The notes under the pieces: generated by a model
The model's database searches: none
Told to the model about the DNA's origin: nothing
What the model saw: only the letters and a program-made list of their open reading frames with translations
Shown: piece after piece, positions 1 through 64,000 of the stretch
Numbering within the stretch: position 1 is the stretch's first letter
Layout: each line of letters starts with the position of its first letter
Made by a program: the position numbers and the translations under genes
Source: Fibrobacterota bacterium
GTDB taxonomy: Bacteria > Fibrobacterota > Chitinivibrionia > Chitinivibrionales > FEN-1185
Direction of reading: 5' to 3'
NCBI GenBank assembly: GCA_003165595.1
Contig: PLWQ01000012.1
Location: 395,542-459,541, forward strand
Length of the DNA stretch: 64,000 bases

Positions 1-120
1 GCGCTGCACCGGAACGGAAAGTCTCTGTGCCAGTTCCACCTGAGACATGCCCAAAGGCTTTAAAAACTCTTCCAGCAGGACTTCTCCGGGATGCGTCGGA
101 ATTCTGTTTTTGGGAATCAT
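1..120 (-). CDS. higA: HigA-family antitoxin, N-terminal part (cut by window edge)
   Basis: Reading the minus strand from the ATG at 120 gives an uninterrupted 40-codon frame to the window edge, beginning MIPKNRIPTHPGEVLLEEF and continuing through LKPLGMSQVELAQRLSV. The PTHPGEVLLEEFL start and the following helix-turn-helix are typical of HigA/VapI-type XRE antitoxins, which neutralise the partner toxin and repress their own promoter. It begins 9 nt after the stop of higB, so the order is toxin first, as is usual for higBA. The C-terminal part lies outside the window, so completeness cannot be judged. Confidence 0.85.
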   Translation of the reverse strand, partial: MIPKNRIPTHPGEVLLEEFLKPLGMSQVELAQRLSVPVQR

Positions 121-129
121 GTGTACTCC

Positions 130-420
130 TCAGTGATAATCAAGGATGCTTACTTTAATTGCATTGCCCTGTACGAACTTGAAAATGATTCTGAACTGAT
201 CATTGATCCTTGTGCTGTAAAAGCCTTTCAAATCTCCTTCAAGGTGCTCCAGCCGGTTTCCCGGAGGAGACTTTAGGTCATCTACCGACAGTGCGGCGTT
301 GATCATGTCAAGCTTTCTAAAGGTTACCGCATTCATGTTTGACGGTAGATGCCGCGTATGTTTAGAGATTATGCCATTGTAGAAATCTTCCGTTGCCCTG
401 TCGCCAAAACTTGTGATCAT
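130..420 (-). CDS. higB: HigB-family mRNA interferase toxin
   Basis: A 96-aa RelE/ParE-superfamily toxin, full length for HigB. Conserved features are the KLDMINAA helix, the SPPGNRLEHLEGD loop, YSTRINDQFRIIF and the C-terminal ILDYH. Known HigB proteins are ribosome-dependent mRNA endonucleases. The start at 420 matches the family N terminus (MIxSFxDxxTE). There is no Shine-Dalgarno sequence near it, and a good promoter ends only 7 nt upstream, so the mRNA may be leaderless. The antitoxin gene follows by 9 nt. Confidence 0.9.
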   Translation of the reverse strand: MITSFGDRATEDFYNGIISKHTRHLPSNMNAVTFRKLDMINAALSVDDLKSPPGNRLEHLEGDLKGFYSTRINDQFRIIFKFVQGNAIKVSILDYH

Positions 421-426
421 TCTTGG

Positions 427-455
427 AATATACCCTTTTAACGTAATACGTGCAA
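427..455 (-). promoter_or_regulatory. sigma70-type promoter of higBA with palindromic operator
   Basis: On the minus strand a TTGCAC -35 (450-455) and a TATATT -10 (427-432) are separated by exactly 17 nt. The spacer holds an 11-bp palindrome, ACGTAATACGT (441-451), a plausible site for HigA autorepression. The -10 lies 7 nt from the higB ATG, placing the expected transcription start at or beside the start codon. Seen by eye; function inferred. Confidence 0.6.
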
Positions 456-621
456 GAGATAAATACTAGTGCCGCCAATGTACTGGAATCAAGTCCGCTC
501 ACATGCAACACTGCCTTGTCTTTGGGCCTCCCCTCCCCCGCCGCCCCCGAAAAAAAACTCAGCTCCCCTTCGGGACGTAGTATTTTTAGCACTCACCAAC
601 ACCGGAAAGCAAACGAACAGA

Positions 622-858
622 ATGTGCCTTGCCGTCCCCGCAAAAATCCTTTCCATTTCCGGCTCTACAGCCACGGTCGACATGCTGGGCAATACCACCT
701 CGGCCGACCTGTCGCTCCTTGAGAACGTAACTATCGGCGATTACGTGCTCGTGCACGTGGGATTTGCCATCCAGAAATACGACGAGGAAGAGGCCAGGAT
801 CACGCTCGACCTCCTCAAGGAACTCGTTCAAACGGCGGACAACGATGAGCCTCGCTGA
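622..858 (+). CDS. hypC: Hydrogenase maturation chaperone HypC
   Basis: A 78-aa HypC/HypG/HupF protein starting MCLAVPAKI. The second residue, Cys2, is the family's invariant ligand; it holds the Fe(CN)2CO unit with HypD and contacts the large-subunit precursor of [NiFe]-hydrogenase. The frame stays open upstream, but only the ATG at 622 gives this N terminus. The gene overlaps hypD by 14 nt, so translation is probably coupled. It is the first gene of a plus-strand run hypC-hypD-hypE-der-gpsA. No hydrogenase structural genes or hypA, hypB or hypF lie in the window. Confidence 0.95.
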   Translation: MCLAVPAKILSISGSTATVDMLGNTTSADLSLLENVTIGDYVLVHVGFAIQKYDEEEARITLDLLKELVQTADNDEPR

Positions 859-1933
859 TTTTTCCGATCCGTTAACAGCCCGGCAATTGCTGGCAAGAAT
901 CGCCCATGCGGCCCAGTCGCTCGGCGCGGTTCGCATCATGGAAGTGTGCGGTACGCACACCATGGAAATAGGCAGGCTCGGGCTCCGGTCCTTGCTGCCC
1001 AAAAACGTCGAACTCGTTTCGGGCCCGGGCTGCCCCGTGTGCGTGACGCCCGGCGCCTACATAGATTCGGCCGCGACTATTGCCCTGTCGCGGAACTTTA
1101 GGGTGGTGAGCTACGGCGACATGGTGCGCGTGCCTGGCCTCCGCACATCCCTTGACGAAGCGAAATCCGCAGGCGCGGCCGTGGACGTGGTGACGTCGCC
1201 CTTGCAGGCCATCGAAATCGCCCGGCAGAAGCCCGGCGAGCAAGTGGTGTTTCTTGCCGTGGGATTCGAGACAACCGCGCCGGCGACTGCAGTGGCGGTT
1301 TCCACGGCGAAGCGGGAAGGACTTCAAAACCTTTCGTTTTATGTTTCGCACAAGATCGTTCCGCCCGCACTGAGCGCACTAATCGCAGACAAGGAACTGG
1401 CCATTTCGGGATTTCTCCTGCCCGGTCACGTGAGCGCCATCATCGGCGAAAAACCATATCTCCCCGTGGCCCGGCAGGGCCTGCCCGCGGCGATCACCGG
1501 GTTCGAGCCGCTCGACATCCTGAGCGGCATCGCAATGGTATGCGACATGCTCGCCCACAAGAAGGCCGCGGTGCTCAACGCCTACCCCCGTATTGTCAAG
1601 CGGGAAGGCAACCCTCGCGCCGTGGCCGCCATAAAATCGGTGTTCGACATCGTTGATGCAGTATGGCGCGGCATCGGAACCCTGCCCGGCAGCGGGCTTT
1701 CACTCAAGCCCGAGTATGCACAATTCGACGCGTCGCAGCGGTTCGGTATTCCCCCGGATGGCGGCGAAAGCGAAATGCCCGAATCGTGTTCGTGCGGAGG
1801 CGTGCTCAAAGGCCGCCTTCGCCCCAGCGAGTGCCCCCTGTTCGGAACATCCTGCACGCCCGAGCATCCCGTTGGCCCGTGCATGGTTTCGAGCGAAGGA
1901 TCGTGCGCAGCCTATTTCCGGTACGGGGCATAA
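845..1933 (+). CDS. hypD: Hydrogenase maturation factor HypD
   Basis: A 362-aa HypD, the iron-sulfur scaffold on which the Fe(CN)2CO moiety of [NiFe]-hydrogenase is assembled. Visible hallmarks are the CGTHT motif near residue 35, GPGCPVCVTP, GFETTAP and a cysteine-rich C terminus (CSCGG, CPLFG, GPCMVS, GSCAAYF) that supplies the [4Fe-4S] cluster and catalytic thiols. The start at 845 lies inside hypC and puts MSLADFSDP directly before the conserved N-terminal region. An upstream extension would only translate hypC out of frame. hypE starts 3 nt after the stop. Confidence 0.96.
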   Translation: MSLADFSDPLTARQLLARIAHAAQSLGAVRIMEVCGTHTMEIGRLGLRSLLPKNVELVSGPGCPVCVTPGAYIDSAATIALSRNFRVVSYGDMVRVPGLRTSLDEAKSAGAAVDVVTSPLQAIEIARQKPGEQVVFLAVGFETTAPATAVAVSTAKREGLQNLSFYVSHKIVPPALSALIADKELAISGFLLPGHVSAIIGEKPYLPVARQGLPAAITGFEPLDILSGIAMVCDMLAHKKAAVLNAYPRIVKREGNPRAVAAIKSVFDIVDAVWRGIGTLPGSGLSLKPEYAQFDASQRFGIPPDGGESEMPESCSCGGVLKGRLRPSECPLFGTSCTPEHPVGPCMVSSEGSCAAYFRYGA

Positions 1934-1936
1934 ACA

Positions 1937-2944
1937 ATGACAAATGCAACAATACGCATGTCTCACGGCTCCGGCAAAGGCAGCATGGAGCTGCTCGAAA
2001 CCGTGGTGTTTCCCGCGCTTGTACCGGGCGGCGTAGGCACCCTGGAAGACGCGTTTATTTTCGACATTCCCGGCAGACGCTTTGCCTTCACCACCGATTC
2101 ATTTGTGGTTTCTCCGCTGGAATTCCCCGGCGGCGATATCGGCAAGCTCGCGGCCTGCGGCACCATCAACGACCTGTCGATGATGGCCGCCAAGCCCATA
2201 CTCCTTTCGGTAGCACTCATTCTCGAAGAGGGACTGGATATTGCGTTCCTGGCAAAGATGCTCCATTCCCTGCATGCCGTGTGCGCGTCGCAGGGCGTGC
2301 GCATCGCGTGCGGCGACACCAAGGTCGTCGACAGGGGAAAAGCAGACGGCATGTTCATCAACACTTCGGGAATCGGCATTGTCAAGGTGGGCATTTCGCT
2401 CTCGGCGGCAAACGCGAGGGCGGGCGACATCGTCATCGTGAGCGGCGGCATCGGTCTGCACGGTACAACCGTGCTGGCGCAGCGGAAGAACCTCCATTTT
2501 GCGACGGCCGCGGTGTCCGATTGCGCGCCGCTATTCAGCCTGTCCGATGCGCTGCTTTCGGCGGTTCCGCTCACGCGAACCCTGCGCGATGCCACGCGCG
2601 GCGGACTCGCGGCGGTCGTGTACGAAATTGCCCGCGCTTCAAAAGCGTGCATCGTCATCGACGAAGCCTCGGTGCCCGTTCCAAAGGTCGTTCGCGGCGC
2701 ATGCGCGTTTCTCGGAATGGATCCTTTGCATATAGCGAACGAAGGCAGGTTTATTGCCATTGTCCCTCCGGAATCGGCCGGCGCCGCGATTGCCGCGCTG
2801 CACGCCCATCCCGACGGCAGGGACGCCTGCGTCATCGGTACGGTCACGCCGGCCGGGCGGTTTCCCGCTCTGCTCACAACGGCCATCGGCGGCACCCGTC
2901 CGCTCGAAATGCCTCCCGGCGAACTTCTTCCCAGGATTTGCTGA
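1937..2944 (+). CDS. hypE: Hydrogenase maturation carbamoyl dehydratase HypE
   Basis: A 335-aa PurM/HypE-like protein. HypE takes a carbamoyl group from HypF onto its C-terminal cysteine and dehydrates it with ATP to the thiocyanate that becomes the cyanide ligands of [NiFe]-hydrogenase. The protein ends in the diagnostic PRIC, so the acceptor cysteine is Cys335. It starts MSHGSGKGS after a short leader, and carries the AIRS-type CGTINDLSMM and ATRGGLA segments. It begins 3 nt after hypD. The next gene, der, starts one base after its stop. Confidence 0.96.
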   Translation: MTNATIRMSHGSGKGSMELLETVVFPALVPGGVGTLEDAFIFDIPGRRFAFTTDSFVVSPLEFPGGDIGKLAACGTINDLSMMAAKPILLSVALILEEGLDIAFLAKMLHSLHAVCASQGVRIACGDTKVVDRGKADGMFINTSGIGIVKVGISLSAANARAGDIVIVSGGIGLHGTTVLAQRKNLHFATAAVSDCAPLFSLSDALLSAVPLTRTLRDATRGGLAAVVYEIARASKACIVIDEASVPVPKVVRGACAFLGMDPLHIANEGRFIAIVPPESAGAAIAALHAHPDGRDACVIGTVTPAGRFPALLTTAIGGTRPLEMPPGELLPRIC

Positions 2945-2945
2945 C

Positions 2946-4367
2946 ATGGGAACGAATCTGCGTCCCGCAGTCTTGCCGGTGGTGTCCATCGTGGGCAGGC
3001 CCAACGTAGGCAAATCGAGCATCTTCAACCGGATTCTCGGAAGGAAAGTCGCCGTGGTGGACGACATGCCCGGCGTCACGCGCGACCGCAACTACCGGCC
3101 CATGGTGTGGAACAATTGCGCGTTTTCCCTTGTCGATACCGGCGGCCTTATTCCGTCTTCATCCGACGGCATGGCAACCGACGTCGCGAAACAGGTTGCC
3201 ATCGCGTGCGGAGAATCCGGCGTTATTCTCTTTGTGGTGGACTCGCGCGACGGGATAACCGACATCGACCGGCGCGTGGCGCACTCCCTCCGCAAGCTGG
3301 GAAAAGACAACGTGATTCTTGTTGTTAACAAATCGGAGAACAAGGCGGCAAAATACGATCTCGGCGCCTTCGTGGCGCTCGGCCTGGGCGAGGGCCACCC
3401 CGTATCCGCCCTGCACGGTTACGGCATAGGAGACATGCTCGATTCGGTGTGCGCCGTGCTCAAGCGCACCGGCAACAAAGCGCCGAAGTCGTCGGCCTTT
3501 CTGGACGAACGCGACATTCTCAAGATTGCCGTGGTGGGCAGGCCCAACGCCGGAAAATCATCGCTTGTCAACAAGCTGCTCGGCGAGAGCCGCATGATAG
3601 TCCGCTCCGACCCGGGAACCACGCGCGACTCCATCGACTCGCTGCTCTCCTACCGCGACCGCTCCGTCATGCTTATCGACACGGCGGGACTGCGGAAAAA
3701 GGCAAATGTCAAGGAAGACCTCGAATACTACTGCAACCTGCGCGCCATCGACAGCATCGGACGCTGCGACGTCGCCGTGCTCGTGGTGGACACCGTCCTC
3801 GGAATTCACGAGCAGGACTTGCGGATCGTGCGAAAAATCCACGATCTGCGTAAGGGCGTTCTCGTGTGTTGGAACAAGTGGGACCTCGTCGCCAAGACCC
3901 ATACCACGTTTGACCACCTGGTTGCGCGCACGAGAGAAGGATGCATGGAGCTCGCGCATGCGCCCATGGTCTCCACCTCGGCAACCACGGGCCAGCGCAT
4001 CACCGCCGTGCTCGACCGGGCCATCGACATCCGCGAGCGCATGGCCGCGCGCGTTGACCCTGCCCGCCTGAGCGCCCTTGTTGCCGAATGGAGCTCCGCG
4101 CATCCGCACCCGATAAGCGAGAACCGTCATGTGGCGATTTCGGGTTTGGTGCAGGCCAACGCGCCCTTCCCGCTGTTTCACGTGATGTCGACCAATCCCC
4201 GCAGCGCGATCGCCAGTTACAAACGGTTCCTTGCCAACAAACTGTATGCCACATTCAATTTCGACGGATGTCCGGTGGTGGTGGATTTTGTTCCAATTCG
4301 CAAACGTGCCCCCGCTTCTGCGGCGGCACCCGACTCGTTGTCGCCGAAAGGAGAGAGCGTCCGGTGA
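2946..4367 (+). CDS. der: Ribosome biogenesis GTPase Der (EngA)
   Basis: A 473-aa double-GTPase needed for 50S subunit maturation. Two G domains are seen in tandem: the first with the P-loop GRPNVGKSS and DTGG, the second with GRPNAGKSS, DTAG and NKWD. A KH-like C-terminal domain follows. The ATG at 2946 lies one base after the hypE stop and gives MGTNLRPAVLPVVSIVGRPN, the normal distance to the first P-loop. The frame is open further upstream, but that part overlaps hypE. The 3' end overlaps gpsA by 4 nt. Confidence 0.96.
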   Translation: MGTNLRPAVLPVVSIVGRPNVGKSSIFNRILGRKVAVVDDMPGVTRDRNYRPMVWNNCAFSLVDTGGLIPSSSDGMATDVAKQVAIACGESGVILFVVDSRDGITDIDRRVAHSLRKLGKDNVILVVNKSENKAAKYDLGAFVALGLGEGHPVSALHGYGIGDMLDSVCAVLKRTGNKAPKSSAFLDERDILKIAVVGRPNAGKSSLVNKLLGESRMIVRSDPGTTRDSIDSLLSYRDRSVMLIDTAGLRKKANVKEDLEYYCNLRAIDSIGRCDVAVLVVDTVLGIHEQDLRIVRKIHDLRKGVLVCWNKWDLVAKTHTTFDHLVARTREGCMELAHAPMVSTSATTGQRITAVLDRAIDIRERMAARVDPARLSALVAEWSSAHPHPISENRHVAISGLVQANAPFPLFHVMSTNPRSAIASYKRFLANKLYATFNFDGCPVVVDFVPIRKRAPASAAAPDSLSPKGESVR

Positions 4368-5380
4368 ACATCACTATTCTCGGCGGGGGAAGCTGGGCAA
4401 TCGCCCTGGCCGTCATGCTTCGCGGAAGAAACCATGTTGTGAGGATGTGGGAGTTCAACCCGAAAGACGCCGACATGCTCAGAACCAGGCGCGAGCACCC
4501 GCAAAAACTGCCCGGCATCACGCTGCCGCCCGAGGTCTACATCACCAGCGATATCCGCGACGCCATGGACACGTCGGAGTACGTGCTCTGCGTGGTGCCG
4601 TCGCAGACTATGCGGTCCACGTGCAAGACCCTGGTCGCCTCGGTCGACACGCGCACAATTGATGGAGTACAAGGGTGGGTGATTGCCGCGAAGGGCATTG
4701 AATGCGGCACGCTCAAGCTCATGACCGAAGTGCTGAGCGACGAGATTCCGGGACTTTCGGCCTCCAGGCTTGTAGTCCTGTCCGGGCCGTCCCTTGCCGC
4801 CGAAGTCTCGCGCGGAATGCCGACAACCGTCGTCGCCGCGTCGAAGAACCTCGATCTGGCCACAAAGATCCAGAAGGAATTTTCGACCGACACATTCAGG
4901 ATATACACCAACACCGACGTGGTGGGTGTGGAGCTTGCCGCAAGCGTCAAGAACGTGATCGCGCTCGCCGCCGGCATCTGCGACGGGCTTGGCCTGGGCG
5001 ACAATACCAAGGGCGCCCTGCTCACGCGTGGCATGGCGGAAATCGTGCGCCTTGGCGAAAAGATGGGCGCCGAGGAACAGACCTTTTTCGGCCTCACCGG
5101 CATCGGCGACCTGATCACCACGTGCATCAGCAGGCATTCACGCAACCGCAACATGGGCGAACTTATCGCGTCGGGGCTGCCGCTTGCCGAGGCGCTCAAG
5201 AGATCGGTTATGGTGGCCGAAGGAGTCGAGACCGCCCGCTCCACCTACGCGCTTGCGCAGCGGTACAATATCGTCATGCCGATCACCACCGAGGTTTACA
5301 AAACGCTGTTCGAGGGAAAACCGGCCAAGGAAGCGGTGCGGGATTTGATGCTGCGGGAGTCGAAGCCGGAGCGGTGGTAA
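4364..5380 (+). CDS. gpsA: NAD(P)-dependent glycerol-3-phosphate dehydrogenase
   Basis: A 338-aa GpsA, which reduces dihydroxyacetone phosphate to sn-glycerol-3-phosphate for phospholipid synthesis. The GTG start at 4364 overlaps the der stop (GTGA) and gives NITILGGGSWAIALA, the Rossmann motif; the usual GxWGTALA is varied to GSWAIALA. Other family signatures are LSGPSLAAEV, the catalytic-lysine segment ELAASVKNVIALAAG and GLTGIGDLITTC. It is the last gene of the hyp-der run. A perfect 15-bp hairpin begins 43 nt past the stop. Confidence 0.95.
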   Translation: MNITILGGGSWAIALAVMLRGRNHVVRMWEFNPKDADMLRTRREHPQKLPGITLPPEVYITSDIRDAMDTSEYVLCVVPSQTMRSTCKTLVASVDTRTIDGVQGWVIAAKGIECGTLKLMTEVLSDEIPGLSASRLVVLSGPSLAAEVSRGMPTTVVAASKNLDLATKIQKEFSTDTFRIYTNTDVVGVELAASVKNVIALAAGICDGLGLGDNTKGALLTRGMAEIVRLGEKMGAEEQTFFGLTGIGDLITTCISRHSRNRNMGELIASGLPLAEALKRSVMVAEGVETARSTYALAQRYNIVMPITTEVYKTLFEGKPAKEAVRDLMLRESKPERW

Positions 5381-6074
5381 TACCAACCCCCGGTCCATAT
5401 ATTGGCAAAAGAGATGGGCGTTCCCCTGGGATACGGGCGATGACCATGTGCCCGTATCCCAGGGTCGGTCTCCCTGCGGGCTTGGCCTCACGGCCTCGGT
5501 GCCGCCTGCCGCAATGGCCCTGCGGGTCGCGGTCAGGCGGCCCTGCGCTTCAGCGCACCGCTTCGGTCCACCTAACGCTGGGCAAAAGATCATTGCCACA
5601 ATTGTCAATTCCGCTATCGCATAAATCAACTCGATGGGGAACGCAAAGCCATTGAATCTAGCCACGCATTTTCTTTCCGTCATCAGCGCCGCCCCGACTC
5701 ACCCACATTATTTACTTCTAATATCGATGCAACCGGGCATTTGTATTCACGGCCGCGAAGCGGCATTCCAATGAGGTTGCGTTGCGAAGGGGCGACGCCG
5801 CGCGAGCGCAAGTCGAGCGCCTTCGGCGCGCCCCTTCGCAGGAGGGGGTGTGCCCCGAGACCCCGCAGCCGTGCCAGGCGCGGCGAGGAGGCTCGGGGCC
5901 AGGGGGAACCGCCGCAAGGTGGTTCCCCCACCAAAAGAAATACCCAGCCATCTCCTGGAAATCACAAAAATCGTGCACAACCTGCTGGGATATAGTATAA
6001 TAATCTGTTGTTAACGCCAAACGTCAGACAAACGTTCTAACTGGCGTCTCATTAACCCATTATCCGGCGCGCAA
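5381..6074 (+). other. Gene-free interval with nested GC-rich hairpins
   Basis: No supported gene. Perfect inverted repeats seen by eye are: a 15-bp stem (5424-5438/5450-5464, loop 11 nt); TGCGCT-TC-AGCGCA near 5550; GCCGCCTG/CAGGCGGC; an 11-bp pair GCGAAGGGGCG/CGCCCCTTCGC (5784-5794/5829-5839); and GGGGGAACC/GGTTCCCCC (5902-5910/5921-5929). Open frames here follow the GC-rich repeats, have low-complexity Arg/Pro composition and match no family I recognise. Confidence 0.6.
5424..5464 (+). terminator. Perfect 15-bp hairpin downstream of gpsA
   Basis: CCCTGGGATACGGGC (5424-5438) is followed by an 11-nt loop and its exact complement (5450-5464). It lies 43 nt after the gpsA stop, so it could terminate transcription or protect the 3' end of the hyp-der-gpsA mRNA. 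There is no T-tract after it, which argues against a classic Rho-independent terminator. Confidence 0.45.
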
Positions 6075-6446
6075 ATGCTTGACAATAAGAAAACATATTA
6101 TTCCATAAGCGAGGTTTGCACAAAGACCTCCCTCGAACCCCACGTGCTGCGCTACTGGGAAAGCGAGTTCGGCCAATTGCGTCCCAAGAAGAACCGGGCC
6201 GGCAACCGCGCCTACCGGGACAAAGACATCGAGATCATCAGGTACATCAAGTACCTGCTTTACGAAGAGCAATATACCATTCCGGGGGCAAAAAAGAAGC
6301 TCGCGGAAACCAAGGAATTCGATATCCCCAGCCAGATGCAAATGCCGCTTGTTGCGCCCGCACAGCCGGCGCATCAGTCAAACGGCAACCTCATCCGCGA
6401 AGTGTCGCAGGAATTGAAGAGCGTGCTGCAGATCTTGCGGCCGTAA
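6075..6446 (+). CDS. MerR-family transcriptional regulator
   Basis: A 123-aa protein with an N-terminal MerR-type winged helix: YYSISEVCTKTSLEPHVLRYWE, then RAGNRAYRDKDIEIIRYIKYLL. The LRYWESEF form, with Trp, is typical of the small MerR proteins found in Deltaproteobacteria and FCB bacteria rather than metal sensors, and there are no C-terminal metal-binding cysteines. The C-terminal 40 residues are Pro/Gln-rich and then helical (VSQELKSVLQIL), probably for dimerisation. The target is unknown. No clear Shine-Dalgarno precedes the ATG. It converges on the radical SAM gene, 16 nt away. Confidence 0.85.
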   Translation: MLDNKKTYYSISEVCTKTSLEPHVLRYWESEFGQLRPKKNRAGNRAYRDKDIEIIRYIKYLLYEEQYTIPGAKKKLAETKEFDIPSQMQMPLVAPAQPAHQSNGNLIREVSQELKSVLQILRP

Positions 6447-6461
6447 TATCGTGCGGCGGCC

Positions 6462-7448
6462 TCAGGCCGCCCGCGACCGCGTCTTCCGCAGTCTTCCCTG
6501 CCGCAACATCGGCCGCAGGGCCTCCAGGACAGAGCCAATTGACGTATAAGAATCTATCGAGTAGTACTGATACCATCCGCAGTTGCGCGTGCACGACTTC
6601 ATATGGCCGCGCAGCACCCCGGCGTCGCGCGACAAAAGCCACGACGATAAATCCGTTGTCACAAGAGAAGGTCCTTTGGTCGCCTGGATGTGGCATGGAT
6701 AGTAGACTCTGCCGTCGGGCGCAATAACGATTGACGCCGAGGAACACCGTCCTTCGCGAAAAGCCCTGAAATATCCCTGAGGCGTATGGATCGTGAACGG
6801 ATACCGAGCCCGCAGCGACGCAAGGACCTTTTCCAGGGTTGCCATGTCGGGAGAGAAATCGTCTGTGTTGTCCATATGTGTGGCGGGAATGACCACGATG
6901 TTGGCCCCGGCTTCGTGCGCACGCCTCACCTTCTCCTCCAGGCTCCCAACGGTTTGCCCGGTCACCACCACCTGCACCGACACCTGGCTGCTCAACCGTT
7001 CCACCAGCTCCGGAAGCGCGTCGAACAGCGCGAGGTTGTTGTGTCCTTCGTCAATTGATATATGAAAGAAGTCGATGCATTTGCCGTAGTCTTCGAGCGG
7101 ATAGTCGAGGATGTTCTTGACGCTCGTGGTGAACAGGAGGTAGAACCGGCATCGCTGCCTCGCATACCGCAGCAGCTCGCCGATGTCCTCACGGAGCAGC
7201 GGCTCGCCGCCCTCGAAGCTCGTCATGAGCACGGACGAGCGCGACAGGTTGTCGAGAATGGCCTTTACCTCGGCCGTGGTGAGGTCGGGCCCCCGGTCGT
7301 TCTTGACATTACAAAACGGGCAACCGAAATGGCAGCGCGACGTGAGTTTGAACGAGGCGTAGAACGGAAAGACGGCTTCGCGGCGAACAAGATTACGGAC
7401 AAGTCCTTTGAGTGTGGGGAGGTAGTAGGCAGGCGGCAAGATTCGCAT
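6462..7448 (-). CDS. Radical SAM protein with C-terminal cysteine cluster
   Basis: A 328-aa radical SAM enzyme. Cys39-x3-Cys43-x2-Cys46 (CHFGCPFC) binds the catalytic [4Fe-4S] cluster, and FEGGEPLL is the SAM-binding GGE motif. C-terminal cysteines (REGRCSSA, YYPCHI, KSCTRNCGW) resemble SPASM/twitch auxiliary-cluster regions, as in MoaA/PqqE-like and peptide-modifying enzymes. The substrate cannot be told. No small precursor-peptide gene was recognised next to it. It is the last gene of the minus-strand run pyrK-pyrD-rlpA-radical SAM, 15 nt after rlpA. Confidence 0.85.
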   Translation of the reverse strand: MRILPPAYYLPTLKGLVRNLVRREAVFPFYASFKLTSRCHFGCPFCNVKNDRGPDLTTAEVKAILDNLSRSSVLMTSFEGGEPLLREDIGELLRYARQRCRFYLLFTTSVKNILDYPLEDYGKCIDFFHISIDEGHNNLALFDALPELVERLSSQVSVQVVVTGQTVGSLEEKVRRAHEAGANIVVIPATHMDNTDDFSPDMATLEKVLASLRARYPFTIHTPQGYFRAFREGRCSSASIVIAPDGRVYYPCHIQATKGPSLVTTDLSSWLLSRDAGVLRGHMKSCTRNCGWYQYYSIDSYTSIGSVLEALRPMLRQGRLRKTRSRAA

Positions 7449-7463
7449 GCCCGAAAATATACC

Positions 7464-7970
7464 TCAGGTGCGCCGGGAGGTTCCAGAGAGAGCTTCCTCG
7501 GCATGCCTCGGCCGCCGCACCGGCTCCAGCCGTACCGATGCAATTCCCATTTTGTCCAGACCGATGGCCACGGCAGCAGCATACGATAGGTCGATGATTC
7601 GCCCCCGGGAATGCGGGCCCCGGTCGTTGATACGCACCACGACCCACTTCCCGTTCCGCGTATTGGTAACCTTCACCAGGGTTCCAAACGGCAGGGTCCG
7701 GTGCGCGGCCGTGCACGCGCGCGGATCGTATCGCTCCCCGCTGGCGGTTCTCCTGCCGGCGAATTTTCTGCTGTAGTAGGTGGCAACACCCTTAACCGGC
7801 GCAAAAGCCGTTGTCCCCAATGCGGGCACAGGTAAGGGAGCGGCATCCGAGACGGACAAGTCGAGGAGTACGATGGCAAGCGATCCGGCAAGCGCAATCG
7901 CCCGCGCGCGAAGGTTTCCCCTGGCTAAAGGGACAGGCCGCGCTTGACCGATGCGGGTACCGGGCGCCAT
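7464..7970 (-). CDS. rlpA: RlpA-like septal/peptidoglycan protein (double-psi beta-barrel)
   Basis: A 168-aa exported protein. A hydrophobic N-terminal segment (AIALAGSLAIVLLDL) is followed by an RlpA DPBB domain: GVATYYSRKFAGRRTASGERYD, AAHRTLPFGTLVKVTN, VVRINDRGPH and RGRIIDLSYAAA. The Asp and surrounding residues of the NDRGP motif match RlpA lytic transglycosylases, which cleave denuded glycan strands. There is no SPOR domain and no obvious lipobox, so it is a short, probably periplasmic version. It starts 11 nt after the pyrD stop in the same operon. Confidence 0.9.
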   Translation of the reverse strand: MAPGTRIGQARPVPLARGNLRARAIALAGSLAIVLLDLSVSDAAPLPVPALGTTAFAPVKGVATYYSRKFAGRRTASGERYDPRACTAAHRTLPFGTLVKVTNTRNGKWVVVRINDRGPHSRGRIIDLSYAAAVAIGLDKMGIASVRLEPVRRPRHAEEALSGTSRRT

Positions 7971-7981
7971 GACTGGGCGGA

Positions 7982-8887
7982 TCAGGGGATAAACCGGTGA
8001 AGGTCTTTGATGCAGGAGACGTTCTCCCGTTCGCAGAATTCGCGGATACCGGCAAGGACCCTCGCGGTGGTTGTCGGGTCCACAAAATTGGCGGTGCCTA
8101 TCTGAACTGCGGAGGCGCCCGCGAGCAGGTATTGCAGCGCGTCAAGCGGACCCGAGATTCCACCCAGGCCGATAACCGGTATGCTCACCGCCCTGCTTAC
8201 CGCATAGGTTGCGGCAACGCCAACGGGCCGGATTGCCGGTCCCGACAATCCGCCGGTGCCCATGGGCAGCACGGGCTTTTTCGCGCCAACGTCGATGACC
8301 ATGCCCACCAGCGTGTTGATGCACGATACGGCATCGGCGCCGCCTTCCTGAGCCGCCTTGGCAATGGTCCGGATATCGGTGACATTGGGCGTGAGCTTCA
8401 CGATGATGGGGTTCTTTGTCCGCTTGCGGAGGTCGGCGGTGAGCCGCTCCACCTGCGCCGGATCGGTGCCGAACGCCATACCGCCGTGTTTGACATTTGG
8501 ACACGACACGTTGATCTCGTATCCCCAGATTCCCGGGCAGGTCTCCAGTTTTTCGAGCACCCTGGCGTATTCGTCGGCCGATGAACCGGCGATATTGACG
8601 ACCACGGCGCACGGCAATTCCCTGCAATGGGGCATTTTCTCGGAAATAAACCGATCGACGCCCACGTTTGCAAGGCCGATCGAATTGATGAGCCCGGACG
8701 GCGTTTCGACGATGCGGGGGATGTCGTTGCCGGGGCGGGGCATAAGGGTCACCGCCTTGGTGTAGAGGGCGCCGATTGCCGCAAAGTCGACCAGCTGCTC
8801 GTATTCGCCGCCGTACCCGAACGTTCCAGAGGCAACGCCAACGGGGTTCGGAAGTTTCTTCCCGCCTATTGCAACACTCAGGTCCAC
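7982..8887 (-). CDS. pyrD: Dihydroorotate dehydrogenase B, catalytic subunit
   Basis: A 301-aa class 1B DHODH of pyrimidine synthesis, partner of PyrK. Motifs are NPVGVASGTFGYGGEY, NIAGSS, INVSCPNVKHGG (Cys as the class-1 base), KLTPNVTD and GLGGISGPLDALQYLLAGA. The frame stays open far upstream, but a GTG at 8885-8887 has an excellent AGGAG six bases before it and gives the family N terminus MDLSVAIGGKKLPNPVG. That start overlaps the end of pyrK by 10 nt, showing translational coupling. Confidence 0.94.
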   Translation of the reverse strand: MDLSVAIGGKKLPNPVGVASGTFGYGGEYEQLVDFAAIGALYTKAVTLMPRPGNDIPRIVETPSGLINSIGLANVGVDRFISEKMPHCRELPCAVVVNIAGSSADEYARVLEKLETCPGIWGYEINVSCPNVKHGGMAFGTDPAQVERLTADLRKRTKNPIIVKLTPNVTDIRTIAKAAQEGGADAVSCINTLVGMVIDVGAKKPVLPMGTGGLSGPAIRPVGVAATYAVSRAVSIPVIGLGGISGPLDALQYLLAGASAVQIGTANFVDPTTTARVLAGIREFCERENVSCIKDLHRFIP

Positions 8888-9666
8888 AAAATTCTCCTGC
8901 TGTCGAATACCGGACCTTCGGTGCATGCTCGCGCAAAACCGTTTGCGCCGGCATCCGTCACTCTCACCGCACAGCCCATGCACGCTCCAACGCCGCAGGC
9001 CATTACCTGCTCCACCGAGACAAAACAGGAAAGCCCTCGGGCCAGCGCCCATTCGTGGCAGCCGGCTAATAGCGGCGCGGGCCCGCAGGAAAAAACCGCA
9101 GAGGAAGCATACTGCATCGGCGACAGCGTGGCAAGGTAGGTGAGTGGCGTGCCGTGAATGCCTTCGGACCCGTCGTCGGTGCAGACGACGGCCTTTACAG
9201 AAGGTAACAGGTTCAGCCGCGGCAGCTGCGATCGCGTCCGGCATCCCAGAACAACGGTGCATGCTAGGTTTCTCTGCGCGCAGTGGTTGGCGAGAAACGC
9301 AACGGGGCCGAAGCCCGTTCCGCCGGCGACAAGATAGAAGTGCGCATACCCGGCCGTGGCGAACCGGAAGAAGTCATTGCCCAGCGGGCCGATGATGTTG
9401 ATGGTCCCACCTGCAGGTTTGCACGAAAGCAGCTCGGTCGCCGGTCCGCGTTTCTTGTAGGCTATTGCCGCTACACCGGTCTTCTCGTCGTAGCGCGAGA
9501 ACGCAAAAGGCCTCCGCAACAGCGGCGCCGAATACGGCGAGACCCGGATGGTACAGAACTGTCCGGGCAGGACCGGGCCCGCCGCCGCGTCCCACGCGAA
9601 AGCAAGTTCGAAAAAGCAATCCGACACAGAGGCGTGAGACAGGATTTTTGCAATAAATTGTTTCAT
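8878..9666 (-). CDS. pyrK: Dihydroorotate dehydrogenase B, electron-transfer subunit
   Basis: A 262-aa PyrK, which carries FAD and a [2Fe-2S] cluster and passes electrons from PyrD to NAD+. The FAD domain has LLRRPFAFS; the NAD domain has VAGGTGFGPVAFLA; the cluster ligands are Cys224, Cys229, Cys232 and Cys248 (CGVGACMGC and RACTEG). I chose the ATG at 9666 (MKQFIAKILSHAS) because it fits the usual PyrK length. An ATG at 9747 would add 27 residues unlike the family. Neither start has a strong ribosome binding site. Confidence 0.92.
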   Translation of the reverse strand: MKQFIAKILSHASVSDCFFELAFAWDAAAGPVLPGQFCTIRVSPYSAPLLRRPFAFSRYDEKTGVAAIAYKKRGPATELLSCKPAGGTINIIGPLGNDFFRFATAGYAHFYLVAGGTGFGPVAFLANHCAQRNLACTVVLGCRTRSQLPRLNLLPSVKAVVCTDDGSEGIHGTPLTYLATLSPMQYASSAVFSCGPAPLLAGCHEWALARGLSCFVSVEQVMACGVGACMGCAVRVTDAGANGFARACTEGPVFDSRRILWT

Positions 9667-9910
9667 CGTCCGTAAACTTGTCTCTTGCAAGAGTGGGTTC
9701 TTGTTTATCCATCCATAAATTAGTTTATGAAATCGCGGCAATCCCATTTTTTATGCGTGCAGGATGCCTGAATAGTATTTTCTAGGTTTGACAGCGAGGT
9801 AGTAATTCCCGGCGCCTGCAAAAAGGAAAAGCCGGGGGCACCACTCTTGTCAAACACTAGCGGTCAAGCCACGTCGGAGCAAGGAGCAGCGTATTCTTCG
9901 TAGAGCAAAT

Positions 9911-11503
9911 TTGCCCCGCCTTTGGCGCTGCGGTTTCGGCATGGCGGTGCTATCTTCGGCCGTGGTGTGCATGGCACTGGACTCTCCCGATCTCAAGGCC
10001 TATTCCAAGCTTTTTCCCGGCGCCCAATTCGAAGACCAGGCCCGGGTACCCGAACAGCAGCCCGACAACTCCGTCGTTCCCGAAGCCTATTACATCGGCG
10101 GCGGGGACGTGTTTCAGATTTCGGTTGTCGAATCGCCCTCAATCCAGTATACCGGAACGGTCAACGAAAACTGCGACGTCTATATCGCCGAACTCGGCAT
10201 CATCAAAATCGGAAAGACGAATCTGGTCCAGGCGAAAAAACGCATCGCCGACTTTGTGGCCTCGAAACTCAAGAGGCAGTTCGAAGTGTATGTCTCCCTT
10301 GTGAAGACAAAGAGCGCGGTGGTGAGCGTGTCCGGCGCCGTGTCGAGTCCCGGAACCTATAGGCTTCCCGGAACATCGCGGCTTTTCGACGCCATCAAGG
10401 CCGCCAACGGCGGCACGGTTCCTTCGTATAATGACTACGACTATCGCGACGTTGAATGCCGCAACAGGGACTCGGTGCACGTGCTCGACCTTTTCAAATA
10501 TCTGCTTGCCAACAATCAGTCCGAAAATCCCTACCTGTATCCCGGCGACAATGTCAGGCTCTCGCTCGCCCAGCGCAGAGTACTTATCACGGGGGCGCTC
10601 AAGTCACAGGTGACGGGATGGATTCCCATCAGACAAGATGAACCGGCAGCCGACTTCCTTTCGCTTTTTGCGTTCGACGCGTCGGCCGATTCGGACCACA
10701 TCATTATTCAGCGAACCAATCCCGGCAATTCGAGCCTTACCAAGATTTTTTCCCTCCGCGAGCCGGTTTCGTTCACCCTCAAGGACCGCGACCTTATCAT
10801 TGTGTCGGAGAAGGAAAACTACCCGCAGGCGCTCGCCGTAACTATCCGCGGGGAAGTCGCGCGTCCCGGAATGTATCCCTTGGTAAAGAACGTCACCAAG
10901 GCGACCGACCTGGTCGCGGAGGCAGGTGGCGCCACCGGGTTCGGCAATTCGGAACGCGCCTACGTCGTGCGCCGCAGGAAGATGCTCAGCGAGGAGATGA
11001 AACAGAATTATAATGCCCTCAAGCCGGTGGTGACCACCGGCTTGTTCGACAATTCGGTGCGTCCCGAAATAAACGCCGGGCTCTTCCGAATGAACGCATC
11101 GAACGATTTTTCGGTCCTCAGGTTGAGCGACAATAAGGACGGTCTGGTGCTCGAGCCCGAGGACGAAATTGTGATTCCAAAAAAGGAATTCTGCGTGTAC
11201 GTCAGCGGAAGCGTATGCAACCCGGGCGCCTATCCTTTTGTCGCCGGCGGCACCAAATCCCATTACATCGGACTTGCCGGCGGCTATTCTTCGAAAGCCG
11301 ACAGATCGAATTCGTTCGTCGTCACATATTACGGTTCGGTAATGCAAGTGAAGGAAGACGGCGCGCTCGAGGAAGGCGATGTAATCATTGTTCCCGATTC
11401 GCAACAATACAAATTCCTGACCCTCGTGTTTATTCCGATTCTATCGGCTGTTGCGATAACCATATCCACCATTCTGGCGATATACACGAACGTTCATCAC
11501 TAG
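9911..11503 (+). CDS. SLBB-domain polysaccharide export protein with C-terminal membrane helix
   Basis: A 530-aa Wza/OtnA-like exporter. A signal peptide (about residues 1-22) is followed by a Poly_export domain (YYIGGGDVFQISV through KSAVVSVSGAV) and SLBB repeats around residues 138-185 (VSGAVSSPGTYRL), 310-350 (IRGEVARPGMYPL) and 430-475 (VSGSVCNPGAYPF). A hydrophobic helix near 503-526 is followed by a short tail. Wza-type proteins form outer-membrane export channels. The TTG at 9911 gives a basic n-region (PRLWR); an ATG at 9941 is the alternative. It precedes exbB-exbD-tonB with a 245-nt gap. No polysaccharide synthesis genes adjoin it. Confidence 0.87.
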   Translation: MPRLWRCGFGMAVLSSAVVCMALDSPDLKAYSKLFPGAQFEDQARVPEQQPDNSVVPEAYYIGGGDVFQISVVESPSIQYTGTVNENCDVYIAELGIIKIGKTNLVQAKKRIADFVASKLKRQFEVYVSLVKTKSAVVSVSGAVSSPGTYRLPGTSRLFDAIKAANGGTVPSYNDYDYRDVECRNRDSVHVLDLFKYLLANNQSENPYLYPGDNVRLSLAQRRVLITGALKSQVTGWIPIRQDEPAADFLSLFAFDASADSDHIIIQRTNPGNSSLTKIFSLREPVSFTLKDRDLIIVSEKENYPQALAVTIRGEVARPGMYPLVKNVTKATDLVAEAGGATGFGNSERAYVVRRRKMLSEEMKQNYNALKPVVTTGLFDNSVRPEINAGLFRMNASNDFSVLRLSDNKDGLVLEPEDEIVIPKKEFCVYVSGSVCNPGAYPFVAGGTKSHYIGLAGGYSSKADRSNSFVVTYYGSVMQVKEDGALEEGDVIIVPDSQQYKFLTLVFIPILSAVAITISTILAIYTNVHH

Positions 11504-11748
11504 GCCGGCGCCAGCTTCGGCGATTTTCGGACCACCGGCCGCTTTCGGTTGGGTAGGAAAGTGCCTTTCACCGACCCATCGTGCAATTCACGGAAATTGA
11601 TCCGGAGGGTATCCGCTTCCTGGTGTAGTTTTTTACCTCGGTCTTTCGCGTAAACGGTTCAAACAAGCCCAGGCGTGACCTCGGCCGTCGTTCTTTTAGT
11701 TCCCGGAAAAACCGTCAGTCTCGTTCATCAACAAGGAGCCTGTCTGCC

Positions 11749-12381
11749 ATGATTCACACTATCGCGACATTCTTCAATTCCGGCGGCCCCTTCATGTGGG
11801 TCATCTTGATAGTGCTGGCGATCTCGACCGCGGTCGTGCTCGAAAGAGTCTTTTTCTATTTTGTCGTATGCAGAGCGAGCGGACCGGTGCTTGTATCCAG
11901 GATAGCCTCCGCGCTTCGGGACGGCAAAGCCGATGAGGCAAAGAGGGTCGTGAGCAAGGGAAATGCTCCGATAACCGTGCTCCTGCGCACGGCCGTCGAC
12001 CGCTTTTCGGCGGGCATGGGCATGCACGACATCGAAGAAGGCATGGAAGAGGCGGCGATCATCGAAATGCCGAAAATGATCCAGCGCCTCAACTACCTTT
12101 CGCTTTTTGCAAACATCGCCACCCTGCTCGGGCTGTTGGGAACCATTTCCGGATTGCAGGCGTCATTTTCGTCCCTCGCGTCGGTGGAAGCGTCCAAAAA
12201 GGCGTCTATGCTCGCAGCCGGCATTGCCGAGGCCATGAACTGCACCGCGTTCGGCCTCATCGTGGCGGTCCCCTGTATGGTGGCCTATACCGCGCTGTAC
12301 AATAAGCAGGCCCAGTTGACAAAGATGATCGACGATTCGGTGGTGAAGACACTCAATTTCATGAAGAAGCTGAAACCGTGA
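11749..12381 (+). CDS. exbB: ExbB/TolQ/MotA-family proton channel subunit
   Basis: A 210-aa inner-membrane protein with three predicted helices: about 13-33 (FMWVILIVLAISTAVVLERV), 117-137 (NIATLLGLLGTISGL) and 158-180 (AMNCTAFGLIVAVPCMVAY). The LLGTISGL and TAFGLIVAVP segments are the conserved ExbB/TolQ channel helices. With ExbD it converts proton motive force into TonB movement. AAGGAG lies upstream of the ATG. The stop overlaps the GTG of the first exbD by 4 nt. The three downstream genes and the receptor make TonB service more likely than the Tol-Pal role. Confidence 0.93.
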   Translation: MIHTIATFFNSGGPFMWVILIVLAISTAVVLERVFFYFVVCRASGPVLVSRIASALRDGKADEAKRVVSKGNAPITVLLRTAVDRFSAGMGMHDIEEGMEEAAIIEMPKMIQRLNYLSLFANIATLLGLLGTISGLQASFSSLASVEASKKASMLAAGIAEAMNCTAFGLIVAVPCMVAYTALYNKQAQLTKMIDDSVVKTLNFMKKLKP

Positions 12382-12881
12382 AGACTCTGTCCGTCGGCAA
12401 AAAGGGATTTCTGCCGTCCGAGGTGATCGAGGCGGAGATCGACATCGACGTGAAGCCGATAATGAACGTGCTCATTATCCTTATTCCGTTTCTCGTGTCG
12501 GTGGCGGTGTACACCAACCTCGCGGTTATCGACATGTCTCTGCCGCCCAACGTAACCACGGCAGCGGCGCAAGGCGCGGCCAACGAAAAACCCAAGGTGA
12601 AAATTACAGTTCTCGTGGCGCAATCGTTTTGCGCCATCACCCTCGGCGATGCGCTGCTCGATTCCATTCCGCGCGCCGGAGACGACTATCCGTACGACAC
12701 GCTCGCCGCGCGCCTCCTGGTGCGCCGCGCAGCCGCAGACGTAAAGGACGAAGTGATCGTCGCCCCGCGCGACGGGATTCACTTCAAATACGTCGTTCGC
12801 ATTATGGACGCCTGCAAGAAGACCGGATTCGACAAAGTGAGCCTCGCCAGCGCAACGGAAAGCCCCGCCGGGGGCAGATGA
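12378..12881 (+). CDS. exbD: ExbD/TolR-family protein (first copy)
   Basis: A 167-aa biopolymer-transport protein with a cytoplasmic N terminus, one membrane helix (IMNVLIILIPFLVSVAVYTNLAVI) and a periplasmic domain ending ACKKTGFDKVSLAS, the usual ExbD close. The GTG at 12378 overlaps the exbB stop. The position just before the helix reads VKPIMNVLIIL where most ExbDs have an Asp in the helix (PLxDVxLLLL). Asp is replaced by Asn, so this copy may not carry the proton-relay carboxylate. The second copy does. Confidence 0.88.
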   Translation: MKTLSVGKKGFLPSEVIEAEIDIDVKPIMNVLIILIPFLVSVAVYTNLAVIDMSLPPNVTTAAAQGAANEKPKVKITVLVAQSFCAITLGDALLDSIPRAGDDYPYDTLAARLLVRRAAADVKDEVIVAPRDGIHFKYVVRIMDACKKTGFDKVSLASATESPAGGR

Positions 12882-12882
12882 C

Positions 12883-13341
12883 ATGAACCTTCACAAGAAG
12901 AAGTTCTCCGCCGCCGTCATCAGCGACATCATCAAGCCGCAGATGACGTCGCTCATCGACATTCTCACCCTGCTGCTCGTGTTTCTTATCCAGAGCTTCA
13001 ATGCCGAGGGAACGCTCATTACACCGTCGTCGGACCTCGAACTGCCCCTGTCGTCATCAAAACAGCCGCCCGTCCCCAGCATGATGATTGAGATAACGCA
13101 TGACGCCGTGATTGCGGAAGGGAAACAGCTCGCGTCCAACATTTCGTTTGCGGCCTCGCCCGATCTGCTGGTGTCGAGCGTCTACGCATGGCTCTCGCGC
13201 CAGAAAAGCGCGGACGGGGGACCAAAACGGATCGTCATCCAATGCGACCGCGAGATCGAGTTCAACATTGTCAAGCGTGTGATGTACACATGCAGCAAGG
13301 CCGGATTCACCGATTTTTCCGTGCTTGTGATAGAGGATTAG
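12883..13341 (+). CDS. exbD: ExbD/TolR-family protein (second copy)
   Basis: A 152-aa ExbD paralogue with one helix beginning MTSLIDILTLLLVFLIQSF, which holds the conserved Asp of the proton path, and a periplasmic domain ending MYTCSKAGFTDFSVLVIED. It starts one base after the first exbD stop. Tandem ExbDs occur in several phyla and are thought to form hetero-assemblies around the ExbB pentamer. Here only the second copy has the helix Asp. Confidence 0.9.
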   Translation: MNLHKKKFSAAVISDIIKPQMTSLIDILTLLLVFLIQSFNAEGTLITPSSDLELPLSSSKQPPVPSMMIEITHDAVIAEGKQLASNISFAASPDLLVSSVYAWLSRQKSADGGPKRIVIQCDREIEFNIVKRVMYTCSKAGFTDFSVLVIED

Positions 13342-13344
13342 GCC

Positions 13345-14133
13345 ATGGCCGCTGGCATGGACAACATCACGCTCAACCTGCTGTCGGGCCCTCCCCGGCG
13401 GTCGTACAATAGCCCGTTCGGCGCCATTGTCGCGGCAACATTGCTGCTCTTTTTCGCCGCCGGAATGTACCTCAAATCCGTCAAGGCGCTGCCGGCCCGT
13501 CTCGAAGAAAAGCGCGTCACCGAAGTCACCACGCAATTCGTTGTCCCCGAAAAGAAAAAGCCGCCCCCGCCCAAACCCAAACCTGTGCACGAAGAAAAGC
13601 CGATCGATCTCACCAAGGCCCCGCTTCTCAACCAGAAACAGGACTTTACCGCGCCGCCGCAGAACGTTCCGGCGCAGACGAAGGAAGCGGCGCGGCCCAT
13701 ATACGGACTGAGGCGCGTGTACTCCACGGGCATCGGGGCGGGCGGTTCCGTGTCCGACGCGGTGATAGGGAAGATCGGAAATACACTTGACAAAGACGTC
13801 GATACGGTAACGGCCACAAAGAAAGACCTTGCCGGCCCGCTGGTTTCGATTACCACCGTAACGTCTGCGCCGCGCCTGAGAAAAGAGGTAAAGCCCGAAT
13901 ACACCAAGGAGATGATTGCGGCGAAAGCGGAAGGCGTGATCAGGGCCGAACTGCTGGTGGGCGGCGACGGCAAAGTGAAAGAAGTAAAGATTCTCAACGA
14001 TATCGGGTACGGGACACGTGAGAGCGCCCGTGAGTTATTTTTCAAGCTGGAATTTGATCCGGCTATGCGTGACGGCAAACCGGTTGCGACGTGGATAACG
14101 TTTTCGATACGCTACGTGCTTCTGCAGGAGTGA
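13345..14133 (+). CDS. tonB: TonB-family energy transducer
   Basis: A 262-aa TonB. A short cytoplasmic start is followed by an anchor helix (about 24-43), a proline/lysine-rich spacer (KKKPPPPKPKP, about 68-80) and a C-terminal TonB domain from about residue 170 (VKPEYTKEMIAAKAEGVIRAELLV, then VATWITFSIRYVL). It transmits energy from ExbB/ExbD to outer-membrane receptors. It starts 3 nt after the second exbD, and its TGA shares bases with the ATG of the receptor gene, so the five genes exbB to receptor form one coupled operon. Confidence 0.93.
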   Translation: MAAGMDNITLNLLSGPPRRSYNSPFGAIVAATLLLFFAAGMYLKSVKALPARLEEKRVTEVTTQFVVPEKKKPPPPKPKPVHEEKPIDLTKAPLLNQKQDFTAPPQNVPAQTKEAARPIYGLRRVYSTGIGAGGSVSDAVIGKIGNTLDKDVDTVTATKKDLAGPLVSITTVTSAPRLRKEVKPEYTKEMIAAKAEGVIRAELLVGGDGKVKEVKILNDIGYGTRESARELFFKLEFDPAMRDGKPVATWITFSIRYVLLQE

Positions 14134-16955
14134 TGATGCGGCTGCCGGTTTACAACTCCGTAGTGCCGTGCGCAGGCTTCGTCGTGTGCCTGATGTGGGC
14201 ACTGGCCTGCGCGCAAATCACGGAAAGCGCTCCTTCGCCCGCGCCCGCGGCCTCGGCACACTCCCCGACTCCGGTAGATACGGCGCGCGGCGCGCCCCAC
14301 GACAGCCTCCCGCCCATCGACTCGATGCCCCGGCTTATCAATTTTGTCAAGGCCTCTTACCCGCCCGACCTGGTGAGGAAAGGCGTGGAAGGCGCGGTGG
14401 TGCTCGACCTCGTGGTGGACACTCTCGGCTTGGTGGACAGTGTCGCGATAGTCAAGGGCTTCTTCCCGCGACTCGATTCCAGCGCGGCCGAAGCGGCCCG
14501 GAAATTCGTCTTTGCGCCCGCAAAAGCGGTCGGCAGGCCCGTTCCGGTAATCCTGCAATACGTCTACCGTTTCACCGTCCAGGAAGTCGCCGAAAAAATC
14601 GAACAATATGTGAACCTCAAGGGCCGGCTGCTCGAACGCGGCACGCGCGCGCCCGTGCGCGATGCCACGGTCATCGTAAGCTACCGCGACACCACGGCCG
14701 ATACCTCGCTTGGCGTACCGTTCGGCACATACCTGAAGAAGATTTGCAATTTCGGCAGTCAGCACTGCGAAGAAAACGCTCTTGTCACGCTCACCGACTC
14801 GCTCGGCAGGTACAGTTTTTCTTCCCTCCCCTGCGGTCCGGTCACCATAAAGGTGGTGTGCCCGGGATATGAGCAGCTTGTCGAAAGCGATTCGGTCCAG
14901 CACGGGATTGCCAAGGAAATCACGTACCACATTCAGCGGTTTTCCTACAGCGAATACGAAATAGTCGTGTACGGGAAATCCGAAAAGAAAGAGGTGGAGC
15001 AATACACCCTCACGCTGAACGAAGTGAAAAAGGTACCCGGACTCGGCGGCGATGCCGTCAAAGTGGTAACAGCGCTTCCGGGAGTTGCGCGGTCGGCCTT
15101 CGACGCGGCCGGCATCATCGTGCGCGGTTCCGGCACGGGCGACACCCGGTATATGCTTGACGGCGTCCAGATCCCCCTTCTGTTTCACTTCGGCGGGCTC
15201 AAATCCACCTACAATTCCGATGCCCTCGCAACAGTGGACCTCTATCCCGGCGGTTGGGGCACGCGCTACGGCGGCGCACTCGGGGGAATCATCGAACTCA
15301 AGGGCCGCGAGGCCAAGACCGACAGGCTCCACGGATATCTCGACGGCAACCTGTTTGACGCATCGGTTTTTCTTGAAGGACCGATCACCAATCAACTGTC
15401 GTTCCTTCTTACTGCGCGGCGAAGCTACATTGCCAATGTCCTCAATTTCGTGGTTACCGACGTGCTCAAGGAAAACTTGTTCTTCACCGCGGTCCCCTTC
15501 TATTGGGACTACATTTTCCGAACGGACTACAGACCCAATAAATCCATGCATTTCTACCTCACCCTGTTCGGATCAAAAGACCGGCTCGATCTGATCACGA
15601 GCCAGGTTAGGGGCGGCAGCACGGAAATCAGCAGTGCCACCAACGAAGTGTCGGACGAGCAATATTTTCATATGGGAATTCTGGGCTGGGACTGGGACAT
15701 CGGTCCGTCTCTCCGGAACGAATTCCGGTATTCGCTCACCAAGTACGTTTCCGGCGTGTCAGCCTTCGGATTCCTTGACGTCCAGGCAGACGAACTCGCG
15801 CATTACATCCGCGACCAGTTCACGTATATGAGGTCCGACAACCTCAAATTGAATTTCGGCGCGGACATGGCCATTACGCCGTATTCGCTTGATCTGGCTA
15901 TCCCCGCGGCCGACAACAGCATCGTTAGAGACACGTCACGCTACACGTTCGGTCCCCTTGGTGCGTACCTCAATGCCGAATGGCGGCCCGTCAAGAAACT
16001 TCTTGTTATGCCCGGCATACGGTACGACTACTATCCGGAGTTGCGGTACTACAAAGGCTCGGTGATTCCGGAATTCTGGGACTACAATTTCAACAATACG
16101 CAGCGGACTTCAGGCGAGCCGTCGGTCAGGGTATCTGCAAAATACGAGCTCGTCAAGAATCAGATCCTCAAGGGATCTCTTGGAACGTATAACGAGACCC
16201 CGCAGCCGGTGGGCCAGGCAATTGACAAGGTGTGGGGCAACCCGAACCTGCCGGCCGAAAAAGGGAGCCAGTACGTGCTCGGCTACGAATGGCAGGCTAC
16301 CGATCTTGTCAATGCGGATGTGCAGGCATACTACAACCGCCAATGGGACCTGGCCCGGCAGGCGACAGCGGCCGACATCGCGGCGGACCCGACAGGCTAC
16401 CAGAAATACTACGGCGACGGCATGGGGCGTATGTACGGCCTCGAGCTGATGATCCGGCACGACCAGGGCAAACGGTTTTTCGGCTGGATTGCCTATTCTT
16501 TGTCAAGAAGCGAGCGTTTCAACTTCGACGAAAACAAGTGGGACCTGTTCGGCAAGGACGAGACGCATAATCTGCAGCTGGTGGGCAGTCTTCGGTTCAA
16601 GGGGAACAGGGAACTCGGCATCCGCGCGCGATATGTTACAGGCGATCCCACCACACCCGTTCTCGGCGTCAAATGGTTCGACGCCACGGCCCGCACCTAT
16701 GTACCGCTCTACGGAGGACACAATTCGGGCCGCATGGACCCGTTCCTTTCCCTCGACCTCCGATACGAACGAAAGTTTATCTTCAAGAGCTGGATCTGGG
16801 ACGTCTATCTTGACATTACAAACCTGAGCAATTTGTTCGGCTACGGGTACAAGAGCCCGGAAACGGGAAGCTATATCTGGAACTACGACTATACCGAGAA
16901 GCAATTCATCTCCGACATTACCCGGCCCGCCCTGGGGATAGAATTCCAGTTTTAG
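14133..16955 (+). CDS. TonB-dependent outer-membrane receptor with N-terminal TonB-like domain
   Basis: A 940-aa receptor. Order: signal peptide (about 1-27), Pro/Ser-rich linker, a TonB C-terminal-like domain (about 66-150: YPPDLVRKGVEGAVVLDLVVD, then PVPVILQYVYRFTV), a carboxypeptidase-regulatory-like beta domain (about 160-280), the plug (about 290-395, with YMLDGVQIP and GGALGGIIELKGRE) and a 22-strand-type barrel ending in the aromatic EFQF. The substrate is unknown. An internal TonB-like module on a receptor is unusual; it may act in cis or be a signalling domain. The start ATG at 14133 overlaps the tonB stop. Confidence 0.9.
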   Translation: MMRLPVYNSVVPCAGFVVCLMWALACAQITESAPSPAPAASAHSPTPVDTARGAPHDSLPPIDSMPRLINFVKASYPPDLVRKGVEGAVVLDLVVDTLGLVDSVAIVKGFFPRLDSSAAEAARKFVFAPAKAVGRPVPVILQYVYRFTVQEVAEKIEQYVNLKGRLLERGTRAPVRDATVIVSYRDTTADTSLGVPFGTYLKKICNFGSQHCEENALVTLTDSLGRYSFSSLPCGPVTIKVVCPGYEQLVESDSVQHGIAKEITYHIQRFSYSEYEIVVYGKSEKKEVEQYTLTLNEVKKVPGLGGDAVKVVTALPGVARSAFDAAGIIVRGSGTGDTRYMLDGVQIPLLFHFGGLKSTYNSDALATVDLYPGGWGTRYGGALGGIIELKGREAKTDRLHGYLDGNLFDASVFLEGPITNQLSFLLTARRSYIANVLNFVVTDVLKENLFFTAVPFYWDYIFRTDYRPNKSMHFYLTLFGSKDRLDLITSQVRGGSTEISSATNEVSDEQYFHMGILGWDWDIGPSLRNEFRYSLTKYVSGVSAFGFLDVQADELAHYIRDQFTYMRSDNLKLNFGADMAITPYSLDLAIPAADNSIVRDTSRYTFGPLGAYLNAEWRPVKKLLVMPGIRYDYYPELRYYKGSVIPEFWDYNFNNTQRTSGEPSVRVSAKYELVKNQILKGSLGTYNETPQPVGQAIDKVWGNPNLPAEKGSQYVLGYEWQATDLVNADVQAYYNRQWDLARQATAADIAADPTGYQKYYGDGMGRMYGLELMIRHDQGKRFFGWIAYSLSRSERFNFDENKWDLFGKDETHNLQLVGSLRFKGNRELGIRARYVTGDPTTPVLGVKWFDATARTYVPLYGGHNSGRMDPFLSLDLRYERKFIFKSWIWDVYLDITNLSNLFGYGYKSPETGSYIWNYDYTEKQFISDITRPALGIEFQF

Positions 16956-16982
16956 AGCAGCATCCGTCAAACGGTCGAATAC

Positions 16983-17058
16983 TTCACCACAGAGGACACG
17001 GAAAAATTCAAATCACAAGAGTCGTTTTTTCTCTGTGCTCTCTGTGCCTCTGTGGTGA
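16983..17058. repeat. CACAGAG-type interspersed inverted repeat (copy A)
   Basis: The left arm begins TTCACCACAGAGGACACGG. The right arm (17025-17058), read in reverse, begins TCACCACAGAGGCACAGAG and carries 9-base CACAGAGAG-like units. It lies between the convergent receptor gene and the 97-aa gene, where it could also act as a two-way terminator. Related copies are at 25455 and 30243. Confidence 0.75.
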
Positions 17059-17063
17059 GTTTT

Positions 17064-17357
17064 CTAGGCGGTCGGGCGCTTGATTTCTTCCAGGATGGGC
17101 AGCACCTCAAACTCGATGATGTCGGCCACCGCCACCCAGTCTTTCCTTCCCATCATGAGCACCACGGTTTCAAGCGAGTAGTTGATTTTGTCAAGCAGGG
17201 GCTTCTTCTTCGCCTTCAGGGCCGGCTCCGTCTGCAACCCTTCGAGATACGGAATGCATTTGTTGAGGGCCGAGGCCGCGTCGCCGTAATCGCCCAGCCG
17301 GCAGGCGCGAACAATTTCGGGCAGGCGCTTCGAGAGTGTTTCGGCGGGCGTTTCCAC
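17064..17357 (-). CDS. Conserved-looking small helical protein, function unknown
   Basis: A 97-aa soluble protein with no signal peptide or membrane helix, rich in charged helix-forming residues (KRLPEIVRACRLGDYGDAASALNKC, then LEEIKRP). I do not recognise a family. Its start is only 17 nt from the start of the divergent CgeB-like gene next to flagellin, so a shared promoter region and a flagellar or glycosylation role are possible. The predicted all-helical fold recalls small flagellar chaperones such as FliS, but there is no sequence match I can claim. Confidence 0.6.
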   Translation of the reverse strand: METPAETLSKRLPEIVRACRLGDYGDAASALNKCIPYLEGLQTEPALKAKKKPLLDKINYSLETVVLMMGRKDWVAVADIIEFEVLPILEEIKRPTA

Positions 17358-17374
17358 GAAAGTAAATTACTATC

Positions 17375-19012
17375 ATGCAGTCGCGGTTACAACTGTTCCG
17401 GTCCCGGTCGGGCAGCCTGTCGGCAAAGGCGGTGTTCGCCGACAAATCCTTCAGGCACCTGCACTCCCTTGTGGAGCCCGAGGCCGAGGCAGACCTCTAT
17501 GACGGGCTCGAATGGTTCGGCGGCCTCGTGGTTTTCGCCGGTATCGGACTCGGCTACCATGTTGCCCGGCTGCTGGGCAGCCTGCCTGACCGGACTCGCT
17601 GCGTCGTTATCGACTACTATCCGGAGTGCGTGACGCGCGCGCGTGAAGTGCTGTTTGCCGGCAAGTCCAATCCGGTGTTTTTCGTTTCGGCCCAGGATCC
17701 CGCGGCAAAGCGGGACGAACTGATCCGTTTTGTCAATAGCTCACCCGGCGAAACAATCCAAATTGTCCGGCACCCGGCATCCTACGACATCAACAGGGAC
17801 TTTTACGATCCGGTGCTCGACGAGATAGCCGGCCGGTTCCTGGCCGCGCGGCCCGCGCTCGCGTCCGCCGCGCAAACGGTCCTCCTGTGCCACGGTGACT
17901 TCTTCCTCGAAGAGGAGCTGCGGCGGGCCTTGGCGACGGCCGGTTGCAAGCCGGTTGCTTTCCGCTACAAGGAGTACCAGAGCGGCATGCAATTTGAAGC
18001 AGAGTTTCTGCGCAGTGTCCAGGAGCACCGGCCGGCCTTCATACTCTCGGTCAACATGAAGGGGTTCGACGGAGAAGGCATGCTGGGACGAATCGCCTCG
18101 CGGTTTTCCATCCCCGTTGCCGTCTGGTTCGTGGACGACCCGCGCCCGATTCTGCTAAGCCACAGGAAACATATCCCGGCGAATGCGGTCGCATTCTGCT
18201 GGGAAAGAACGTACCTTTCGTTGCTGCGGAAGGAAGGATTCGCCAGAGCCGAGTATCTTCCGCTTGCAGGTGATCCGGTGATGTTTTCCGGCCGACCTCC
18301 GGATACCGCAACCACGCCGCTCGGATTCGTTGGCACGGCAATGGTCGACAGGCTCGCCGGCAACATCCGGGAGAAATTTCTGTGGTCCGATTCGCTTTCG
18401 CCCTTGGTTGACGTGCTGTCACACCGGCTGCTTGCCGAGCCCGCCCTCGACGTCTACGCATCAATCGGTCCGGTTTCGAAGACCCTGCACGCTGTCCTGC
18501 CCTTTTCCGATGAGCGTAACACCACATGGCTGTGTGCCTACATTACGCATTTCGCAAGCATGCTCAAGCGCAAGAGCGCTGTGGGCGCGCTCCTTTCTCA
18601 GGGAATCCAGACCTTTGGCGATCCGGAAGGCTGGCGAGAGCTGCTGGGGAGCGCGCTGGCGACCCATCCGAACATCGACTACCGGCACGACCTCGCTGCG
18701 GCATACCGGGCCATTACCGTCAACGTGAACATAACCAGCTGTCAAATGCCTTCCGCGGTTAATCAGCGCGTGTTCGATATTCCCCTTACGTCAAGTTTTG
18801 TCCTGTCGGACCGGCAGGCCGACCTGGCCGAGCTGTTCGATTCGGACGAGGTCGCAACGTACGGTTCGATTGAAGAACTTGCGGAGAAAGCGGCCTTCTA
18901 TGCGGAACACCAGACCGATCGGAAACGCATCGTTGAAAAAGCCGCGGTGAGAATTCGCGAAGAACACACCTACGAACACAGGGTGAAGGTCATCCTTGCC
19001 GCCCTCACCTGA
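17375..19012 (+). CDS. CgeB/DUF3880-like glycosyltransferase, probable flagellin glycosylation
   Basis: A 545-aa soluble protein. The N-terminal 170 residues resemble the start of Maf/DUF115-type flagellin glycosyltransferases (VVFAGIGLGYHVARLLGSL after a LHSLVEPEAEAD segment). The middle and C terminus follow the CgeB pattern: DUF3880-like (FILSVNMKGFDGEG, PVAVWFVDDPRPI, CWERTYLSLLRKEGF, YLPLAGDP), then a GT4-like half with ITVNVNITSCQMPSAVNQRVFDIP. It converges on flagellin with a shared terminator. Flagellin as the acceptor is inferred from position and family habit. Confidence 0.78.
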   Translation: MQSRLQLFRSRSGSLSAKAVFADKSFRHLHSLVEPEAEADLYDGLEWFGGLVVFAGIGLGYHVARLLGSLPDRTRCVVIDYYPECVTRAREVLFAGKSNPVFFVSAQDPAAKRDELIRFVNSSPGETIQIVRHPASYDINRDFYDPVLDEIAGRFLAARPALASAAQTVLLCHGDFFLEEELRRALATAGCKPVAFRYKEYQSGMQFEAEFLRSVQEHRPAFILSVNMKGFDGEGMLGRIASRFSIPVAVWFVDDPRPILLSHRKHIPANAVAFCWERTYLSLLRKEGFARAEYLPLAGDPVMFSGRPPDTATTPLGFVGTAMVDRLAGNIREKFLWSDSLSPLVDVLSHRLLAEPALDVYASIGPVSKTLHAVLPFSDERNTTWLCAYITHFASMLKRKSAVGALLSQGIQTFGDPEGWRELLGSALATHPNIDYRHDLAAAYRAITVNVNITSCQMPSAVNQRVFDIPLTSSFVLSDRQADLAELFDSDEVATYGSIEELAEKAAFYAEHQTDRKRIVEKAAVRIREEHTYEHRVKVILAALT

Positions 19013-19039
19013 CCTGGACCGAGCGCATCACCAATAGTA

Positions 19040-19065
19040 AAGGGAAGCCTCGCGGCTTCCCTTTT
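19040..19065. terminator. Bidirectional terminator between the CgeB-like gene and flagellin
   Basis: A perfect 10-bp stem AAGGGAAGCC/GGCTTCCCTT with a TCGC loop (19040-19063). T residues follow on the plus strand and A residues precede it, giving a U-run for minus-strand transcripts too. It lies 28 nt after the plus-strand stop and 33 nt beyond the flagellin stop. Confidence 0.85.
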
Positions 19066-19096
19066 GCTCACCGAAACTGCTTTTACCCCGCTAACC

Positions 19097-19948
19097 CTAC
19101 TTAAGCAGTTGCAGTACCGTCTGAGGCACCGAGTTCGCCTGAGCCAACATGGCCGTCGCAGACTGCGTGAGAATCTGATCTCTCGTGTACTGCGAGGTTT
19201 GCGCCGCAAAATCCACGTCGCGGATCTGGGATTCGGCAGCCTGCTGGTTGGTGTTCGCCACGTTAAGGTTATTGATGGCGTGTTCGAGGCGGTTGACATA
19301 TGCGCCAAGCGTGCCGCGCATGCTGTTGACGCTGTCGATCGCCGTGTCGATGAGGCTGATGGCGCTCACCGAACTTGCCTGTGTGGTAACGTTTGTTGCG
19401 GCGGCGTTTATGCCGAGCAGGTTGGTGGACAGCGTTGCGATTGTAATGGTAATGCTGTCAACGCCCACCGTGTGGTTGGCGTCCACCCACAACTGCGAGC
19501 CCACCCCAACCGCACCAAAACGCTGGGCGCCGGACGAACCAATAAGCGTCTGTTTGTTGTAGTTGGTGCTGTTGGAAATCCGGTCTATTTCCTGCTGCAG
19601 CGCACTGTACTCCTGCTGGCTGTAGTTGCGTTCCGTCGACGTAAGCGTGTCGTTGGATGTTTGCACCGCAAGCTCGCGCATGCGCTGCAGAATCGATGAC
19701 ACTTCGTTTGCCGCGCCTTCGGCGATGTTGAGCGCCGCTATGCCGTCCTGCGCGTTACGGGTTGCCTGGGCTGTTCCATTCACCTGCGTGCGCAAGTTCT
19801 CCGAAACTCCGAGTCCGGCCGCGTCATCGCTCGCCCGGTTGATCCTGAGGCCTGTGGAAAGTCTTTCCAGGGATGTGGACATGTCGACGCCCACGGAGTA
19901 GAGCGCGCTCTGAGTGACCATTGCGGAAATGTTATGATTGATACGCAT
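19097..19948 (-). CDS. fliC: Flagellin
   Basis: A 283-aa flagellin, the filament subunit secreted by the flagellar type III system. The N-terminal D0/D1 starts MRINHNISAM and has LSTGLRINRASDDAAGL and AQDGIAALNIAEGA. The C-terminal D1/D0 has LGAYVNRLEHAINNL and ends ANSVPQTVLQLLK. Many flagellins end LLR or LLG. The short central part (about residues 140-190) is Thr/Ser/Asn-rich and is where glycans would sit. A strong AAGGAGG lies nine bases before the ATG. I see no convincing sigma28 or sigma54 promoter upstream. Confidence 0.97.
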   Translation of the reverse strand: MRINHNISAMVTQSALYSVGVDMSTSLERLSTGLRINRASDDAAGLGVSENLRTQVNGTAQATRNAQDGIAALNIAEGAANEVSSILQRMRELAVQTSNDTLTSTERNYSQQEYSALQQEIDRISNSTNYNKQTLIGSSGAQRFGAVGVGSQLWVDANHTVGVDSITITIATLSTNLLGINAAATNVTTQASSVSAISLIDTAIDSVNSMRGTLGAYVNRLEHAINNLNVANTNQQAAESQIRDVDFAAQTSQYTRDQILTQSATAMLAQANSVPQTVLQLLK

Positions 19949-20156
19949 TGGAAAACCTCCTTGTTACGAATGATACCCATGCGAAAGATATCATTCTGTG
20001 ATTTCCGGCATCCTTGCCGATTGGGGATGATACATCGATCGAAAGCAATCTACTCTGGCTTTTCTTCGTTTCCTCCTTTCATGCTTGGTGTCCGATTAAC
20101 CGCTTTACATAATTTCTATCGGAATTGAAGTCGAGCACTTTAATTACTTCGGCGTT

Positions 20157-20858
20157 TCACTCTCGTTTTCCGCCGGGCAGCTGTTCCGTTTCTTGGGCGA
20201 GCACAATATATTGATAGGCTCTGCTGCGAGCGCGGAAATCCGCAGGGTCGACCCCGGATTCCAGAAGCAACGGCTGAAGCAGCGTTTGAACTCGCTCAAA
20301 AGCAGCTTCATCGTTAGCGAAGCCAACCATTCGGGACCGTGCGCTCTCCATCCGAAAACCGGCATTTTCGAAAAGCTGGATAATGGAATTGAGATCGAAG
20401 AAATGGAGGTGTGACTTGTCGAGCAGGCCATCCCTGCCGTATTGCCACGAGCCCCGTATGAGGTGCCCGAGCATGGTCCAGTACTGCACGTTGGGAATGC
20501 AGGCAAGAACCCGGCCGCCGGACGCAAGAAGCGCATGGTGGCGGCGAAGCGTTTCCCAGGGGTCGCGCAGGTGTTCCAGCACGTCGCCGTAAACAAGTAG
20601 GTCGAAGCTGGCGGGGTCGAATTTCGTCAGCGGGTCAAAGAGGTCTGCGTCCGCCTCGATAACGCCGTTCAGGTGGTAGCGTGCCGCCCGTGCAGCCTCG
20701 GGGCTCACCTCCACGCCCCAATATTCCACTTCGGGCCGTAACCCTCTCACCGCTCTGCCAAGCGCGCCTGCGCCGCAGCCGAATTCGAGGATCCGTTTCA
20801 CTCCGGCTGGAATTGACGAAAGCAAATCCGGATTGGCCCGGTTATAGTACTCTTCCAT
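20157..20858 (-). CDS. SAM-dependent methyltransferase (type 11/23)
   Basis: A 233-aa class I methyltransferase. Motif I is ILEFGCGAGALGRAV, the acidic loop is WGVEVSPEAA, and FDLLVYGDVLEHLRDPWETL is the motif IV region. There is no signal peptide. It resembles the protein at 23579-24250 over the whole length (both have LEHLxDPW, CxPNxQxW and a late FERAG-like stretch), so the two are paralogues. It lies beside flagellin in a block of sugar- or surface-modifying genes. The methyl acceptor is unknown. Confidence 0.85.
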   Translation of the reverse strand: MEEYYNRANPDLLSSIPAGVKRILEFGCGAGALGRAVRGLRPEVEYWGVEVSPEAARAARYHLNGVIEADADLFDPLTKFDPASFDLLVYGDVLEHLRDPWETLRRHHALLASGGRVLACIPNVQYWTMLGHLIRGSWQYGRDGLLDKSHLHFFDLNSIIQLFENAGFRMESARSRMVGFANDEAAFERVQTLLQPLLLESGVDPADFRARSRAYQYIVLAQETEQLPGGKRE

Positions 20859-21022
20859 AGCAAGAAAATAGGTATTCCGTCGCTGTCGGGCAACAAATCG
20901 TATATGCGATTCCAGATCTTCGCCAAAAACGCTTCATGGTTCTTCTCGCTTTATACGATATATATTTTAAGCACTCTGTTGTGTTCCCGCTTGGCGCAAC
21001 GTCTCACGGACATGGAGGCATT

Positions 21023-21658
21023 ATGTTCATGGAGCAGTACCTTGACATGCCGGTGCGAGAGCTGCTGGCAATTATGCAGGACAGGATTGTCAACAGCACC
21101 ACCTATTTCGGCGTCAAGGCGCTCAAGAGCCCTGCCGACTCCTGGGTGTACCAGGAAATCATGTACGAAATGAAACCCGACGTCGTCGTTGAGATCGGAG
21201 TAAATCACGGCGGCGGCACGCTCAAGCTTGCCCATTTTTGCGATTCCATGAATAAAGGCCGCGTCATCGGCATCGATATCTCGCTTGCCAACGTGCCGCC
21301 CATCGTGCGCGCGCACCCGCGGATCACCCTGATCGAAAAAGACGCGCAAAAGGCATTTTATGATTTTTCACGCCTGGTTTCTCCCGACGACCGAATTCTT
21401 GTCATTGAAGACAGTGCACACACCTACGAGAACACGCTCAACGTCCTGCGCACCTATTCCGTTCTTATCAAGCCGGGCGACTACTTGATTGTTGAAGACA
21501 GCATCTGCTGGCACGGGCTCGACCTGGGCCCGAAACCCGGACCCTACGAGGCCATCGAACAGTTTGTTTCCGAGAACAAAGATTTTGTCGTCGACCGCTC
21601 GCGGGAGAATTTCTTTATCACCTGGAATCCCAAAGGATATCTCAAACGGGTCCGCTGA
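21023..21658 (+). CDS. CmcI/rhamnosyl O-methyltransferase-family protein
   Basis: A 211-aa cephalosporin-hydroxylase-like (CmcI) SAM-fold protein. Features are PDVVVEIGVNHGGGTLKLAHF (SAM-binding motif I), RVIGIDIS, RILVIEDSAHTYENTL and DYLIVEDSI. Members methylate sugars such as rhamnose on glycans or antibiotics. The ATG at 21023 has GGAGG six bases before it; a longer frame from 20936 has no site and adds unrelated residues. The next methyltransferase starts 14 nt after the stop. Confidence 0.85.
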   Translation: MFMEQYLDMPVRELLAIMQDRIVNSTTYFGVKALKSPADSWVYQEIMYEMKPDVVVEIGVNHGGGTLKLAHFCDSMNKGRVIGIDISLANVPPIVRAHPRITLIEKDAQKAFYDFSRLVSPDDRILVIEDSAHTYENTLNVLRTYSVLIKPGDYLIVEDSICWHGLDLGPKPGPYEAIEQFVSENKDFVVDRSRENFFITWNPKGYLKRVR

Positions 21659-21672
21659 CCCGGGGAAACGCT

Positions 21673-22314
21673 ATGCACAAAAGCTCCTTTATCAAGATGC
21701 ATGCCTTTGCGAACGTTCTGCGGCAGCGGCGCGGCAGCGAGCCGCTCACCATCGTCGACTACGGAAGCCAGGACATCAACGGTTCCTACAAGGCTCTATT
21801 TGCCGTGCCCTCGTGGCGGTATGTGGGCATCGACATGTCCCCGGGCGCCAATGTCGACGTGGTCCTTGCGGATCCCTACGACTGGAGGGAACTTGGTGAC
21901 AACAGTGTCGATGTGTTCATTTCCGGCCAGGCTTTTGAACATACAGAATATCTCTGGCTCACCATGATGGAAGTGGAACGAGTGCTTAAACCCACGGGCC
22001 TGGCCTGCATCATAACGCCGTCGGCCGGACCCGAGCACCGCTATCCGGTGGACTGCTGGCGTATTTACCCCGATGGTATGCGGGCTCTTGCGAAGTTTGC
22101 GGGGCTCGAAACGATCGATGTCCTTACAGAATGGAACCCTCAGGACTATGCCGACGACAGCTACAACTGGAAGGATTCCCGCCTTCTTGCCCGGAAGAAG
22201 GCCGACATGCTCCCCGCCGACCGCGCAGGAATCGACCTGGTTCGAGAAGCGCTCAAGAACAGGGTACGCCAGCTTGCCGGTGCTTCGGATGCGACACAGG
22301 TGCGCGGTGTATAG
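21673..22314 (+). CDS. SAM-dependent methyltransferase (type 11)
   Basis: A 213-aa class I methyltransferase with TIVDYGSQDINGSYK (motif I, with YGS in place of the common GxG), YVGIDMSPGANVDVV and VDVFISGQAFEHTEYLW. It sits 14 nt after the CmcI-like gene on the same strand, so the two are probably co-expressed. It converges on the zinc-ribbon methyltransferase with 6 nt between stops. Similar proteins are common in O-antigen and glycan clusters. The substrate is unknown. Confidence 0.83.
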   Translation: MHKSSFIKMHAFANVLRQRRGSEPLTIVDYGSQDINGSYKALFAVPSWRYVGIDMSPGANVDVVLADPYDWRELGDNSVDVFISGQAFEHTEYLWLTMMEVERVLKPTGLACIITPSAGPEHRYPVDCWRIYPDGMRALAKFAGLETIDVLTEWNPQDYADDSYNWKDSRLLARKKADMLPADRAGIDLVREALKNRVRQLAGASDATQVRGV

Positions 22315-22320
22315 GAAATT

Positions 22321-23547
22321 TCAGGCTGCCGATGGCGCCTGCCGGGGCGCGTTTTCGGCGTGAGGATCATTGCCGGTCCGTCCGGGTTTTACGGCGCGCA
22401 TAATAGTTCCGCAGGCAAGACCGTAACGAACTCCCTTCGACAACCTGGAAATGATAGGATCATCCAGAGATTTGAGATCGGAGAATTTGTCTATTATGTC
22501 AACCACCTTCATGGATAGGAATTCCTGCCTCAACTCCTGCGGTAAGCCTTGCACATAGCCGCCCAAAATCCACGTGATCGCCCCCATCGGCTGAAGATAC
22601 GGGGGCACGGTCACTTCCTTGATGTCGAGTTCCGGGAACAGATTAACAAGACCTTCGCTTGTCATATTGTAATAGTGATTCGGATATCCGTGCCGCGGTT
22701 GCAGAAAGGGCGCGCTGCACAACAACTCGCCTCCAGTCCTCAGGACCCGCGACAGTTCGCGTGCGCACGCAAACGGATCCTTCACATGTTCGAGCACAAC
22801 CGAAGAAAAGACACCGTCGAAGGAATCGTTCAGAAACGGCAGTTGTTCTCCCACACCCAGAACGTCGGTAGAAGGGTAATCGACGATCTCCAGGTTCACC
22901 ACGTTCTCAAAGCAGCGATATTTGAACCCCGCTCCCACATCGAGAAACAGCTTGTCCGGCTCGGATTCCACCGCCGCGAGCATGAACGGTTCAAGCGGAT
23001 GGTCGGAGACATCCTTGGTGTCGACAATGGCGAAGCGGCTCCGCAGCTCGTCGGTCAAAAAATCCGCTGAATTGCCGGAGAAACGGTAGGACTTTCCGCA
23101 TGCGGGGCACGAAAATGTTTTCCCTTCGCGAACGACCGGCCCTTTGCAAAAAGGGCAGCCGAAGAGCGGGACGCATTTCTCAAACTTCTTCTCCTTGAAT
23201 TCGCGATAGCGGTATTTACAGACAGGAATTTGAATCCGGTCGAATGAAGTGTCGCCGTGGAACACATGCGCCTCTATTTCATTGTTTTCCTTTCCAGAGA
23301 GCCATTCCCTGATGCTGAGACCTGACTTGAAGGAGATATGGTGCCTGAATGGGAGATGCTTCTGGCGCTCCGCGACATCGGGCCGAGCCGTAAACGGCAC
23401 AGAGTCTTCTGTTTTGTCCTGCGTCACGAGGCGGATACTGGTCACCGGATCCATCGAAGCGTAAAACACGGAAGGCGGCAGGTGTTCCGCGATCTTGTCC
23501 GGCTCTGCTATGTGCGGCGTTTCGATGTAGTAATGGAACGTTTCCAT
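22321..23547 (-). CDS. Zinc-ribbon plus methyltransferase protein
   Basis: A 408-aa two-part protein. Around residues 130-155 it has a zinc ribbon, FGCPFCKGPVVREGK with FSCPACGKSYRF (Trm112-like). From about 195 a class I methyltransferase follows: LFLDVGAGFKYRC, LPFLNDSFDGVFSSVVLEHVKDP and HYYNMTSEGLVNLF. The first 120 residues show no family I know. It belongs to the methyltransferase block beside flagellin and ends in a charged, disordered tail. Confidence 0.82.
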   Translation of the reverse strand: METFHYYIETPHIAEPDKIAEHLPPSVFYASMDPVTSIRLVTQDKTEDSVPFTARPDVAERQKHLPFRHHISFKSGLSIREWLSGKENNEIEAHVFHGDTSFDRIQIPVCKYRYREFKEKKFEKCVPLFGCPFCKGPVVREGKTFSCPACGKSYRFSGNSADFLTDELRSRFAIVDTKDVSDHPLEPFMLAAVESEPDKLFLDVGAGFKYRCFENVVNLEIVDYPSTDVLGVGEQLPFLNDSFDGVFSSVVLEHVKDPFACARELSRVLRTGGELLCSAPFLQPRHGYPNHYYNMTSEGLVNLFPELDIKEVTVPPYLQPMGAITWILGGYVQGLPQELRQEFLSMKVVDIIDKFSDLKSLDDPIISRLSKGVRYGLACGTIMRAVKPGRTGNDPHAENAPRQAPSAA

Positions 23548-23578
23548 CAGAGAATTGCCTCCAAGGACGGCGTGCGGC

Positions 23579-24250
23579 TCAAACCGGGACAGCCTTTACA
23601 ATCCACTGCTGCGGCTTTGAGTCAATAACCGCCCGCTCCGCGTTAATGCCGGACGCCTGCGCCATGCTCATAATTGACGGAGTGTACTTCTCACGGTCCG
23701 GTTCATCAAAAACACGGGCATAGCCGTCAACCGTCTTGTATCCGCATGAGGTGAACAACTCGGACAAGGTCACTCGAGAAAACCACCGGATGTGGGTCCG
23801 ATCGTACAGGCCGCTGTCTGCATACCGGAACAGTCCGGCATTGATATATGCCTGCAGGCTCCAATGCTGCGCGTTGGGAACACAGGCCACGACGCAGGCG
23901 GTTGACGCGAGATACGAGCGGATGCGTTTGAGCACCGCCCACGGATCGTACAAATGCTCCAGCGAATCTCCGAATATCCACACGTCCGAGGGAAACAATG
24001 ATTCGAATTCGCTGTCGGGCAGCGTTTCGATATCGTCGCAGATAACGCGGGAGCACGCGCCTCGCGCCAGATCTGCATAGTGTTGATCGATCTCGATGCC
24101 GACATATTCACAGCGGGGATTAGTTGAAAGATACGCCTTTGCAAACGCGCCGTTTGCGCAGCCCACATCTATCACGCACTTGGCATCAATGGGGATAAAG
24201 CGAAGCAGGTCTTCGTTGATGCTATTAATCAAGGGTGTCGGGTGCATCAT
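23579..24250 (-). CDS. SAM-dependent methyltransferase (type 11/23)
   Basis: A 223-aa class I methyltransferase: CVIDVGCANGAFAKAYL (motif I), YVGIEIDQHYADLA and DVWIFGDSLEHLYDPWAVLKR. It is a paralogue of the protein at 20157-20858. It lies 31 nt upstream of the zinc-ribbon methyltransferase on the same strand, so both are likely on one transcript. rlmN, 36 nt away on the same strand, is upstream in transcription. Confidence 0.84.
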   Translation of the reverse strand: MMHPTPLINSINEDLLRFIPIDAKCVIDVGCANGAFAKAYLSTNPRCEYVGIEIDQHYADLARGACSRVICDDIETLPDSEFESLFPSDVWIFGDSLEHLYDPWAVLKRIRSYLASTACVVACVPNAQHWSLQAYINAGLFRYADSGLYDRTHIRWFSRVTLSELFTSCGYKTVDGYARVFDEPDREKYTPSIMSMAQASGINAERAVIDSKPQQWIVKAVPV

Positions 24251-24286
24251 AGTCTCCTGGGAAACGTCCCAAAGCCGGCGAGTCGT

Positions 24287-25351
24287 CTACTTTGTAATCA
24301 TCTTTCCGCTCAGCTGGCCGCAAGCGCCGCTGATGTCCTGGCCCCTGCTCTTGCGCAAGGTAGCGTTGAGCCCGCTGGCGAAAAGGCTCTGGACGAACCG
24401 TTCCACTTTCTTGAACTCGGGCCCTTTCGCGTTTCGATACTTGCCGGGGTTGAGCGCGATGACATTGATCTTGCACCCGATGTTCCCAAGCAGAGCGGCA
24501 AGCGACCTGACCGCTTCGGGTCCGTCGTTTTGTCCTTCCACAAGAACATATTCAAAAGTCACCTGCCTGCCGGTTTTCTCGAAGTACTCGCCTGCAATAC
24601 CCACAAGGGCTTCCACCGGGTATGAGTCATTGATAGGCATAATTTTGCTGCGCATGGGATTGTTGTACGCGTTGAGCGAGATCGCAAGCCCTATGGGCAA
24701 GTCCTGCTGCATGAGCTTGCGAATGGAAGGTATAACGCCGGCCGTGGAAACCGTGATGCGCCTGCTGCCGATTGTAAATGCATCTTCGGCATTGATGATC
24801 CGAAGCGACGACAGGAAATTATCGTAATTCGAAAGTGCTTCCCCCATTCCCATGAATACGATGTTGGTAACAAACTTGTCCTTCCTTGACACCTGATAGT
24901 CGTTGATGCCGATGAGCTGGCCCAGAATTTCGGCCTGAGTAAGGTTCCGCACCAGGCCGATGGAGCCTGTCTCGCAGAACACGCATCCGAGCCCGCAGCC
25001 CAGCTGGCTGGACAGGCAGGCAGTCCTGCGCTCGCCGTCGACCAGAAGCACGCTTTCCACCAGGTACTCGGAATCCGGGACGCCGAACCCGAACTTCACC
25101 GCGTCCTTGTCTTCCGATTCTATCACGGCGACGACGGGAAGTTTCGCAACGGTGAACTTCTCTTCGAGCACCGAGCGGGCGTCCTTCGACACGTTTGCCA
25201 TGGCTTCAAAGGTTTCCACACGCTTCTGATAAAGCCATTTCGTCACCTGTTTGGCCCGGAACGCTGGCTGGCCGCAGGAGGTTATGGCCTCCTTGAGCGC
25301 GGGCAAGGGAAGGTCCTTGAGGTTGGGCTTGATAGAGGGTAATTTTTTCAT
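24287..25351 (-). CDS. rlmN: 23S rRNA (A2503-C2)/tRNA (A37-C2) methyltransferase RlmN
   Basis: A 354-aa dual-specificity radical SAM methyltransferase. Cys119, Cys123 and Cys126 (CGLGCVFC) bind the cluster. Cys344, in RKSRGQDISGACGQL, is the C-terminal cysteine that resolves the methylated intermediate. A GMGEALSN segment stands where GMGEPLLN is usual (Pro to Ala). The N-terminal helical domain (PAFRAKQVTKWLYQKRV) is present, so the protein is complete. The start at 25351 is the family N terminus. Confidence 0.93.
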   Translation of the reverse strand: MKKLPSIKPNLKDLPLPALKEAITSCGQPAFRAKQVTKWLYQKRVETFEAMANVSKDARSVLEEKFTVAKLPVVAVIESEDKDAVKFGFGVPDSEYLVESVLLVDGERRTACLSSQLGCGLGCVFCETGSIGLVRNLTQAEILGQLIGINDYQVSRKDKFVTNIVFMGMGEALSNYDNFLSSLRIINAEDAFTIGSRRITVSTAGVIPSIRKLMQQDLPIGLAISLNAYNNPMRSKIMPINDSYPVEALVGIAGEYFEKTGRQVTFEYVLVEGQNDGPEAVRSLAALLGNIGCKINVIALNPGKYRNAKGPEFKKVERFVQSLFASGLNATLRKSRGQDISGACGQLSGKMITK

Positions 25352-25454
25352 GACAAGACCCGCTTGAGGTGCAGGGAATTAGACGATAAAAAAATACAAC
25401 ATGATGGATGCCAAACGCGAATCCGGGTTGAGGAGTGAATGCGGGATGGAAAGA

Positions 25455-25487
25455 TTCACCACGGAGTCACAGAGAACACAGAGAAAA
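25455..25487 (+). repeat. CACAGAG-type interspersed repeat (copy B)
   Basis: A single arm reading TTCACCACGGAGTCACAGAG and going on with AACACAGAGAAAA. It matches the right arm of copy A almost base for base and has no partner arm nearby. Confidence 0.75.
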
Positions 25488-25578
25488 GATAGGAGTGTCC
25501 GTTGGAAGCCTCCCCGGCGAGGGGAGGTTGGCCTCCCTTTCTCACGAATTTGTTTTCAAGGTGATTCCGAGCATGGGT

Positions 25579-25647
25579 GTCATCGCGAGCGCAGCGCGGC
25601 GATCTCATGCAGTTGAGATTGCTTCGTCGCCGACTCCTCGCAATGAC
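25579..25647. repeat. GTCATTGCGAG-type palindromic interspersed repeat
   Basis: A 69-nt imperfect palindrome. The left end reads GTCATCGCGAGCGCAGCG and then GGCGATCTCA; the right end, read in reverse, is GTCATTGCGAGGAGTCGGCG followed by ACGAAGCAATCTCAA. Repeats of this consensus are widespread in environmental bacteria and behave like tiny non-coding mobile elements. Confidence 0.8.
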
Positions 25648-25691
25648 GTACGATCAACTTGAACGCAAATCAGTATCAGTCCGGTCATTCC

Positions 25692-27326
25692 CTATCTCCG
25701 TTTCATCACATACGCGCAAAACTGTTTCTGCGGCTGTCCGAACCGCACAACGTAGGGCAGCCTGTCGTCGCCGTAGAACCCGGCGGAAAACCCCGCTGTT
25801 CGCACGGGCCAGCGGCAGAATTCTATTGTGTCAATCGGTACCGCTGCAAAGCGAGCAACGACCATTCCCGGAGCGTCGTAATCGCCGGGCACCAATTCGT
25901 GAACCAGCCACTCGCCCGCGTGCGGCTCGCCCGGATCGCCGCGAAGATTTCTGAACCCGGCCCGATACAAGTAATATTCGTAGGACATCCGTCCGTAGTA
26001 CCAGGTCTTCTCCGGTGTGATCCCCTTTGCGATGAGCGCCTGCGGCAGCCGCCGGTCCGATTCGGCATGCAGGTAGTCACCGATGGCGAGCGAAACGGAA
26101 AAGAGGATTCCAACGCCCATGGTCGCACAAAGCAAGACGGTACGGTGCCGAGAGCCAAGCCGGGAAGCCTCCTCCAGGATCGGCAGCAAACCAATCGGCA
26201 CCAGGGGCAGAATGTACCGCATGCTGGCGGAGGGCATAATCACGAGCACGCCGAGGTACAACACGGCAAATCCCGCGATAAAGCGCGGCTCCCATGACTT
26301 GACGGTTCCGATTTTGGCGCTCCGAAAGAACAGTACGGTGCGGTACAGCAACCAGATTCCCGTTGCCGCAAACAGCGCATACGAGATACCGTACCACGCC
26401 GATTTCCGCAAAGCAAGAACAAGGACTATTCCCCAGCCTGCGCCGATCGCAAGCGAGACCGCCAGTTCCGCCAGCTTTCGACGCGCGGCCAGAAGCCACA
26501 GCCAGAACACCGGCAGCACCAGGGCGCCTCCGAAATAGCTCACCGTGCGTTCCACGCGGTAGCGGATGTCGCCGGCCGTGAAGGCGAACCAACCGACCGA
26601 CAGATACTGGATTCGCCGGTACACAATGATGTTGTGGATCACCCAGGCAAGAGGAAGCAGGGACGCAGGCACAAGCCACAGGGCAAGAAACCGGAACCGG
26701 CGCGAAGCAATCAGATAGACCGGGCATACCACGAACAGCGGCAGTGCGTTCACCTTTGTCACTGCCGCCAGGCCTGCAACGATGCCGGACCACATCACCA
26801 GCGCCGCACTATTTCTGCGGATACCCGTCAGGAACAGGACAAACGATCCGAGAATGAGCGCGGTAATCGAGACGTCCCACATCACATTGTGGCTGTTGAC
26901 AAGGAGTGCCGGGCACCCGGCCCAGATGAGTGTTCCATACAGCCGGCATTCACCTTTGTAAAACAGACCCAGCAGGCACCAAACCGCCACGACACTCAAC
27001 AAATACGCGGGGAACAGCGCCAGGTGCAGCGGCCACTCACGGTTGCCCGCAAGCGCAATCACGGGCGCAAGCAGCGCGGGCAGCAGGGGCGGATGCCCGT
27101 TGCGATAGAACACACTGGACGGCGGCATGTTCGTGTGGTCGTGAAGCACCAGGAGGCTGCCGAAATCGCCCAGCGGCGGATCGAGCGGATGTACGAGCAT
27201 TTGCCGACTTGTGTGGACCAACATGTCGGCGTCGATGTTGAGGGCCTTGTTGACAAAAGGAAAGTAGAGCAGCGCGGTGACAAGCGCAACCAGGGCCAGC
27301 TGGCTGGAATCGGACCGAGAGAGCAT
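25692..27326 (-). CDS. GT39/ArnT-like polytopic glycosyltransferase
   Basis: A 544-aa integral membrane protein with about 11-12 predicted helices in the first 420 residues and a periplasmic C-terminal domain. The first loop has NIDADMLVHTSRQML and NGHPPLLPALLAPV, matching the Asp and HPP motifs of the PMT/ArnT (GT-C) fold, which uses polyprenyl-phosphate sugars. It could glycosylate lipid A, proteins or other envelope targets. It is about 1.4 kb from the methyltransferase block, on the same strand, and may share its purpose. Confidence 0.83.
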   Translation of the reverse strand: MLSRSDSSQLALVALVTALLYFPFVNKALNIDADMLVHTSRQMLVHPLDPPLGDFGSLLVLHDHTNMPPSSVFYRNGHPPLLPALLAPVIALAGNREWPLHLALFPAYLLSVVAVWCLLGLFYKGECRLYGTLIWAGCPALLVNSHNVMWDVSITALILGSFVLFLTGIRRNSAALVMWSGIVAGLAAVTKVNALPLFVVCPVYLIASRRFRFLALWLVPASLLPLAWVIHNIIVYRRIQYLSVGWFAFTAGDIRYRVERTVSYFGGALVLPVFWLWLLAARRKLAELAVSLAIGAGWGIVLVLALRKSAWYGISYALFAATGIWLLYRTVLFFRSAKIGTVKSWEPRFIAGFAVLYLGVLVIMPSASMRYILPLVPIGLLPILEEASRLGSRHRTVLLCATMGVGILFSVSLAIGDYLHAESDRRLPQALIAKGITPEKTWYYGRMSYEYYLYRAGFRNLRGDPGEPHAGEWLVHELVPGDYDAPGMVVARFAAVPIDTIEFCRWPVRTAGFSAGFYGDDRLPYVVRFGQPQKQFCAYVMKRR

Positions 27327-27506
27327 AATGGTCTTTGCTTTTCTGAGAAATAGCGGGCCTGTCTCAAGAGTATATCACCGGAGTCCGGCCGACGCACCGG
27401 TTTTCTTCAAAAGCACGCAGCGCGTGGACATGATATCGATGGTCTCTTACGCGGAGTCTTGCGGACCGGAAACGATCACGAACGAGGATTGAGGCGAGAA
27501 AAAAGA

Positions 27507-27593
27507 TGGTGCGGTCGGTCGGAATCGAACCGACACAGGATTGCTCCCACATGCCCCTCAAACATGCGTGTCTACCAATTCCACCACGACCGC
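27507..27593 (-). tRNA. tRNA-Leu (anticodon GAG)
   Basis: A class II tRNA on the minus strand. The acceptor stem GCGGTCG (5' end at 27593) pairs with CGACCGC. The D arm is GTGGAATTGGTAGAC. The anticodon stem-loop CATGT-TTGAGGG-GCATG gives anticodon GAG. A long variable arm is present, and the T arm is GTCGGTTCGATTCCGAC. Discriminator A is at 27510 and CCA is encoded (27507-27509). It lies 16 nt beyond secG and is probably on the same transcript. Confidence 0.95.
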
Positions 27594-27609
27594 ACTTTAC
27601 AGTTTCAAC

Positions 27610-28128
27610 TTACTTCTTTCCCTTGTTGGGCGCAGGCACTGCAGCCGGAACCGCCGGCGATTGCACCTGCCCTCCCTGAGCCGGCGTCGCCTGCGGCGCA
27701 GGCAACCCTTGCGGTACAGGCAGCCCCTGGGGTACAGGCAAGCCCGCTGTTGCGCCTGCCTGCGGAACCCCGTTGCCGGAAGGATTGCCAATGGGCAATC
27801 CCTGTTGCCCCTGCAACGCAGAGGCCGGAGAGAAATTCCCCTGTTTTTCGGCCCTTGCCTTAAGCGCGGATTTTACCTGCTCGCCGGAGGGATGGGAAAG
27901 AAACACGGATAACAGAATGCAAAGTCCCAAATATATCCCGGCCGAAATCGAAGTTGCGCGGGTGAGGATGTTGGCCGTATCCTGCGATCCCAGCAGGTTG
28001 GTTGCGCTGGAAAATCCGCCGCCGAGCGCACCTGAAATACCGCCGCCCTTATCGTTTTGAATAAGGATAATCATACAAAGGAAGACGCACACGATAACGA
28101 AAATAACCAGACCAATTCCAAAAAACAT
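27610..28128 (-). CDS. secG: Preprotein translocase subunit SecG with Pro/Gln-rich tail
   Basis: A 172-aa SecG, the small membrane subunit of SecYEG. Two helices (residues 1-23 and about 60-78) flank the conserved ILIQNDKGGGISGALGGG and TRATSI segments. Typical SecG is 75-110 aa. This one carries a tail of about 80 residues made of Ala/Pro/Gln/Gly, including tandem GLPVPQ units. Such low-complexity tails occur in FCB bacteria. It starts 21 nt after tpiA in the gap-pgk-tpiA-secG run. Confidence 0.93.
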   Translation of the reverse strand: MFFGIGLVIFVIVCVFLCMIILIQNDKGGGISGALGGGFSSATNLLGSQDTANILTRATSISAGIYLGLCILLSVFLSHPSGEQVKSALKARAEKQGNFSPASALQGQQGLPIGNPSGNGVPQAGATAGLPVPQGLPVPQGLPAPQATPAQGGQVQSPAVPAAVPAPNKGKK

Positions 28129-28149
28129 AACTACCCGGCCTTACTACCT

Positions 28150-28905
28150 TTATTTAGGTTTAACTATGCCGAAGAAATCATCGGCCTTGAGTGCTGCACC
28201 GCCGATAAGCCCGCCATCCACATCGGAAAGCGCCAGCAAAGCCTTTGCGTTGTCGGGCTTCATGCTGCCGCCGTACTGAATACGCACAGCGCCGGCCGTA
28301 TCGGTATCGTACAACGAAGAAATCTGCTTGCGAATGAATATATGCATCTCGTTTGCCTGATCGGGCGTGGCAACCTCGCCCGTGCCGATGGCCCAAACGG
28401 GTTCGTAGGCGACCGTGCACGTGAGTGCATCGGCCTTGGAAATGCCCGCAAATGCGCCCTTTGTCTGCCCCTCAACTACCGAGAACAGCTTGCCGGTTTT
28501 TCTTTCGTCAAGCGTTTCGCCAACGCAAATGATGGGCAAAAGACCCGCGGCAAGCACGGCCTTCACCTTCTTGTTGACCGTTTCGTTGGTCTCGTGGAAG
28601 TAGGTGCGCTGCTCGGAATGGCCGATGATGACGTACTGGACGCCAACGCTCTTGAGCATTGCGCAGCTTATTTTGCCGGTAAATGCGCCCTTGGCTTCCC
28701 AATGAACGTCCTGCGCGCCCAGTTTAACGTTGCTGCCCTTTACAACGTCGGAAACAGCCTTGAGGCTGATAAAGGGCGGGCATATGGCGACGTCGACGTC
28801 GGCCACCTGCCCCGCTTTCTCGACGACGGCCTTTGCAAGCGCGACGGCCTCGTCGATGGTGGTGTTCATTTTCCAGTTGCCGGCGATAAACTTCTTTCGT
28901 GCCAT
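28150..28905 (-). CDS. tpiA: Triosephosphate isomerase
   Basis: A 251-aa TIM-barrel enzyme that interconverts dihydroxyacetone phosphate and glyceraldehyde-3-phosphate. Catalytic residues are visible: Lys in FIAGNWKMN, His in IGHSEQR, Glu in VAYEPVWAIGTG. Phosphate-binding YGGSM and GGLIGGAAL are also present. It is full length. It lies 39 nt after pgk and 21 nt before secG, so it is part of a glycolytic operon. Confidence 0.97.
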   Translation of the reverse strand: MARKKFIAGNWKMNTTIDEAVALAKAVVEKAGQVADVDVAICPPFISLKAVSDVVKGSNVKLGAQDVHWEAKGAFTGKISCAMLKSVGVQYVIIGHSEQRTYFHETNETVNKKVKAVLAAGLLPIICVGETLDERKTGKLFSVVEGQTKGAFAGISKADALTCTVAYEPVWAIGTGEVATPDQANEMHIFIRKQISSLYDTDTAGAVRIQYGGSMKPDNAKALLALSDVDGGLIGGAALKADDFFGIVKPK

Positions 28906-28944
28906 GATACCAGTTTCTCCTTAGTGTTCAAATATAAGTTGTGT

Positions 28945-30213
28945 CTACTTGTCCATCAACGCTTTCACGCCGGGAAGCTCTTTGCCCTCAACAAGTTCAA
29001 GGGAGGCTCCGCCGCCAGTGGAAATATGCGACATCTTGCCCGACAGGCCCATTTTGTTTACGGCCGAGACGGAATCGCCGCCGCCGATGACGGTTGTGGC
29101 GCCGGTGAGTCCGGCGAGCGCCACGGCTATTGCCTTGGTGCCTTCGCTGAATTTGGGAAACTCAAACACTCCCATGGGGCCGTTCCAGAAAACCGTTTTC
29201 GCACCGGCAAGCGCCGACTTGAATTTCTCGATGGTCTTCGGACCGATGTCCATGCCCATCCATCCGTCTTCAATGGCGTCGCCTGCAGATACCTTTGATG
29301 CGGCGTCTGCGGAGAACTCCTGCGTCATAACGTGATCGACCGGGAGCAGCAACTCTACCTGCTTTTCGGCAGCCTTTGCAAGAACGTTTTTAGCCGTTTC
29401 GACCATGTCGTCTTCGACAAGCGATTTCCCTATGGAAAGGCCCTTAGACTTCAGAAACGTATATGCCATGCCGCCGCCGATGATGATCTTGTTCACCTTG
29501 CCCAGAAGGCTCTCCAGCACTGCGATCTTGGACGACACTTTCGCCCCGCCGATCACGGCCACAAACGGCTTGGCTGGGTTCTTTACGATTTTCTCCTGCA
29601 AGTATTCGAGTTCTTTTTCCATGAGGAAACCCGCAACCGCGGGGAGAAAATGCGCCACCGTCTCGGTTGACGCATGTGGACGGTGCGCGGTGCCGAACGC
29701 GTCGTTCACGTACACGTCTCCGTATTGTGCGAGGGCTTTGGCCATTTTTTCGCGCTCGGCCGGATCCTTGGACGTTTCTTCTTTGTGAAACCGGGTGTTC
29801 TCCAGCATCAGAATGCCGCCCCTTGGAATGGCTTTCACCATTGCTTCGGTTTCAGGTCCCATGCACGCGGGCGCGAGCTTCACCTCTTTGCCAAGCAGTT
29901 GGGCCAGGTGCGCGGCCACCGGCGCCATTTTATGTTTTCCCTCGATGTATTTCTTTTCGTCAAACGGCTTGCCGTCTTTTTCGGCCTTGTCCTTCGCCTT
30001 CTGCATGTCCTTTTTCGGATCGCCGAGGTGGGACATCAGCACAAGGCTGGCGCACCCCTTGTCGAGCACGTACTTGATGGATGGGAGCGCGGCTTTGATC
30101 CGCGTGTCGTCCTGAATGACCCCGTCTTTGAGCGGGACATTGAAGTCGACGCGCATGAGAACGCGTTTCCCGGTGACATCGATATCGCGGATGGTCTTTT
30201 TCGAGATTGCCAT
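28945..30213 (-). CDS. pgk: Phosphoglycerate kinase
   Basis: A 422-aa PGK, which makes ATP from 1,3-bisphosphoglycerate. Signatures are [55 protein letters not shown] and [13 protein letters not shown]. It is about 25 residues longer than the usual 395-400. The extra length is a lysine-rich insertion after [10 protein letters not shown] (about residues 65-93), between the first strands of the N domain. The next gene, tpiA, follows by 39 nt. Confidence 0.97.
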
Positions 30214-30242
30214 GGTTTTCTCCTCACCCGATAAATAAAAAG

Positions 30243-30329
30243 TTCACCGCAAAGACGCAAAGAACGCAGAGATGATCAAGAAAAAGCCCTTTCGGTTTTG
30301 CTTTGCGACCTTTGCGTCTTTGCGGTGAA
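30243..30329. repeat. CGCAAAG-type interspersed inverted repeat (copy C)
   Basis: A near-perfect hairpin. The left arm is TTCACCGCAAAGACGCAAAG; the right arm, read in reverse, is identical over those 20 bases. The loop holds GCCCTTTCGGTTTTGC. It sits between gap and pgk, 30 nt upstream of the pgk start, so it lies within the predicted glycolytic transcript. Confidence 0.85.
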
Positions 30330-30415
30330 TCTTGGTTTTCAACCACTTTCAAGGACTGGCCGGAGAGCGGATTGCTCCGTCCCCGGCTTTTACTTCTGCA
30401 AATGACGCCAAGAAA

Positions 30416-31453
<1,038 letters not shown>

Positions 31454-31536
31454 TCACATTCGTAAGAATTATCTATTTTACGGTATGGAATGCGAAGCCC
31501 TTGTTTGAGGATTCCGGATTCCAAAGAAGGCTCCAA

Positions 31537-31566
31537 AATATACTTTCGCTGAGATTGGGCAGTCAA
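31537..31566 (-). promoter_or_regulatory. sigma70-type promoter of the gap-pgk-tpiA-secG operon
   Basis: On the minus strand TTGACT (31561-31566) and TATATT (31537-31542) are separated by 18 nt. The expected start near 31530 gives a leader of about 115 nt before the gap ATG at 31414. No riboswitch fold was recognised in the leader. Confidence 0.7.
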
Positions 31567-31858
31567 GTTTTAGGGGCAAATGAATTCACTGGATTTGTGA
31601 AATAATTCTGAAATAGAATAGGAGACAGTTTAGCGTTTGTTTTGGGTGGGGGAAGTTTCCCCCTCGCTCCAGCCCGCGCTTTCGCGCGGTCTTCCGCTAC
31701 CCCCTCCTGGGTGCACCCCAAGAGAGAGTGGTTGCGAGAGTCAATCTTCGGCTAGGGGGCACCCACGAGCGATCGTTAATCGGAAGGTTCTTCCCTCTTC
31801 TTCACTTTGTTACTCTGTAACTTTGTCACTCGTTATATATTAGCAAGGATTCTCGACC
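31567..31858. repeat. GC-rich hairpin element between gap and kdsA
   Basis: No gene seen. The GC-rich core (about 31647-31768) holds GGAAGTTTCCCCC, CCGCGC-TTT-CGCGCGG-like pairing and a GGGTGCACCCC palindrome. Read in reverse, it shares AGGAGGGGGT and a terminal GGGGGAA...TTCCCCC hairpin with the element at 5784-5929. The last 60 bases before kdsA are AT-rich (GTTATATATTAG) and may hold its promoter. Confidence 0.55.
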
Positions 31859-32677
31859 ATGCCCCTACCTTCAGTCTATCCGTTCAAATCCGGAAAATCC
31901 GTCAGGAAAAATCTCTTCTTCATTGCCGGCCCCTGCGTGATAGAATCGGAACGGCTGTGTCTGGACATCGCGGAGACGCTGGCAAAGATAGCTTTGGACC
32001 TCGGCCTGGTTATTATCTTCAAGGCCTCCTACGACAAGGCCAACCGCACGTCGCGATCGTCGTTCAGGGGGCCGGGAAGAAAAAGTGGCCTTGCCGTTCT
32101 TACAAAAGTAAAGCGTGAAACGGGCCTGCCGATCCTCACCGACATCCACACACCAGCCGATGCTTCCGAGGCCGCCGGCGTCGCCGACGTGCTGCAGATC
32201 CCCGCGTTCCTGTGCAGACAGACCGACCTGCTGGTCGCCGCCGCAAAGACTGGCAGGTTCGTTAATGTCAAGAAGGGACAGTTCATGGCGCCCGCAGACA
32301 TGGAGTACGCTCTGGACAAGGCGGGACCGCGGGCGTGGGTCACCGAGCGCGGAACATTTTTCGGTTACCACAGGCTCGTTGTTGACTTTGCGGGAATTCC
32401 CGTTCTCAGGAACCTCGGCAGGCCGGTGGTTTTCGACGCAACGCACAGCGTGCAGGCTCCGGGAGGCGGCAAGGGAAGGTCTTCGGGCAACCGCGACCTG
32501 GCGCTTCCGCTTGCACGCGCGGCAGTCTGCATGGGAGTGGACGGGTTGTTCTTTGAGGTTCACCCGCATCCCGATAAAGCGCTGTGCGACGGGGACAACA
32601 CGATTGCCCTGAATGAGTTTGGGAAAAACGTGCCGCGGCTTGTTGATTTGTTCGAGCGGACAAGGGAATGGAATTAG
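31859..32677 (+). CDS. kdsA: 3-deoxy-8-phosphooctulonate synthase, metal-dependent type
   Basis: A 272-aa Kdo-8-phosphate synthase, which joins arabinose-5-phosphate and phosphoenolpyruvate for the LPS inner core. Motifs are FKASYDKANRTS, QIPAFLCRQTDLLVAAAKTG, NVKKGQFMAP, FDATHSVQ and EVHPHPDKALCDG. Cys26 in IAGPCVIESE is the metal ligand of class II enzymes such as the Aquifex one; the E. coli class I enzyme has Asn there. This supports an LPS-bearing outer membrane. Confidence 0.95.
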   Translation: MPLPSVYPFKSGKSVRKNLFFIAGPCVIESERLCLDIAETLAKIALDLGLVIIFKASYDKANRTSRSSFRGPGRKSGLAVLTKVKRETGLPILTDIHTPADASEAAGVADVLQIPAFLCRQTDLLVAAAKTGRFVNVKKGQFMAPADMEYALDKAGPRAWVTERGTFFGYHRLVVDFAGIPVLRNLGRPVVFDATHSVQAPGGGKGRSSGNRDLALPLARAAVCMGVDGLFFEVHPHPDKALCDGDNTIALNEFGKNVPRLVDLFERTREWN

Positions 32678-32727
32678 GATAGCCGGCTTTTCAAGCGGGC
32701 TGCCTCCACGTCGAATTTTCTGCTCCT

Positions 32728-33864
32728 TCACTCCACCACAACCCTCGCCTGCCGAACCTGCCCGTTGTATTCCAGACGCGCCGCATATATGCCGCTTGCC
32801 AATTTCTCACCGGCCCTGCCAAGCGTAACCTCACCCGACCCGGTTCCGGCGCACAACGCCCCAAGCCGTCCGGAAGCGTCAAAGAATCTGAGCAGGTACC
32901 CTGTTTGGCCCGCCGGTAGATTGAACGTAATTCTGCCGTCGGGTCGAATGCGCACGCATTGGAATGGGAGCGCAGCCGATCCCTTGCCGCCGAACGTCTG
33001 CGCGGCAGCAGTACCATGCGCGTCGCGCAGGTCAATGCCGGTCTGGGTGAGCGATCCGTCGCCGTTGAAAACGGCCGAAAGTTCGAAGCCGGACTGGGAC
33101 GCGTCCACAAACCACGCGTATCGCTGCACATACGTGAGGTCTTCGAGCATGGCAATTACCTGCGGCACAAACGCATCCACTTGGGCCTGGGTAAGCGCAG
33201 CGGCATTGCTGCCGCACCAGCCCAGCGCCTTGCAATCGGGTGCGCCGAACTCGGTGAGCCAGATCGGTTTCTTGTATTTGTTGTAAGCGTTGGTGAGAAA
33301 CGTCTTGAGATCCGACACCGAGGTGGCCGCGTTGGGCGGCGCGTAATAATGGAGACAGATGAAGTCCACACGGTAGTTATGCGCGGACGCCTGTGTCATG
33401 AACGTGTCGAACCAGGCATTGGTCCAGGAAGGCGCAGGGCTGCCGAGGGTGAGGCCGGTGGCGATCAACTGAGGCCACAGGCTGATCGCCTGCGCCACCG
33501 TCATGTTTGCCTGGCTGGAAATGTCCGGCTCGTTAAAGCCCAGCAGGTAGTGGTAAGTCCCGCTGTTCTTTGCCGTTGTCAAGGCACTGATATTCTGAGA
33601 TGTAACGGATCCGGCATTTGACAGCATGGGCACGTATTCGGGCGCCTGCGTTCCAGCCGGTACGGTTCCGGAATTCGGGGTATTCCTCCAATTGTAGTAC
33701 CAGCTTGCGTCTGCGGTTGCCAGAGTGCCGGGACCGAACCTGGCCGCGGCAATTCCTTTCTTTGGGGTAATCACGAGCGCAGCATCGTCTTTGGCAAGCG
33801 CGGTGCCGCACAGAAACAGCACAGCACAACCTATCAAAACGGACATACTTCGAGTGTACTTCAT
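32728..33864 (-). CDS. Secreted GH128-like glycoside hydrolase with C-terminal beta domain
   Basis: A 378-aa exported enzyme with a signal peptide (about 1-24). The catalytic barrel is of the Asl1/GH128 type, known for beta-1,3-glucanases. YLLGFNEPD places the likely acid/base at Glu112 and IWLTEFGAPDC the nucleophile at Glu205; FICLHYYAPP is also conserved. The last ~80 residues (ITFNLPAGQ, GYLLRFFDASGR, LASGIYAARLEYNGQ) form a FlgD-like or sorting-tail-like beta domain. The ATG at 33864 has GGGGGAG before it; the frame extends 33 codons upstream without a site. Confidence 0.86.
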   Translation of the reverse strand: MKYTRSMSVLIGCAVLFLCGTALAKDDAALVITPKKGIAAARFGPGTLATADASWYYNWRNTPNSGTVPAGTQAPEYVPMLSNAGSVTSQNISALTTAKNSGTYHYLLGFNEPDISSQANMTVAQAISLWPQLIATGLTLGSPAPSWTNAWFDTFMTQASAHNYRVDFICLHYYAPPNAATSVSDLKTFLTNAYNKYKKPIWLTEFGAPDCKALGWCGSNAAALTQAQVDAFVPQVIAMLEDLTYVQRYAWFVDASQSGFELSAVFNGDGSLTQTGIDLRDAHGTAAAQTFGGKGSAALPFQCVRIRPDGRITFNLPAGQTGYLLRFFDASGRLGALCAGTGSGEVTLGRAGEKLASGIYAARLEYNGQVRQARVVVE

Positions 33865-34071
33865 CGGAAACTCCCCCCTGTCCTGGCTCCAAAATAACGT
33901 AGCGGGTATTGCTACCGTCAGAGAGACGGCGGATTCGGGCATTACCATATAAGATACGCACAAAACCCCATTATTTCAACCACTAAAACCATGTTTCGCT
34001 GCAGCCGACTGCGGCAGATGCATCCTCGCCGCCATTTAATTAGATTTTAGAGAGGAGCGCCGCGGGCAGTA

Positions 34072-35784
34072 GTGCCCTGCGGCCGACACATGCAACAAAC
34101 CGGGGATCGTGTGAAAATCGGGCTTTGCGGCAACATCGCGCTGGACCACCTGGCGCGCGAACTGGACGGTGCAGATGCTGCAAGCGATATCATCGTGGGC
34201 AGGACCGCCGAGTTCGGGAGTGAATTGTCGGCGCCACGCGGCGAATTCACGACCCTCGACGCGTGCGTCGTCGCGCTTGACTGGAGAGAAATCACGCCCG
34301 GACTCTACGCATACGGCTACGGAGACGACCGCGCGGCGGCAGCGGCCGCATTCGGGGCCGCATGCAAGGTCCTGGAAGAGGCGCTTCGGAATTTTCGCTC
34401 GGTCACGCCTGCCCGTTTGCTGGTGTTCTCGCCCGTGTCGGCCTGGACCAGCCCGGCAGGATTCATCAGCAGGCTGCTTGAGCCCTCGCCACAGGAACTA
34501 TTCTGCGAGTGCCAGGCGCGGTTCAACCGGATGTGCCGCTCGGTTGCCGATGTGTACCCCGTGGATATCGACGAACTCATGATGCAAATCGGCGCGAACA
34601 ATTCGTTCGATTCCGCAGCCCGGTACGCGCGGGATAATCCATTCACAAAGGATATGACCCGCGGCATTGCCCGCCGTATTTCCTCCATCATGGTCCAGTT
34701 CCGGAAGTACCCGCTCAAATGTCTGGTGCTCGATTGCGACGACACCCTCTGGGGCGGCGTTGTGGGCGAAGCCGGCATGGACAATCTCGTTCTCTCGGAC
34801 CGCGGACCGGGGAAAGCGTTCTACGATTTTCAGGCGCAGATCGCCCGGCTTTACAAACAGGGCGTGCTCCTTGCGTTATGCAGCAAGAACAATACCTGCG
34901 ATGCGCTCGAAGTGTTCGAACGACATCCCCACATGCTCATCAGGCCGAACATGATTTCGAGCTTCCGGATAAACTGGGACGACAAGCCCAAAAACGTTCT
35001 TGCCATTTCCGAGGAGCTCAACATCGGGCTTGACGCGATGATGTTTGCCGACGACAACCCGGCCGAGCGCGCCATGATGAGCGCTGCTCTGCCTGAGGTG
35101 GAAATCCTCGACCTGCCGGCTGCCCCCGCACTGTATGCCGACGCGCTTGCACGGTGCACCCGTTTCTGGCCGGTGCAGCTTACGCACGATGACGCCGGGA
35201 AGGGTGTTTTCTTCACCGCAGAGCGCCGGCGAAAGCAGGCCAGGGAACTGGCCGCCAGTATCGAAGCGTATCTTGTCACATCGGAAATATCGGCAACCAT
35301 TGCGGCAGCCGACGGCGAATCGCTGCCGCGCATCACACAACTCTTCAACAAGACCAATCAGTTCAACCTCACTACCAGGCGTTACACGCAGGCGCAGCTT
35401 GAAATGCTGGCGGCCGATTCGCGCAACCGCCTGTTCTCCATGGCCATGAAGGACCGGTTCGGCGAGTACGGGATTGTCGCGGCCGCCCTCGTTCTCGGCA
35501 ACACCGTTGACTCGTTTTTGTTAAGCTGTCGCGTATTCGGCAAGCGGGCCGAAGCAGCGTTTCTGGTTTGGATCCTGCGGTTTCTGGAGCAGGCGGGTCA
35601 CAAAGAGGCATTCGGAAGGTACGTGCCTTCGCCAAAGAACAGCATGACCAAAGATTTCTTCAAAAGCACGGGGTTTGTGCCTGCCGATCTGGATGAATCC
35701 GGCAGCCTGTGGAAATACGACCTGACCGGTGAGCTCCCGGATATTCCGCAGTGGATACGTGTTAAAGAGGAGTTGAAAGTTTGA
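34072..35784 (+). CDS. FkbH-like HAD-IIIC family protein
   Basis: Up to 570 aa. The N-terminal ~200 residues are an SGNH-like region. The HAD domain has CLVLDCDDTLWGGVVGEAG (DxDxT), ALCSKNN and MMFADDNPAERAMM. The C-terminal ~200 residues are GNAT-like (LFNKTNQFNLTTRRYTQAQ). FkbH proteins load glyceryl units from 1,3-bisphosphoglycerate onto an acyl carrier protein. No ACP or polyketide gene lies nearby, so the pathway is unknown. The start is unsure: GTG 34072, ATG 34090 or GTG 34111. Confidence 0.85.
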   Translation: MPCGRHMQQTGDRVKIGLCGNIALDHLARELDGADAASDIIVGRTAEFGSELSAPRGEFTTLDACVVALDWREITPGLYAYGYGDDRAAAAAAFGAACKVLEEALRNFRSVTPARLLVFSPVSAWTSPAGFISRLLEPSPQELFCECQARFNRMCRSVADVYPVDIDELMMQIGANNSFDSAARYARDNPFTKDMTRGIARRISSIMVQFRKYPLKCLVLDCDDTLWGGVVGEAGMDNLVLSDRGPGKAFYDFQAQIARLYKQGVLLALCSKNNTCDALEVFERHPHMLIRPNMISSFRINWDDKPKNVLAISEELNIGLDAMMFADDNPAERAMMSAALPEVEILDLPAAPALYADALARCTRFWPVQLTHDDAGKGVFFTAERRRKQARELAASIEAYLVTSEISATIAAADGESLPRITQLFNKTNQFNLTTRRYTQAQLEMLAADSRNRLFSMAMKDRFGEYGIVAAALVLGNTVDSFLLSCRVFGKRAEAAFLVWILRFLEQAGHKEAFGRYVPSPKNSMTKDFFKSTGFVPADLDESGSLWKYDLTGELPDIPQWIRVKEELKV

Positions 35785-36322
35785 AGTTTGAAGTTAAAAG
35801 TCGATCAAGAAGACTGCTATTTCCTTCGTCTATTCCAGCCGGTTTCCCATTGCAGATTTGACGCACCAATAAGAAAGGGCCGCCATCCACCCGGGCAGCC
35901 CTTCCCAACCATTTTACGAGGAATCGGTGATTTGATTCCATAGGGGATAGTCGCTGGAATGGGGGAATAGGTTCAAAGATGATTGAATCTGTCTCGTGGA
36001 TGACGTTGAGGATATTGGACTGGTTGCGGTGCCCAGCCTCTTCCATCGTGGAGGAAAATCGTTTCAAATTGGGGGTAGTCACCGCTGCCCAGCGCCGGGC
36101 CGGACCGCAGTGTGTGCTGGAGCACAGTGCCGGCCGACCCTCGCTGAGCCGAAGCTCAGGATGTGCGAAGACCATCCCGCGCAAGCGGGACCCGAAGGGC
36201 GCGGAGCTGGACGCGGAGCGTGACCAATTGGCCGAGCGCGCAGGGAGGGCGCCGCCGCAAAGCGGCGGGGCGCCCACTTCTCTATTTATTCGCAGCCATG
36301 ATCGAATGACTGCATCGGCTTC
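35785..36322. other. Gene-free interval with GC-rich hairpins
   Basis: No supported gene. The right half (about 36090-36285) is a GC-rich repeat cluster: TCCCGC-GCAA-GCGGGA near 36175 and GGGCGCC-GCCGC-AAA-GCGGC-GG-GGCGCCC near 36247-36274. A minus-strand frame across it is only the translation of these repeats. The left half shows AAGGGCCGCC and GGGCAGCCCTT pairing near 35875-35905, which may end the FkbH-like transcript. Confidence 0.55.
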
Positions 36323-37153
36323 CTATTTACCAAACCCTTTAAACCGCTCCCTCGCCTCTTCACTCCTCCGCTCATCCCTTTTGGCAAGTACCATGTTCCA
36401 CACCTTCTCCTCGCTCATGTCAAACAGTTCATGGATAAGCTTGAGATAGTATGCCGCGCCGCGGGAGGAGAACCGGTGGAGAAACAGGATTTTTCCCTCG
36501 GTAACAAGCTCGTCGAACACCGAATCCGCGGGAATGGCCGTGGCGGTCACCATGCCGGGAAAGAGGCGACGCAGCGCCTCGGCAAAGCTGTTCTGACGTT
36601 TGGTATCGCGATAGAAATTCGGGATTATCCTTGTGATCCTGCCGCCGAACGGGTGCTCGGAGGACAGCGTTTTTGCCATTTCCACAATGCCGTCAACGGC
36701 GAACTGCCGCAGTTCGGTGGGGACGAAGATTTCCGAGCATGCATACACCGACGAAACCTGGAGCCTGTCCATGCCCGGCGCGTTGTCGATAAGGACAAAG
36801 TCGTAGAACCGGCCGAGGTCGCATGCGTCAATAACGCGGCGGAGGAAGTGCATGTCGGCCACGTCGGCGTCGCACAATTCCCGCGACGAGGTTACAATAT
36901 GCAAATTGGCCAGGCCGGTGTGCCGGATCGAACGCAGCAGCACAGCCGGAGCGCTGTCGGCGGACGAGCAGTAGACGTCGTGAAGACCCGGGGAGCACAC
37001 GCCGGTACCGAGCATGGCGGAGAGGTTGTGCTGGCTGTCGTTGTCCACGGCGAGCACCCGGAACCCCACCAGCGCCAGCGCCTGGGCGGTGCAACCGCAG
37101 AACGTGGTCTTGCCCACGCCGCCCTTGTGGTTGAGCACCGACACTATTTTCAT
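36323..37153 (-). CDS. ParA/Soj-family P-loop ATPase without ParB partner
   Basis: A 276-aa ParA-type ATPase. Walker A is KGGVGKTT in MKIVSVLNHKGGVGKTTF, with VLAVDNDSQHNLS (Walker A' region) and FVLIDNAPGMD (Walker B). The C terminus is highly charged. No parB or parS-like site is adjacent; the gene follows a membrane Ser/Thr kinase by 9 nt. It could position a protein complex rather than DNA, as orphan ParA/MinD proteins do. That role is inference only. Confidence 0.88.
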   Translation of the reverse strand: MKIVSVLNHKGGVGKTTFCGCTAQALALVGFRVLAVDNDSQHNLSAMLGTGVCSPGLHDVYCSSADSAPAVLLRSIRHTGLANLHIVTSSRELCDADVADMHFLRRVIDACDLGRFYDFVLIDNAPGMDRLQVSSVYACSEIFVPTELRQFAVDGIVEMAKTLSSEHPFGGRITRIIPNFYRDTKRQNSFAEALRRLFPGMVTATAIPADSVFDELVTEGKILFLHRFSSRGAAYYLKLIHELFDMSEEKVWNMVLAKRDERRSEEARERFKGFGK

Positions 37154-37162
37154 GCGGTCACC

Positions 37163-38812
37163 TTATCTGGCGCGGTCGTGATCGATTTTGTCAAGATCAC
37201 TGAGCCGTTTCTTGGCGTATGCGCACTGCTCGTCGGAGGCCCTCGTCGCGCAGCCGGCAAAGTCTGCAAAGTAATTCCACGCCTTCACCGTTTCGATGAG
37301 AAGCGCGGGGGCAAAGTTTTGAAGGCTCGCTTTTTTGTCGATGGCCGAGGCCTGGAAAAATAGAACTTCGCGCTTGAAGTCCGGACCAAGCAGCATCACG
37401 GAACCTGCCTGCGACCCCATGGATGCCTCGAAGCGCTCCCGCGCCTCGTCGAACATGCCGAGCCAGTAGTACGTCTCGCCCAGGTACGCGTCGATTGCAG
37501 GATCGGAATACCGCGTGCGGAGGCGCTCAAGCGTCTTACGCGCCTTGTCGAATTGTTTTGCATGCTTGAGGTATATGGCGGCCAGCCTGATTTGCGCTTC
37601 CAGATATTCGTTTGCGAGGCCGCCGTGCTCCATGGTCGGCACCATCCTGTACGCAGCCGCAGCTTCGTCCCACCTGCCTTCCCGTTCGGCCGCCCTGCCG
37701 CGCTCCAGCAGAGGGACCGCGGCCGACTGCGCGAAGCGCGGAGCCGACGTGTCGGCAAAATACGCGCGCCAGAACGCAAGCCCCGATAGTCCGAGCGACA
37801 GGAGCGACACGACCAATGCGATGGCGCCGAAGTTCCGCTTGAATGAAAACGGAACCTTCATCTTGCGGCCGATTCCCCAGCTCGTATACGACTGGATGCA
37901 GATTTGAATGTCCTCGATAATCTCTCTTTCGTTGGCGGGCCGGTGATCGACGCTCTTGGAAAGCAATTTGTCGATGAGTTCTTCGGTGAGCGAGGAAATG
38001 GCGGGCCGGATCTTCTTGACCTTGGTGTAGCGGCACTCGCTGATTGCCTGGATAAGCCCGGTAAGGTTCTCTCCCCCGAACGGCTTCTTGTTTGTAAAAA
38101 GCTCGTACATCACGATTCCCAGGGAAAAGAAGTCGCTGCGAATGTCGAGTTTGCCCCCTGCCAGTTGCTCCGGCGACATGTAGTGGAACGTGCCCACGAT
38201 CATGCCCTGCATGGTGTTGCTGGTTATGTTGAGGGGCTTTGCCGCGCCGAAGTCCATGAGCTTGACGAGTTTCCCCGGCGTTATCATGATGTTCTCGGGC
38301 TTGATGTCGCGGTGCAGGATGCCGTGGATCACTTCGCCCGACGGGCCGGTGATTTCCACCTTGTGCGCATACTCGAGAGCCTTGGTGATCTGGAGTGCGA
38401 TCGACAGGATGTCGCGCTCGCTGATCTTGGGGTTGGCTATCATGAATTCGCGCAACGTCTGCCCCGTGATGAATTCCATCTCCATGTAGAAGTAGCCGTT
38501 GACTTCTCCTGTGTCAAACACGCGCAGGACGTTGGGATGGTCGAGCCGGGCCGTAAGCTGCGCTTCCTGCCGGAAGCGGATGAAGAAATCCTCCTCATCC
38601 ATAAGCGACGGCTTGAGGATCTTGACCACCCTGTCGAGATCGAACGGAATGTTGTGCGCCTTGTAAATAAACGCGGTGCCGCCCTCGTTGATTTTCTCGA
38701 TGATCTGGCAGTTACCGATGGTGGTCCCCACGAAAGGGTCCGGCGTAATGGCGGCGTGCGACCCCGTTTCACCCGGCGCCTGGCCCGTCACGAACCTTCT
38801 GGTTTCGGACAT
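37163..38812 (-). CDS. Transmembrane Ser/Thr protein kinase with TPR-like extracytoplasmic part
   Basis: A 549-aa Hanks-type kinase. The cytoplasmic kinase domain (about 33-300) has the VVKILKP lysine, HRDIKPENIM, MDFGAAKP and MSPEQL. The glycine-rich loop is atypical, INEGGTAFIYKA, lacking two of the usual three glycines. A single helix near 330-350 follows. The rest is TPR-like helical repeats (AAAYRMVPTMEHGG, DKARKTLERL, YYWLGMFDEARERFEASMG). Its ATG shares a base with the stop of the phosphoglucomutase gene, and parA follows. Confidence 0.9.
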   Translation of the reverse strand: MSETRRFVTGQAPGETGSHAAITPDPFVGTTIGNCQIIEKINEGGTAFIYKAHNIPFDLDRVVKILKPSLMDEEDFFIRFRQEAQLTARLDHPNVLRVFDTGEVNGYFYMEMEFITGQTLREFMIANPKISERDILSIALQITKALEYAHKVEITGPSGEVIHGILHRDIKPENIMITPGKLVKLMDFGAAKPLNITSNTMQGMIVGTFHYMSPEQLAGGKLDIRSDFFSLGIVMYELFTNKKPFGGENLTGLIQAISECRYTKVKKIRPAISSLTEELIDKLLSKSVDHRPANEREIIEDIQICIQSYTSWGIGRKMKVPFSFKRNFGAIALVVSLLSLGLSGLAFWRAYFADTSAPRFAQSAAVPLLERGRAAEREGRWDEAAAAYRMVPTMEHGGLANEYLEAQIRLAAIYLKHAKQFDKARKTLERLRTRYSDPAIDAYLGETYYWLGMFDEARERFEASMGSQAGSVMLLGPDFKREVLFFQASAIDKKASLQNFAPALLIETVKAWNYFADFAGCATRASDEQCAYAKKRLSDLDKIDHDRAR

Positions 38813-40578
38813 TATTTTCCTCCGTCAATAAGCACGGCTATCTGGCCTCGTATCGCCTCAATCTTCGCCGCAGCCTGGGCGCGTGCCTGCACAAGCGGCA
38901 AGCCCGCCGCGCTCCTGCAGGAAGCGTAGAACTTGATCTTGGGCTCGGTACCCGAGGGCCGCGCGGTAACGATGGAACCGTCGTCGCACACGAATTGAAG
39001 CACGTTCGCCGGCGGGAGGGCAATCGACTTCTTCCTTTTCCCCGACGCTGTGTCCAGGACGGTTCCGTCCTGGTAGTCTTTGACAACTTCCACTTTCAGG
39101 CCGCCCAGCGACGCGGGCGGCGCGGAGCGCAGCCGCTCCATGAGCGCAGCCATCACCGACAGTCCGGATTCTCCCTTGAAATACCGCGAAACCTGCGTCT
39201 CCTGGAAGTAGCCGTACTTCTGGTACAGATAGTTGAGCCTGTCGAGCAGCGACCGCCCAAGCGAAACGTGGTACAGCGTCATCTCGGCGGTGATTACGGC
39301 GGCCGATACCGCGTCTTTGTCCCGCACACTCGTGTTAAGGAGGAACCCGTAGCTCTCTTCGGTGCCGAAAATGTAGGTAAACCCGCCTTTCTGCGACTCG
39401 AATTCGCGTATCTTCTCGCCGATGTACTTGAAGCCGGTAAGGACATCAAAGCATTCCACGCCGAAATCGCGCGCGATGAGCCTGCCGAGATCGGTGGTGA
39501 CGATCGACTTTACGAATGCGCCGCGGGGCGGAAGCGTGCCCTGTTCCTTGCGGCTTGAGAGAAGGTAGTCGAGCAGGAGCGCGCCAAGCTGGTTACCGGA
39601 AAGCAAGGTAAATCCTTCCACTCCGTCGGGCACGGCAATGCCCAGCCTGTCCGCGTCGGGGTCGGTGGCCAGCACCAGATGGGCCGATTCTTTTTTAGCA
39701 AGGTCGAGCGCAAGTTTCATGGCCGAGGCTTCCTCGGGATTCGGAAATGCCACGGTGGGAAAATTGCCGTCGGGCGCTTTCTGCTCTTCAACAAACGTCA
39801 CTGATATTCCCAAATCCGCAAGAGCCTTTTCCACCGGAACAGCACCCGTTCCGTGCAGTGGGGTGTACACAACTTTGAGGCTTGAACCCTTTTTGCGCAC
39901 CAGATCGGGACGCAGCACGCACGCCTTCACCATGTCGATGAACGCGGCATCCAGGTCCTTGTCAATAAAGACGAGCAGTCCCCTCGAAAGCGCCTCTTCC
40001 TTCGTCATGCATGCGATTTCCGATCCCTTCACCGCGATCACCTGTGCCACGATGCCCGTATCGTGCGGTGAAACGATCTGCCCGCCGTCGCTCCAATACA
40101 CCTTGTACCCATTGTACTCGGGCGGATTGTGGCTCGCCGTGATAACGATGCCCGCGGTGGCTCCGAGTTTCCGAACGGTAAACGAAAGCTGCGGCGTGGA
40201 CCTGAGCGAAGTGTACAAATACGCCTTTATGCCGTTGCCGGCCAGCACCCTGGCCGCGTTGAGCGCGAATTCCGCGGAATAATGGCGTGAATCGTAGGCA
40301 ATGGCAACCGAGGCTTTTTCCGCGGGCACGACCTTTTTGATGTAGGCGGCAAGCCCCTGCGTGGTTTTTTGGATGATATACGAGTTGAGACGGTTGTATC
40401 CGCCGCCGATAACCCCGCGAATGCCGCCGGTGCCGAATTCGAGTTCGGTGTAGAATCGGTCCGAAAGCTCGGTAAAATCCTGCTTTGCAAGCAAGTCTTC
40501 CACTTGCTTCCGGAACGCGGGGTCCTTTTCGAGACCTATGTATTCTTTCGCCTTGGCGAGTATCGCTTCCTTGTCCAC
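38812..40578 (-). CDS. Phosphoglucomutase/phosphomannomutase
   Basis: A 588-aa alpha-D-phosphohexomutase of the PgcA/Pgm2 type. The active-site serine loop is GIVITASHNPPEYNGYKVYW, the metal loop is ATDPDADRLGIA, the sugar-binding loop is GTEESYGF, and the C-terminal phosphate loop is RPSGTEPKIKFY. It links glucose-6-phosphate and glucose-1-phosphate for glycogen and surface sugar synthesis. It is first in a minus-strand operon with the kinase and ParA. The kinase start overlaps its stop by one base. Confidence 0.93.
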   Translation of the reverse strand: MDKEAILAKAKEYIGLEKDPAFRKQVEDLLAKQDFTELSDRFYTELEFGTGGIRGVIGGGYNRLNSYIIQKTTQGLAAYIKKVVPAEKASVAIAYDSRHYSAEFALNAARVLAGNGIKAYLYTSLRSTPQLSFTVRKLGATAGIVITASHNPPEYNGYKVYWSDGGQIVSPHDTGIVAQVIAVKGSEIACMTKEEALSRGLLVFIDKDLDAAFIDMVKACVLRPDLVRKKGSSLKVVYTPLHGTGAVPVEKALADLGISVTFVEEQKAPDGNFPTVAFPNPEEASAMKLALDLAKKESAHLVLATDPDADRLGIAVPDGVEGFTLLSGNQLGALLLDYLLSSRKEQGTLPPRGAFVKSIVTTDLGRLIARDFGVECFDVLTGFKYIGEKIREFESQKGGFTYIFGTEESYGFLLNTSVRDKDAVSAAVITAEMTLYHVSLGRSLLDRLNYLYQKYGYFQETQVSRYFKGESGLSVMAALMERLRSAPPASLGGLKVEVVKDYQDGTVLDTASGKRKKSIALPPANVLQFVCDDGSIVTARPSGTEPKIKFYASCRSAAGLPLVQARAQAAAKIEAIRGQIAVLIDGGK

Positions 40579-40704
40579 GGATTGAAGATCCTTTCGGGCT
40601 GTTGGCCCACGATGAATGTTGTGCGGTTCGTTCGTACGTTACACAAAATAATAAATGAGTGGATGGTTCGGGGATTGCTCGCCGGATAATGCGCCGAAAA
40701 GGCG

Positions 40705-41199
40705 CTACAGCAGGTTTTTATCAAGCAATGCCCGCGCCCGGGGAGGCAGTAACCCGGGCCGAGAGATTTTGTACCTGCATTTGTCTACGGCAACCACAAA
40801 CACTACACCCTGATCGGTGAGCGAGACATTTTCCTTGTGGTCCTGCACGGTAAACGTCGTGTTGCCCCGGTCGGTTTCAACATCCCAGGTGTCTGTGCCG
40901 CGCCTGCCTGATATCCGCAGGATGTCGGTTATCTCCGGAACAAAGTAGCTGAGCCTGATGTGCCGCAGCACGAGCTCGCGCTGCTGCTGCGCAAAATCGG
41001 CGCAGTCACGGACAACGCCGAGCTCGCGCAGCCCGCCCCCGCATCTTTCGCACACCGAAACGTAGCGGAGCGGATGGGACAGGGGAAACAGTTGCACGCA
41101 CGAGATGTCCGGATATGCCGCGTCCTGTCCGACGTCGAGCGACAGCATGCCGCCGGCGGTCTGCCGGAACACAAGCTGCGATACGTCAAGATACTTCAT
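40705..41199 (-). CDS. DUF1854-family protein, ABC-transporter partner
   Basis: A 164-aa soluble protein of the DUF1854 type: YPDISCVQLFPLSHPLRYVSV, RHIRLSYFVPEITDILRISGRRG, WDVETDRGNTTFTVQD and GVVFVVAVDKCRYKI. In Betaproteobacteria and others this family sits with an ABC transporter next to cyanophycin genes. Here it lies 10 nt after just such an ABC transporter. No cyanophycin synthetase or cyanophycinase is in the window, so the cargo here is open. Confidence 0.8.
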   Translation of the reverse strand: MKYLDVSQLVFRQTAGGMLSLDVGQDAAYPDISCVQLFPLSHPLRYVSVCERCGGGLRELGVVRDCADFAQQQRELVLRHIRLSYFVPEITDILRISGRRGTDTWDVETDRGNTTFTVQDHKENVSLTDQGVVFVVAVDKCRYKISRPGLLPPRARALLDKNLL

Positions 41200-41209
41200 T
41201 GCCGTCCCC

Positions 41210-43468
41210 CTACATGGACGCGGAGCCGATCTGCGACAATTCCCGCTGCAGCATCACCAGATCGTAAAATGCACCCCTCTTTTCCATGAGTTCTTCGTGC
41301 GTTCCACTTTCCACCAGTCGGCCGTTATCAATGACAAGCAACCGGTGATAATTCCTCAGCGTTGAGAGCCGGTGCGCGATGGCGATGGTTGTCCTGTTTC
41401 GGGTCAGGTTGTCAAGCGCCTCCTGGATTTTTCTTTCGGTCTGGGCGTCCACAAGCGAGGTTGCTTCGTCGAGAATGAGGATGGCCGGGTCGCGCAGTAT
41501 GGCCCGGGCAATGGCGATGCGCTGCTTTTCGCCGCCCGACAACCGGCCGCCGCGCTCGCCCACCTCGGTGTCGTAGCCGTCCGGTTTGGAAATAACAAAC
41601 TCGTGCGCATTAGCGGCAAGGGCGGCGTCGATCACCTGCTCACGGGTCGCATCGGGCCGTGCGTAGGCGATGTTTTCGTATATGGTGCCGCTAAAAAGAA
41701 ACGTCTCCTGCAGAACGATGCCCACCTGCCGCCTGATATCGGCATACCGCACCCTTCTTACATCGGTGCCATCGACGCGAATTTCTCCTTTATCAACATC
41801 GTAGAGCCGGCAAATCAGGTTGATGATGGTGCTCTTGCCCGCCCCGCTCTTTCCCACAAGGCCGATTTTCTCACTTGGTTCGACCGTAAACGACAAGTCG
41901 TGCAGCACGGGCTTGAACGGGTCGTAGCCGAAAGAGACTTCCCTGAATTCGATTGCCCCGCGAAGCCTGGCTACCGAAAGGGCGTCCGGCGCGTCCTCCA
42001 CCTCGGCTTCGGCGTCGATCACATCGAACACGCGTTCTGCCGCCGACAGTGAGGTGGTGAGCATTTCCACGAGCCGGGCAAGGGTGAGCACCGGCTGGTA
42101 AAACATCGCGAGGTATCCCAGGTAGGCAACCACGGACCCCACCGTCATCTTGTTGGCAAGGATACGCTGCCCGCCGGCCAGCCACACAATCACCCCGCCG
42201 CACATGATGAGGAACTGCAGCAGCGGATGATACACGCTCCATTTGCGAACGAGGTCCACGCCGGCATCGCGGTAGCTTGCGCTTCTCTTGTCGAATTTCT
42301 CCACCTCGATCTTTTCCTGACCGAAGGCCTTCACCACGCGGATTCCGCTCAGCGCATCGTTGACAAGCGCGGAGAGCCGGGAACGCCGGTGATAGTACCG
42401 GTGAAAGTATACGCCCACGCGGGAAAAAATGCGCCGAAGAAAAACCAACGTGATCGCCACCGGGATCAGGATGAGCAGGGTAAGCTGCCAGCTGAGTATC
42501 AGAAGAAACGTGCCGACGCCGGCAAGGAGCAGCAGGCTCTCCAGGGTAAGCGGGAAGAAGTCCACGATGAACCGCTGCAGCTCGCCCGTGTCCTGGTTGA
42601 CTCGTGAGAGCAGCGCGCCGGTCTGGTGCTTGTCGAAATACGAAAGCGACAGGTTGTGCAGTTTCTCGTAGATGGCTGCGCGCACATCGTACACCGTCCT
42701 GTACCCCAGCGCGCCGGAAAACCGTTCCTGAACGCCGCCGAGAAATACCTGTGCGGCATAGGCGGCAAAAAGAACGAGCGCGGCAAGCGGAAGCCAGGAA
42801 GCATGCCGAAACACACCGGTCGCGGCGTCGGGCCTGAAAATGTAGTCGATGAACACTTTGCTGACATATGGCGTGATCAAGCCGCAGCCGGTTGACAGCA
42901 TCATAAAGAGAAAGACGAGAAACAGCAGCCGCGCATAGGGCCGGGCAAAATCGGTAATGCGCACAAATGTCCGGCCTTTGTTGGAGCAGCGCGGGCAGCG
43001 GGAAGCGTTTGCGGGAATCTTGCTGCCGCACACGTCACACACATTTTCCGATGCGGATGCGGCCCGCGCCGGTTCCTGCGCCGTTTCTCCTCGCGCAAGC
43101 CTGGCTATCACGTCGGCCGCCTCCGTGAATGAAGCACTTTTCGCTTCGGAATATGAAATTATCCGATGAGGCCCCTCTGTGGTGGTAAGGGAGAGCATGC
43201 CGCTGCCCACAAGGTTGACGGCCTCGGCGCCCCGTATCGACGAAAAGTCGAATGCGTCAAGAAGGGCCGGCTGCGGCTCGTCGAGGGAAAGAACGAGCAC
43301 CCGCCTGTCCGTCACGACGAGCCATTCGGCGCCGAAGACGCCCTCACGGGTGATATCGCCCGACTCGGCGCAACGCAATTGCTCGCTGGCGTAGTTCTTG
43401 GATAGAAATTCGCGCAACCGTGCGGGAATCGTGTTACCTTCAGAAGCGGTCTCGTTTTTTGTGCGCAT
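41210..43468 (-). CDS. ABC exporter fused to an N-terminal PH-like domain and zinc ribbon
   Basis: About 752 aa. The N-terminal ~130 residues have GVFGAEWLVVTDRRVLVLSLDE, a bacterial PH-like beta domain. A zinc ribbon, CDVCGSKIPANASRCPRC, follows. Then six transmembrane helices and a nucleotide-binding domain with GKSGAGKST (Walker A), LSGGEKQR (signature), ILILDEATS (Walker B) and the IAHRLST His. It matches the exporter that partners DUF1854 proteins. The ATG at 43468 is my choice; 43531 is possible but has no better site. Confidence 0.87.
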   Translation of the reverse strand: MRTKNETASEGNTIPARLREFLSKNYASEQLRCAESGDITREGVFGAEWLVVTDRRVLVLSLDEPQPALLDAFDFSSIRGAEAVNLVGSGMLSLTTTEGPHRIISYSEAKSASFTEAADVIARLARGETAQEPARAASASENVCDVCGSKIPANASRCPRCSNKGRTFVRITDFARPYARLLFLVFLFMMLSTGCGLITPYVSKVFIDYIFRPDAATGVFRHASWLPLAALVLFAAYAAQVFLGGVQERFSGALGYRTVYDVRAAIYEKLHNLSLSYFDKHQTGALLSRVNQDTGELQRFIVDFFPLTLESLLLLAGVGTFLLILSWQLTLLILIPVAITLVFLRRIFSRVGVYFHRYYHRRSRLSALVNDALSGIRVVKAFGQEKIEVEKFDKRSASYRDAGVDLVRKWSVYHPLLQFLIMCGGVIVWLAGGQRILANKMTVGSVVAYLGYLAMFYQPVLTLARLVEMLTTSLSAAERVFDVIDAEAEVEDAPDALSVARLRGAIEFREVSFGYDPFKPVLHDLSFTVEPSEKIGLVGKSGAGKSTIINLICRLYDVDKGEIRVDGTDVRRVRYADIRRQVGIVLQETFLFSGTIYENIAYARPDATREQVIDAALAANAHEFVISKPDGYDTEVGERGGRLSGGEKQRIAIARAILRDPAILILDEATSLVDAQTERKIQEALDNLTRNRTTIAIAHRLSTLRNYHRLLVIDNGRLVESGTHEELMEKRGAFYDLVMLQRELSQIGSASM

Positions 43469-43649
43469 TGTACGACGTGAGAAAATGTGAATCTTCTCCT
43501 GGCAACTTCGTGAACGGGACGAATGGTCCACATAGGTAAAATAACATAGAGCGTAACTTAGTATATTTACCTATGCCCGCGGAATCACGATTCGCTCTTT
43601 TCCGTCACACCGGCACTACCGGCGTTAATCCCGGCCAAGAATACCTATA

Positions 43650-44657
43650 ATGGCATTCAACATAGTAATTCTTCTCGCAAGTCTTCTCCTTATTCTGTTT
43701 TGCTGTATTGTGTTTGTCAACGCCATCGAGCTGCTGGGGAAGGCGTTCAATCTGCACCAGGGTATTGTGGGGAGCATTCTGGCAGCGATCGGCACGGCAA
43801 TGCCGGAAACGCTCATACCCATCATCGCCATCCTGTTTACCGGGGGGAAGGGGAGCCGCGACGTGGGTATCGGCGCGATCGCGGGAGCTCCATTCATGCT
43901 CGCCACGCTCGCGTTTTTCATTACCGGCGCAGCGATCTTTGTGTATTCACTCCTGGGCAAACGCACCACGCGGATGAGCGCGGACCTGGGGAGTTTTGAG
44001 CGTGATCTCGTCTTTTTCATCATCTACTACGGTATCGCGGTAAGCGCAACGTTCTTCCACAAGCTGATAGCGCTCAAATCGATTGTCGCTTTCTGCCTGC
44101 TCGCTTCGTACCCGGTATACCTCTGGTGGACCGTGAAGAGCGAAGGAAAGGAAATCGAAAACGTCGGCGAATTGTATTTGTCCCGGTTCACGCGCCTGCC
44201 GTTTACGATTCCTGTTATTGTCCTGCAACTCGGGTTGAGCCTGGTACTGCTCGTTGTCGGCGCGCACTACTTCGTCGTCTACGTCCAGGCCCTTTCATTC
44301 TCGATGGGCGTATCGCCGCTTATTCTTTCGCTCATCATCACGCCCATAGCGACCGAGCTTCCGGAAAAGATAAACTCCGTAATCTGGGTGGGAAAAGACA
44401 AGGACACGCTTGCTATCGGGAACATCACGGGCGCCATGGTGTTCCAGAGCTGCTTTCCGGTCGTGTTCGGCATGCTGTTTACAGAGTGGAATCTCAAGGG
44501 CGCCACGCTTGTGTCGGCCGCCTGCGCCTTGGCCTCCGCGCTTGTTATTCTCGCGTGGGTCAAGGTGCGAAGATCCATCAATCCGTTTGTCCTGTGCGCG
44601 GGGGGCGCATTCTACTGCGCACTGATTCTCCACATCGTTTTCCTGTGGAAAAAATAG
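43650..44657 (+). CDS. CaCA-family sodium/calcium exchanger-like protein
   Basis: A 335-aa membrane protein with about ten helices. Two inverted alpha-repeats are clear: GSILAAIGTAMPETLIPI with GAIAGAPFMLAT, and LIITPIATELPEKINS with AIGNITGAMVFQSC. In the family these hold the acidic residues that bind Na+ and Ca2+. Both alpha-repeat glutamates (MPET and LPEK) are present. The second repeat reads ELPEK in place of ELPE(T/S), so the cation preference is uncertain. It stands alone between divergent or unrelated genes. Confidence 0.87.
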   Translation: MAFNIVILLASLLLILFCCIVFVNAIELLGKAFNLHQGIVGSILAAIGTAMPETLIPIIAILFTGGKGSRDVGIGAIAGAPFMLATLAFFITGAAIFVYSLLGKRTTRMSADLGSFERDLVFFIIYYGIAVSATFFHKLIALKSIVAFCLLASYPVYLWWTVKSEGKEIENVGELYLSRFTRLPFTIPVIVLQLGLSLVLLVVGAHYFVVYVQALSFSMGVSPLILSLIITPIATELPEKINSVIWVGKDKDTLAIGNITGAMVFQSCFPVVFGMLFTEWNLKGATLVSAACALASALVILAWVKVRRSINPFVLCAGGAFYCALILHIVFLWKK

Positions 44658-44735
44658 CCACGGAGCGCGCCGATTGCGGGACAGGACACTGCTGTTTCGT
44701 CCACAGCGCCCCGCCACTGTCGCACGCCACATTTT

Positions 44736-44764
44736 TTGTCCACCCTGTTACAATTATGTAGTAT
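44736..44764 (+). promoter_or_regulatory. Possible sigma70-type promoter of the sigma-factor gene
   Basis: TTGTCC (44736-44741) and TAGTAT (44759-44764) are separated by 17 nt. They lie about 130 nt before the sigma-factor ATG. The match to consensus is moderate. Confidence 0.35.
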
Positions 44765-44892
44765 TTTGACTAGCGAAATAATCGCATCCGGACTTTCTCG
44801 CAACGCCCAAAGTCGAATTACACGCGACTGTAATCGGCAGAATCCTTCGCTCAGCGCTTCGCGATCATCCAATGAAGGCATAATTGCACCGT

Positions 44893-45741
44893 ATGGAAAA
44901 AAACCAGTTTCTCACCGAAGAAAATTCGCTGGCGTTGTATCTCAAGGAAATCGGCAAGAACAAGACCCTTCCGGTGGAGGAAGAGGCGCTCACGGCGGTG
45001 CGTATCCGCAAGGGCGACAGAAAGGCCCTGGAGAAACTGGTAAAAGCAAACCTGCGGTTCGTCGTGTCGGTCGCCCGCAACTATCAGAATCAAGGATTGC
45101 CGCTTTCCGATCTTATCAATGAAGGAAACCTCGGTCTCATCCGCGCCGCAAAGCGGTTCGACGAAAAAAAGAACTTCAAGTTCATTTCCTATGCGGTGTG
45201 GTGGATCCGCCAGGCAATTCTACAGGCGCTGGCCGAACAGTCGCGCATAATCAAGCTTCCCCTCAACCGCGTTGGCACCATCCACAAGATCGGCAAGGCG
45301 CAGAGCAGGCTCGAACAAAAATACCGCCGCATCCCCAACGTCGAGGAAATTGCGCGCGAGCTGAAGCTTGACGAAGAAGAAGTCCAGGAAACCATCAAGA
45401 TCGGCAACTCCCACATGTCGCTGGACGCCCCGTTGCAGCAGGGCGAAGACAGCAAGCTCCTCGACCTGCTGCAGGACGAAGACCAGGAACTGCCCGACGA
45501 CGGGGTCATGGAAATCTCGCTCCAGGAGGAGATCAACCAGACCCTCGACACCCTCACCTGCCGGGAAAAAGAGGTCATCAAGCTTTATTTCGGCATCGGC
45601 GAAGAGACCGCGCACACGCTCGAAGAAATAGGCCAGCGGTTCAACCTCACCCGCGAACGTGCGCGGCAGATAAAGGAAAAAGCGCTGCGCAGGCTCAAGC
45701 ATTCTTCGAGAAGCCAGCGGCTCAAGGTGTATCGGGTATAG
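44893..45741 (+). CDS. Primary-type RNA polymerase sigma factor without region 1.1
   Basis: A 282-aa sigma70. Region 1.2 is SLALYLKEIGKNKTL. Region 2 is LVKANLRFVVSVARNYQNQGLPLSDLINEGNLGL, with YAVWWIRQAILQALAEQSR for -10 recognition. Region 3 is present. Region 4.2 is EEIGQRFNLTRERARQIKEKALRRLK. There is no region 1.1 or long spacer, the form seen in primary sigma factors of Bacteroidetes, Chlorobi and Fibrobacterota. The high match to RpoD/SigA supports a housekeeping role; a second rpoD elsewhere cannot be excluded. Confidence 0.9.
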   Translation: MEKNQFLTEENSLALYLKEIGKNKTLPVEEEALTAVRIRKGDRKALEKLVKANLRFVVSVARNYQNQGLPLSDLINEGNLGLIRAAKRFDEKKNFKFISYAVWWIRQAILQALAEQSRIIKLPLNRVGTIHKIGKAQSRLEQKYRRIPNVEEIARELKLDEEEVQETIKIGNSHMSLDAPLQQGEDSKLLDLLQDEDQELPDDGVMEISLQEEINQTLDTLTCREKEVIKLYFGIGEETAHTLEEIGQRFNLTRERARQIKEKALRRLKHSSRSQRLKVYRV

Positions 45742-45779
45742 GTTCCGGCTCCATCATTCTTTGCGAAACCGTTTCTCAA

Positions 45780-46598
45780 ATGAAAACATTCCCGCTGCTT
45801 CTCCTTGCGGCATTGCTGCTCATTCTCGGGTGTTCCCGCCGGGAATCACCCGGCGCCATTTCTGTCCCTTTCAGTAGATCAGCCTTTGCCAAACGCACCG
45901 AATCCGCTTTCTTCTCGGATTCGGCCCTCAAGGAATTGCGCCTTCTTCGAAACGAGATCTTCGCGCGCCACGGCAGGATCTTTGATTCCCACGACCTTCG
46001 CGAACAGTTCGGCAAGACCGCGTGGTACAAGCCGTCCCGCACCTACAGCGATGCCATGCTGTCGAAACAAGAGCGGGAGGTGGTCGGCTCCATACAGGTG
46101 TGCGAAACATATCTCCAAAAGGCAGGCGACAAAGACCGGCAGCACTACGATTCCGTTAAGGCGCTGTATCGCTTTGGGCCCCGGTTCGACACTACCATCA
46201 TCGACCATATCGACTACACCGGGGATGGAAGGAAGGAGGCCTGCATAGCACGGATCACCAGAACAGGCGACAGCGTGCTGGTCCGCTATCTCATCGCAAA
46301 CGGAAACGACACGATATACCGCAAGACTTGCCTGGCGTCATTCGCGCCCGACAAGGATCTGCCGCTGTTCGATGTTTACAATAACCTGGCAACGGCCATC
46401 CGCCTGTCGCCCTTTCATGCGTCGCTGGGCATGATTTCACCGGACATCAAAAAACGTTATGAAGGAAAGGCGGAGATCAGGCGCTACCTTGACAAGTTCA
46501 AAGGCCGGATTTTGGTGACAGTCACCTCGGAGAGCGTGGGGTGCGGGTATTTCTGGTACGCGCCGAAAAAGAGGTTTGAGACGCTGTATTGCGAGTGA
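45780..46598 (+). CDS. Lipoprotein with YARHG domain
   Basis: A 272-aa lipoprotein: signal MKTFPLLLLAALLLILGC with lipobox Cys18. Residues ~52-85 are a YARHG domain (LRLLRNEIFARHGRIFDS through KTAWYKPS), an extracellular module thought to bind peptidoglycan or other envelope polymers. The C-terminal ~150 residues are a mixed beta domain with HIDYTGDGRKEACIARI, like FG-GAP/VCBS-type repeats. It starts 38 nt after the sigma-factor gene on the same strand. Its task is unknown. Confidence 0.8.
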   Translation: MKTFPLLLLAALLLILGCSRRESPGAISVPFSRSAFAKRTESAFFSDSALKELRLLRNEIFARHGRIFDSHDLREQFGKTAWYKPSRTYSDAMLSKQEREVVGSIQVCETYLQKAGDKDRQHYDSVKALYRFGPRFDTTIIDHIDYTGDGRKEACIARITRTGDSVLVRYLIANGNDTIYRKTCLASFAPDKDLPLFDVYNNLATAIRLSPFHASLGMISPDIKKRYEGKAEIRRYLDKFKGRILVTVTSESVGCGYFWYAPKKRFETLYCE

Positions 46599-46603
46599 CT
46601 GCC

Positions 46604-47461
46604 CTATTTCCCCGCCCAATCAATTGCCAGCCCCTTGCTCCATCCCAGCACCGGATGATCGACGAACCCCGCGCTCACAGCCGCACCCCTCCAGGCGAGG
46701 ATGACTCCGAAGCTCACGATAACCGGATTGGTCGTGAACGCGGCCGAAAGTCCGAGCTTCCTCAGCAGCCAGAACTCCTCGCCGATTGACACGCGAAACC
46801 GCCACGGGCCGTCGCTCGCGGCTTCGCACAGAATTCCCTGACTGCCGAGCGCGTTGACCGTTGTGTGTACGCCGGCGCGGAGCGTGAGCGGCGTATCGTA
46901 GCCTGCGATTGCCGCGTTCTTGACCGGAATGTGACAGCACGTGAGCGACACCGCCGCGTACCGGAAGGGCACCATGGCGGATACTCCGACGTCGGCCCGG
47001 GTCTGGGCGGGATCGCTTCCCTGGTACAGCCCGGCGCGGTAGCCGCACAGTTCGACCGACGGATTGACAAAGGGTATGCACGAGGCTCCTACGGAAAGCT
47101 GCCCCTCCTGCTCAAAGTAAACGCGCAGGGCGTCGAAATGCGAGACATATGCCTTTGCAGTGAAGCCCCGCAGAGAATACATGCCGCCGACGGCGACCTG
47201 GGCAAGATGCGACGATTCCATGTTGTCCATGGGGTCAAAGTAGTCCACGCCTGCCAGCGAAATGCCGTAGCGGAACGAATCGGCGTATGCGCATGCGGGA
47301 GTAAACGCTTCGCGTCCGGAAATCCCCTGCTGCTGAAGAATTGTTCCGCTGCCGGCCATGGAATAGCCAAGCGGAAACGGCTCCCGGCTTGCGCCAGAGG
47401 CAGGCGTCCACCAGCACAGGGCCGCAGCGACAATGCCCGCAAAGGTGAACCTCATCTCCAT
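46604..47461 (-). CDS. Predicted outer-membrane beta-barrel protein, function unknown
   Basis: A 285-aa exported protein with a signal peptide (about 1-23). It has alternating hydrophobic strands with Gly/aromatic turns (LAQVAVGGMYSLRGFTAKAYVSHFD, SFGVILAWRGAAVSAGFVDHP) and ends WAGK. This resembles PorV/UPF0164-type or other barrel proteins that accompany secretion in FCB bacteria, but I cannot name the family. Its start lies inside the end of the lamin-tail gene (10-nt overlap), so the two are co-translated. Confidence 0.65.
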   Translation of the reverse strand: MEMRFTFAGIVAAALCWWTPASGASREPFPLGYSMAGSGTILQQQGISGREAFTPACAYADSFRYGISLAGVDYFDPMDNMESSHLAQVAVGGMYSLRGFTAKAYVSHFDALRVYFEQEGQLSVGASCIPFVNPSVELCGYRAGLYQGSDPAQTRADVGVSAMVPFRYAAVSLTCCHIPVKNAAIAGYDTPLTLRAGVHTTVNALGSQGILCEAASDGPWRFRVSIGEEFWLLRKLGLSAAFTTNPVIVSFGVILAWRGAAVSAGFVDHPVLGWSKGLAIDWAGK

Positions 47462-48315
47462 AGCACGCCTTTTTTGCGAAGCACTTGCCTGGTCCCGTTG
47501 CAGGTTATTTCGGCAACTACAAAAAACGGGCCTACGGGAGCGGGACTGCCGCTCGAAAGCGAGCCGTTCCAGAGATACTGAGACGAGAGCGGCTGGGGAA
47601 GATCAAGATATTTTCTCCCGTCGAACCCGTACACGCTCACAACGGCCGACGACGCCGCGGGCAAGCTGATCCGTATTGACAGATAGTCGTCCTTGCCGTC
47701 GTTGTTCGGTGTAAAAGGAATGGGGCCGATGTCGAGGTCTGCGCCGGTCGCCCGCCAGGTCGCCTCGGCATTGGGCTGACCCGGTGACGGCCTTGATGCA
47801 ACGACCCATGATTCCTTGACGAGCGCGCTTGTAGCAAGCGAGACACGCGCAAGGGACTGGTTTGTCCACGAATCGAACCAGCGATAGTCCCAGCCAACGC
47901 TCTCGCGAAGCGCGCCCGAACTGTCCCAGAAAAACAGTGTGTCGTGATAGTTGTCCATGGCTTTCCACCGTGCCGGCTGAAGAACAAGGGACACGGCCGG
48001 ATACTTGGCGGAAAAAAGCGTTCTGTCTTTGGTGAGAACGGCAATACCGCCGGCGGGCAGCACGTAGTCGGAACTCGAAATGAGGCAGGTATCGTCGGCG
48101 TGACCGTATTTCCAGTTCTTGAGATCGAGTGGCGCGCCCGAAGCATTGGTGATCTCGAACCACTCGGGACAATCCGACTGAGCGCGCGGAAAAAGTTCGG
48201 TGACGCGCAGCGCCGAATCGGATTGACCCGCAGCGGGAATTGCGAGAAAGCAAGCGAGAATGAGCGCGACCGCGGCAACGGTTTCTTTTTGTTTTTTGGC
48301 CTGTGCGCAACACAT
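47452..48315 (-). CDS. Secreted lamin-tail-domain protein with FlgD-like C terminus
   Basis: A 287-aa exported protein with a signal peptide (about 1-30). A lamin-tail (LTD) domain follows: LRVTELFPRAQSDCPEWFEITN, LDLKNWKYG, YVLPAGGIAVLTKD. The C-terminal ~90 residues, IGPIPFTPNNDGKDDYLSIRI through PVGPFFVVAEITCNG, form an FlgD-like/gliding-type beta domain. The ATG at 48315 follows an AT-rich gap; the frame runs on upstream but would overlap the divergent GerW gene. LTD proteins often bind other envelope or DNA-handling factors. Confidence 0.8.
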   Translation of the reverse strand: MCCAQAKKQKETVAAVALILACFLAIPAAGQSDSALRVTELFPRAQSDCPEWFEITNASGAPLDLKNWKYGHADDTCLISSSDYVLPAGGIAVLTKDRTLFSAKYPAVSLVLQPARWKAMDNYHDTLFFWDSSGALRESVGWDYRWFDSWTNQSLARVSLATSALVKESWVVASRPSPGQPNAEATWRATGADLDIGPIPFTPNNDGKDDYLSIRISLPAASSAVVSVYGFDGRKYLDLPQPLSSQYLWNGSLSSGSPAPVGPFFVVAEITCNGTRQVLRKKGVLWR

Positions 48316-48352
48316 AGTTTTAAAATAAATAATAGCCTCAAGGAGCGCACCC

Positions 48353-48736
48353 ATGAACCTTACCGACGTCATAAAGACGGCAATGGACCAGATCCAGTAC
48401 ATTGCCAAAACGGAAACCGTGGTCGGTGAGCCGATCCGCGCCGGCAACGTCACTTTGATCCCGGTGTCGAAGATTTCCATTGGGTTCGCGGCCGGTGGCG
48501 CGGGAAACGAGAACAAGGCCGGCGCGGGTGCCGGTACCGGCGGGGGGGTCAACATCACGCCGGTGGCGTTTATCACGATTGTCGATGATAAGGTGCAGGT
48601 ACATTCTGTTTCTAAATCGGACGTTGGTCTGGGAAAAATCCTAGCCCTGGCGCCCGACCTAATCAAGAAGGTTTCGCAGTTTATGGGAAAAGACAAAGAC
48701 GACGAAAAGGACCGCGGTCACGATGAAAAGAAGTAG
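48353..48736 (+). CDS. GerW/YtfJ-family protein
   Basis: A 127-aa protein of the GerW (sporulation protein YtfJ) family: ETVVGEPIRAGNVTLIPVSKISIGFAAGG, a Gly-rich middle (AGAGAGTGGG), ITPVAFITIVDDKVQVHSV and an acidic/basic tail. In Bacillus the homologue is needed for SleB-dependent spore germination. In non-sporulating bacteria its role is unknown. No signal peptide. It overlaps the next gene by 14 nt and is divergent from the lamin-tail gene with a 37-nt gap. Confidence 0.88.
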   Translation: MNLTDVIKTAMDQIQYIAKTETVVGEPIRAGNVTLIPVSKISIGFAAGGAGNENKAGAGAGTGGGVNITPVAFITIVDDKVQVHSVSKSDVGLGKILALAPDLIKKVSQFMGKDKDDEKDRGHDEKK

Positions 48737-50240
48737 AGACGAATTTTCTTTCGACGCAGAATCATCAGGTAAATACTCCCCGAACAATCCCGATTTGTTG
48801 TGGGTGGGCCCTGAGGATGAGGCGTCCGGAAACGGGACCTTCGAAAACCCGTTTGGCCGCATCAGTGCCGCATTGGCCAAGGTGCTGCCGGGGCAAACCG
48901 TAGTACTCAAGGAAGGCACCTACCGGGGCGACGCGACGATCCAGGTTTCGGGCGCAATGGACCGCCCGATTCGGATTATTGCCGTTGCCGAATCAAAAGC
49001 CGTCATTTGCGGGGGCTGCTGGTACTTCTACGACGTGTGCGACCTTATTGTCTCGGGCCTAACATTTAAAGATTCGCCTCTCGGGGCGGTGGCGGTGATG
49101 GGCTCGTGCGAGCGAAACAGGTTCGATCACTTGCATTTTGAGAACTGCGGACATTCTCCAAAGGCATCAAGTACGCTCTTTTTCGGCGGGTCGGGCGCGG
49201 CATGCAATATCGTGGAATCATGCGAGTTTACCCACTCCTTGGTTGAAGGCAACCGCCGCAGAGACCCAGATTCAATGACCGTCGGTCTGATGATTTCCGA
49301 GGGCGATACGCACGACGGAAAACCGATCACCGATCACGTCATCCGCAGAAACAGATTTTCAAACTACGATTACGGCCTGCTTGTGGGCGCGCAGGACGCC
49401 AGCGCCAGCCAATATGGTCATAGCATTGCCTACAATTCCATCGACAATTGCCTGTTCGAGGGAATCATGGTGAAGTGCGGCGACACACAGGTAAAGGGCA
49501 ACATCGTTTCGCGATGCCCGCATCATTCGATTTCCGTGGTTACGGGCGAGGGTAGTGTTGTGCAGGAGAACAGGATAATCGACTGCGGCCTGGGAATCAG
49601 GGTTGCAGGCAAGGGCCACACGGTTTCGAACAACTGTATAATCAGGAGCGGGGCGGAATCCATACTCGTGATGGATAAAAACGGGCAGGACGGCACTGCA
49701 ACACAGAACATCATCGTGGAGAACAACACCTGCGCCGTTTGGTCAAGAAACAATACCGTTCATTCTTGTGCCGGGATAGGCATAGATCCGGAATCTTCGT
49801 TGATTTTGGAGCGCAATCTCTTTTTCGGAAGCGGCGAGCCCTACCAATTCACCAAACCCGGAAAAAGAAACTCCAGGCATCTGATCGTGGACAATGCGTG
49901 GGTTGGCAACGGCGCGTCGTGGGAAGGAGTTGTCGAGTCTCGTGTTGAATTTGCAGGAGTTGAATCCGACGACTATGCGGTTGATTCGGGATATGGCGCC
50001 AGCGGTTGGATGTGCAGACCGTTTCCGTTTGATCCCGACGCGCCGGCGCCGGAAGAAATGGCGGCACAGGAATCCATAGAAACCGATCTCAAAGATAATC
50101 TGCAAACCGCGCCGGACGACGCACTCGATGAAGAGAACATTCTTCAAAAATCGCTGTTCTTTGAGCAACAGGAAAAGGCAAGATCAACATCCCATAGGCG
50201 AGCCGACGATCACTGTGGTTGCGGCAACGCTCACGAATAG
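48723..50240 (+). CDS. Right-handed parallel beta-helix protein, no signal peptide
   Basis: A 505-aa protein with the DUF1565/pectate-lyase-like entry PDLLWVGPEDEASGNGT, NPFGRISAALAKVLPGQTVVL and KEGTYRG, then about twelve beta-helix coils (repeats such as VIRRNRFSNYDYGLLVGAQ, VQENRIIDCGLGIRV). It recalls polysaccharide lyases of the PL6 type, but no catalytic Lys/Arg pair can be assigned. There is no signal or membrane helix. The last ~75 residues are acidic and disordered, ending HCGCGNAHE. Its start lies inside the GerW gene. Confidence 0.8.
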   Translation: MKRSRDEFSFDAESSGKYSPNNPDLLWVGPEDEASGNGTFENPFGRISAALAKVLPGQTVVLKEGTYRGDATIQVSGAMDRPIRIIAVAESKAVICGGCWYFYDVCDLIVSGLTFKDSPLGAVAVMGSCERNRFDHLHFENCGHSPKASSTLFFGGSGAACNIVESCEFTHSLVEGNRRRDPDSMTVGLMISEGDTHDGKPITDHVIRRNRFSNYDYGLLVGAQDASASQYGHSIAYNSIDNCLFEGIMVKCGDTQVKGNIVSRCPHHSISVVTGEGSVVQENRIIDCGLGIRVAGKGHTVSNNCIIRSGAESILVMDKNGQDGTATQNIIVENNTCAVWSRNNTVHSCAGIGIDPESSLILERNLFFGSGEPYQFTKPGKRNSRHLIVDNAWVGNGASWEGVVESRVEFAGVESDDYAVDSGYGASGWMCRPFPFDPDAPAPEEMAAQESIETDLKDNLQTAPDDALDEENILQKSLFFEQQEKARSTSHRRADDHCGCGNAHE

Positions 50241-50656
50241 TCCGCGACCAGGAGTTTATTCGTAAATCTTCAATAAGAATATTCTTCACCTGTTTCATTT
50301 TGAAACCGTCAAGTAAAGCCTCCCGATCAAGTCAAACAAGCTATTTTCTATTTTGGTCATATTTTACATCAATTTATGATTCTATTATCAATTAATTCAA
50401 CACATTGTCACTGCCACCCCTCCTTTAGCTGCGTGCTTAACAACCTGGCGGCCGCCTAAGCAGCTTTCCTTGAATAGGTACTGAAGATTCAGTAAATTCA
50501 GCAGTCGTTTGTCGTTGTATATATTTCAATATCAACACCATACAACAACAATGATGTTGTAGCACAAATACTATTTGCTTGACGGATGAAATGTATACAT
50601 ATATATTGAAAAGTTACCTTTCTTCATTCATTCACCTCCTTCAGGAGAGGCTACCT
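50241..50656 (+). promoter_or_regulatory. AT-rich intergenic region with promoter and palindromic site
   Basis: No gene. The stretch is clearly more AT-rich than its surroundings. It holds an inverted repeat TACAACA-ACAATGA-TGTTGTA (50541-50561), a promoter (50579-50607) and a Shine-Dalgarno AGGAGAGG (50643-50650). GGCGGCCGCC near 50450 is a separate palindrome. Confidence 0.6.
50579..50607 (+). promoter_or_regulatory. sigma70-type promoter of the large hydrolase gene
   Basis: TTGACG (50579-50584) and TATATT (50602-50607) are exactly 17 nt apart, close to consensus. The start would be near 50614, giving a leader of about 43 nt that carries AGGAGAGG six bases before the TTG at 50657. Confidence 0.75.
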
Positions 50657-53600
50657 TTGAACAAGACGGCAAAACATTCGAAGAGCACGGCCCAACGCCA
50701 TTCCGCTCCAAAGCCGGCAACCCAGTCCGCCACGATTCCGAAAGAATTGAAACCATGGGCAATTTGGATCTGGAATCTCTGCATAACTTCCGATGAAATT
50801 ATCAGACAACTCGAATTCTTCATAGAAAAAGGCTTTTCGGGCGTAGCGATAAAGCCCGGACGAGACATGAACCCGGCCTTCTTGTCAGAGGAATTCTTCG
50901 ATCTTCTGGACCTTGTTCTTCAGCTTGCGCAAAAGGCAAAAATCGGGGTACGTATTGCCGAGGATTTTTCTTTGCCCTGGCATAGCACTTTTGATGGTCT
51001 TGCCAGAGTGAACCGGCTGCTGCGGGCACAATGTCTCACTCTGGAACATTCCGAGGTCATCCAGAGTAAAGCCCTGTTTGAGAAGAAAATTCCTGATCCT
51101 TCCACCGCAATCGTGCAAATCACCAAGGTTGAAAATGACAGGATCCTTGTTTCAAAAACGAAGACGATTACCCTTCCGGCAGGCAGCGATCGGCTTTCCT
51201 GGAAAGCCCCTCCCGGGATCTGGCAAGTGATGATTTTCAGGAAGAAATTCGTAGCCGATCCGCTTGGCAATTTTGCTCCGAATGCCTTTCGGGAGCAAAC
51301 AGCCCGTTCTTACACCGAGACAGTTTGGGAGGCGTTTAAGCGAAGGTTCTCCAAGTATATGCCTTCGACCTTTGAGGGTTTCGTCAGCGAAGTTCCGGCT
51401 TGCCTGCCGGCCGACAATTCCATTCCATGGGACGACGATCTCGTTGTAAAATACCGTTCGAAATACAAGAAGAATCTTTTGCCGCTCATTGCAACCTTGT
51501 TTTTTAATGCCGAAGAGAACCAGGCAAGAAACCGGCCGCATGTGTATTCATTCATGGCCCAGTCGCTTCACGAACGGTTCACCCTGGTTCTCGACAAATG
51601 GTGCAAGAAATACCGCCTGTCGCATTGGGTTCTTTGCGCCGAACGGCCGGTCCAGAAATCCGCCAACATGCTCCGCGACTGCCTCGCGATACCGAATCAG
51701 AACTTCGCGGCCGTGGGCATTCAGAACCAGGAAGGGAGCGAGGAAAATGCCGGCATCGTGCGCGCGATGGCCGACGCCAACGCCAAGGAATTCAAGCGTG
51801 AAACAATCACCGTTATCGGCAGAAACCGACAGGGCAACGCCTCGACCTTCCAGAGCCTCAAAAGCGAAATAGACCAGGCGGCGCAAGCGGGCCCATCGTG
51901 CATTGTGCTCGACGGATGCTTCTTCTCCGTCGACCACCGAAGCTGCATCAAGACGCCGAACAATCTATCGTGGTACACGCCCGGAGCGGAGCACTCACGG
52001 GCACTGTGCGATTACGCGGGGCACATCAGGAAACTGGTGACGCCCCTGCAACTGTGCCGACAGGCGGCAATTCTCCTGCCCTCGGAGTCGCTCATGGCCG
52101 ACTATCTGCCGAGCAACGATGACGCGGTGCGCAAAGGGATGCTCGCGCTTCACAAGGCCATGGACGAACTGCTGCACCTCAACCTTGATTTCGACATCAT
52201 AAGCGAAGATCAGCTGCTGTCCTGCTCGCTCTTTTCAAACGGCGAGTTCAATACGCCAAGCAAGGTGCGAAAAGGCAATTACCAGGCCCTTGTCATCCCC
52301 TATTCGCGGCTTGTCTCGAAAAACCTGTTTGTCTTTCTCGAAAAGATGGCCTCCAGGAAGTCAACCATTATCTTTATCGACGAGGCTCCGCAGGGCACCG
52401 TCGACGACGGCATAACTCCGTCGTTCACGGCGCGCGTGACCAAAATTCTTCATTCGAGGTCGGGCAAGGTGTACGTGTCGCCAGCTCGAGACCTCGAAAG
52501 CATGCTGGCGCACATCAAGCCCGCGGTATCGGTAACCGTGCAAGGCAAGAAGTGCCCCGACATCGTGGCGAATTGCGGGAGCACGCCAAGCCAGACCGTG
52601 TACTTCGTACAGAACAAATCCGATACCCAGGACTTCTTCGCCACCATGGAAGTGGAGGAAGAGAAATATTTCTACTACACGGATTGCCTGACCGGGGAAG
52701 TTCACGAAATACTCGATGTCCAGAGAAAAGACGACCAGTGCAAAATCAACCTCAACTTCTCGCCGAAGCAAACCTACGCCATTGTTGCATCGTCTCAGAA
52801 AATGCAGGTGTCGCCGCTCGCAAAAGGCAAGAAGCACAGTATCAATACCATCGGCACCGTGCAGCGGAATTACCGCATCGTTCTCAAGGATCAGTGGCAG
52901 TTTTCCGCATCCTCGCTCAACGTCATGCCGCTCGCGACGTGGAACACGCGGATCGGCCTTTCCCGGGAATCGGGCGGATACTCGCATTTCTATGAAACAT
53001 ATTTTGAGGTAAAGGAATTACCGCCCGTGTGCGTATTTTCTCTGTACGGCCTGGCCGGCGCCCGCTCGGACGCGGTAAATGGAGAAAAACTGGTGGAGGT
53101 CAACATCAACGGCACTCGCATCATCGAGTCGGGAAACATGGACGCGGCAGGCGTCCTTTCGCTGTTCCCCGCGCCGGCGCCCACGTCGATGTCGCTCACG
53201 GGGCACGTGATTGCTGCCGAACCCGACCAGCACCCGAAAAAGCCGTGCCTCGACCTCTATTGCAAGAACGTGTCCTGCTTCAATATTAAGGACCACCTGC
53301 GCAAGGGGCTCAACCGGATTTCCATACGTACCCTGGGCCTGGTTTTCGACCCGATAACCATCACCTACCCGCCGCTTATCGCCGGCATGTTCAATATCAT
53401 CAAGGGGTCCAACGGCTGGGTAATTGACACACAGGAAACCATGGTGAGCCACGATTCCTGGACCAAATACGGCTATCCCTATCTAAGCGGATGCGGCACG
53501 TACCGCCAGGTGTTCGAAATTCCCAGCGATTATAACAGGCTCGTGCTCAAGTTCTCCCAGGTGTCGGGCCCGGTTTCGGTTTCGCTCAACTCCGTTAAAC

Positions 53601-53764
53601 TGGGATCCTTTACCTGGCAGCCAATCGAGATGGACATTACCGAGGCATGCTCGTCGAAGCGCAACGAGCTGGCGGTGACCGTGGTGAACACCATCGACAA
53701 CGTCATAAAGATGAATGGACGTCCGTCCGGGATCATCGGCGAGGCCTATCTCGACGTGTATTAA
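50657..53764 (+). CDS. Very large GH106-like glycoside hydrolase, no signal peptide
   Basis: A 1035-aa protein. After a Lys/Ser/Ala tail it has PWAIWIWNLCITSDEIIRQLEFFIEKGFSGVAIKPG, the entry of GH106-type alpha-L-rhamnosidases and relatives, then a barrel region, a glutaminase-like central part (AAILLPSESLMADYLP) and C-terminal beta-sandwich modules (YGYPYLSGCGTYRQVFEIP, MNGRPSGIIGEAYLDVY). The catalytic acids are not assignable by eye. The TTG at 50657 with AGGAGAGG is preferred over the TTG at 50579, which lies in the -35 box. It has no secretion signal, odd for this class. Confidence 0.72.
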   Translation: MNKTAKHSKSTAQRHSAPKPATQSATIPKELKPWAIWIWNLCITSDEIIRQLEFFIEKGFSGVAIKPGRDMNPAFLSEEFFDLLDLVLQLAQKAKIGVRIAEDFSLPWHSTFDGLARVNRLLRAQCLTLEHSEVIQSKALFEKKIPDPSTAIVQITKVENDRILVSKTKTITLPAGSDRLSWKAPPGIWQVMIFRKKFVADPLGNFAPNAFREQTARSYTETVWEAFKRRFSKYMPSTFEGFVSEVPACLPADNSIPWDDDLVVKYRSKYKKNLLPLIATLFFNAEENQARNRPHVYSFMAQSLHERFTLVLDKWCKKYRLSHWVLCAERPVQKSANMLRDCLAIPNQNFAAVGIQNQEGSEENAGIVRAMADANAKEFKRETITVIGRNRQGNASTFQSLKSEIDQAAQAGPSCIVLDGCFFSVDHRSCIKTPNNLSWYTPGAEHSRALCDYAGHIRKLVTPLQLCRQAAILLPSESLMADYLPSNDDAVRKGMLALHKAMDELLHLNLDFDIISEDQLLSCSLFSNGEFNTPSKVRKGNYQALVIPYSRLVSKNLFVFLEKMASRKSTIIFIDEAPQGTVDDGITPSFTARVTKILHSRSGKVYVSPARDLESMLAHIKPAVSVTVQGKKCPDIVANCGSTPSQTVYFVQNKSDTQDFFATMEVEEEKYFYYTDCLTGEVHEILDVQRKDDQCKINLNFSPKQTYAIVASSQKMQVSPLAKGKKHSINTIGTVQRNYRIVLKDQWQFSASSLNVMPLATWNTRIGLSRESGGYSHFYETYFEVKELPPVCVFSLYGLAGARSDAVNGEKLVEVNINGTRIIESGNMDAAGVLSLFPAPAPTSMSLTGHVIAAEPDQHPKKPCLDLYCKNVSCFNIKDHLRKGLNRISIRTLGLVFDPITITYPPLIAGMFNIIKGSNGWVIDTQETMVSHDSWTKYGYPYLSGCGTYRQVFEIPSDYNRLVLKFSQVSGPVSVSLNSVKLGSFTWQPIEMDITEACSSKRNELAVTVVNTIDNVIKMNGRPSGIIGEAYLDVY

Positions 53765-53805
53765 TCAATCGACGATTTTGCGAGACCGCAGTGGGGGCAA
53801 CGTGC

Positions 53806-54120
53806 ATGTCGAAGCTTGTCCACAGATTTGGTGAAAAGATCTTTCTCGGCAACGCCGACGGCCTGGGCGTTGTGGTTGAAAAATTGTTTGAGAGCCCGGA
53901 AGCTCAGACTATCGTTTTCGATATGGAAAACGTAAAGCTCTGCGACTCGTACGGCCTCAAATTCCTCATCAATTATCAGCGGAAGGCGAATACCACGGGC
54001 AAGTCGTTACTGCTGTACCGCCCCGACTCATTTCTCAGGGAAATGCTCGAAAGCACCAAGCTGTCGCATTTCTTCACCATTGTCGACGCCCTCGACGCCA
54101 GCGATCTTCCAGCCAAGTAG
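53806..54120 (+). CDS. STAS-domain anti-sigma-factor antagonist-like protein
   Basis: A 104-aa STAS domain of the SpoIIAA/RsbV type: TIVFDMENVKLCDSYGLKFLINYQRKA, with the regulatory Ser in CDSYGL, then GKSLLLYRPDSFLREMLE. Such proteins bind and are phosphorylated by HATPase kinases in partner-switching. No such kinase is adjacent; the gene lies 41 nt after the hydrolase on the same strand and has GGGGG before its ATG. The frame is open upstream through the end of the hydrolase, out of frame. Confidence 0.88.
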   Translation: MSKLVHRFGEKIFLGNADGLGVVVEKLFESPEAQTIVFDMENVKLCDSYGLKFLINYQRKANTTGKSLLLYRPDSFLREMLESTKLSHFFTIVDALDASDLPAK

Positions 54121-54153
54121 CTCGACACCAGTCTCCACGAGAAAAAGCAAACA

Positions 54154-54177
54154 GGCAAAGTGCGCGTGGACTTTGCC
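54154..54177. terminator. Possible bidirectional terminator between convergent genes
   Basis: GGCAAAGT (54154-54161) and ACTTTGCC (54170-54177) form a perfect 8-bp stem with an 8-nt loop, midway between the stops of the STAS gene and the cadherin-repeat gene. An A-run (54143-54147) supplies a U-tract for the minus-strand transcript. Confidence 0.55.
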
Positions 54178-54205
54178 CGTCTTTGTGCCGCTAAATTGTC
54201 GGCTG

Positions 54206-55993
54206 CTATTGTATGGTGACGTAGACGTCGTCGACGGTGTAGCTCGACCCGCGCACATAGGTGCCGCCCGGCGTTGCCGGACACCTGAACCCGGTGATCA
54301 TGGTTACAGCCGAAAGGTCGACATACGGAGCCCAGACCGATATCGGAATCCACACCTCGTGCCACTTGCCGTCCGGAAGGTATCCGTAATCGGTCGCCTT
54401 GACATAAACGTGGTTGGTATCGGTGGAATCCGAGGCGATACCGATTCCAATATCCGGTGCCGATCCCATGAGCGCCACGTGCAGTTTCCCATTTGCATAG
54501 GGCGTGAAAGAATCCGGCGCATACGTCTGGAACGCCACGTTTGACCAGAGGGAATCATTCAGGGTGAATTCGTAGGCCTTTGTACCCTCAAAGTGATCGT
54601 AGGGCGTCCAATTGAAGTAGGTCTTGTTCCCGTTCGGGTCTTGGTCCAGAACCGTGATCGAGCTTGCCAACGTTATGCCGGTCGTGGTTGGCCGCTCTGA
54701 AAAAATCGCCGCCCCGTTAATGACGATGGTCTTTATCACCTTGATGGTGAACATCTTCTGAAATACCCCGCCGTTACCGTCGGACACCTGCACCGTTATG
54801 GAATAGATGCTGTCGGCGCTGTAACTGAGTGCCAGCTTGGTGTTCACTGCGCCATAGAGGATCTCAAACGTGCCGGTATCCCCGCCAACAAGGGTAAACT
54901 TGTATGTTTCGGTAAGTGAGTCCTTGTCAATTGCGTGCAACATCCCCACCGAGGTGCCCACCGCCGCGCTCTCGTCGATTACCGAATCGCTGAGACGAAT
55001 GTCGGTAGGCGGATGGTCGCCGTGTGTGACGGTGACGGCAAAAGACGAATCGGCCGTTGCGCCGGAATCGTCCTGCGCCTGCACGAGTATCGCATAGGTC
55101 TTCTTGGCGCTGAGCGCCGCATTTACAAGAAGTGAATCGTTGCGCACGAGGAAACTTCCGTTGTCGCCGGAGCCGGTTCCCGCCACGAGTGAAAACGTGT
55201 GGGTGTCGGCGGAGTCCCTGTCGACGGCCGACAGTATGCCCGCGAGGGTTCCCACCGCACTGGTATCGGTCACGGGAAGAGCGCCTAGCTTTACGGCCGT
55301 CGGGGCGTGGTTGACATGGGCAAACGATACGGTTATCTGCTGCTGGAATGTCGCGCCGGAATCGTCTTTTACCTCAACGCGAATGCTGCGGGCGGTCTTT
55401 CCGGAGGCATCCAGCGCCGCGGCGAGCAGGAGCGAATTGTTGCTGATGGTAAAAGCGGAATTGTCGTCGGAACCGGTCCCCGCTACGAGCGCGAACGTGT
55501 GGCTGTCTGCCGCATCCTTGTCGGTTGCCGCAAGTGTGCCGGCAAGCGATCCTGCCTGGGCATTATCCGTGACGGAAACACCCGTGAGCGATACGCCTGT
55601 CGGGGCGTGGTTGACGTGGAGGACGGTTATCACAAACACGGTGTCGAACGAGGCGCCGGACTGATCGTGGGTTTCCACGCGAATGGAACATGTCTTTTGG
55701 ACGCTATAATCGAAGGCCGCGGCTGAAAAAAGAGTGTCTTTCCTGATGACAAAGCTCGCGTTGTCCGTGGCGCCGGCTCCGGACACAAGCGCGTAGGTAA
55801 ACACGTTACCCGCATCCGGATCGTGGGCGGCCAGCATGCCCACCGGGGTATTGACGGCGGCGTCCTCGCGAACCGAAGCGATGGACAGCGCAATGCCGTT
55901 TGGTGACGCGTTTGGTTTTGTGGGTGAACAACCGACCAGTGCGAGCAACGCGCACATCGAAACGCAACAGATTAGAGTAAGCTTTCTTGCCAT
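54206..55993 (-). CDS. Cadherin-repeat lipoprotein with C-terminal carbohydrate-binding-like domain
   Basis: A 595-aa surface lipoprotein: signal with lipobox LALVGC (Cys22), then four cadherin-like repeats of about 100 residues. Each has a DxDAxxxHTFALV-like calcium stretch and an IRVExxDxSGA close. The last ~150 residues (ASSITVLDQDPNGNKTYFNW, then SSYTVDDVYVTIQ) form a beta sandwich like ExoP/CBM11-type binding domains. It could bind extracellular glucan. The ATG at 55993 has AAGGAGG before it. Confidence 0.83.
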   Translation of the reverse strand: MARKLTLICCVSMCALLALVGCSPTKPNASPNGIALSIASVREDAAVNTPVGMLAAHDPDAGNVFTYALVSGAGATDNASFVIRKDTLFSAAAFDYSVQKTCSIRVETHDQSGASFDTVFVITVLHVNHAPTGVSLTGVSVTDNAQAGSLAGTLAATDKDAADSHTFALVAGTGSDDNSAFTISNNSLLLAAALDASGKTARSIRVEVKDDSGATFQQQITVSFAHVNHAPTAVKLGALPVTDTSAVGTLAGILSAVDRDSADTHTFSLVAGTGSGDNGSFLVRNDSLLVNAALSAKKTYAILVQAQDDSGATADSSFAVTVTHGDHPPTDIRLSDSVIDESAAVGTSVGMLHAIDKDSLTETYKFTLVGGDTGTFEILYGAVNTKLALSYSADSIYSITVQVSDGNGGVFQKMFTIKVIKTIVINGAAIFSERPTTTGITLASSITVLDQDPNGNKTYFNWTPYDHFEGTKAYEFTLNDSLWSNVAFQTYAPDSFTPYANGKLHVALMGSAPDIGIGIASDSTDTNHVYVKATDYGYLPDGKWHEVWIPISVWAPYVDLSAVTMITGFRCPATPGGTYVRGSSYTVDDVYVTIQ

Positions 55994-56151
55994 AGGGCCT
56001 CCTTGGTAGGGGTTTTCGGGTGAAAGAATTTTTTTCCGGGTACGAGCCGGCCTAAAAGTCAGACCAAAATAGGTAGATTGAAACCGGATTGTCAAGGATG
56101 TTCATCTTCCTCCGGGGAAGGCCGCTGCAGAGCGGGGCGAAGCATAATCCG

Positions 56152-56889
56152 CTACCGCCAGAGTGCAAACGCAGTTCTTAAGTCGGCAGTATACCCCGTA
56201 TGTGCGGTACCGATGAATCCGATGCCCGGGATCTGCGCGCAACGCCTGATGGACAACGAATCTGTGAACCGGTCTTCCGTGAAAATCCACAGCATGGGTT
56301 CAATAGCGCCGTTCTTTATAATGCACAAATCACCGGTAAAAAGCATGGGGCCTATTTGGAAGCTCATTGATCCGACGGTGTGGCCCGGCGTCGCTCTGGC
56401 GATTACCTTCCGACCGTCCACCACCACCGAATCCATATCGTTGAGCGTTGTATAGCCGGTAACCGGAAGGGTGTTCTTATGAGTCAAGAACAGAAAATGG
56501 CGCGGCGCGGCGCCGGTGAGGACGGCGACTTCGGCTTTCGACAGGTAGACGTTCGCGTTTCGAAAAAGCGGCAGCGCAGCCGTGTGGTCTGCATCGGAGT
56601 GGGTGAGAAACACGGCCTTAATCGAGTCGGGGCTGATGGACAATGCGGCCAGCCCCGACAGCACTTTTGCGGCATTGTCGGCAGCGTCGATGGCAACAAA
56701 ACTGCTCCCCTTTCCGACGAGATACATGTTGCCGATCACGCCTTTCACCGTAAAGGTGGTGTCGTTGATCCGCGCGGATTCCACCGGTTTCAGGTCTTTG
56801 GTCTGGCTCTTGATCCAGAGGCCGAAGCAGACGACGGCAACGACAAGAATGCCCAGAATTATCCCTGCTGCGCGAAGCGATTTCTTCAT
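56152..56889 (-). CDS. Membrane-anchored metallo-beta-lactamase-fold hydrolase
   Basis: A 245-aa protein: an N-terminal anchor or signal helix (AAGIILGILVVAVVCFGLWI), then an MBL fold with THSDADHTAAL (the HxHxDH-type metal site, here HSDADH), ATPGHTVGSM, FTGDLCI and GTAHTGYT. Such proteins include hydroxyacylglutathione hydrolases and lactonases; the substrate is unknown. The first His of the usual HxHxDH is present as THSDADH. The ATG at 56889 is preferred because GGAG precedes it. It faces away from its neighbours. Confidence 0.82.
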   Translation of the reverse strand: MKKSLRAAGIILGILVVAVVCFGLWIKSQTKDLKPVESARINDTTFTVKGVIGNMYLVGKGSSFVAIDAADNAAKVLSGLAALSISPDSIKAVFLTHSDADHTAALPLFRNANVYLSKAEVAVLTGAAPRHFLFLTHKNTLPVTGYTTLNDMDSVVVDGRKVIARATPGHTVGSMSFQIGPMLFTGDLCIIKNGAIEPMLWIFTEDRFTDSLSIRRCAQIPGIGFIGTAHTGYTADLRTAFALWR

Positions 56890-56994
56890 TGTGTTTCTTC
56901 TCCGATCACTCTTGATTGACAATGCGCACCGATGCGCAAAAACGTGCGAGCCGCCCGGACAATTCCATTTCAGGCTCGCCAGAATTGTCGCGGG

Positions 56995-57843
56995 TCAGAC
57001 GAACAGCCTTTTGATAAGCCTTGGCACCGACCCGATCCAACCCTGCGGTCCCACAATCTTCATGACTTGCTGATGATTGTGCAGATAGGCGCGGAACCAT
57101 TTCATCTTGGTCGCAACCCGACTGCCGCCTCCGGGCGACTCATGATGGATCACAATGGCATTGCCCAGATACCTGCCCAGTTTCCCCTGCTTTGCAAGCC
57201 GCAGGCCGAATTCCACCTCAAACAGATAGCCGTTGCCGATGAACTCGGGGGAAAATCCGCCGACGGCGAGAAAAGTTTCCCGGCGAACCGCCATGTTGCA
57301 TCCCCGGGTATTGTTGACCCGCGCAGTACCGGGCTGGTCAAAATTTCCAAAGAACAGACCCAGCCCGTTGAACCATCCCACAATACGACCGTTGATTTTC
57401 TTGTCGCGGGAGAGAAACAACCCGAACACCGTTTCCACGAGGATTCTCACCTCTACGGAATAGGCATGTAGCCCTTTTGACAAGCGGACTTCCCTGCCGC
57501 CCGTGTAAGCGAGCCCGGAGTCGTTTTCGAAGGCGGCGAGATGCGCCTCAAGCCAGCCATGACAGGGGCCTGCATCGTCGTCGAGAATGAGAATGATGTC
57601 GGCCGTCGAGCTGTTGATGCACACATTCATCGTGATGGTGGAGCTGGGCGCGGGCATTTTCTCGATGCGCAGGTGAGGATCATTTGCAATTGACGGCGGC
57701 AACTCGGAAGCAGGCGACTCTCCCTGGAGGCCAACGCAGATTCCGACAGTTGGATACAGTTGCCGGATTTTTGCGACCGTGGTAACGAGGGTGGGCCAAC
57801 GGTTGTAACTGGGGATCACTATTTCGCAGGACAGACCGGACAT
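56995..57843 (-). CDS. Family 2 glycosyltransferase
   Basis: A 282-aa GT-A glycosyltransferase: CEIVIPSYNRWPTLVTTVAKI, IILILDDDAGPCHGW (DxD-type nucleotide-sugar site), TRGCNMAVRRETFLAVGGFSPEF and GNGYLFEVEFGLRLAK. It uses a nucleotide sugar for glycan synthesis, possibly of surface polysaccharide. The ATG at 57843 starts directly before the first strand; an ATG at 57918 would add 25 residues. No other glycan gene adjoins it. Confidence 0.85.
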   Translation of the reverse strand: MSGLSCEIVIPSYNRWPTLVTTVAKIRQLYPTVGICVGLQGESPASELPPSIANDPHLRIEKMPAPSSTITMNVCINSSTADIILILDDDAGPCHGWLEAHLAAFENDSGLAYTGGREVRLSKGLHAYSVEVRILVETVFGLFLSRDKKINGRIVGWFNGLGLFFGNFDQPGTARVNNTRGCNMAVRRETFLAVGGFSPEFIGNGYLFEVEFGLRLAKQGKLGRYLGNAIVIHHESPGGGSRVATKMKWFRAYLHNHQQVMKIVGPQGWIGSVPRLIKRLFV

Positions 57844-58054
57844 TCTTTCGATGCTCCAAATGTTACTGTGTAGTTCCAGCCCCCTGTCTAATATATTTTG
57901 TGACGGAACCGTCGCCAAACCGAACTGTGTTGAGCGTCTTGGAGGCAGAGGTGAAAACAGCGCACTCTGTTATGCCGGCAGGTCACTGGATTTCAGCAAA
58001 CCCGCTTTTCGAGCGGGTTGACGTCCACGACAGTCGCATCGCGCAGGCAGAGCA

Positions 58055-58600
58055 ATGATCAGGCACACGGGATTCGCGTTTTGCCCGCGCTGCGGGAAAC
58101 AACCCGTTGCCGCGTTCAACGGCAATGCCATGCGGTGCGGAACATGCGGATTTGAATACTTCCACAACTGTGCGTCATGCGTGGCTGCGATCATCGAGAG
58201 CAACCGCAGTATCGTGCTCACCGTTCGCAATCACCTGCCAAAGAAGGGAACGCTCGACCTGCCCGGCGGTTTTTGCAACTATGGGGAATCACTGGAGGAC
58301 GCGCTGGCGCGCGAGGTGAAGGAAGAGATCAATCTCGACATAGCGGATATCTCCTATTTCGGATCTTTCCCCAACGCCTACCGCTACAAGACCGTCACGT
58401 ATTTCACCACCGATACGATATTCACCTGCACCGCGCCTGATCTCTCCGCCGCAGCCCCAAGCGAAGAGATCGCAGACATCCGCGTTGTCAAGCCAGGCGC
58501 CTTCGACCTGTCCAGCGTGGGGTTTCCGTCCGCTCGCGCGGCCCTTGCCCGATACCGCGTGGTTCGGCCGCGACGCGGCCATCGCGTTAGTCAACGATAG
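58055..58600 (+). CDS. Zinc-ribbon Nudix hydrolase
   Basis: A 181-aa protein with an N-terminal zinc ribbon, FCPRCGKQPVAA and RCGTCGF, followed by a Nudix domain. The Nudix box reads GGFCNYGESLEDALAREVKEEI, matching GX5EX7REUXEE. Similar zinc-ribbon Nudix proteins (NudC-like) cleave NADH or NAD-capped RNA, but the NudC SQPWPFP motif is absent, so the substrate is open. The last ten bases overlap the convergent propeller gene. The basic tail RPRRGHRVSQR may be a result of that overlap. Confidence 0.87.
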   Translation: MIRHTGFAFCPRCGKQPVAAFNGNAMRCGTCGFEYFHNCASCVAAIIESNRSIVLTVRNHLPKKGTLDLPGGFCNYGESLEDALAREVKEEINLDIADISYFGSFPNAYRYKTVTYFTTDTIFTCTAPDLSAAAPSEEIADIRVVKPGAFDLSSVGFPSARAALARYRVVRPRRGHRVSQR

Positions 58601-59448
58601 AACGTTCCTACCCACAGCCTGCCCTGGTCATCAAAGAGCACGCTCTTGACGCATTTTTCTGCCAGGCCGATGCACCCAGCCACGCTGTCGTGCGGCCCCG
58701 CGCGAAACAACCCTTTCTGCGTTCCCAGAAAAAGCGTTCCCAGCGAATCCTTGACCACGGACCAGGGCATGTTTCCCTGTGGCGGCACGCGTATGAGGCG
58801 GCACCCGTGTGCGCCGATTACCGCGCATACCCCGCTCCCTCCGCCGACAAGGACCGAATCGAAGCGGGCAAGCGTCCAACATATGATGCCCCTGCAGTAA
58901 TCGGCTTCAAGCGACCCGGTTTCCCTGTTGAAAAGCGAAATGCCGCGCATATGCGCTACGGCAATGGCACTTCCGAAAAAGGCAATATCGTGCGCCTCAC
59001 GTACTTCCTTGAACAGAACAACCGTGTCCCCGCTCTGTTTGAAAACCCCCCGCGACCCGGCCAGCCAGAACGCTCCCCCCTCGTCAAGCTTCATTGACCA
59101 GGCCGGAATAGAAGCGGCCTTTACAGAAAGCATGGTGTCGCGCCCCGCGCAGAAGACGCCGCCGTAATACGAGGCCGCAAGGAGCCTTCCGTCCGGCGGA
59201 AACGCCAGCGACCTGAACGGAAACGAACGGAACCTTCCCACGCGGGCAATCGCTTCCGGATGATCCGGGTGGAACCGGAATATGCCCTCTTCGGACGTGG
59301 AAAAATAAAGTGAATCGTTGTGCTGTTTGATGCTGTATACAAAGGAATGCGATACGACGTGGAAAGGATAGGGCGGGAGCTTTGGGGAACATGTTGTTTC
59401 GACAAGAAGAAGAAATGTTGAGCAGATTATGAGCAGGGTCCTGGGCAT
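58591..59448 (-). CDS. Exported beta-propeller-like protein
   Basis: A 285-aa protein: hydrophobic N terminus (TLLIICSTFLLLVETTCS, Cys at about 20, a weak lipobox) and then repeated strands of the two-component-regulator propeller type (YFSTSEEGIFRFHPDHP, FWLAGSRGVFKQSGD, LFLGTQKGLFRAGPHD, LWVGTFYR). There is no kinase or output domain. The ATG at 59448 has AGGAAG before it. It may be a sensor or scaffold in the periplasm; nothing nearby gives a task. Confidence 0.72.
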   Translation of the reverse strand: MPRTLLIICSTFLLLVETTCSPKLPPYPFHVVSHSFVYSIKQHNDSLYFSTSEEGIFRFHPDHPEAIARVGRFRSFPFRSLAFPPDGRLLAASYYGGVFCAGRDTMLSVKAASIPAWSMKLDEGGAFWLAGSRGVFKQSGDTVVLFKEVREAHDIAFFGSAIAVAHMRGISLFNRETGSLEADYCRGIICWTLARFDSVLVGGGSGVCAVIGAHGCRLIRVPPQGNMPWSVVKDSLGTLFLGTQKGLFRAGPHDSVAGCIGLAEKCVKSVLFDDQGRLWVGTFYR

Positions 59449-59896
59449 GACGCTTCCTGGAATTTGATGAGCCGATTGTGGGTAAAGAACCACGGCCATT
59501 TGCGCATGTGCTCGTTCTCGCTGCACAAAATGAATATACTTCAGCGTGGGTTCATGTCACGCAGAGTGAAGAACCCGGGGCCGCCTCGCGGTCAGGGGAG
59601 TCCGGAGGGCAGGAAGAGGACTGCAATGCACAAGGAGATCATTGAAAATTCATAATCGGTCCGATGCCATGTGGCATCACAATGGCACCGATAACAACGA
59701 GCACGACCGCATAGAATGTCACGGACAAGTCTGTCCCGAAATGTGACCTTGGAAAAGCGCCTGTCACAAATGCGACACCATCCAGACGACTGAACCTGTG
59801 CCAAAGTTCGGAGCACAACACCAAGAGACGCTGCCCGCATCTCTCGGTGCTTTCAGAGTCCCAACAAACTCCTTCGGCAGCTTGCCGCTCGTGGGC
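59449..59896. other. Interval without a supported gene
   Basis: I see no supported gene between the propeller gene and the secreted 147-aa gene. A minus-strand frame at 59639-59824 ends with FYAVVLVVIGAIVMPHGIG, like the end of a membrane permease, but it has no matching upstream part. It may be a decayed gene remnant. Confidence 0.4.
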
Positions 59897-60340
59897 CTAA
59901 TTCGCCTGCCGCTCAATGCTTTCCCGGTCCACGTTCTCCTTCATCGCATCCGCAAACGATCGGTCGAGGACCATCGGCGAGTTAAGAACTTTCGGATCGC
60001 CGGGAACCCAGATAAGGTCTTTCATGTCTGCATACCGCTCAACCGTAGCCGCCTCAAACCTCAACATCCGGCTCTCGTTCACCACCTTCACCAACCGCAA
60101 CTCCACCCACCCCACGCGGCCCTGCGGGTCTTGCACTTGCACGGCCGACATTCCCTTTTCCGTCACGATGAGGCGCGACTCCGCGTTTACGGCAAACGCG
60201 GGCTTTTCAAAAGCCTTTCGCATCTGGTGAAGATATGCCGGTACATCTTTTTGAAGGGGAATTGCATATTCCTGCTTCTGGGCAAACGTAACGCATGGCA
60301 AAAGCAGCGTAGCGATTGTGAATACGGTGCGACAACTCAT
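59897..60340 (-). CDS. Small exported protein, SH3-like, function unknown
   Basis: A 147-aa protein with a signal peptide (MSCRTVFTIATLLLPCVTFA) and a region with SRLIVTEKGMSAVQVQDPQGRVGWVELRLV, which has the look of a bacterial SH3 domain. The remainder is short and charged. No family could be assigned. It lies 87 nt after the FecR-like gene on the same strand and could be co-expressed with it. Confidence 0.6.
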   Translation of the reverse strand: MSCRTVFTIATLLLPCVTFAQKQEYAIPLQKDVPAYLHQMRKAFEKPAFAVNAESRLIVTEKGMSAVQVQDPQGRVGWVELRLVKVVNESRMLRFEAATVERYADMKDLIWVPGDPKVLNSPMVLDRSFADAMKENVDRESIERQAN

Positions 60341-60427
60341 GGTTTCCTCCTTTGTGACGAGCCCTGAGCATTTATTCCTGGAGCCCGAATCCCGGGAAAC
60401 GGGCGTCCGCTATAGGCCACAATGTTC

Positions 60428-61426
60428 TCATTGACCCTGTAGGACCGAATTCTCTCCATCCCGGCCGCCTCCCGCGTCGTTGCTTCCGAACGCGCCGGGC
60501 AAGCCGCCTGTTCCGATGTGCAAAGATGCTCCCTCAATGTAATCCCGCAGCAACCGCTGCCGAACTTTGAGCATGCCGCTGTTTTCGACAATAATATTGG
60601 TAATCGAGTCTTTGTTTGCAAATGCGCCATCGCCGGTTGCAAGCGTTGTGACGATGGTTGTTTTGAATTGATGCTGCAATCGCACAGATCCTTCCACAAC
60701 ATTGACCAGGGTGTAGGCGCTGTCAGCGGTCACGGAGAAGGTGGTTCCGGTAACCACAATCATTAGAGTGGGCGTTTGCACTACAAACTCGCGATACTTG
60801 TTCTTCTCTATGGAGAACAGAGCATTACCCTTTGTCAGTTCAATGAACGCGGTTGTGTCGGTACGGCTGCGAACGGTGATGACGGCTGCGGCGCTTGCGG
60901 CGATGCCCGTCTTCCCGCCAAAACGAATCAGCGATTCTTTGTCCTTGTGTATGGGAATCTTTCCGACCGAGACGGTAATGGAATCGAACACTATGACATG
61001 ATTGCCGTGCGCCGATGCAGAGCGCAAGCCCGTGGCACCGCGTGCGGCATTTGGTGTGCGGCTCGAAGTCATCTCAGCGGTGACGCCCCCTCCAGTGCGG
61101 TGCGGACTACGCGCAAAGAAGATTCCAACGCCAGCAAGCACCAGCGCGGCCGTAGCCGCATAGGCATACACTCGTGAGGTAAAAACCGCCACCATCCGGT
61201 GCTGTTTTACAGTTGCGCCTGCTAGCTTTTGCGAAGGCGAAGCAAGGACTCCATCGATTGTCGATCTGGCCAGAACGGGTGGAATGCGGCATTCCGGCGA
61301 AGCATCCGCAATGGTTGCCAGAAGCAGCGACCGGCAATCTTTACAATCCGCAAGATGGCGCACTATCTGCTCGGGTCTTGTCCCGTTTAGAAAATCCTGC
61401 ACCTGCTTGGCTGTAAGACAATCCAT
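60428..61426 (-). CDS. FecR-like anti-sigma factor with zinc finger
   Basis: A 332-aa membrane anti-sigma factor. The N-terminal zinc finger has His24, Cys28 and Cys31 (HLADCKDC). A membrane helix lies near 88-105. The periplasmic FecR domain follows (VQTPTLMIVVTGTTFSVTADS, VNVVEGSVRL, GDGAFANKDS). FecR-type proteins receive an outer-membrane signal and release the sigma factor. It starts one base after the stop of the sigma gene upstream, so the pair is one module. Confidence 0.87.
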   Translation of the reverse strand: MDCLTAKQVQDFLNGTRPEQIVRHLADCKDCRSLLLATIADASPECRIPPVLARSTIDGVLASPSQKLAGATVKQHRMVAVFTSRVYAYAATAALVLAGVGIFFARSPHRTGGGVTAEMTSSRTPNAARGATGLRSASAHGNHVIVFDSITVSVGKIPIHKDKESLIRFGGKTGIAASAAAVITVRSRTDTTAFIELTKGNALFSIEKNKYREFVVQTPTLMIVVTGTTFSVTADSAYTLVNVVEGSVRLQHQFKTTIVTTLATGDGAFANKDSITNIIVENSGMLKVRQRLLRDYIEGASLHIGTGGLPGAFGSNDAGGGRDGENSVLQGQ

Positions 61427-61427
61427 G

Positions 61428-62021
61428 CTATCCCCGCTCTTCCCGTACGACCGCGCTCAACCGTGCCCGCAATTTCTTTATGAGCTTGGCCTTCTTGGCA
61501 TATACGCTATCCACCGAAATCCCCATTACCCCGGCCACGGTTTCCGGCGGCATGAGTTCTTCAAAGTATAGGTGGTAAATGAGCCGCTCGCTGTCCGCGC
61601 AATCCGCCACCAGACACGCTATCCTGGCCATCAGTTCCGCCTGTTCTGTGGCCGCATCCGCGCCTGCGGATTCGTCGGCAATTTCGTCGGTAAGCTCCAC
61701 GTGGCCGTTTCTTGCCTTGCCAAGCGCAGTTAACGCCATATTCCTTGCGGCGGCCGACAGATACGTTCCCAGGCCGCCTTTGGACGGATCGTAATTTGCA
61801 AGCCTGCGGCCGTTTTCTTCAAACAGAGACACAAACACCTGCTGGAACACGTCGGCCGCCTCGTTCTCACGGCCGCGGCAGTACCTGCGGAACGTCCAAG
61901 CGATTGTCTGAAGCAGCTGCGGACCAAACCGCCGCACAAGTTCGGCCAGAGCGGGCCTGGGCACCGGTGCACCCAGGCACAGTTCTGCCAGCGAGACATC
62001 GCTGATGCTTGCAAGATCCAT
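61428..62021 (-). CDS. ECF-type RNA polymerase sigma factor
   Basis: A 197-aa extracytoplasmic-function sigma factor. Region 2 includes DVFQQVFVSLFEENGRRL and region 4 is LMPPETVAGVMGISVDSVYAKKAKLIKKL. A GGGAG precedes the ATG at 62021. The frame stays open far upstream, but the upstream sequence is not sigma-like. Its FecR-like partner follows directly. Target promoters are unknown; an obvious outer-membrane receptor does not adjoin the pair. Confidence 0.88.
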   Translation of the reverse strand: MDLASISDVSLAELCLGAPVPRPALAELVRRFGPQLLQTIAWTFRRYCRGRENEAADVFQQVFVSLFEENGRRLANYDPSKGGLGTYLSAAARNMALTALGKARNGHVELTDEIADESAGADAATEQAELMARIACLVADCADSERLIYHLYFEELMPPETVAGVMGISVDSVYAKKAKLIKKLRARLSAVVREERG

Positions 62022-62219
62022 TATTGCATCTCCCGTGTGCCCGGTTCCAGGCATCTGTCTATATATACAATTGTTACGCGAAAATCTACCCGTGTTTCTT
62101 TGATTTTTGTGCTCAGCCGCGATTTTGTCAAAAACCCGGCGCAACACCTTTCGTTCGAGGAAGATCGCGCTTCGCGAGACTGGTTTGGCAACAAATCCCT
62201 CCGCCGCTGCCCTATTCCC

Positions 62220-62249
62220 TTGACACCACCACACTGGGAGCATTAATTT
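62220..62249 (+). promoter_or_regulatory. Possible promoter of the 294-aa lipoprotein gene
   Basis: TTGACA (62220-62225) is followed after 18 nt by TAATTT (62244-62249). The lipoprotein ATG is 49 nt further on with GGAGGG before it. The -35 is consensus; the -10 is weak. Confidence 0.45.
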
Positions 62250-62297
62250 ACCTATGACTGGTGTCGCGGTGGGAAAACCTTTACCGGAGGGCACAGC

Positions 62298-63182
62298 ATG
62301 GAAACGGTTTGGAAAAACCTGAGCATGGTATTGGCAGGCAGCCTCGCACTCTTTTGCCTGGCCGGATGCGGCGTGAGCGAAAAGAAGCTGAAGGACGCCG
62401 AACAGCGCATGGAAACGCTTCAGCAAAACGGCGTACCGGATTCGCTGCTTACCGAAGCCAAGGTCCTTATTGTCCAGTCCCGTACTGCAAAGCAGCTCGG
62501 CAACGGCATGGGCGCAAAAACAAATTTCGATTCCGCAATGACTATTCTCGCCAAGGCCGAAGCAGGCTATGGAGCCACCACGGCGCAAACCAAACCCTTT
62601 GTCGAGTCGCTCCGGAAAGCGCTGGGAGACAGGAAGCTCAATTTTACCGGCACCACCCTCAAGGAAGGCGACAGCCTTCTCGCTTTAGTTGACGCTCTTG
62701 TCAAGGCCAACAAATGGCCGGAGGCAAAGGCCAAGGCGCTGGAGGCCGATACGATATTCACGAGCCTGCAAAAGAGCCTGCAGATTGCAAAGGAACTGCG
62801 GCCCAAGCTCGTTGGAACTTGGTCTGGTTCGCAGGCGATCAAGGAGGACGGCGCAAACGCGGTTGAGAAGAAATCATTCTCTTTCGGCGTTGACGGCAAA
62901 ATAAGCATCGTTGAAGAACGATCCGGACTCACCAACCCGAGCCTCAAGGAAGACTGGAAATTCGAGTCGTGGGGAACCTACGATCTGGTGGGCGACACCA
63001 TCTTGATATTCGTGAACCGCGAGAAATGCGACAAACAGGTCTATCTGAATCTCAAGGAAAGCGGCAAAAAGAAGGATTGGGTGAAGACCGAGAAGGCTCC
63101 GTATGACTCAACCATCACCGGCGGCAAGAAGGACCGGTACATAACCTTCGACTTCCTCAAGAGTGGTTTCAAAAAGAAGTAG
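62298..63182 (+). CDS. Lipoprotein of unknown function, helical-plus-beta
   Basis: A 294-aa lipoprotein: lipobox FCLAGC (Cys24). Residues ~25-165 are helical with repeat-like spacing (KLKDAEQRMETLQQNG, TEAKVLIVQSRTAKQL, LVKANKWPEAKAKALEAD). A C-terminal beta domain from about 170 (LVGTWSGSQAIKEDG, WGTYDLVGDTILIFV) looks like a lipocalin-type fold used for binding. GGAGGG precedes the ATG, and a terminator follows. It lies between the two sigma modules and may be a target of one of them. Confidence 0.8.
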   Translation: METVWKNLSMVLAGSLALFCLAGCGVSEKKLKDAEQRMETLQQNGVPDSLLTEAKVLIVQSRTAKQLGNGMGAKTNFDSAMTILAKAEAGYGATTAQTKPFVESLRKALGDRKLNFTGTTLKEGDSLLALVDALVKANKWPEAKAKALEADTIFTSLQKSLQIAKELRPKLVGTWSGSQAIKEDGANAVEKKSFSFGVDGKISIVEERSGLTNPSLKEDWKFESWGTYDLVGDTILIFVNREKCDKQVYLNLKESGKKKDWVKTEKAPYDSTITGGKKDRYITFDFLKSGFKKK

Positions 63183-63209
63183 CCGTCCGCATCGTAAAGT
63201 TTTTTTCTA

Positions 63210-63239
63210 GGGCGGGTGTTCTCATCCGCCCGTTTTTTT
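63210..63239 (+). terminator. Rho-independent terminator after the lipoprotein gene
   Basis: A 9-bp stem GGGCGGGTG/CATCCGCCC (one G-T pair) with a 4-nt loop (63210-63231), followed by a run of seven T (63233-63239), 27 nt after the stop. Confidence 0.92.
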
Positions 63240-63318
63240 AGGGCGACCGCTAAACCCGCGAAACCGCGTGAGCGATTCCTGATTTGCTGCGTGTCTTAAA
63301 AGTGAGCGGCAAAAACGT

Positions 63319-63816
63319 ATGGCACCAGATCCCGGACCGGTTCCGGCGCAAGAATTGTACGAGAAGTACGGGTTTCTGATCTACCGCACCTGCCGGCGCA
63401 TTCTCGGCTCCGACGACGACGCCAAGGACGCGATGCAGGAGGTATTTCTCAAGCTGCTGGAGCACTACGGCTCCATACGCAACAAAGAACGGACCGTGCC
63501 GTGGATATTTATGGCGGCCAAGCGTCACTGTTTCAACCTGCTGCGAAACAACAGGAAGTTTGTCGACGGGATTGATCCCGACGAAACAGCGTCGCGAATC
63601 GACGAGGGAAAGCGACTCGACCAGAAAGACCTGATTCGGTTGATTTTTATAAATCAGAATGGGAACGTACGGGATGCGGTGTATTACACCTATGTCGAGG
63701 AATTCGATCAGGAAGAGATCCGAAAGATAACGGGCCAGTCGCCCGCCACGATCCGGCGGAACCTCAAGAGGTTCAAGGACAGCCTTCGAGGCATCAGAAA
63801 GAGACTCGGCGTTTAA
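63319..63816 (+). CDS. ECF-type RNA polymerase sigma factor
   Basis: A 165-aa sigma70-like protein. Region 2 has FLIYRTCRRILGSDDDAKDAMQEVFLKLL and TVPWIFMAAKRHCFNLLR. Region 4 has FDQEEIRKITGQSPATIRRNLKRFK. The DNA-binding helix is shorter than in the first ECF, and the two are not close. It starts without a clear Shine-Dalgarno. The anti-sigma gene follows by one base. Confidence 0.83.
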   Translation: MAPDPGPVPAQELYEKYGFLIYRTCRRILGSDDDAKDAMQEVFLKLLEHYGSIRNKERTVPWIFMAAKRHCFNLLRNNRKFVDGIDPDETASRIDEGKRLDQKDLIRLIFINQNGNVRDAVYYTYVEEFDQEEIRKITGQSPATIRRNLKRFKDSLRGIRKRLGV

Positions 63817-63817
63817 T

Positions 63818-64000
63818 ATGCAGAAGCATCCGTTTGACAAAATAGACCTGATCGCCTTTGCCGCGGGAGATATCCGCGAGGACCGGTGCGCCGCCATGGA
63901 GCGGCACGTTGCTTCGTGCGAGCCGTGCCGCCTGTTCATTGCATCGCTGGCGTCCGAAAAGGCCTCGTTTCTCGCGTCGCATCCGTACGAGAGGACGGGA
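63818..64000 (+). CDS. Zinc-finger anti-sigma-like protein, N-terminal part (cut by window edge)
   Basis: Sixty-one codons are present. The frame reads MQKHPFDKIDLIAFAAGDI and then MERHVASCEPCRLFIASL. The HVASCEPC stretch is the HxxxCxxC zinc finger of zf-HC2/ZAS anti-sigma factors. It starts one base after the ECF sigma stop, so this is a second sigma/anti-sigma pair in the last 4 kb. The rest, including any membrane or effector domain, is outside the window. Confidence 0.8.
   Translation, partial: MQKHPFDKIDLIAFAAGDIREDRCAAMERHVASCEPCRLFIASLASEKASFLASHPYERTG

Follow-up and report, generated by a model that had tools for sequence, protein, structure and literature searches.

The closest described relatives of the largest protein considered here are the GH106 α-L-rhamnosidases (BT0986, 5mqm), the roles of whose catalytic residues we take from a published account (PMC6828813). 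Four GH106 rhamnosidases, from Thermotoga, Caldicellulosiruptor and Thermoclostridium, carry no signal peptide and have been proposed to be intracellular (PMC6828813), and the Ram106B rhamnosidases are active without either the acid residue corresponding to E461 of BT0986 or a signal peptide (PMC6828813). The PL6 lyases, including AlyGC and chondroitinase B, share a right-handed β-helix and a catalytic lysine and arginine, and about 95 % of the poly G activity of AlyGC is lost in K220A and R241A (PMC12028748). In the GerW (YtfJ) family, the germination phenotype was not reproduced in Bacillus subtilis and none was found in Bacillus megaterium (PMC4366231). Single-domain STAS anti-sigma antagonists of the SpoIIAA/RsbV type carry an Asp-Ser phosphorylation motif.

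Relatives of all of these are encoded side by side on the forward strand of a 64 000 nt window (the whole stretch of DNA analysed) from a genome of about 5.4 Mb belonging to the class Chitinivibrionia of the Fibrobacterota. A GerW/YtfJ-family protein of 127 aa (48353..48736) is followed by a cytoplasmic PL6-fold right-handed β-helix protein of 505 aa with an acidic disordered tail (48723..50240), the sole available in-frame ATG of which, at 48723, gives a 14 nt overlap with gerW. A GH106-superfamily protein of 1035 aa with a TTG start (50657..53764) comes next, and 41 nt separate its stop codon from the ATG at 53806 of a single-domain STAS protein of 104 aa (53806..54120; PF01740, 2.1e-9) with an anti-sigma-antagonist DS motif. 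The gene order, spacings, overlaps and missing signals reported in the preliminary description are all borne out, the gene boundaries and both the 14 and 41 nt distances having been rechecked. Upstream of gerW (window positions 46604-48315) are divergent genes, one for a secreted LTD/CHU_C protein and one for another protein that bears a signal, an arrangement that recurs ahead of the GerW–β-helix genes in many genomes of the order.

The first protein belongs to the GerW/YtfJ family by its match to PF09579 (E 1.6e-19; 70.4 bits against a curated cut-off of 25) and also matches TIGR02874, although at 74 bits it scores under the equivalog cut-off of 116 and thus falls outside the sporulation-protein equivalog. 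Profile comparison found no PDB match, and nor did a fold model of low confidence (pLDDT 69.6), which says nothing about function. The gene is present in 115 of 121 genomes of the phylum, nearly always in single copy, and starts with ATG wherever inspected; Fibrobacter proper has gerW and lacks the β-helix gene. Some reduced genomes of termite-gut type (L163, L164, L165, L166) carry gerW but have lost the β-helix gene, and there gerW adjoins a gene of the starch/glycogen-synthase type. What distinguishes the present protein from the described family is its coupling to a β-helix gene and its occurrence in the Fibrobacterota, among which we know of no endospore formers. Old cultures of Chitinispirillum alkaliphilum, a relative that has been cultivated, form lipid cysts, and its description nowhere uses the word 'spore' (PMC4814513). 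GerW had been introduced in the preliminary description as a protein of spore germination; that role has been refuted in Bacillus, where the phenotype was not upheld (PMC4366231), so that nothing about function can be read from the family name. Here the gene is, moreover, nearly phylum-wide.

The partner of gerW is much more narrowly distributed. Strong matches to the β-helix protein were found in 33 of the 40 genomes of the order, and in 31 of these, covering all seven families, gerW immediately precedes the gene in the same orientation (the exceptions being G002 and G017). When the β-helix alignment was scanned against some 85,000 species with one peptide pattern, by which distant relatives may be missed, the protein was found at 22 loci, all in Fibrobacterota and restricted to the class, most of them bearing the name Chitinivibrionia/Chitinispirillaceae or listed as uncultured relatives of Fibrobacter. 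The public records show the same adjacency at 20 of the 22 loci, with spacings of −1 to +228 nt; because many are the same assemblies, this figure serves as a check on the method and not as fresh data. GerW and the PL6-fold β-helix protein thus form a conserved pair, a two-gene unit of the class Chitinivibrionia.

The β-helix protein, like GerW and the STAS protein, gives a clear Pfam match, and its assignment to the PL6 fold is clear. Its fold model (pLDDT 81, pTM 0.82) returned PL6-family proteins as all of the best 24 Foldseek matches, with E values down to 3e-12, and its profile matches AlyGC with an E value of 1.4e-17. The catalytic lysine of AlyGC, Lys220, corresponds to K251, which is lysine in 24 of 26 homologues, whereas the column equivalent to Arg241 holds arginine in none of the 26 and is mostly Ala, Thr, Ser or Gly; the Lys and Arg pair of PL6 is therefore incomplete. 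With regard to the calcium ligands of PL6 (Asn/Glu/Glu), the Asn is kept in 23 of 26, one Glu position is acidic in 19 of 26 and the other falls in an alignment gap. Because the lysine and part of the calcium site are kept, some lyase or epimerase activity may persist. The protein nevertheless differs from the PL6 lyases not only in the missing arginine and one apparently absent calcium-binding Glu but also in having no signal peptide, in its acidic disordered tail and in its coupling to gerW. That it is an active cytoplasmic lyase or epimerase of PL6 type, with GerW as accessory factor, strikes us as rather improbable: the fold, the lysine and the calcium-site Asn would suit such an enzyme, but we know of no cytoplasmic uronan in this group of Fibrobacter relatives. 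Furthermore, the arginine that is essential in AlyGC (PMC12028748) is never present in the 26 homologues.

For the 1035 aa protein, the secure evidence of GH106 homology is profile comparison and not the Pfam match, which at 21.6 bits lies below the GH106 cut-off of 29 and is accompanied by further weak matches to a jelly-roll domain and a BT4145-type model. Compared by hhalign with ten GH106 relatives from the phylum, the family aligns over 824 columns (probability 100, E 8.2e-53), and it shares with the GH106 α-L-rhamnosidases full-length profile homology, the PW.xWxWN start of the N-terminal barrel and the C-terminal jelly roll; like Ram106B of Thermotoga and Caldicellulosiruptor it is cytoplasmic. 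Its members are conserved over their full length, mostly at 40-50 % identity, and are cysteine-rich (7-29 each). The active-site columns are another matter. The general base (E593 of BT0986) is Glu in all ten relatives but Val, Ile, Leu or Met in 28 of 28 GH106-like members, in which a near-invariant GR(N) follows this hydrophobic position, and the acid column (E461, at which the structures 5mqm and 5mwk differ, E to Q) is proline in all 28. The column of the metal ligand D458 is variable and never Asp, while E245, which aligns with the second residue of a DE(P)/DS motif, is kept in 27 of 28. The preliminary description called this protein a hydrolase, a label left unsupported by the loss of the general base in every member; judged by its residues, the protein is probably a pseudoenzyme. 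Several barrel carboxylates are kept nearly invariant (D103, E245, D259, D406 and D419) and could support an altered chemistry. Other GH106-type proteins of the phylum (L172, L173, L180, L182, L183) have no signal peptide and keep the general base Glu.

An alternative, which we consider unlikely, is that the protein does work as a glycosidase inside the cell, with altered catalytic residues, acting on imported oligosaccharides in the manner of Ram106B, and that the STAS gene is a chance neighbour. The near-invariant carboxylates would fit this account, as would the activity of Ram106B without the acid residue and a signal peptide (PMC6828813). Ram106B enzymes, however, keep the general base Glu that is hydrophobic throughout the present family, and no transporter or sugar-utilization gene recurs beside the GH106-like gene. 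Its neighbours are instead regulators and others: SLOG, UPF0047, phosphoglucose isomerase and DacZ-like cyclase genes, or STAS.

The GH106-like protein occurs in 35 of the 40 genomes of the order, always as a single copy, which in some is split or partial. Distant relatives occur in two other families. A STAS gene follows it in eight genomes from five families, which upholds the GH106-like–STAS arrangement as a conserved pair; in seven (G000, the source of the window, and G001, G006, G009, G011, G012 and G015) the STAS genes are orthologous and directly adjacent, and in G005 the STAS protein is divergent. Conversely, the close STAS orthologue adjoins the GH106-like gene in seven of the eight genomes that have it (the exception being G002). 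Most genomes of the order carry the GH106-like gene with no STAS neighbour, so that adjacency is not required for its function. In other genomes a SLOG-cluster-4 gene recurs upstream, and several add UPF0047, phosphoglucose isomerase and a PTS-IIA/DacZ-like gene. At loci in several families (L110:2402-8257 and similar loci) the GH106-like gene comes after a conserved run of acyltransferase, PTS-IIA/DacZ-like cyclase, phosphoglucose isomerase, UPF0047 and SLOG-cluster-4 genes.

The STAS protein resembles SpoIIAA and RsbV in its domain and its Asp-Ser motif, which seven of eight orthologues retain (DL in G009), but differs in that no kinase, phosphatase or sigma gene adjoins it and in following the gene for a pseudo-glycosidase. 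No HATPase_c_2 or SpoIIE-type matches were found within the window; genome-wide, six and seven, respectively, exceed the cut-off, and candidate kinases thus lie elsewhere in the genome. Partner switching by the STAS protein is permitted by the conserved motif and by the presence of these kinase and phosphatase families, and a STAS-linked sensor role for the GH106-like protein is plausible. A second, different STAS paralogue lies directly upstream of gerW in G007, G011 and G015; in G041 a STAS gene is close to gerW but does not adjoin it, and it was left out of these counts.

Upstream of the GH106-like gene, the near-consensus promoter of the preliminary description is indeed found at 50579..50607 of the forward strand (sigma-70-like, TTGACG-17-TATATT, 10 of 12 consensus positions), and the sister species shares its −35 block, TTGACGGATGAAATGTAT, letter for letter. 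The accompanying palindrome also exists, as an imperfect TACAACAACA-n-TGATGTTGTA at 50541..50561 on the same strand, but as an operator it is rejected: 11 % of shuffled sequences contain one as good, and the sister species has none. The TTG at 50657 is preceded by a CAGGAG ribosome-binding site, and TTG behind a CAGGAG-like site was found in 22 of 22 GH106-like genes (the window and 21 inspected homologues, loci L093-L147), the sister species standing apart in having the same TTG two codons downstream of an ATG. This conserved weak start may limit expression of the GH106-like protein.

The absence of export signals from both large proteins holds across the order. The N-terminal hydropathy of 28 GH106-like and 26 β-helix homologues was compared with that of positive controls, namely secreted proteins encoded nearby and GH106 relatives that are secreted, and none of the homologues showed a Sec signal peptide, a Tat motif or a transmembrane stretch; all stay under the secreted controls, the highest value belonging to a β-helix homologue whose reading frame had been extended upstream by the gene caller. 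A longer, signal-bearing N terminus for the GH106-like protein was considered and rejected, since reading further upstream in this frame leads into the promoter and through residues without counterparts in the homologues, which themselves begin at the conserved TTG. It is highly improbable, in our view, that the two proteins leave the cell by an unrecognized route and act at the surface. Their folds are of glycan-active type and the divergent neighbouring genes encode the secreted LTD/CHU_C protein and the second signal-bearing protein, but every homologue lacks a signal, unlike the secreted relatives found in this phylum, and 12-20 cysteines in each β-helix homologue, like the 7-29 of the GH106-like proteins, suit a reducing compartment. 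An intracellular location is not new in itself, given the GH106 rhamnosidases already proposed to be intracellular (PMC6828813).

The preliminary description went on to join all four genes into one cytoplasmic system under partner switching, and here the comparison gives a different answer. The GerW–β-helix and GH106-like–STAS units touch only in G000 and G001, two genomes of one genus; elsewhere they are on different contigs or, in G032, about 30 kb apart. Each unit is also lost without the other: G019, G020, G026 and G029 have the β-helix gene and no GH106-like match, and at least four genomes (G023, G024, G033 and G038) have the GH106-like gene and no real β-helix gene. Single absences are weak because the genomes compared are drafts, but several of them are at least 95 % complete. 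The adjacency in both genomes of the genus, the STAS genes adjoining each unit in some genomes and the encoded HATPase_c_2 and SpoIIE-type proteins could all be accommodated by a single system, but no other family has the units together, the losses run in both directions and the STAS genes of the two units are different paralogues. We therefore regard the single system as unsupported and very unlikely; the locus consists of two independently inherited units that happen to adjoin in this genus.

Our working hypothesis, held tentatively and at a little short of an even chance, is of two independent units of non-degradative cytoplasmic proteins with glycan-active folds. The GH106-like protein would bind, without cleaving, a cytoplasmic sugar, glycan or nucleotide sugar by means of the acids kept in its barrel and of its C-terminal jelly roll, and its ligand state would be relayed through the neighbouring STAS protein. 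The β-helix protein would provide a scaffold or binding surface on which GerW assembles or which it regulates, and both large proteins would be housekeeping-type cytoplasmic factors and not degradative enzymes. We favour this hypothesis because the pairs are conserved and independent, export signals are lacking, the GH106 base and the PL6 arginine are lost, and the GH106-like protein keeps its full length, its TTG and its ribosome-binding site; the switch is included because of the DS motif in the STAS orthologues and because three genomes carry another STAS gene immediately ahead of gerW. What was observed is anatomy, distribution and the loss of residues, and from them we infer binding and relay as, in our judgement, the likeliest mechanism.

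Both pairs are truly conserved and merit further study, and the story that linked them is to be replaced by one of two separate units. A more far-reaching version, which for now we would call a long shot, is that a cytoplasmic pseudo-glycosidase detects a glycan or nucleotide sugar inside the cell and signals this by way of STAS, that the PL6-fold/GerW module follows the same logic, and that dead carbohydrate enzymes serve as signalling parts throughout the class. GerW/YtfJ is widely distributed and has no settled function, and a partner gene that is near-invariant across an order offers a concrete handle on it. Among pseudoenzymes inside bacteria, a GH106 relative that is present order-wide in one copy and lacks the general base would be unusual in its size and degree of conservation, and an automatic annotation as 'alpha-L-rhamnosidase' would mislead.
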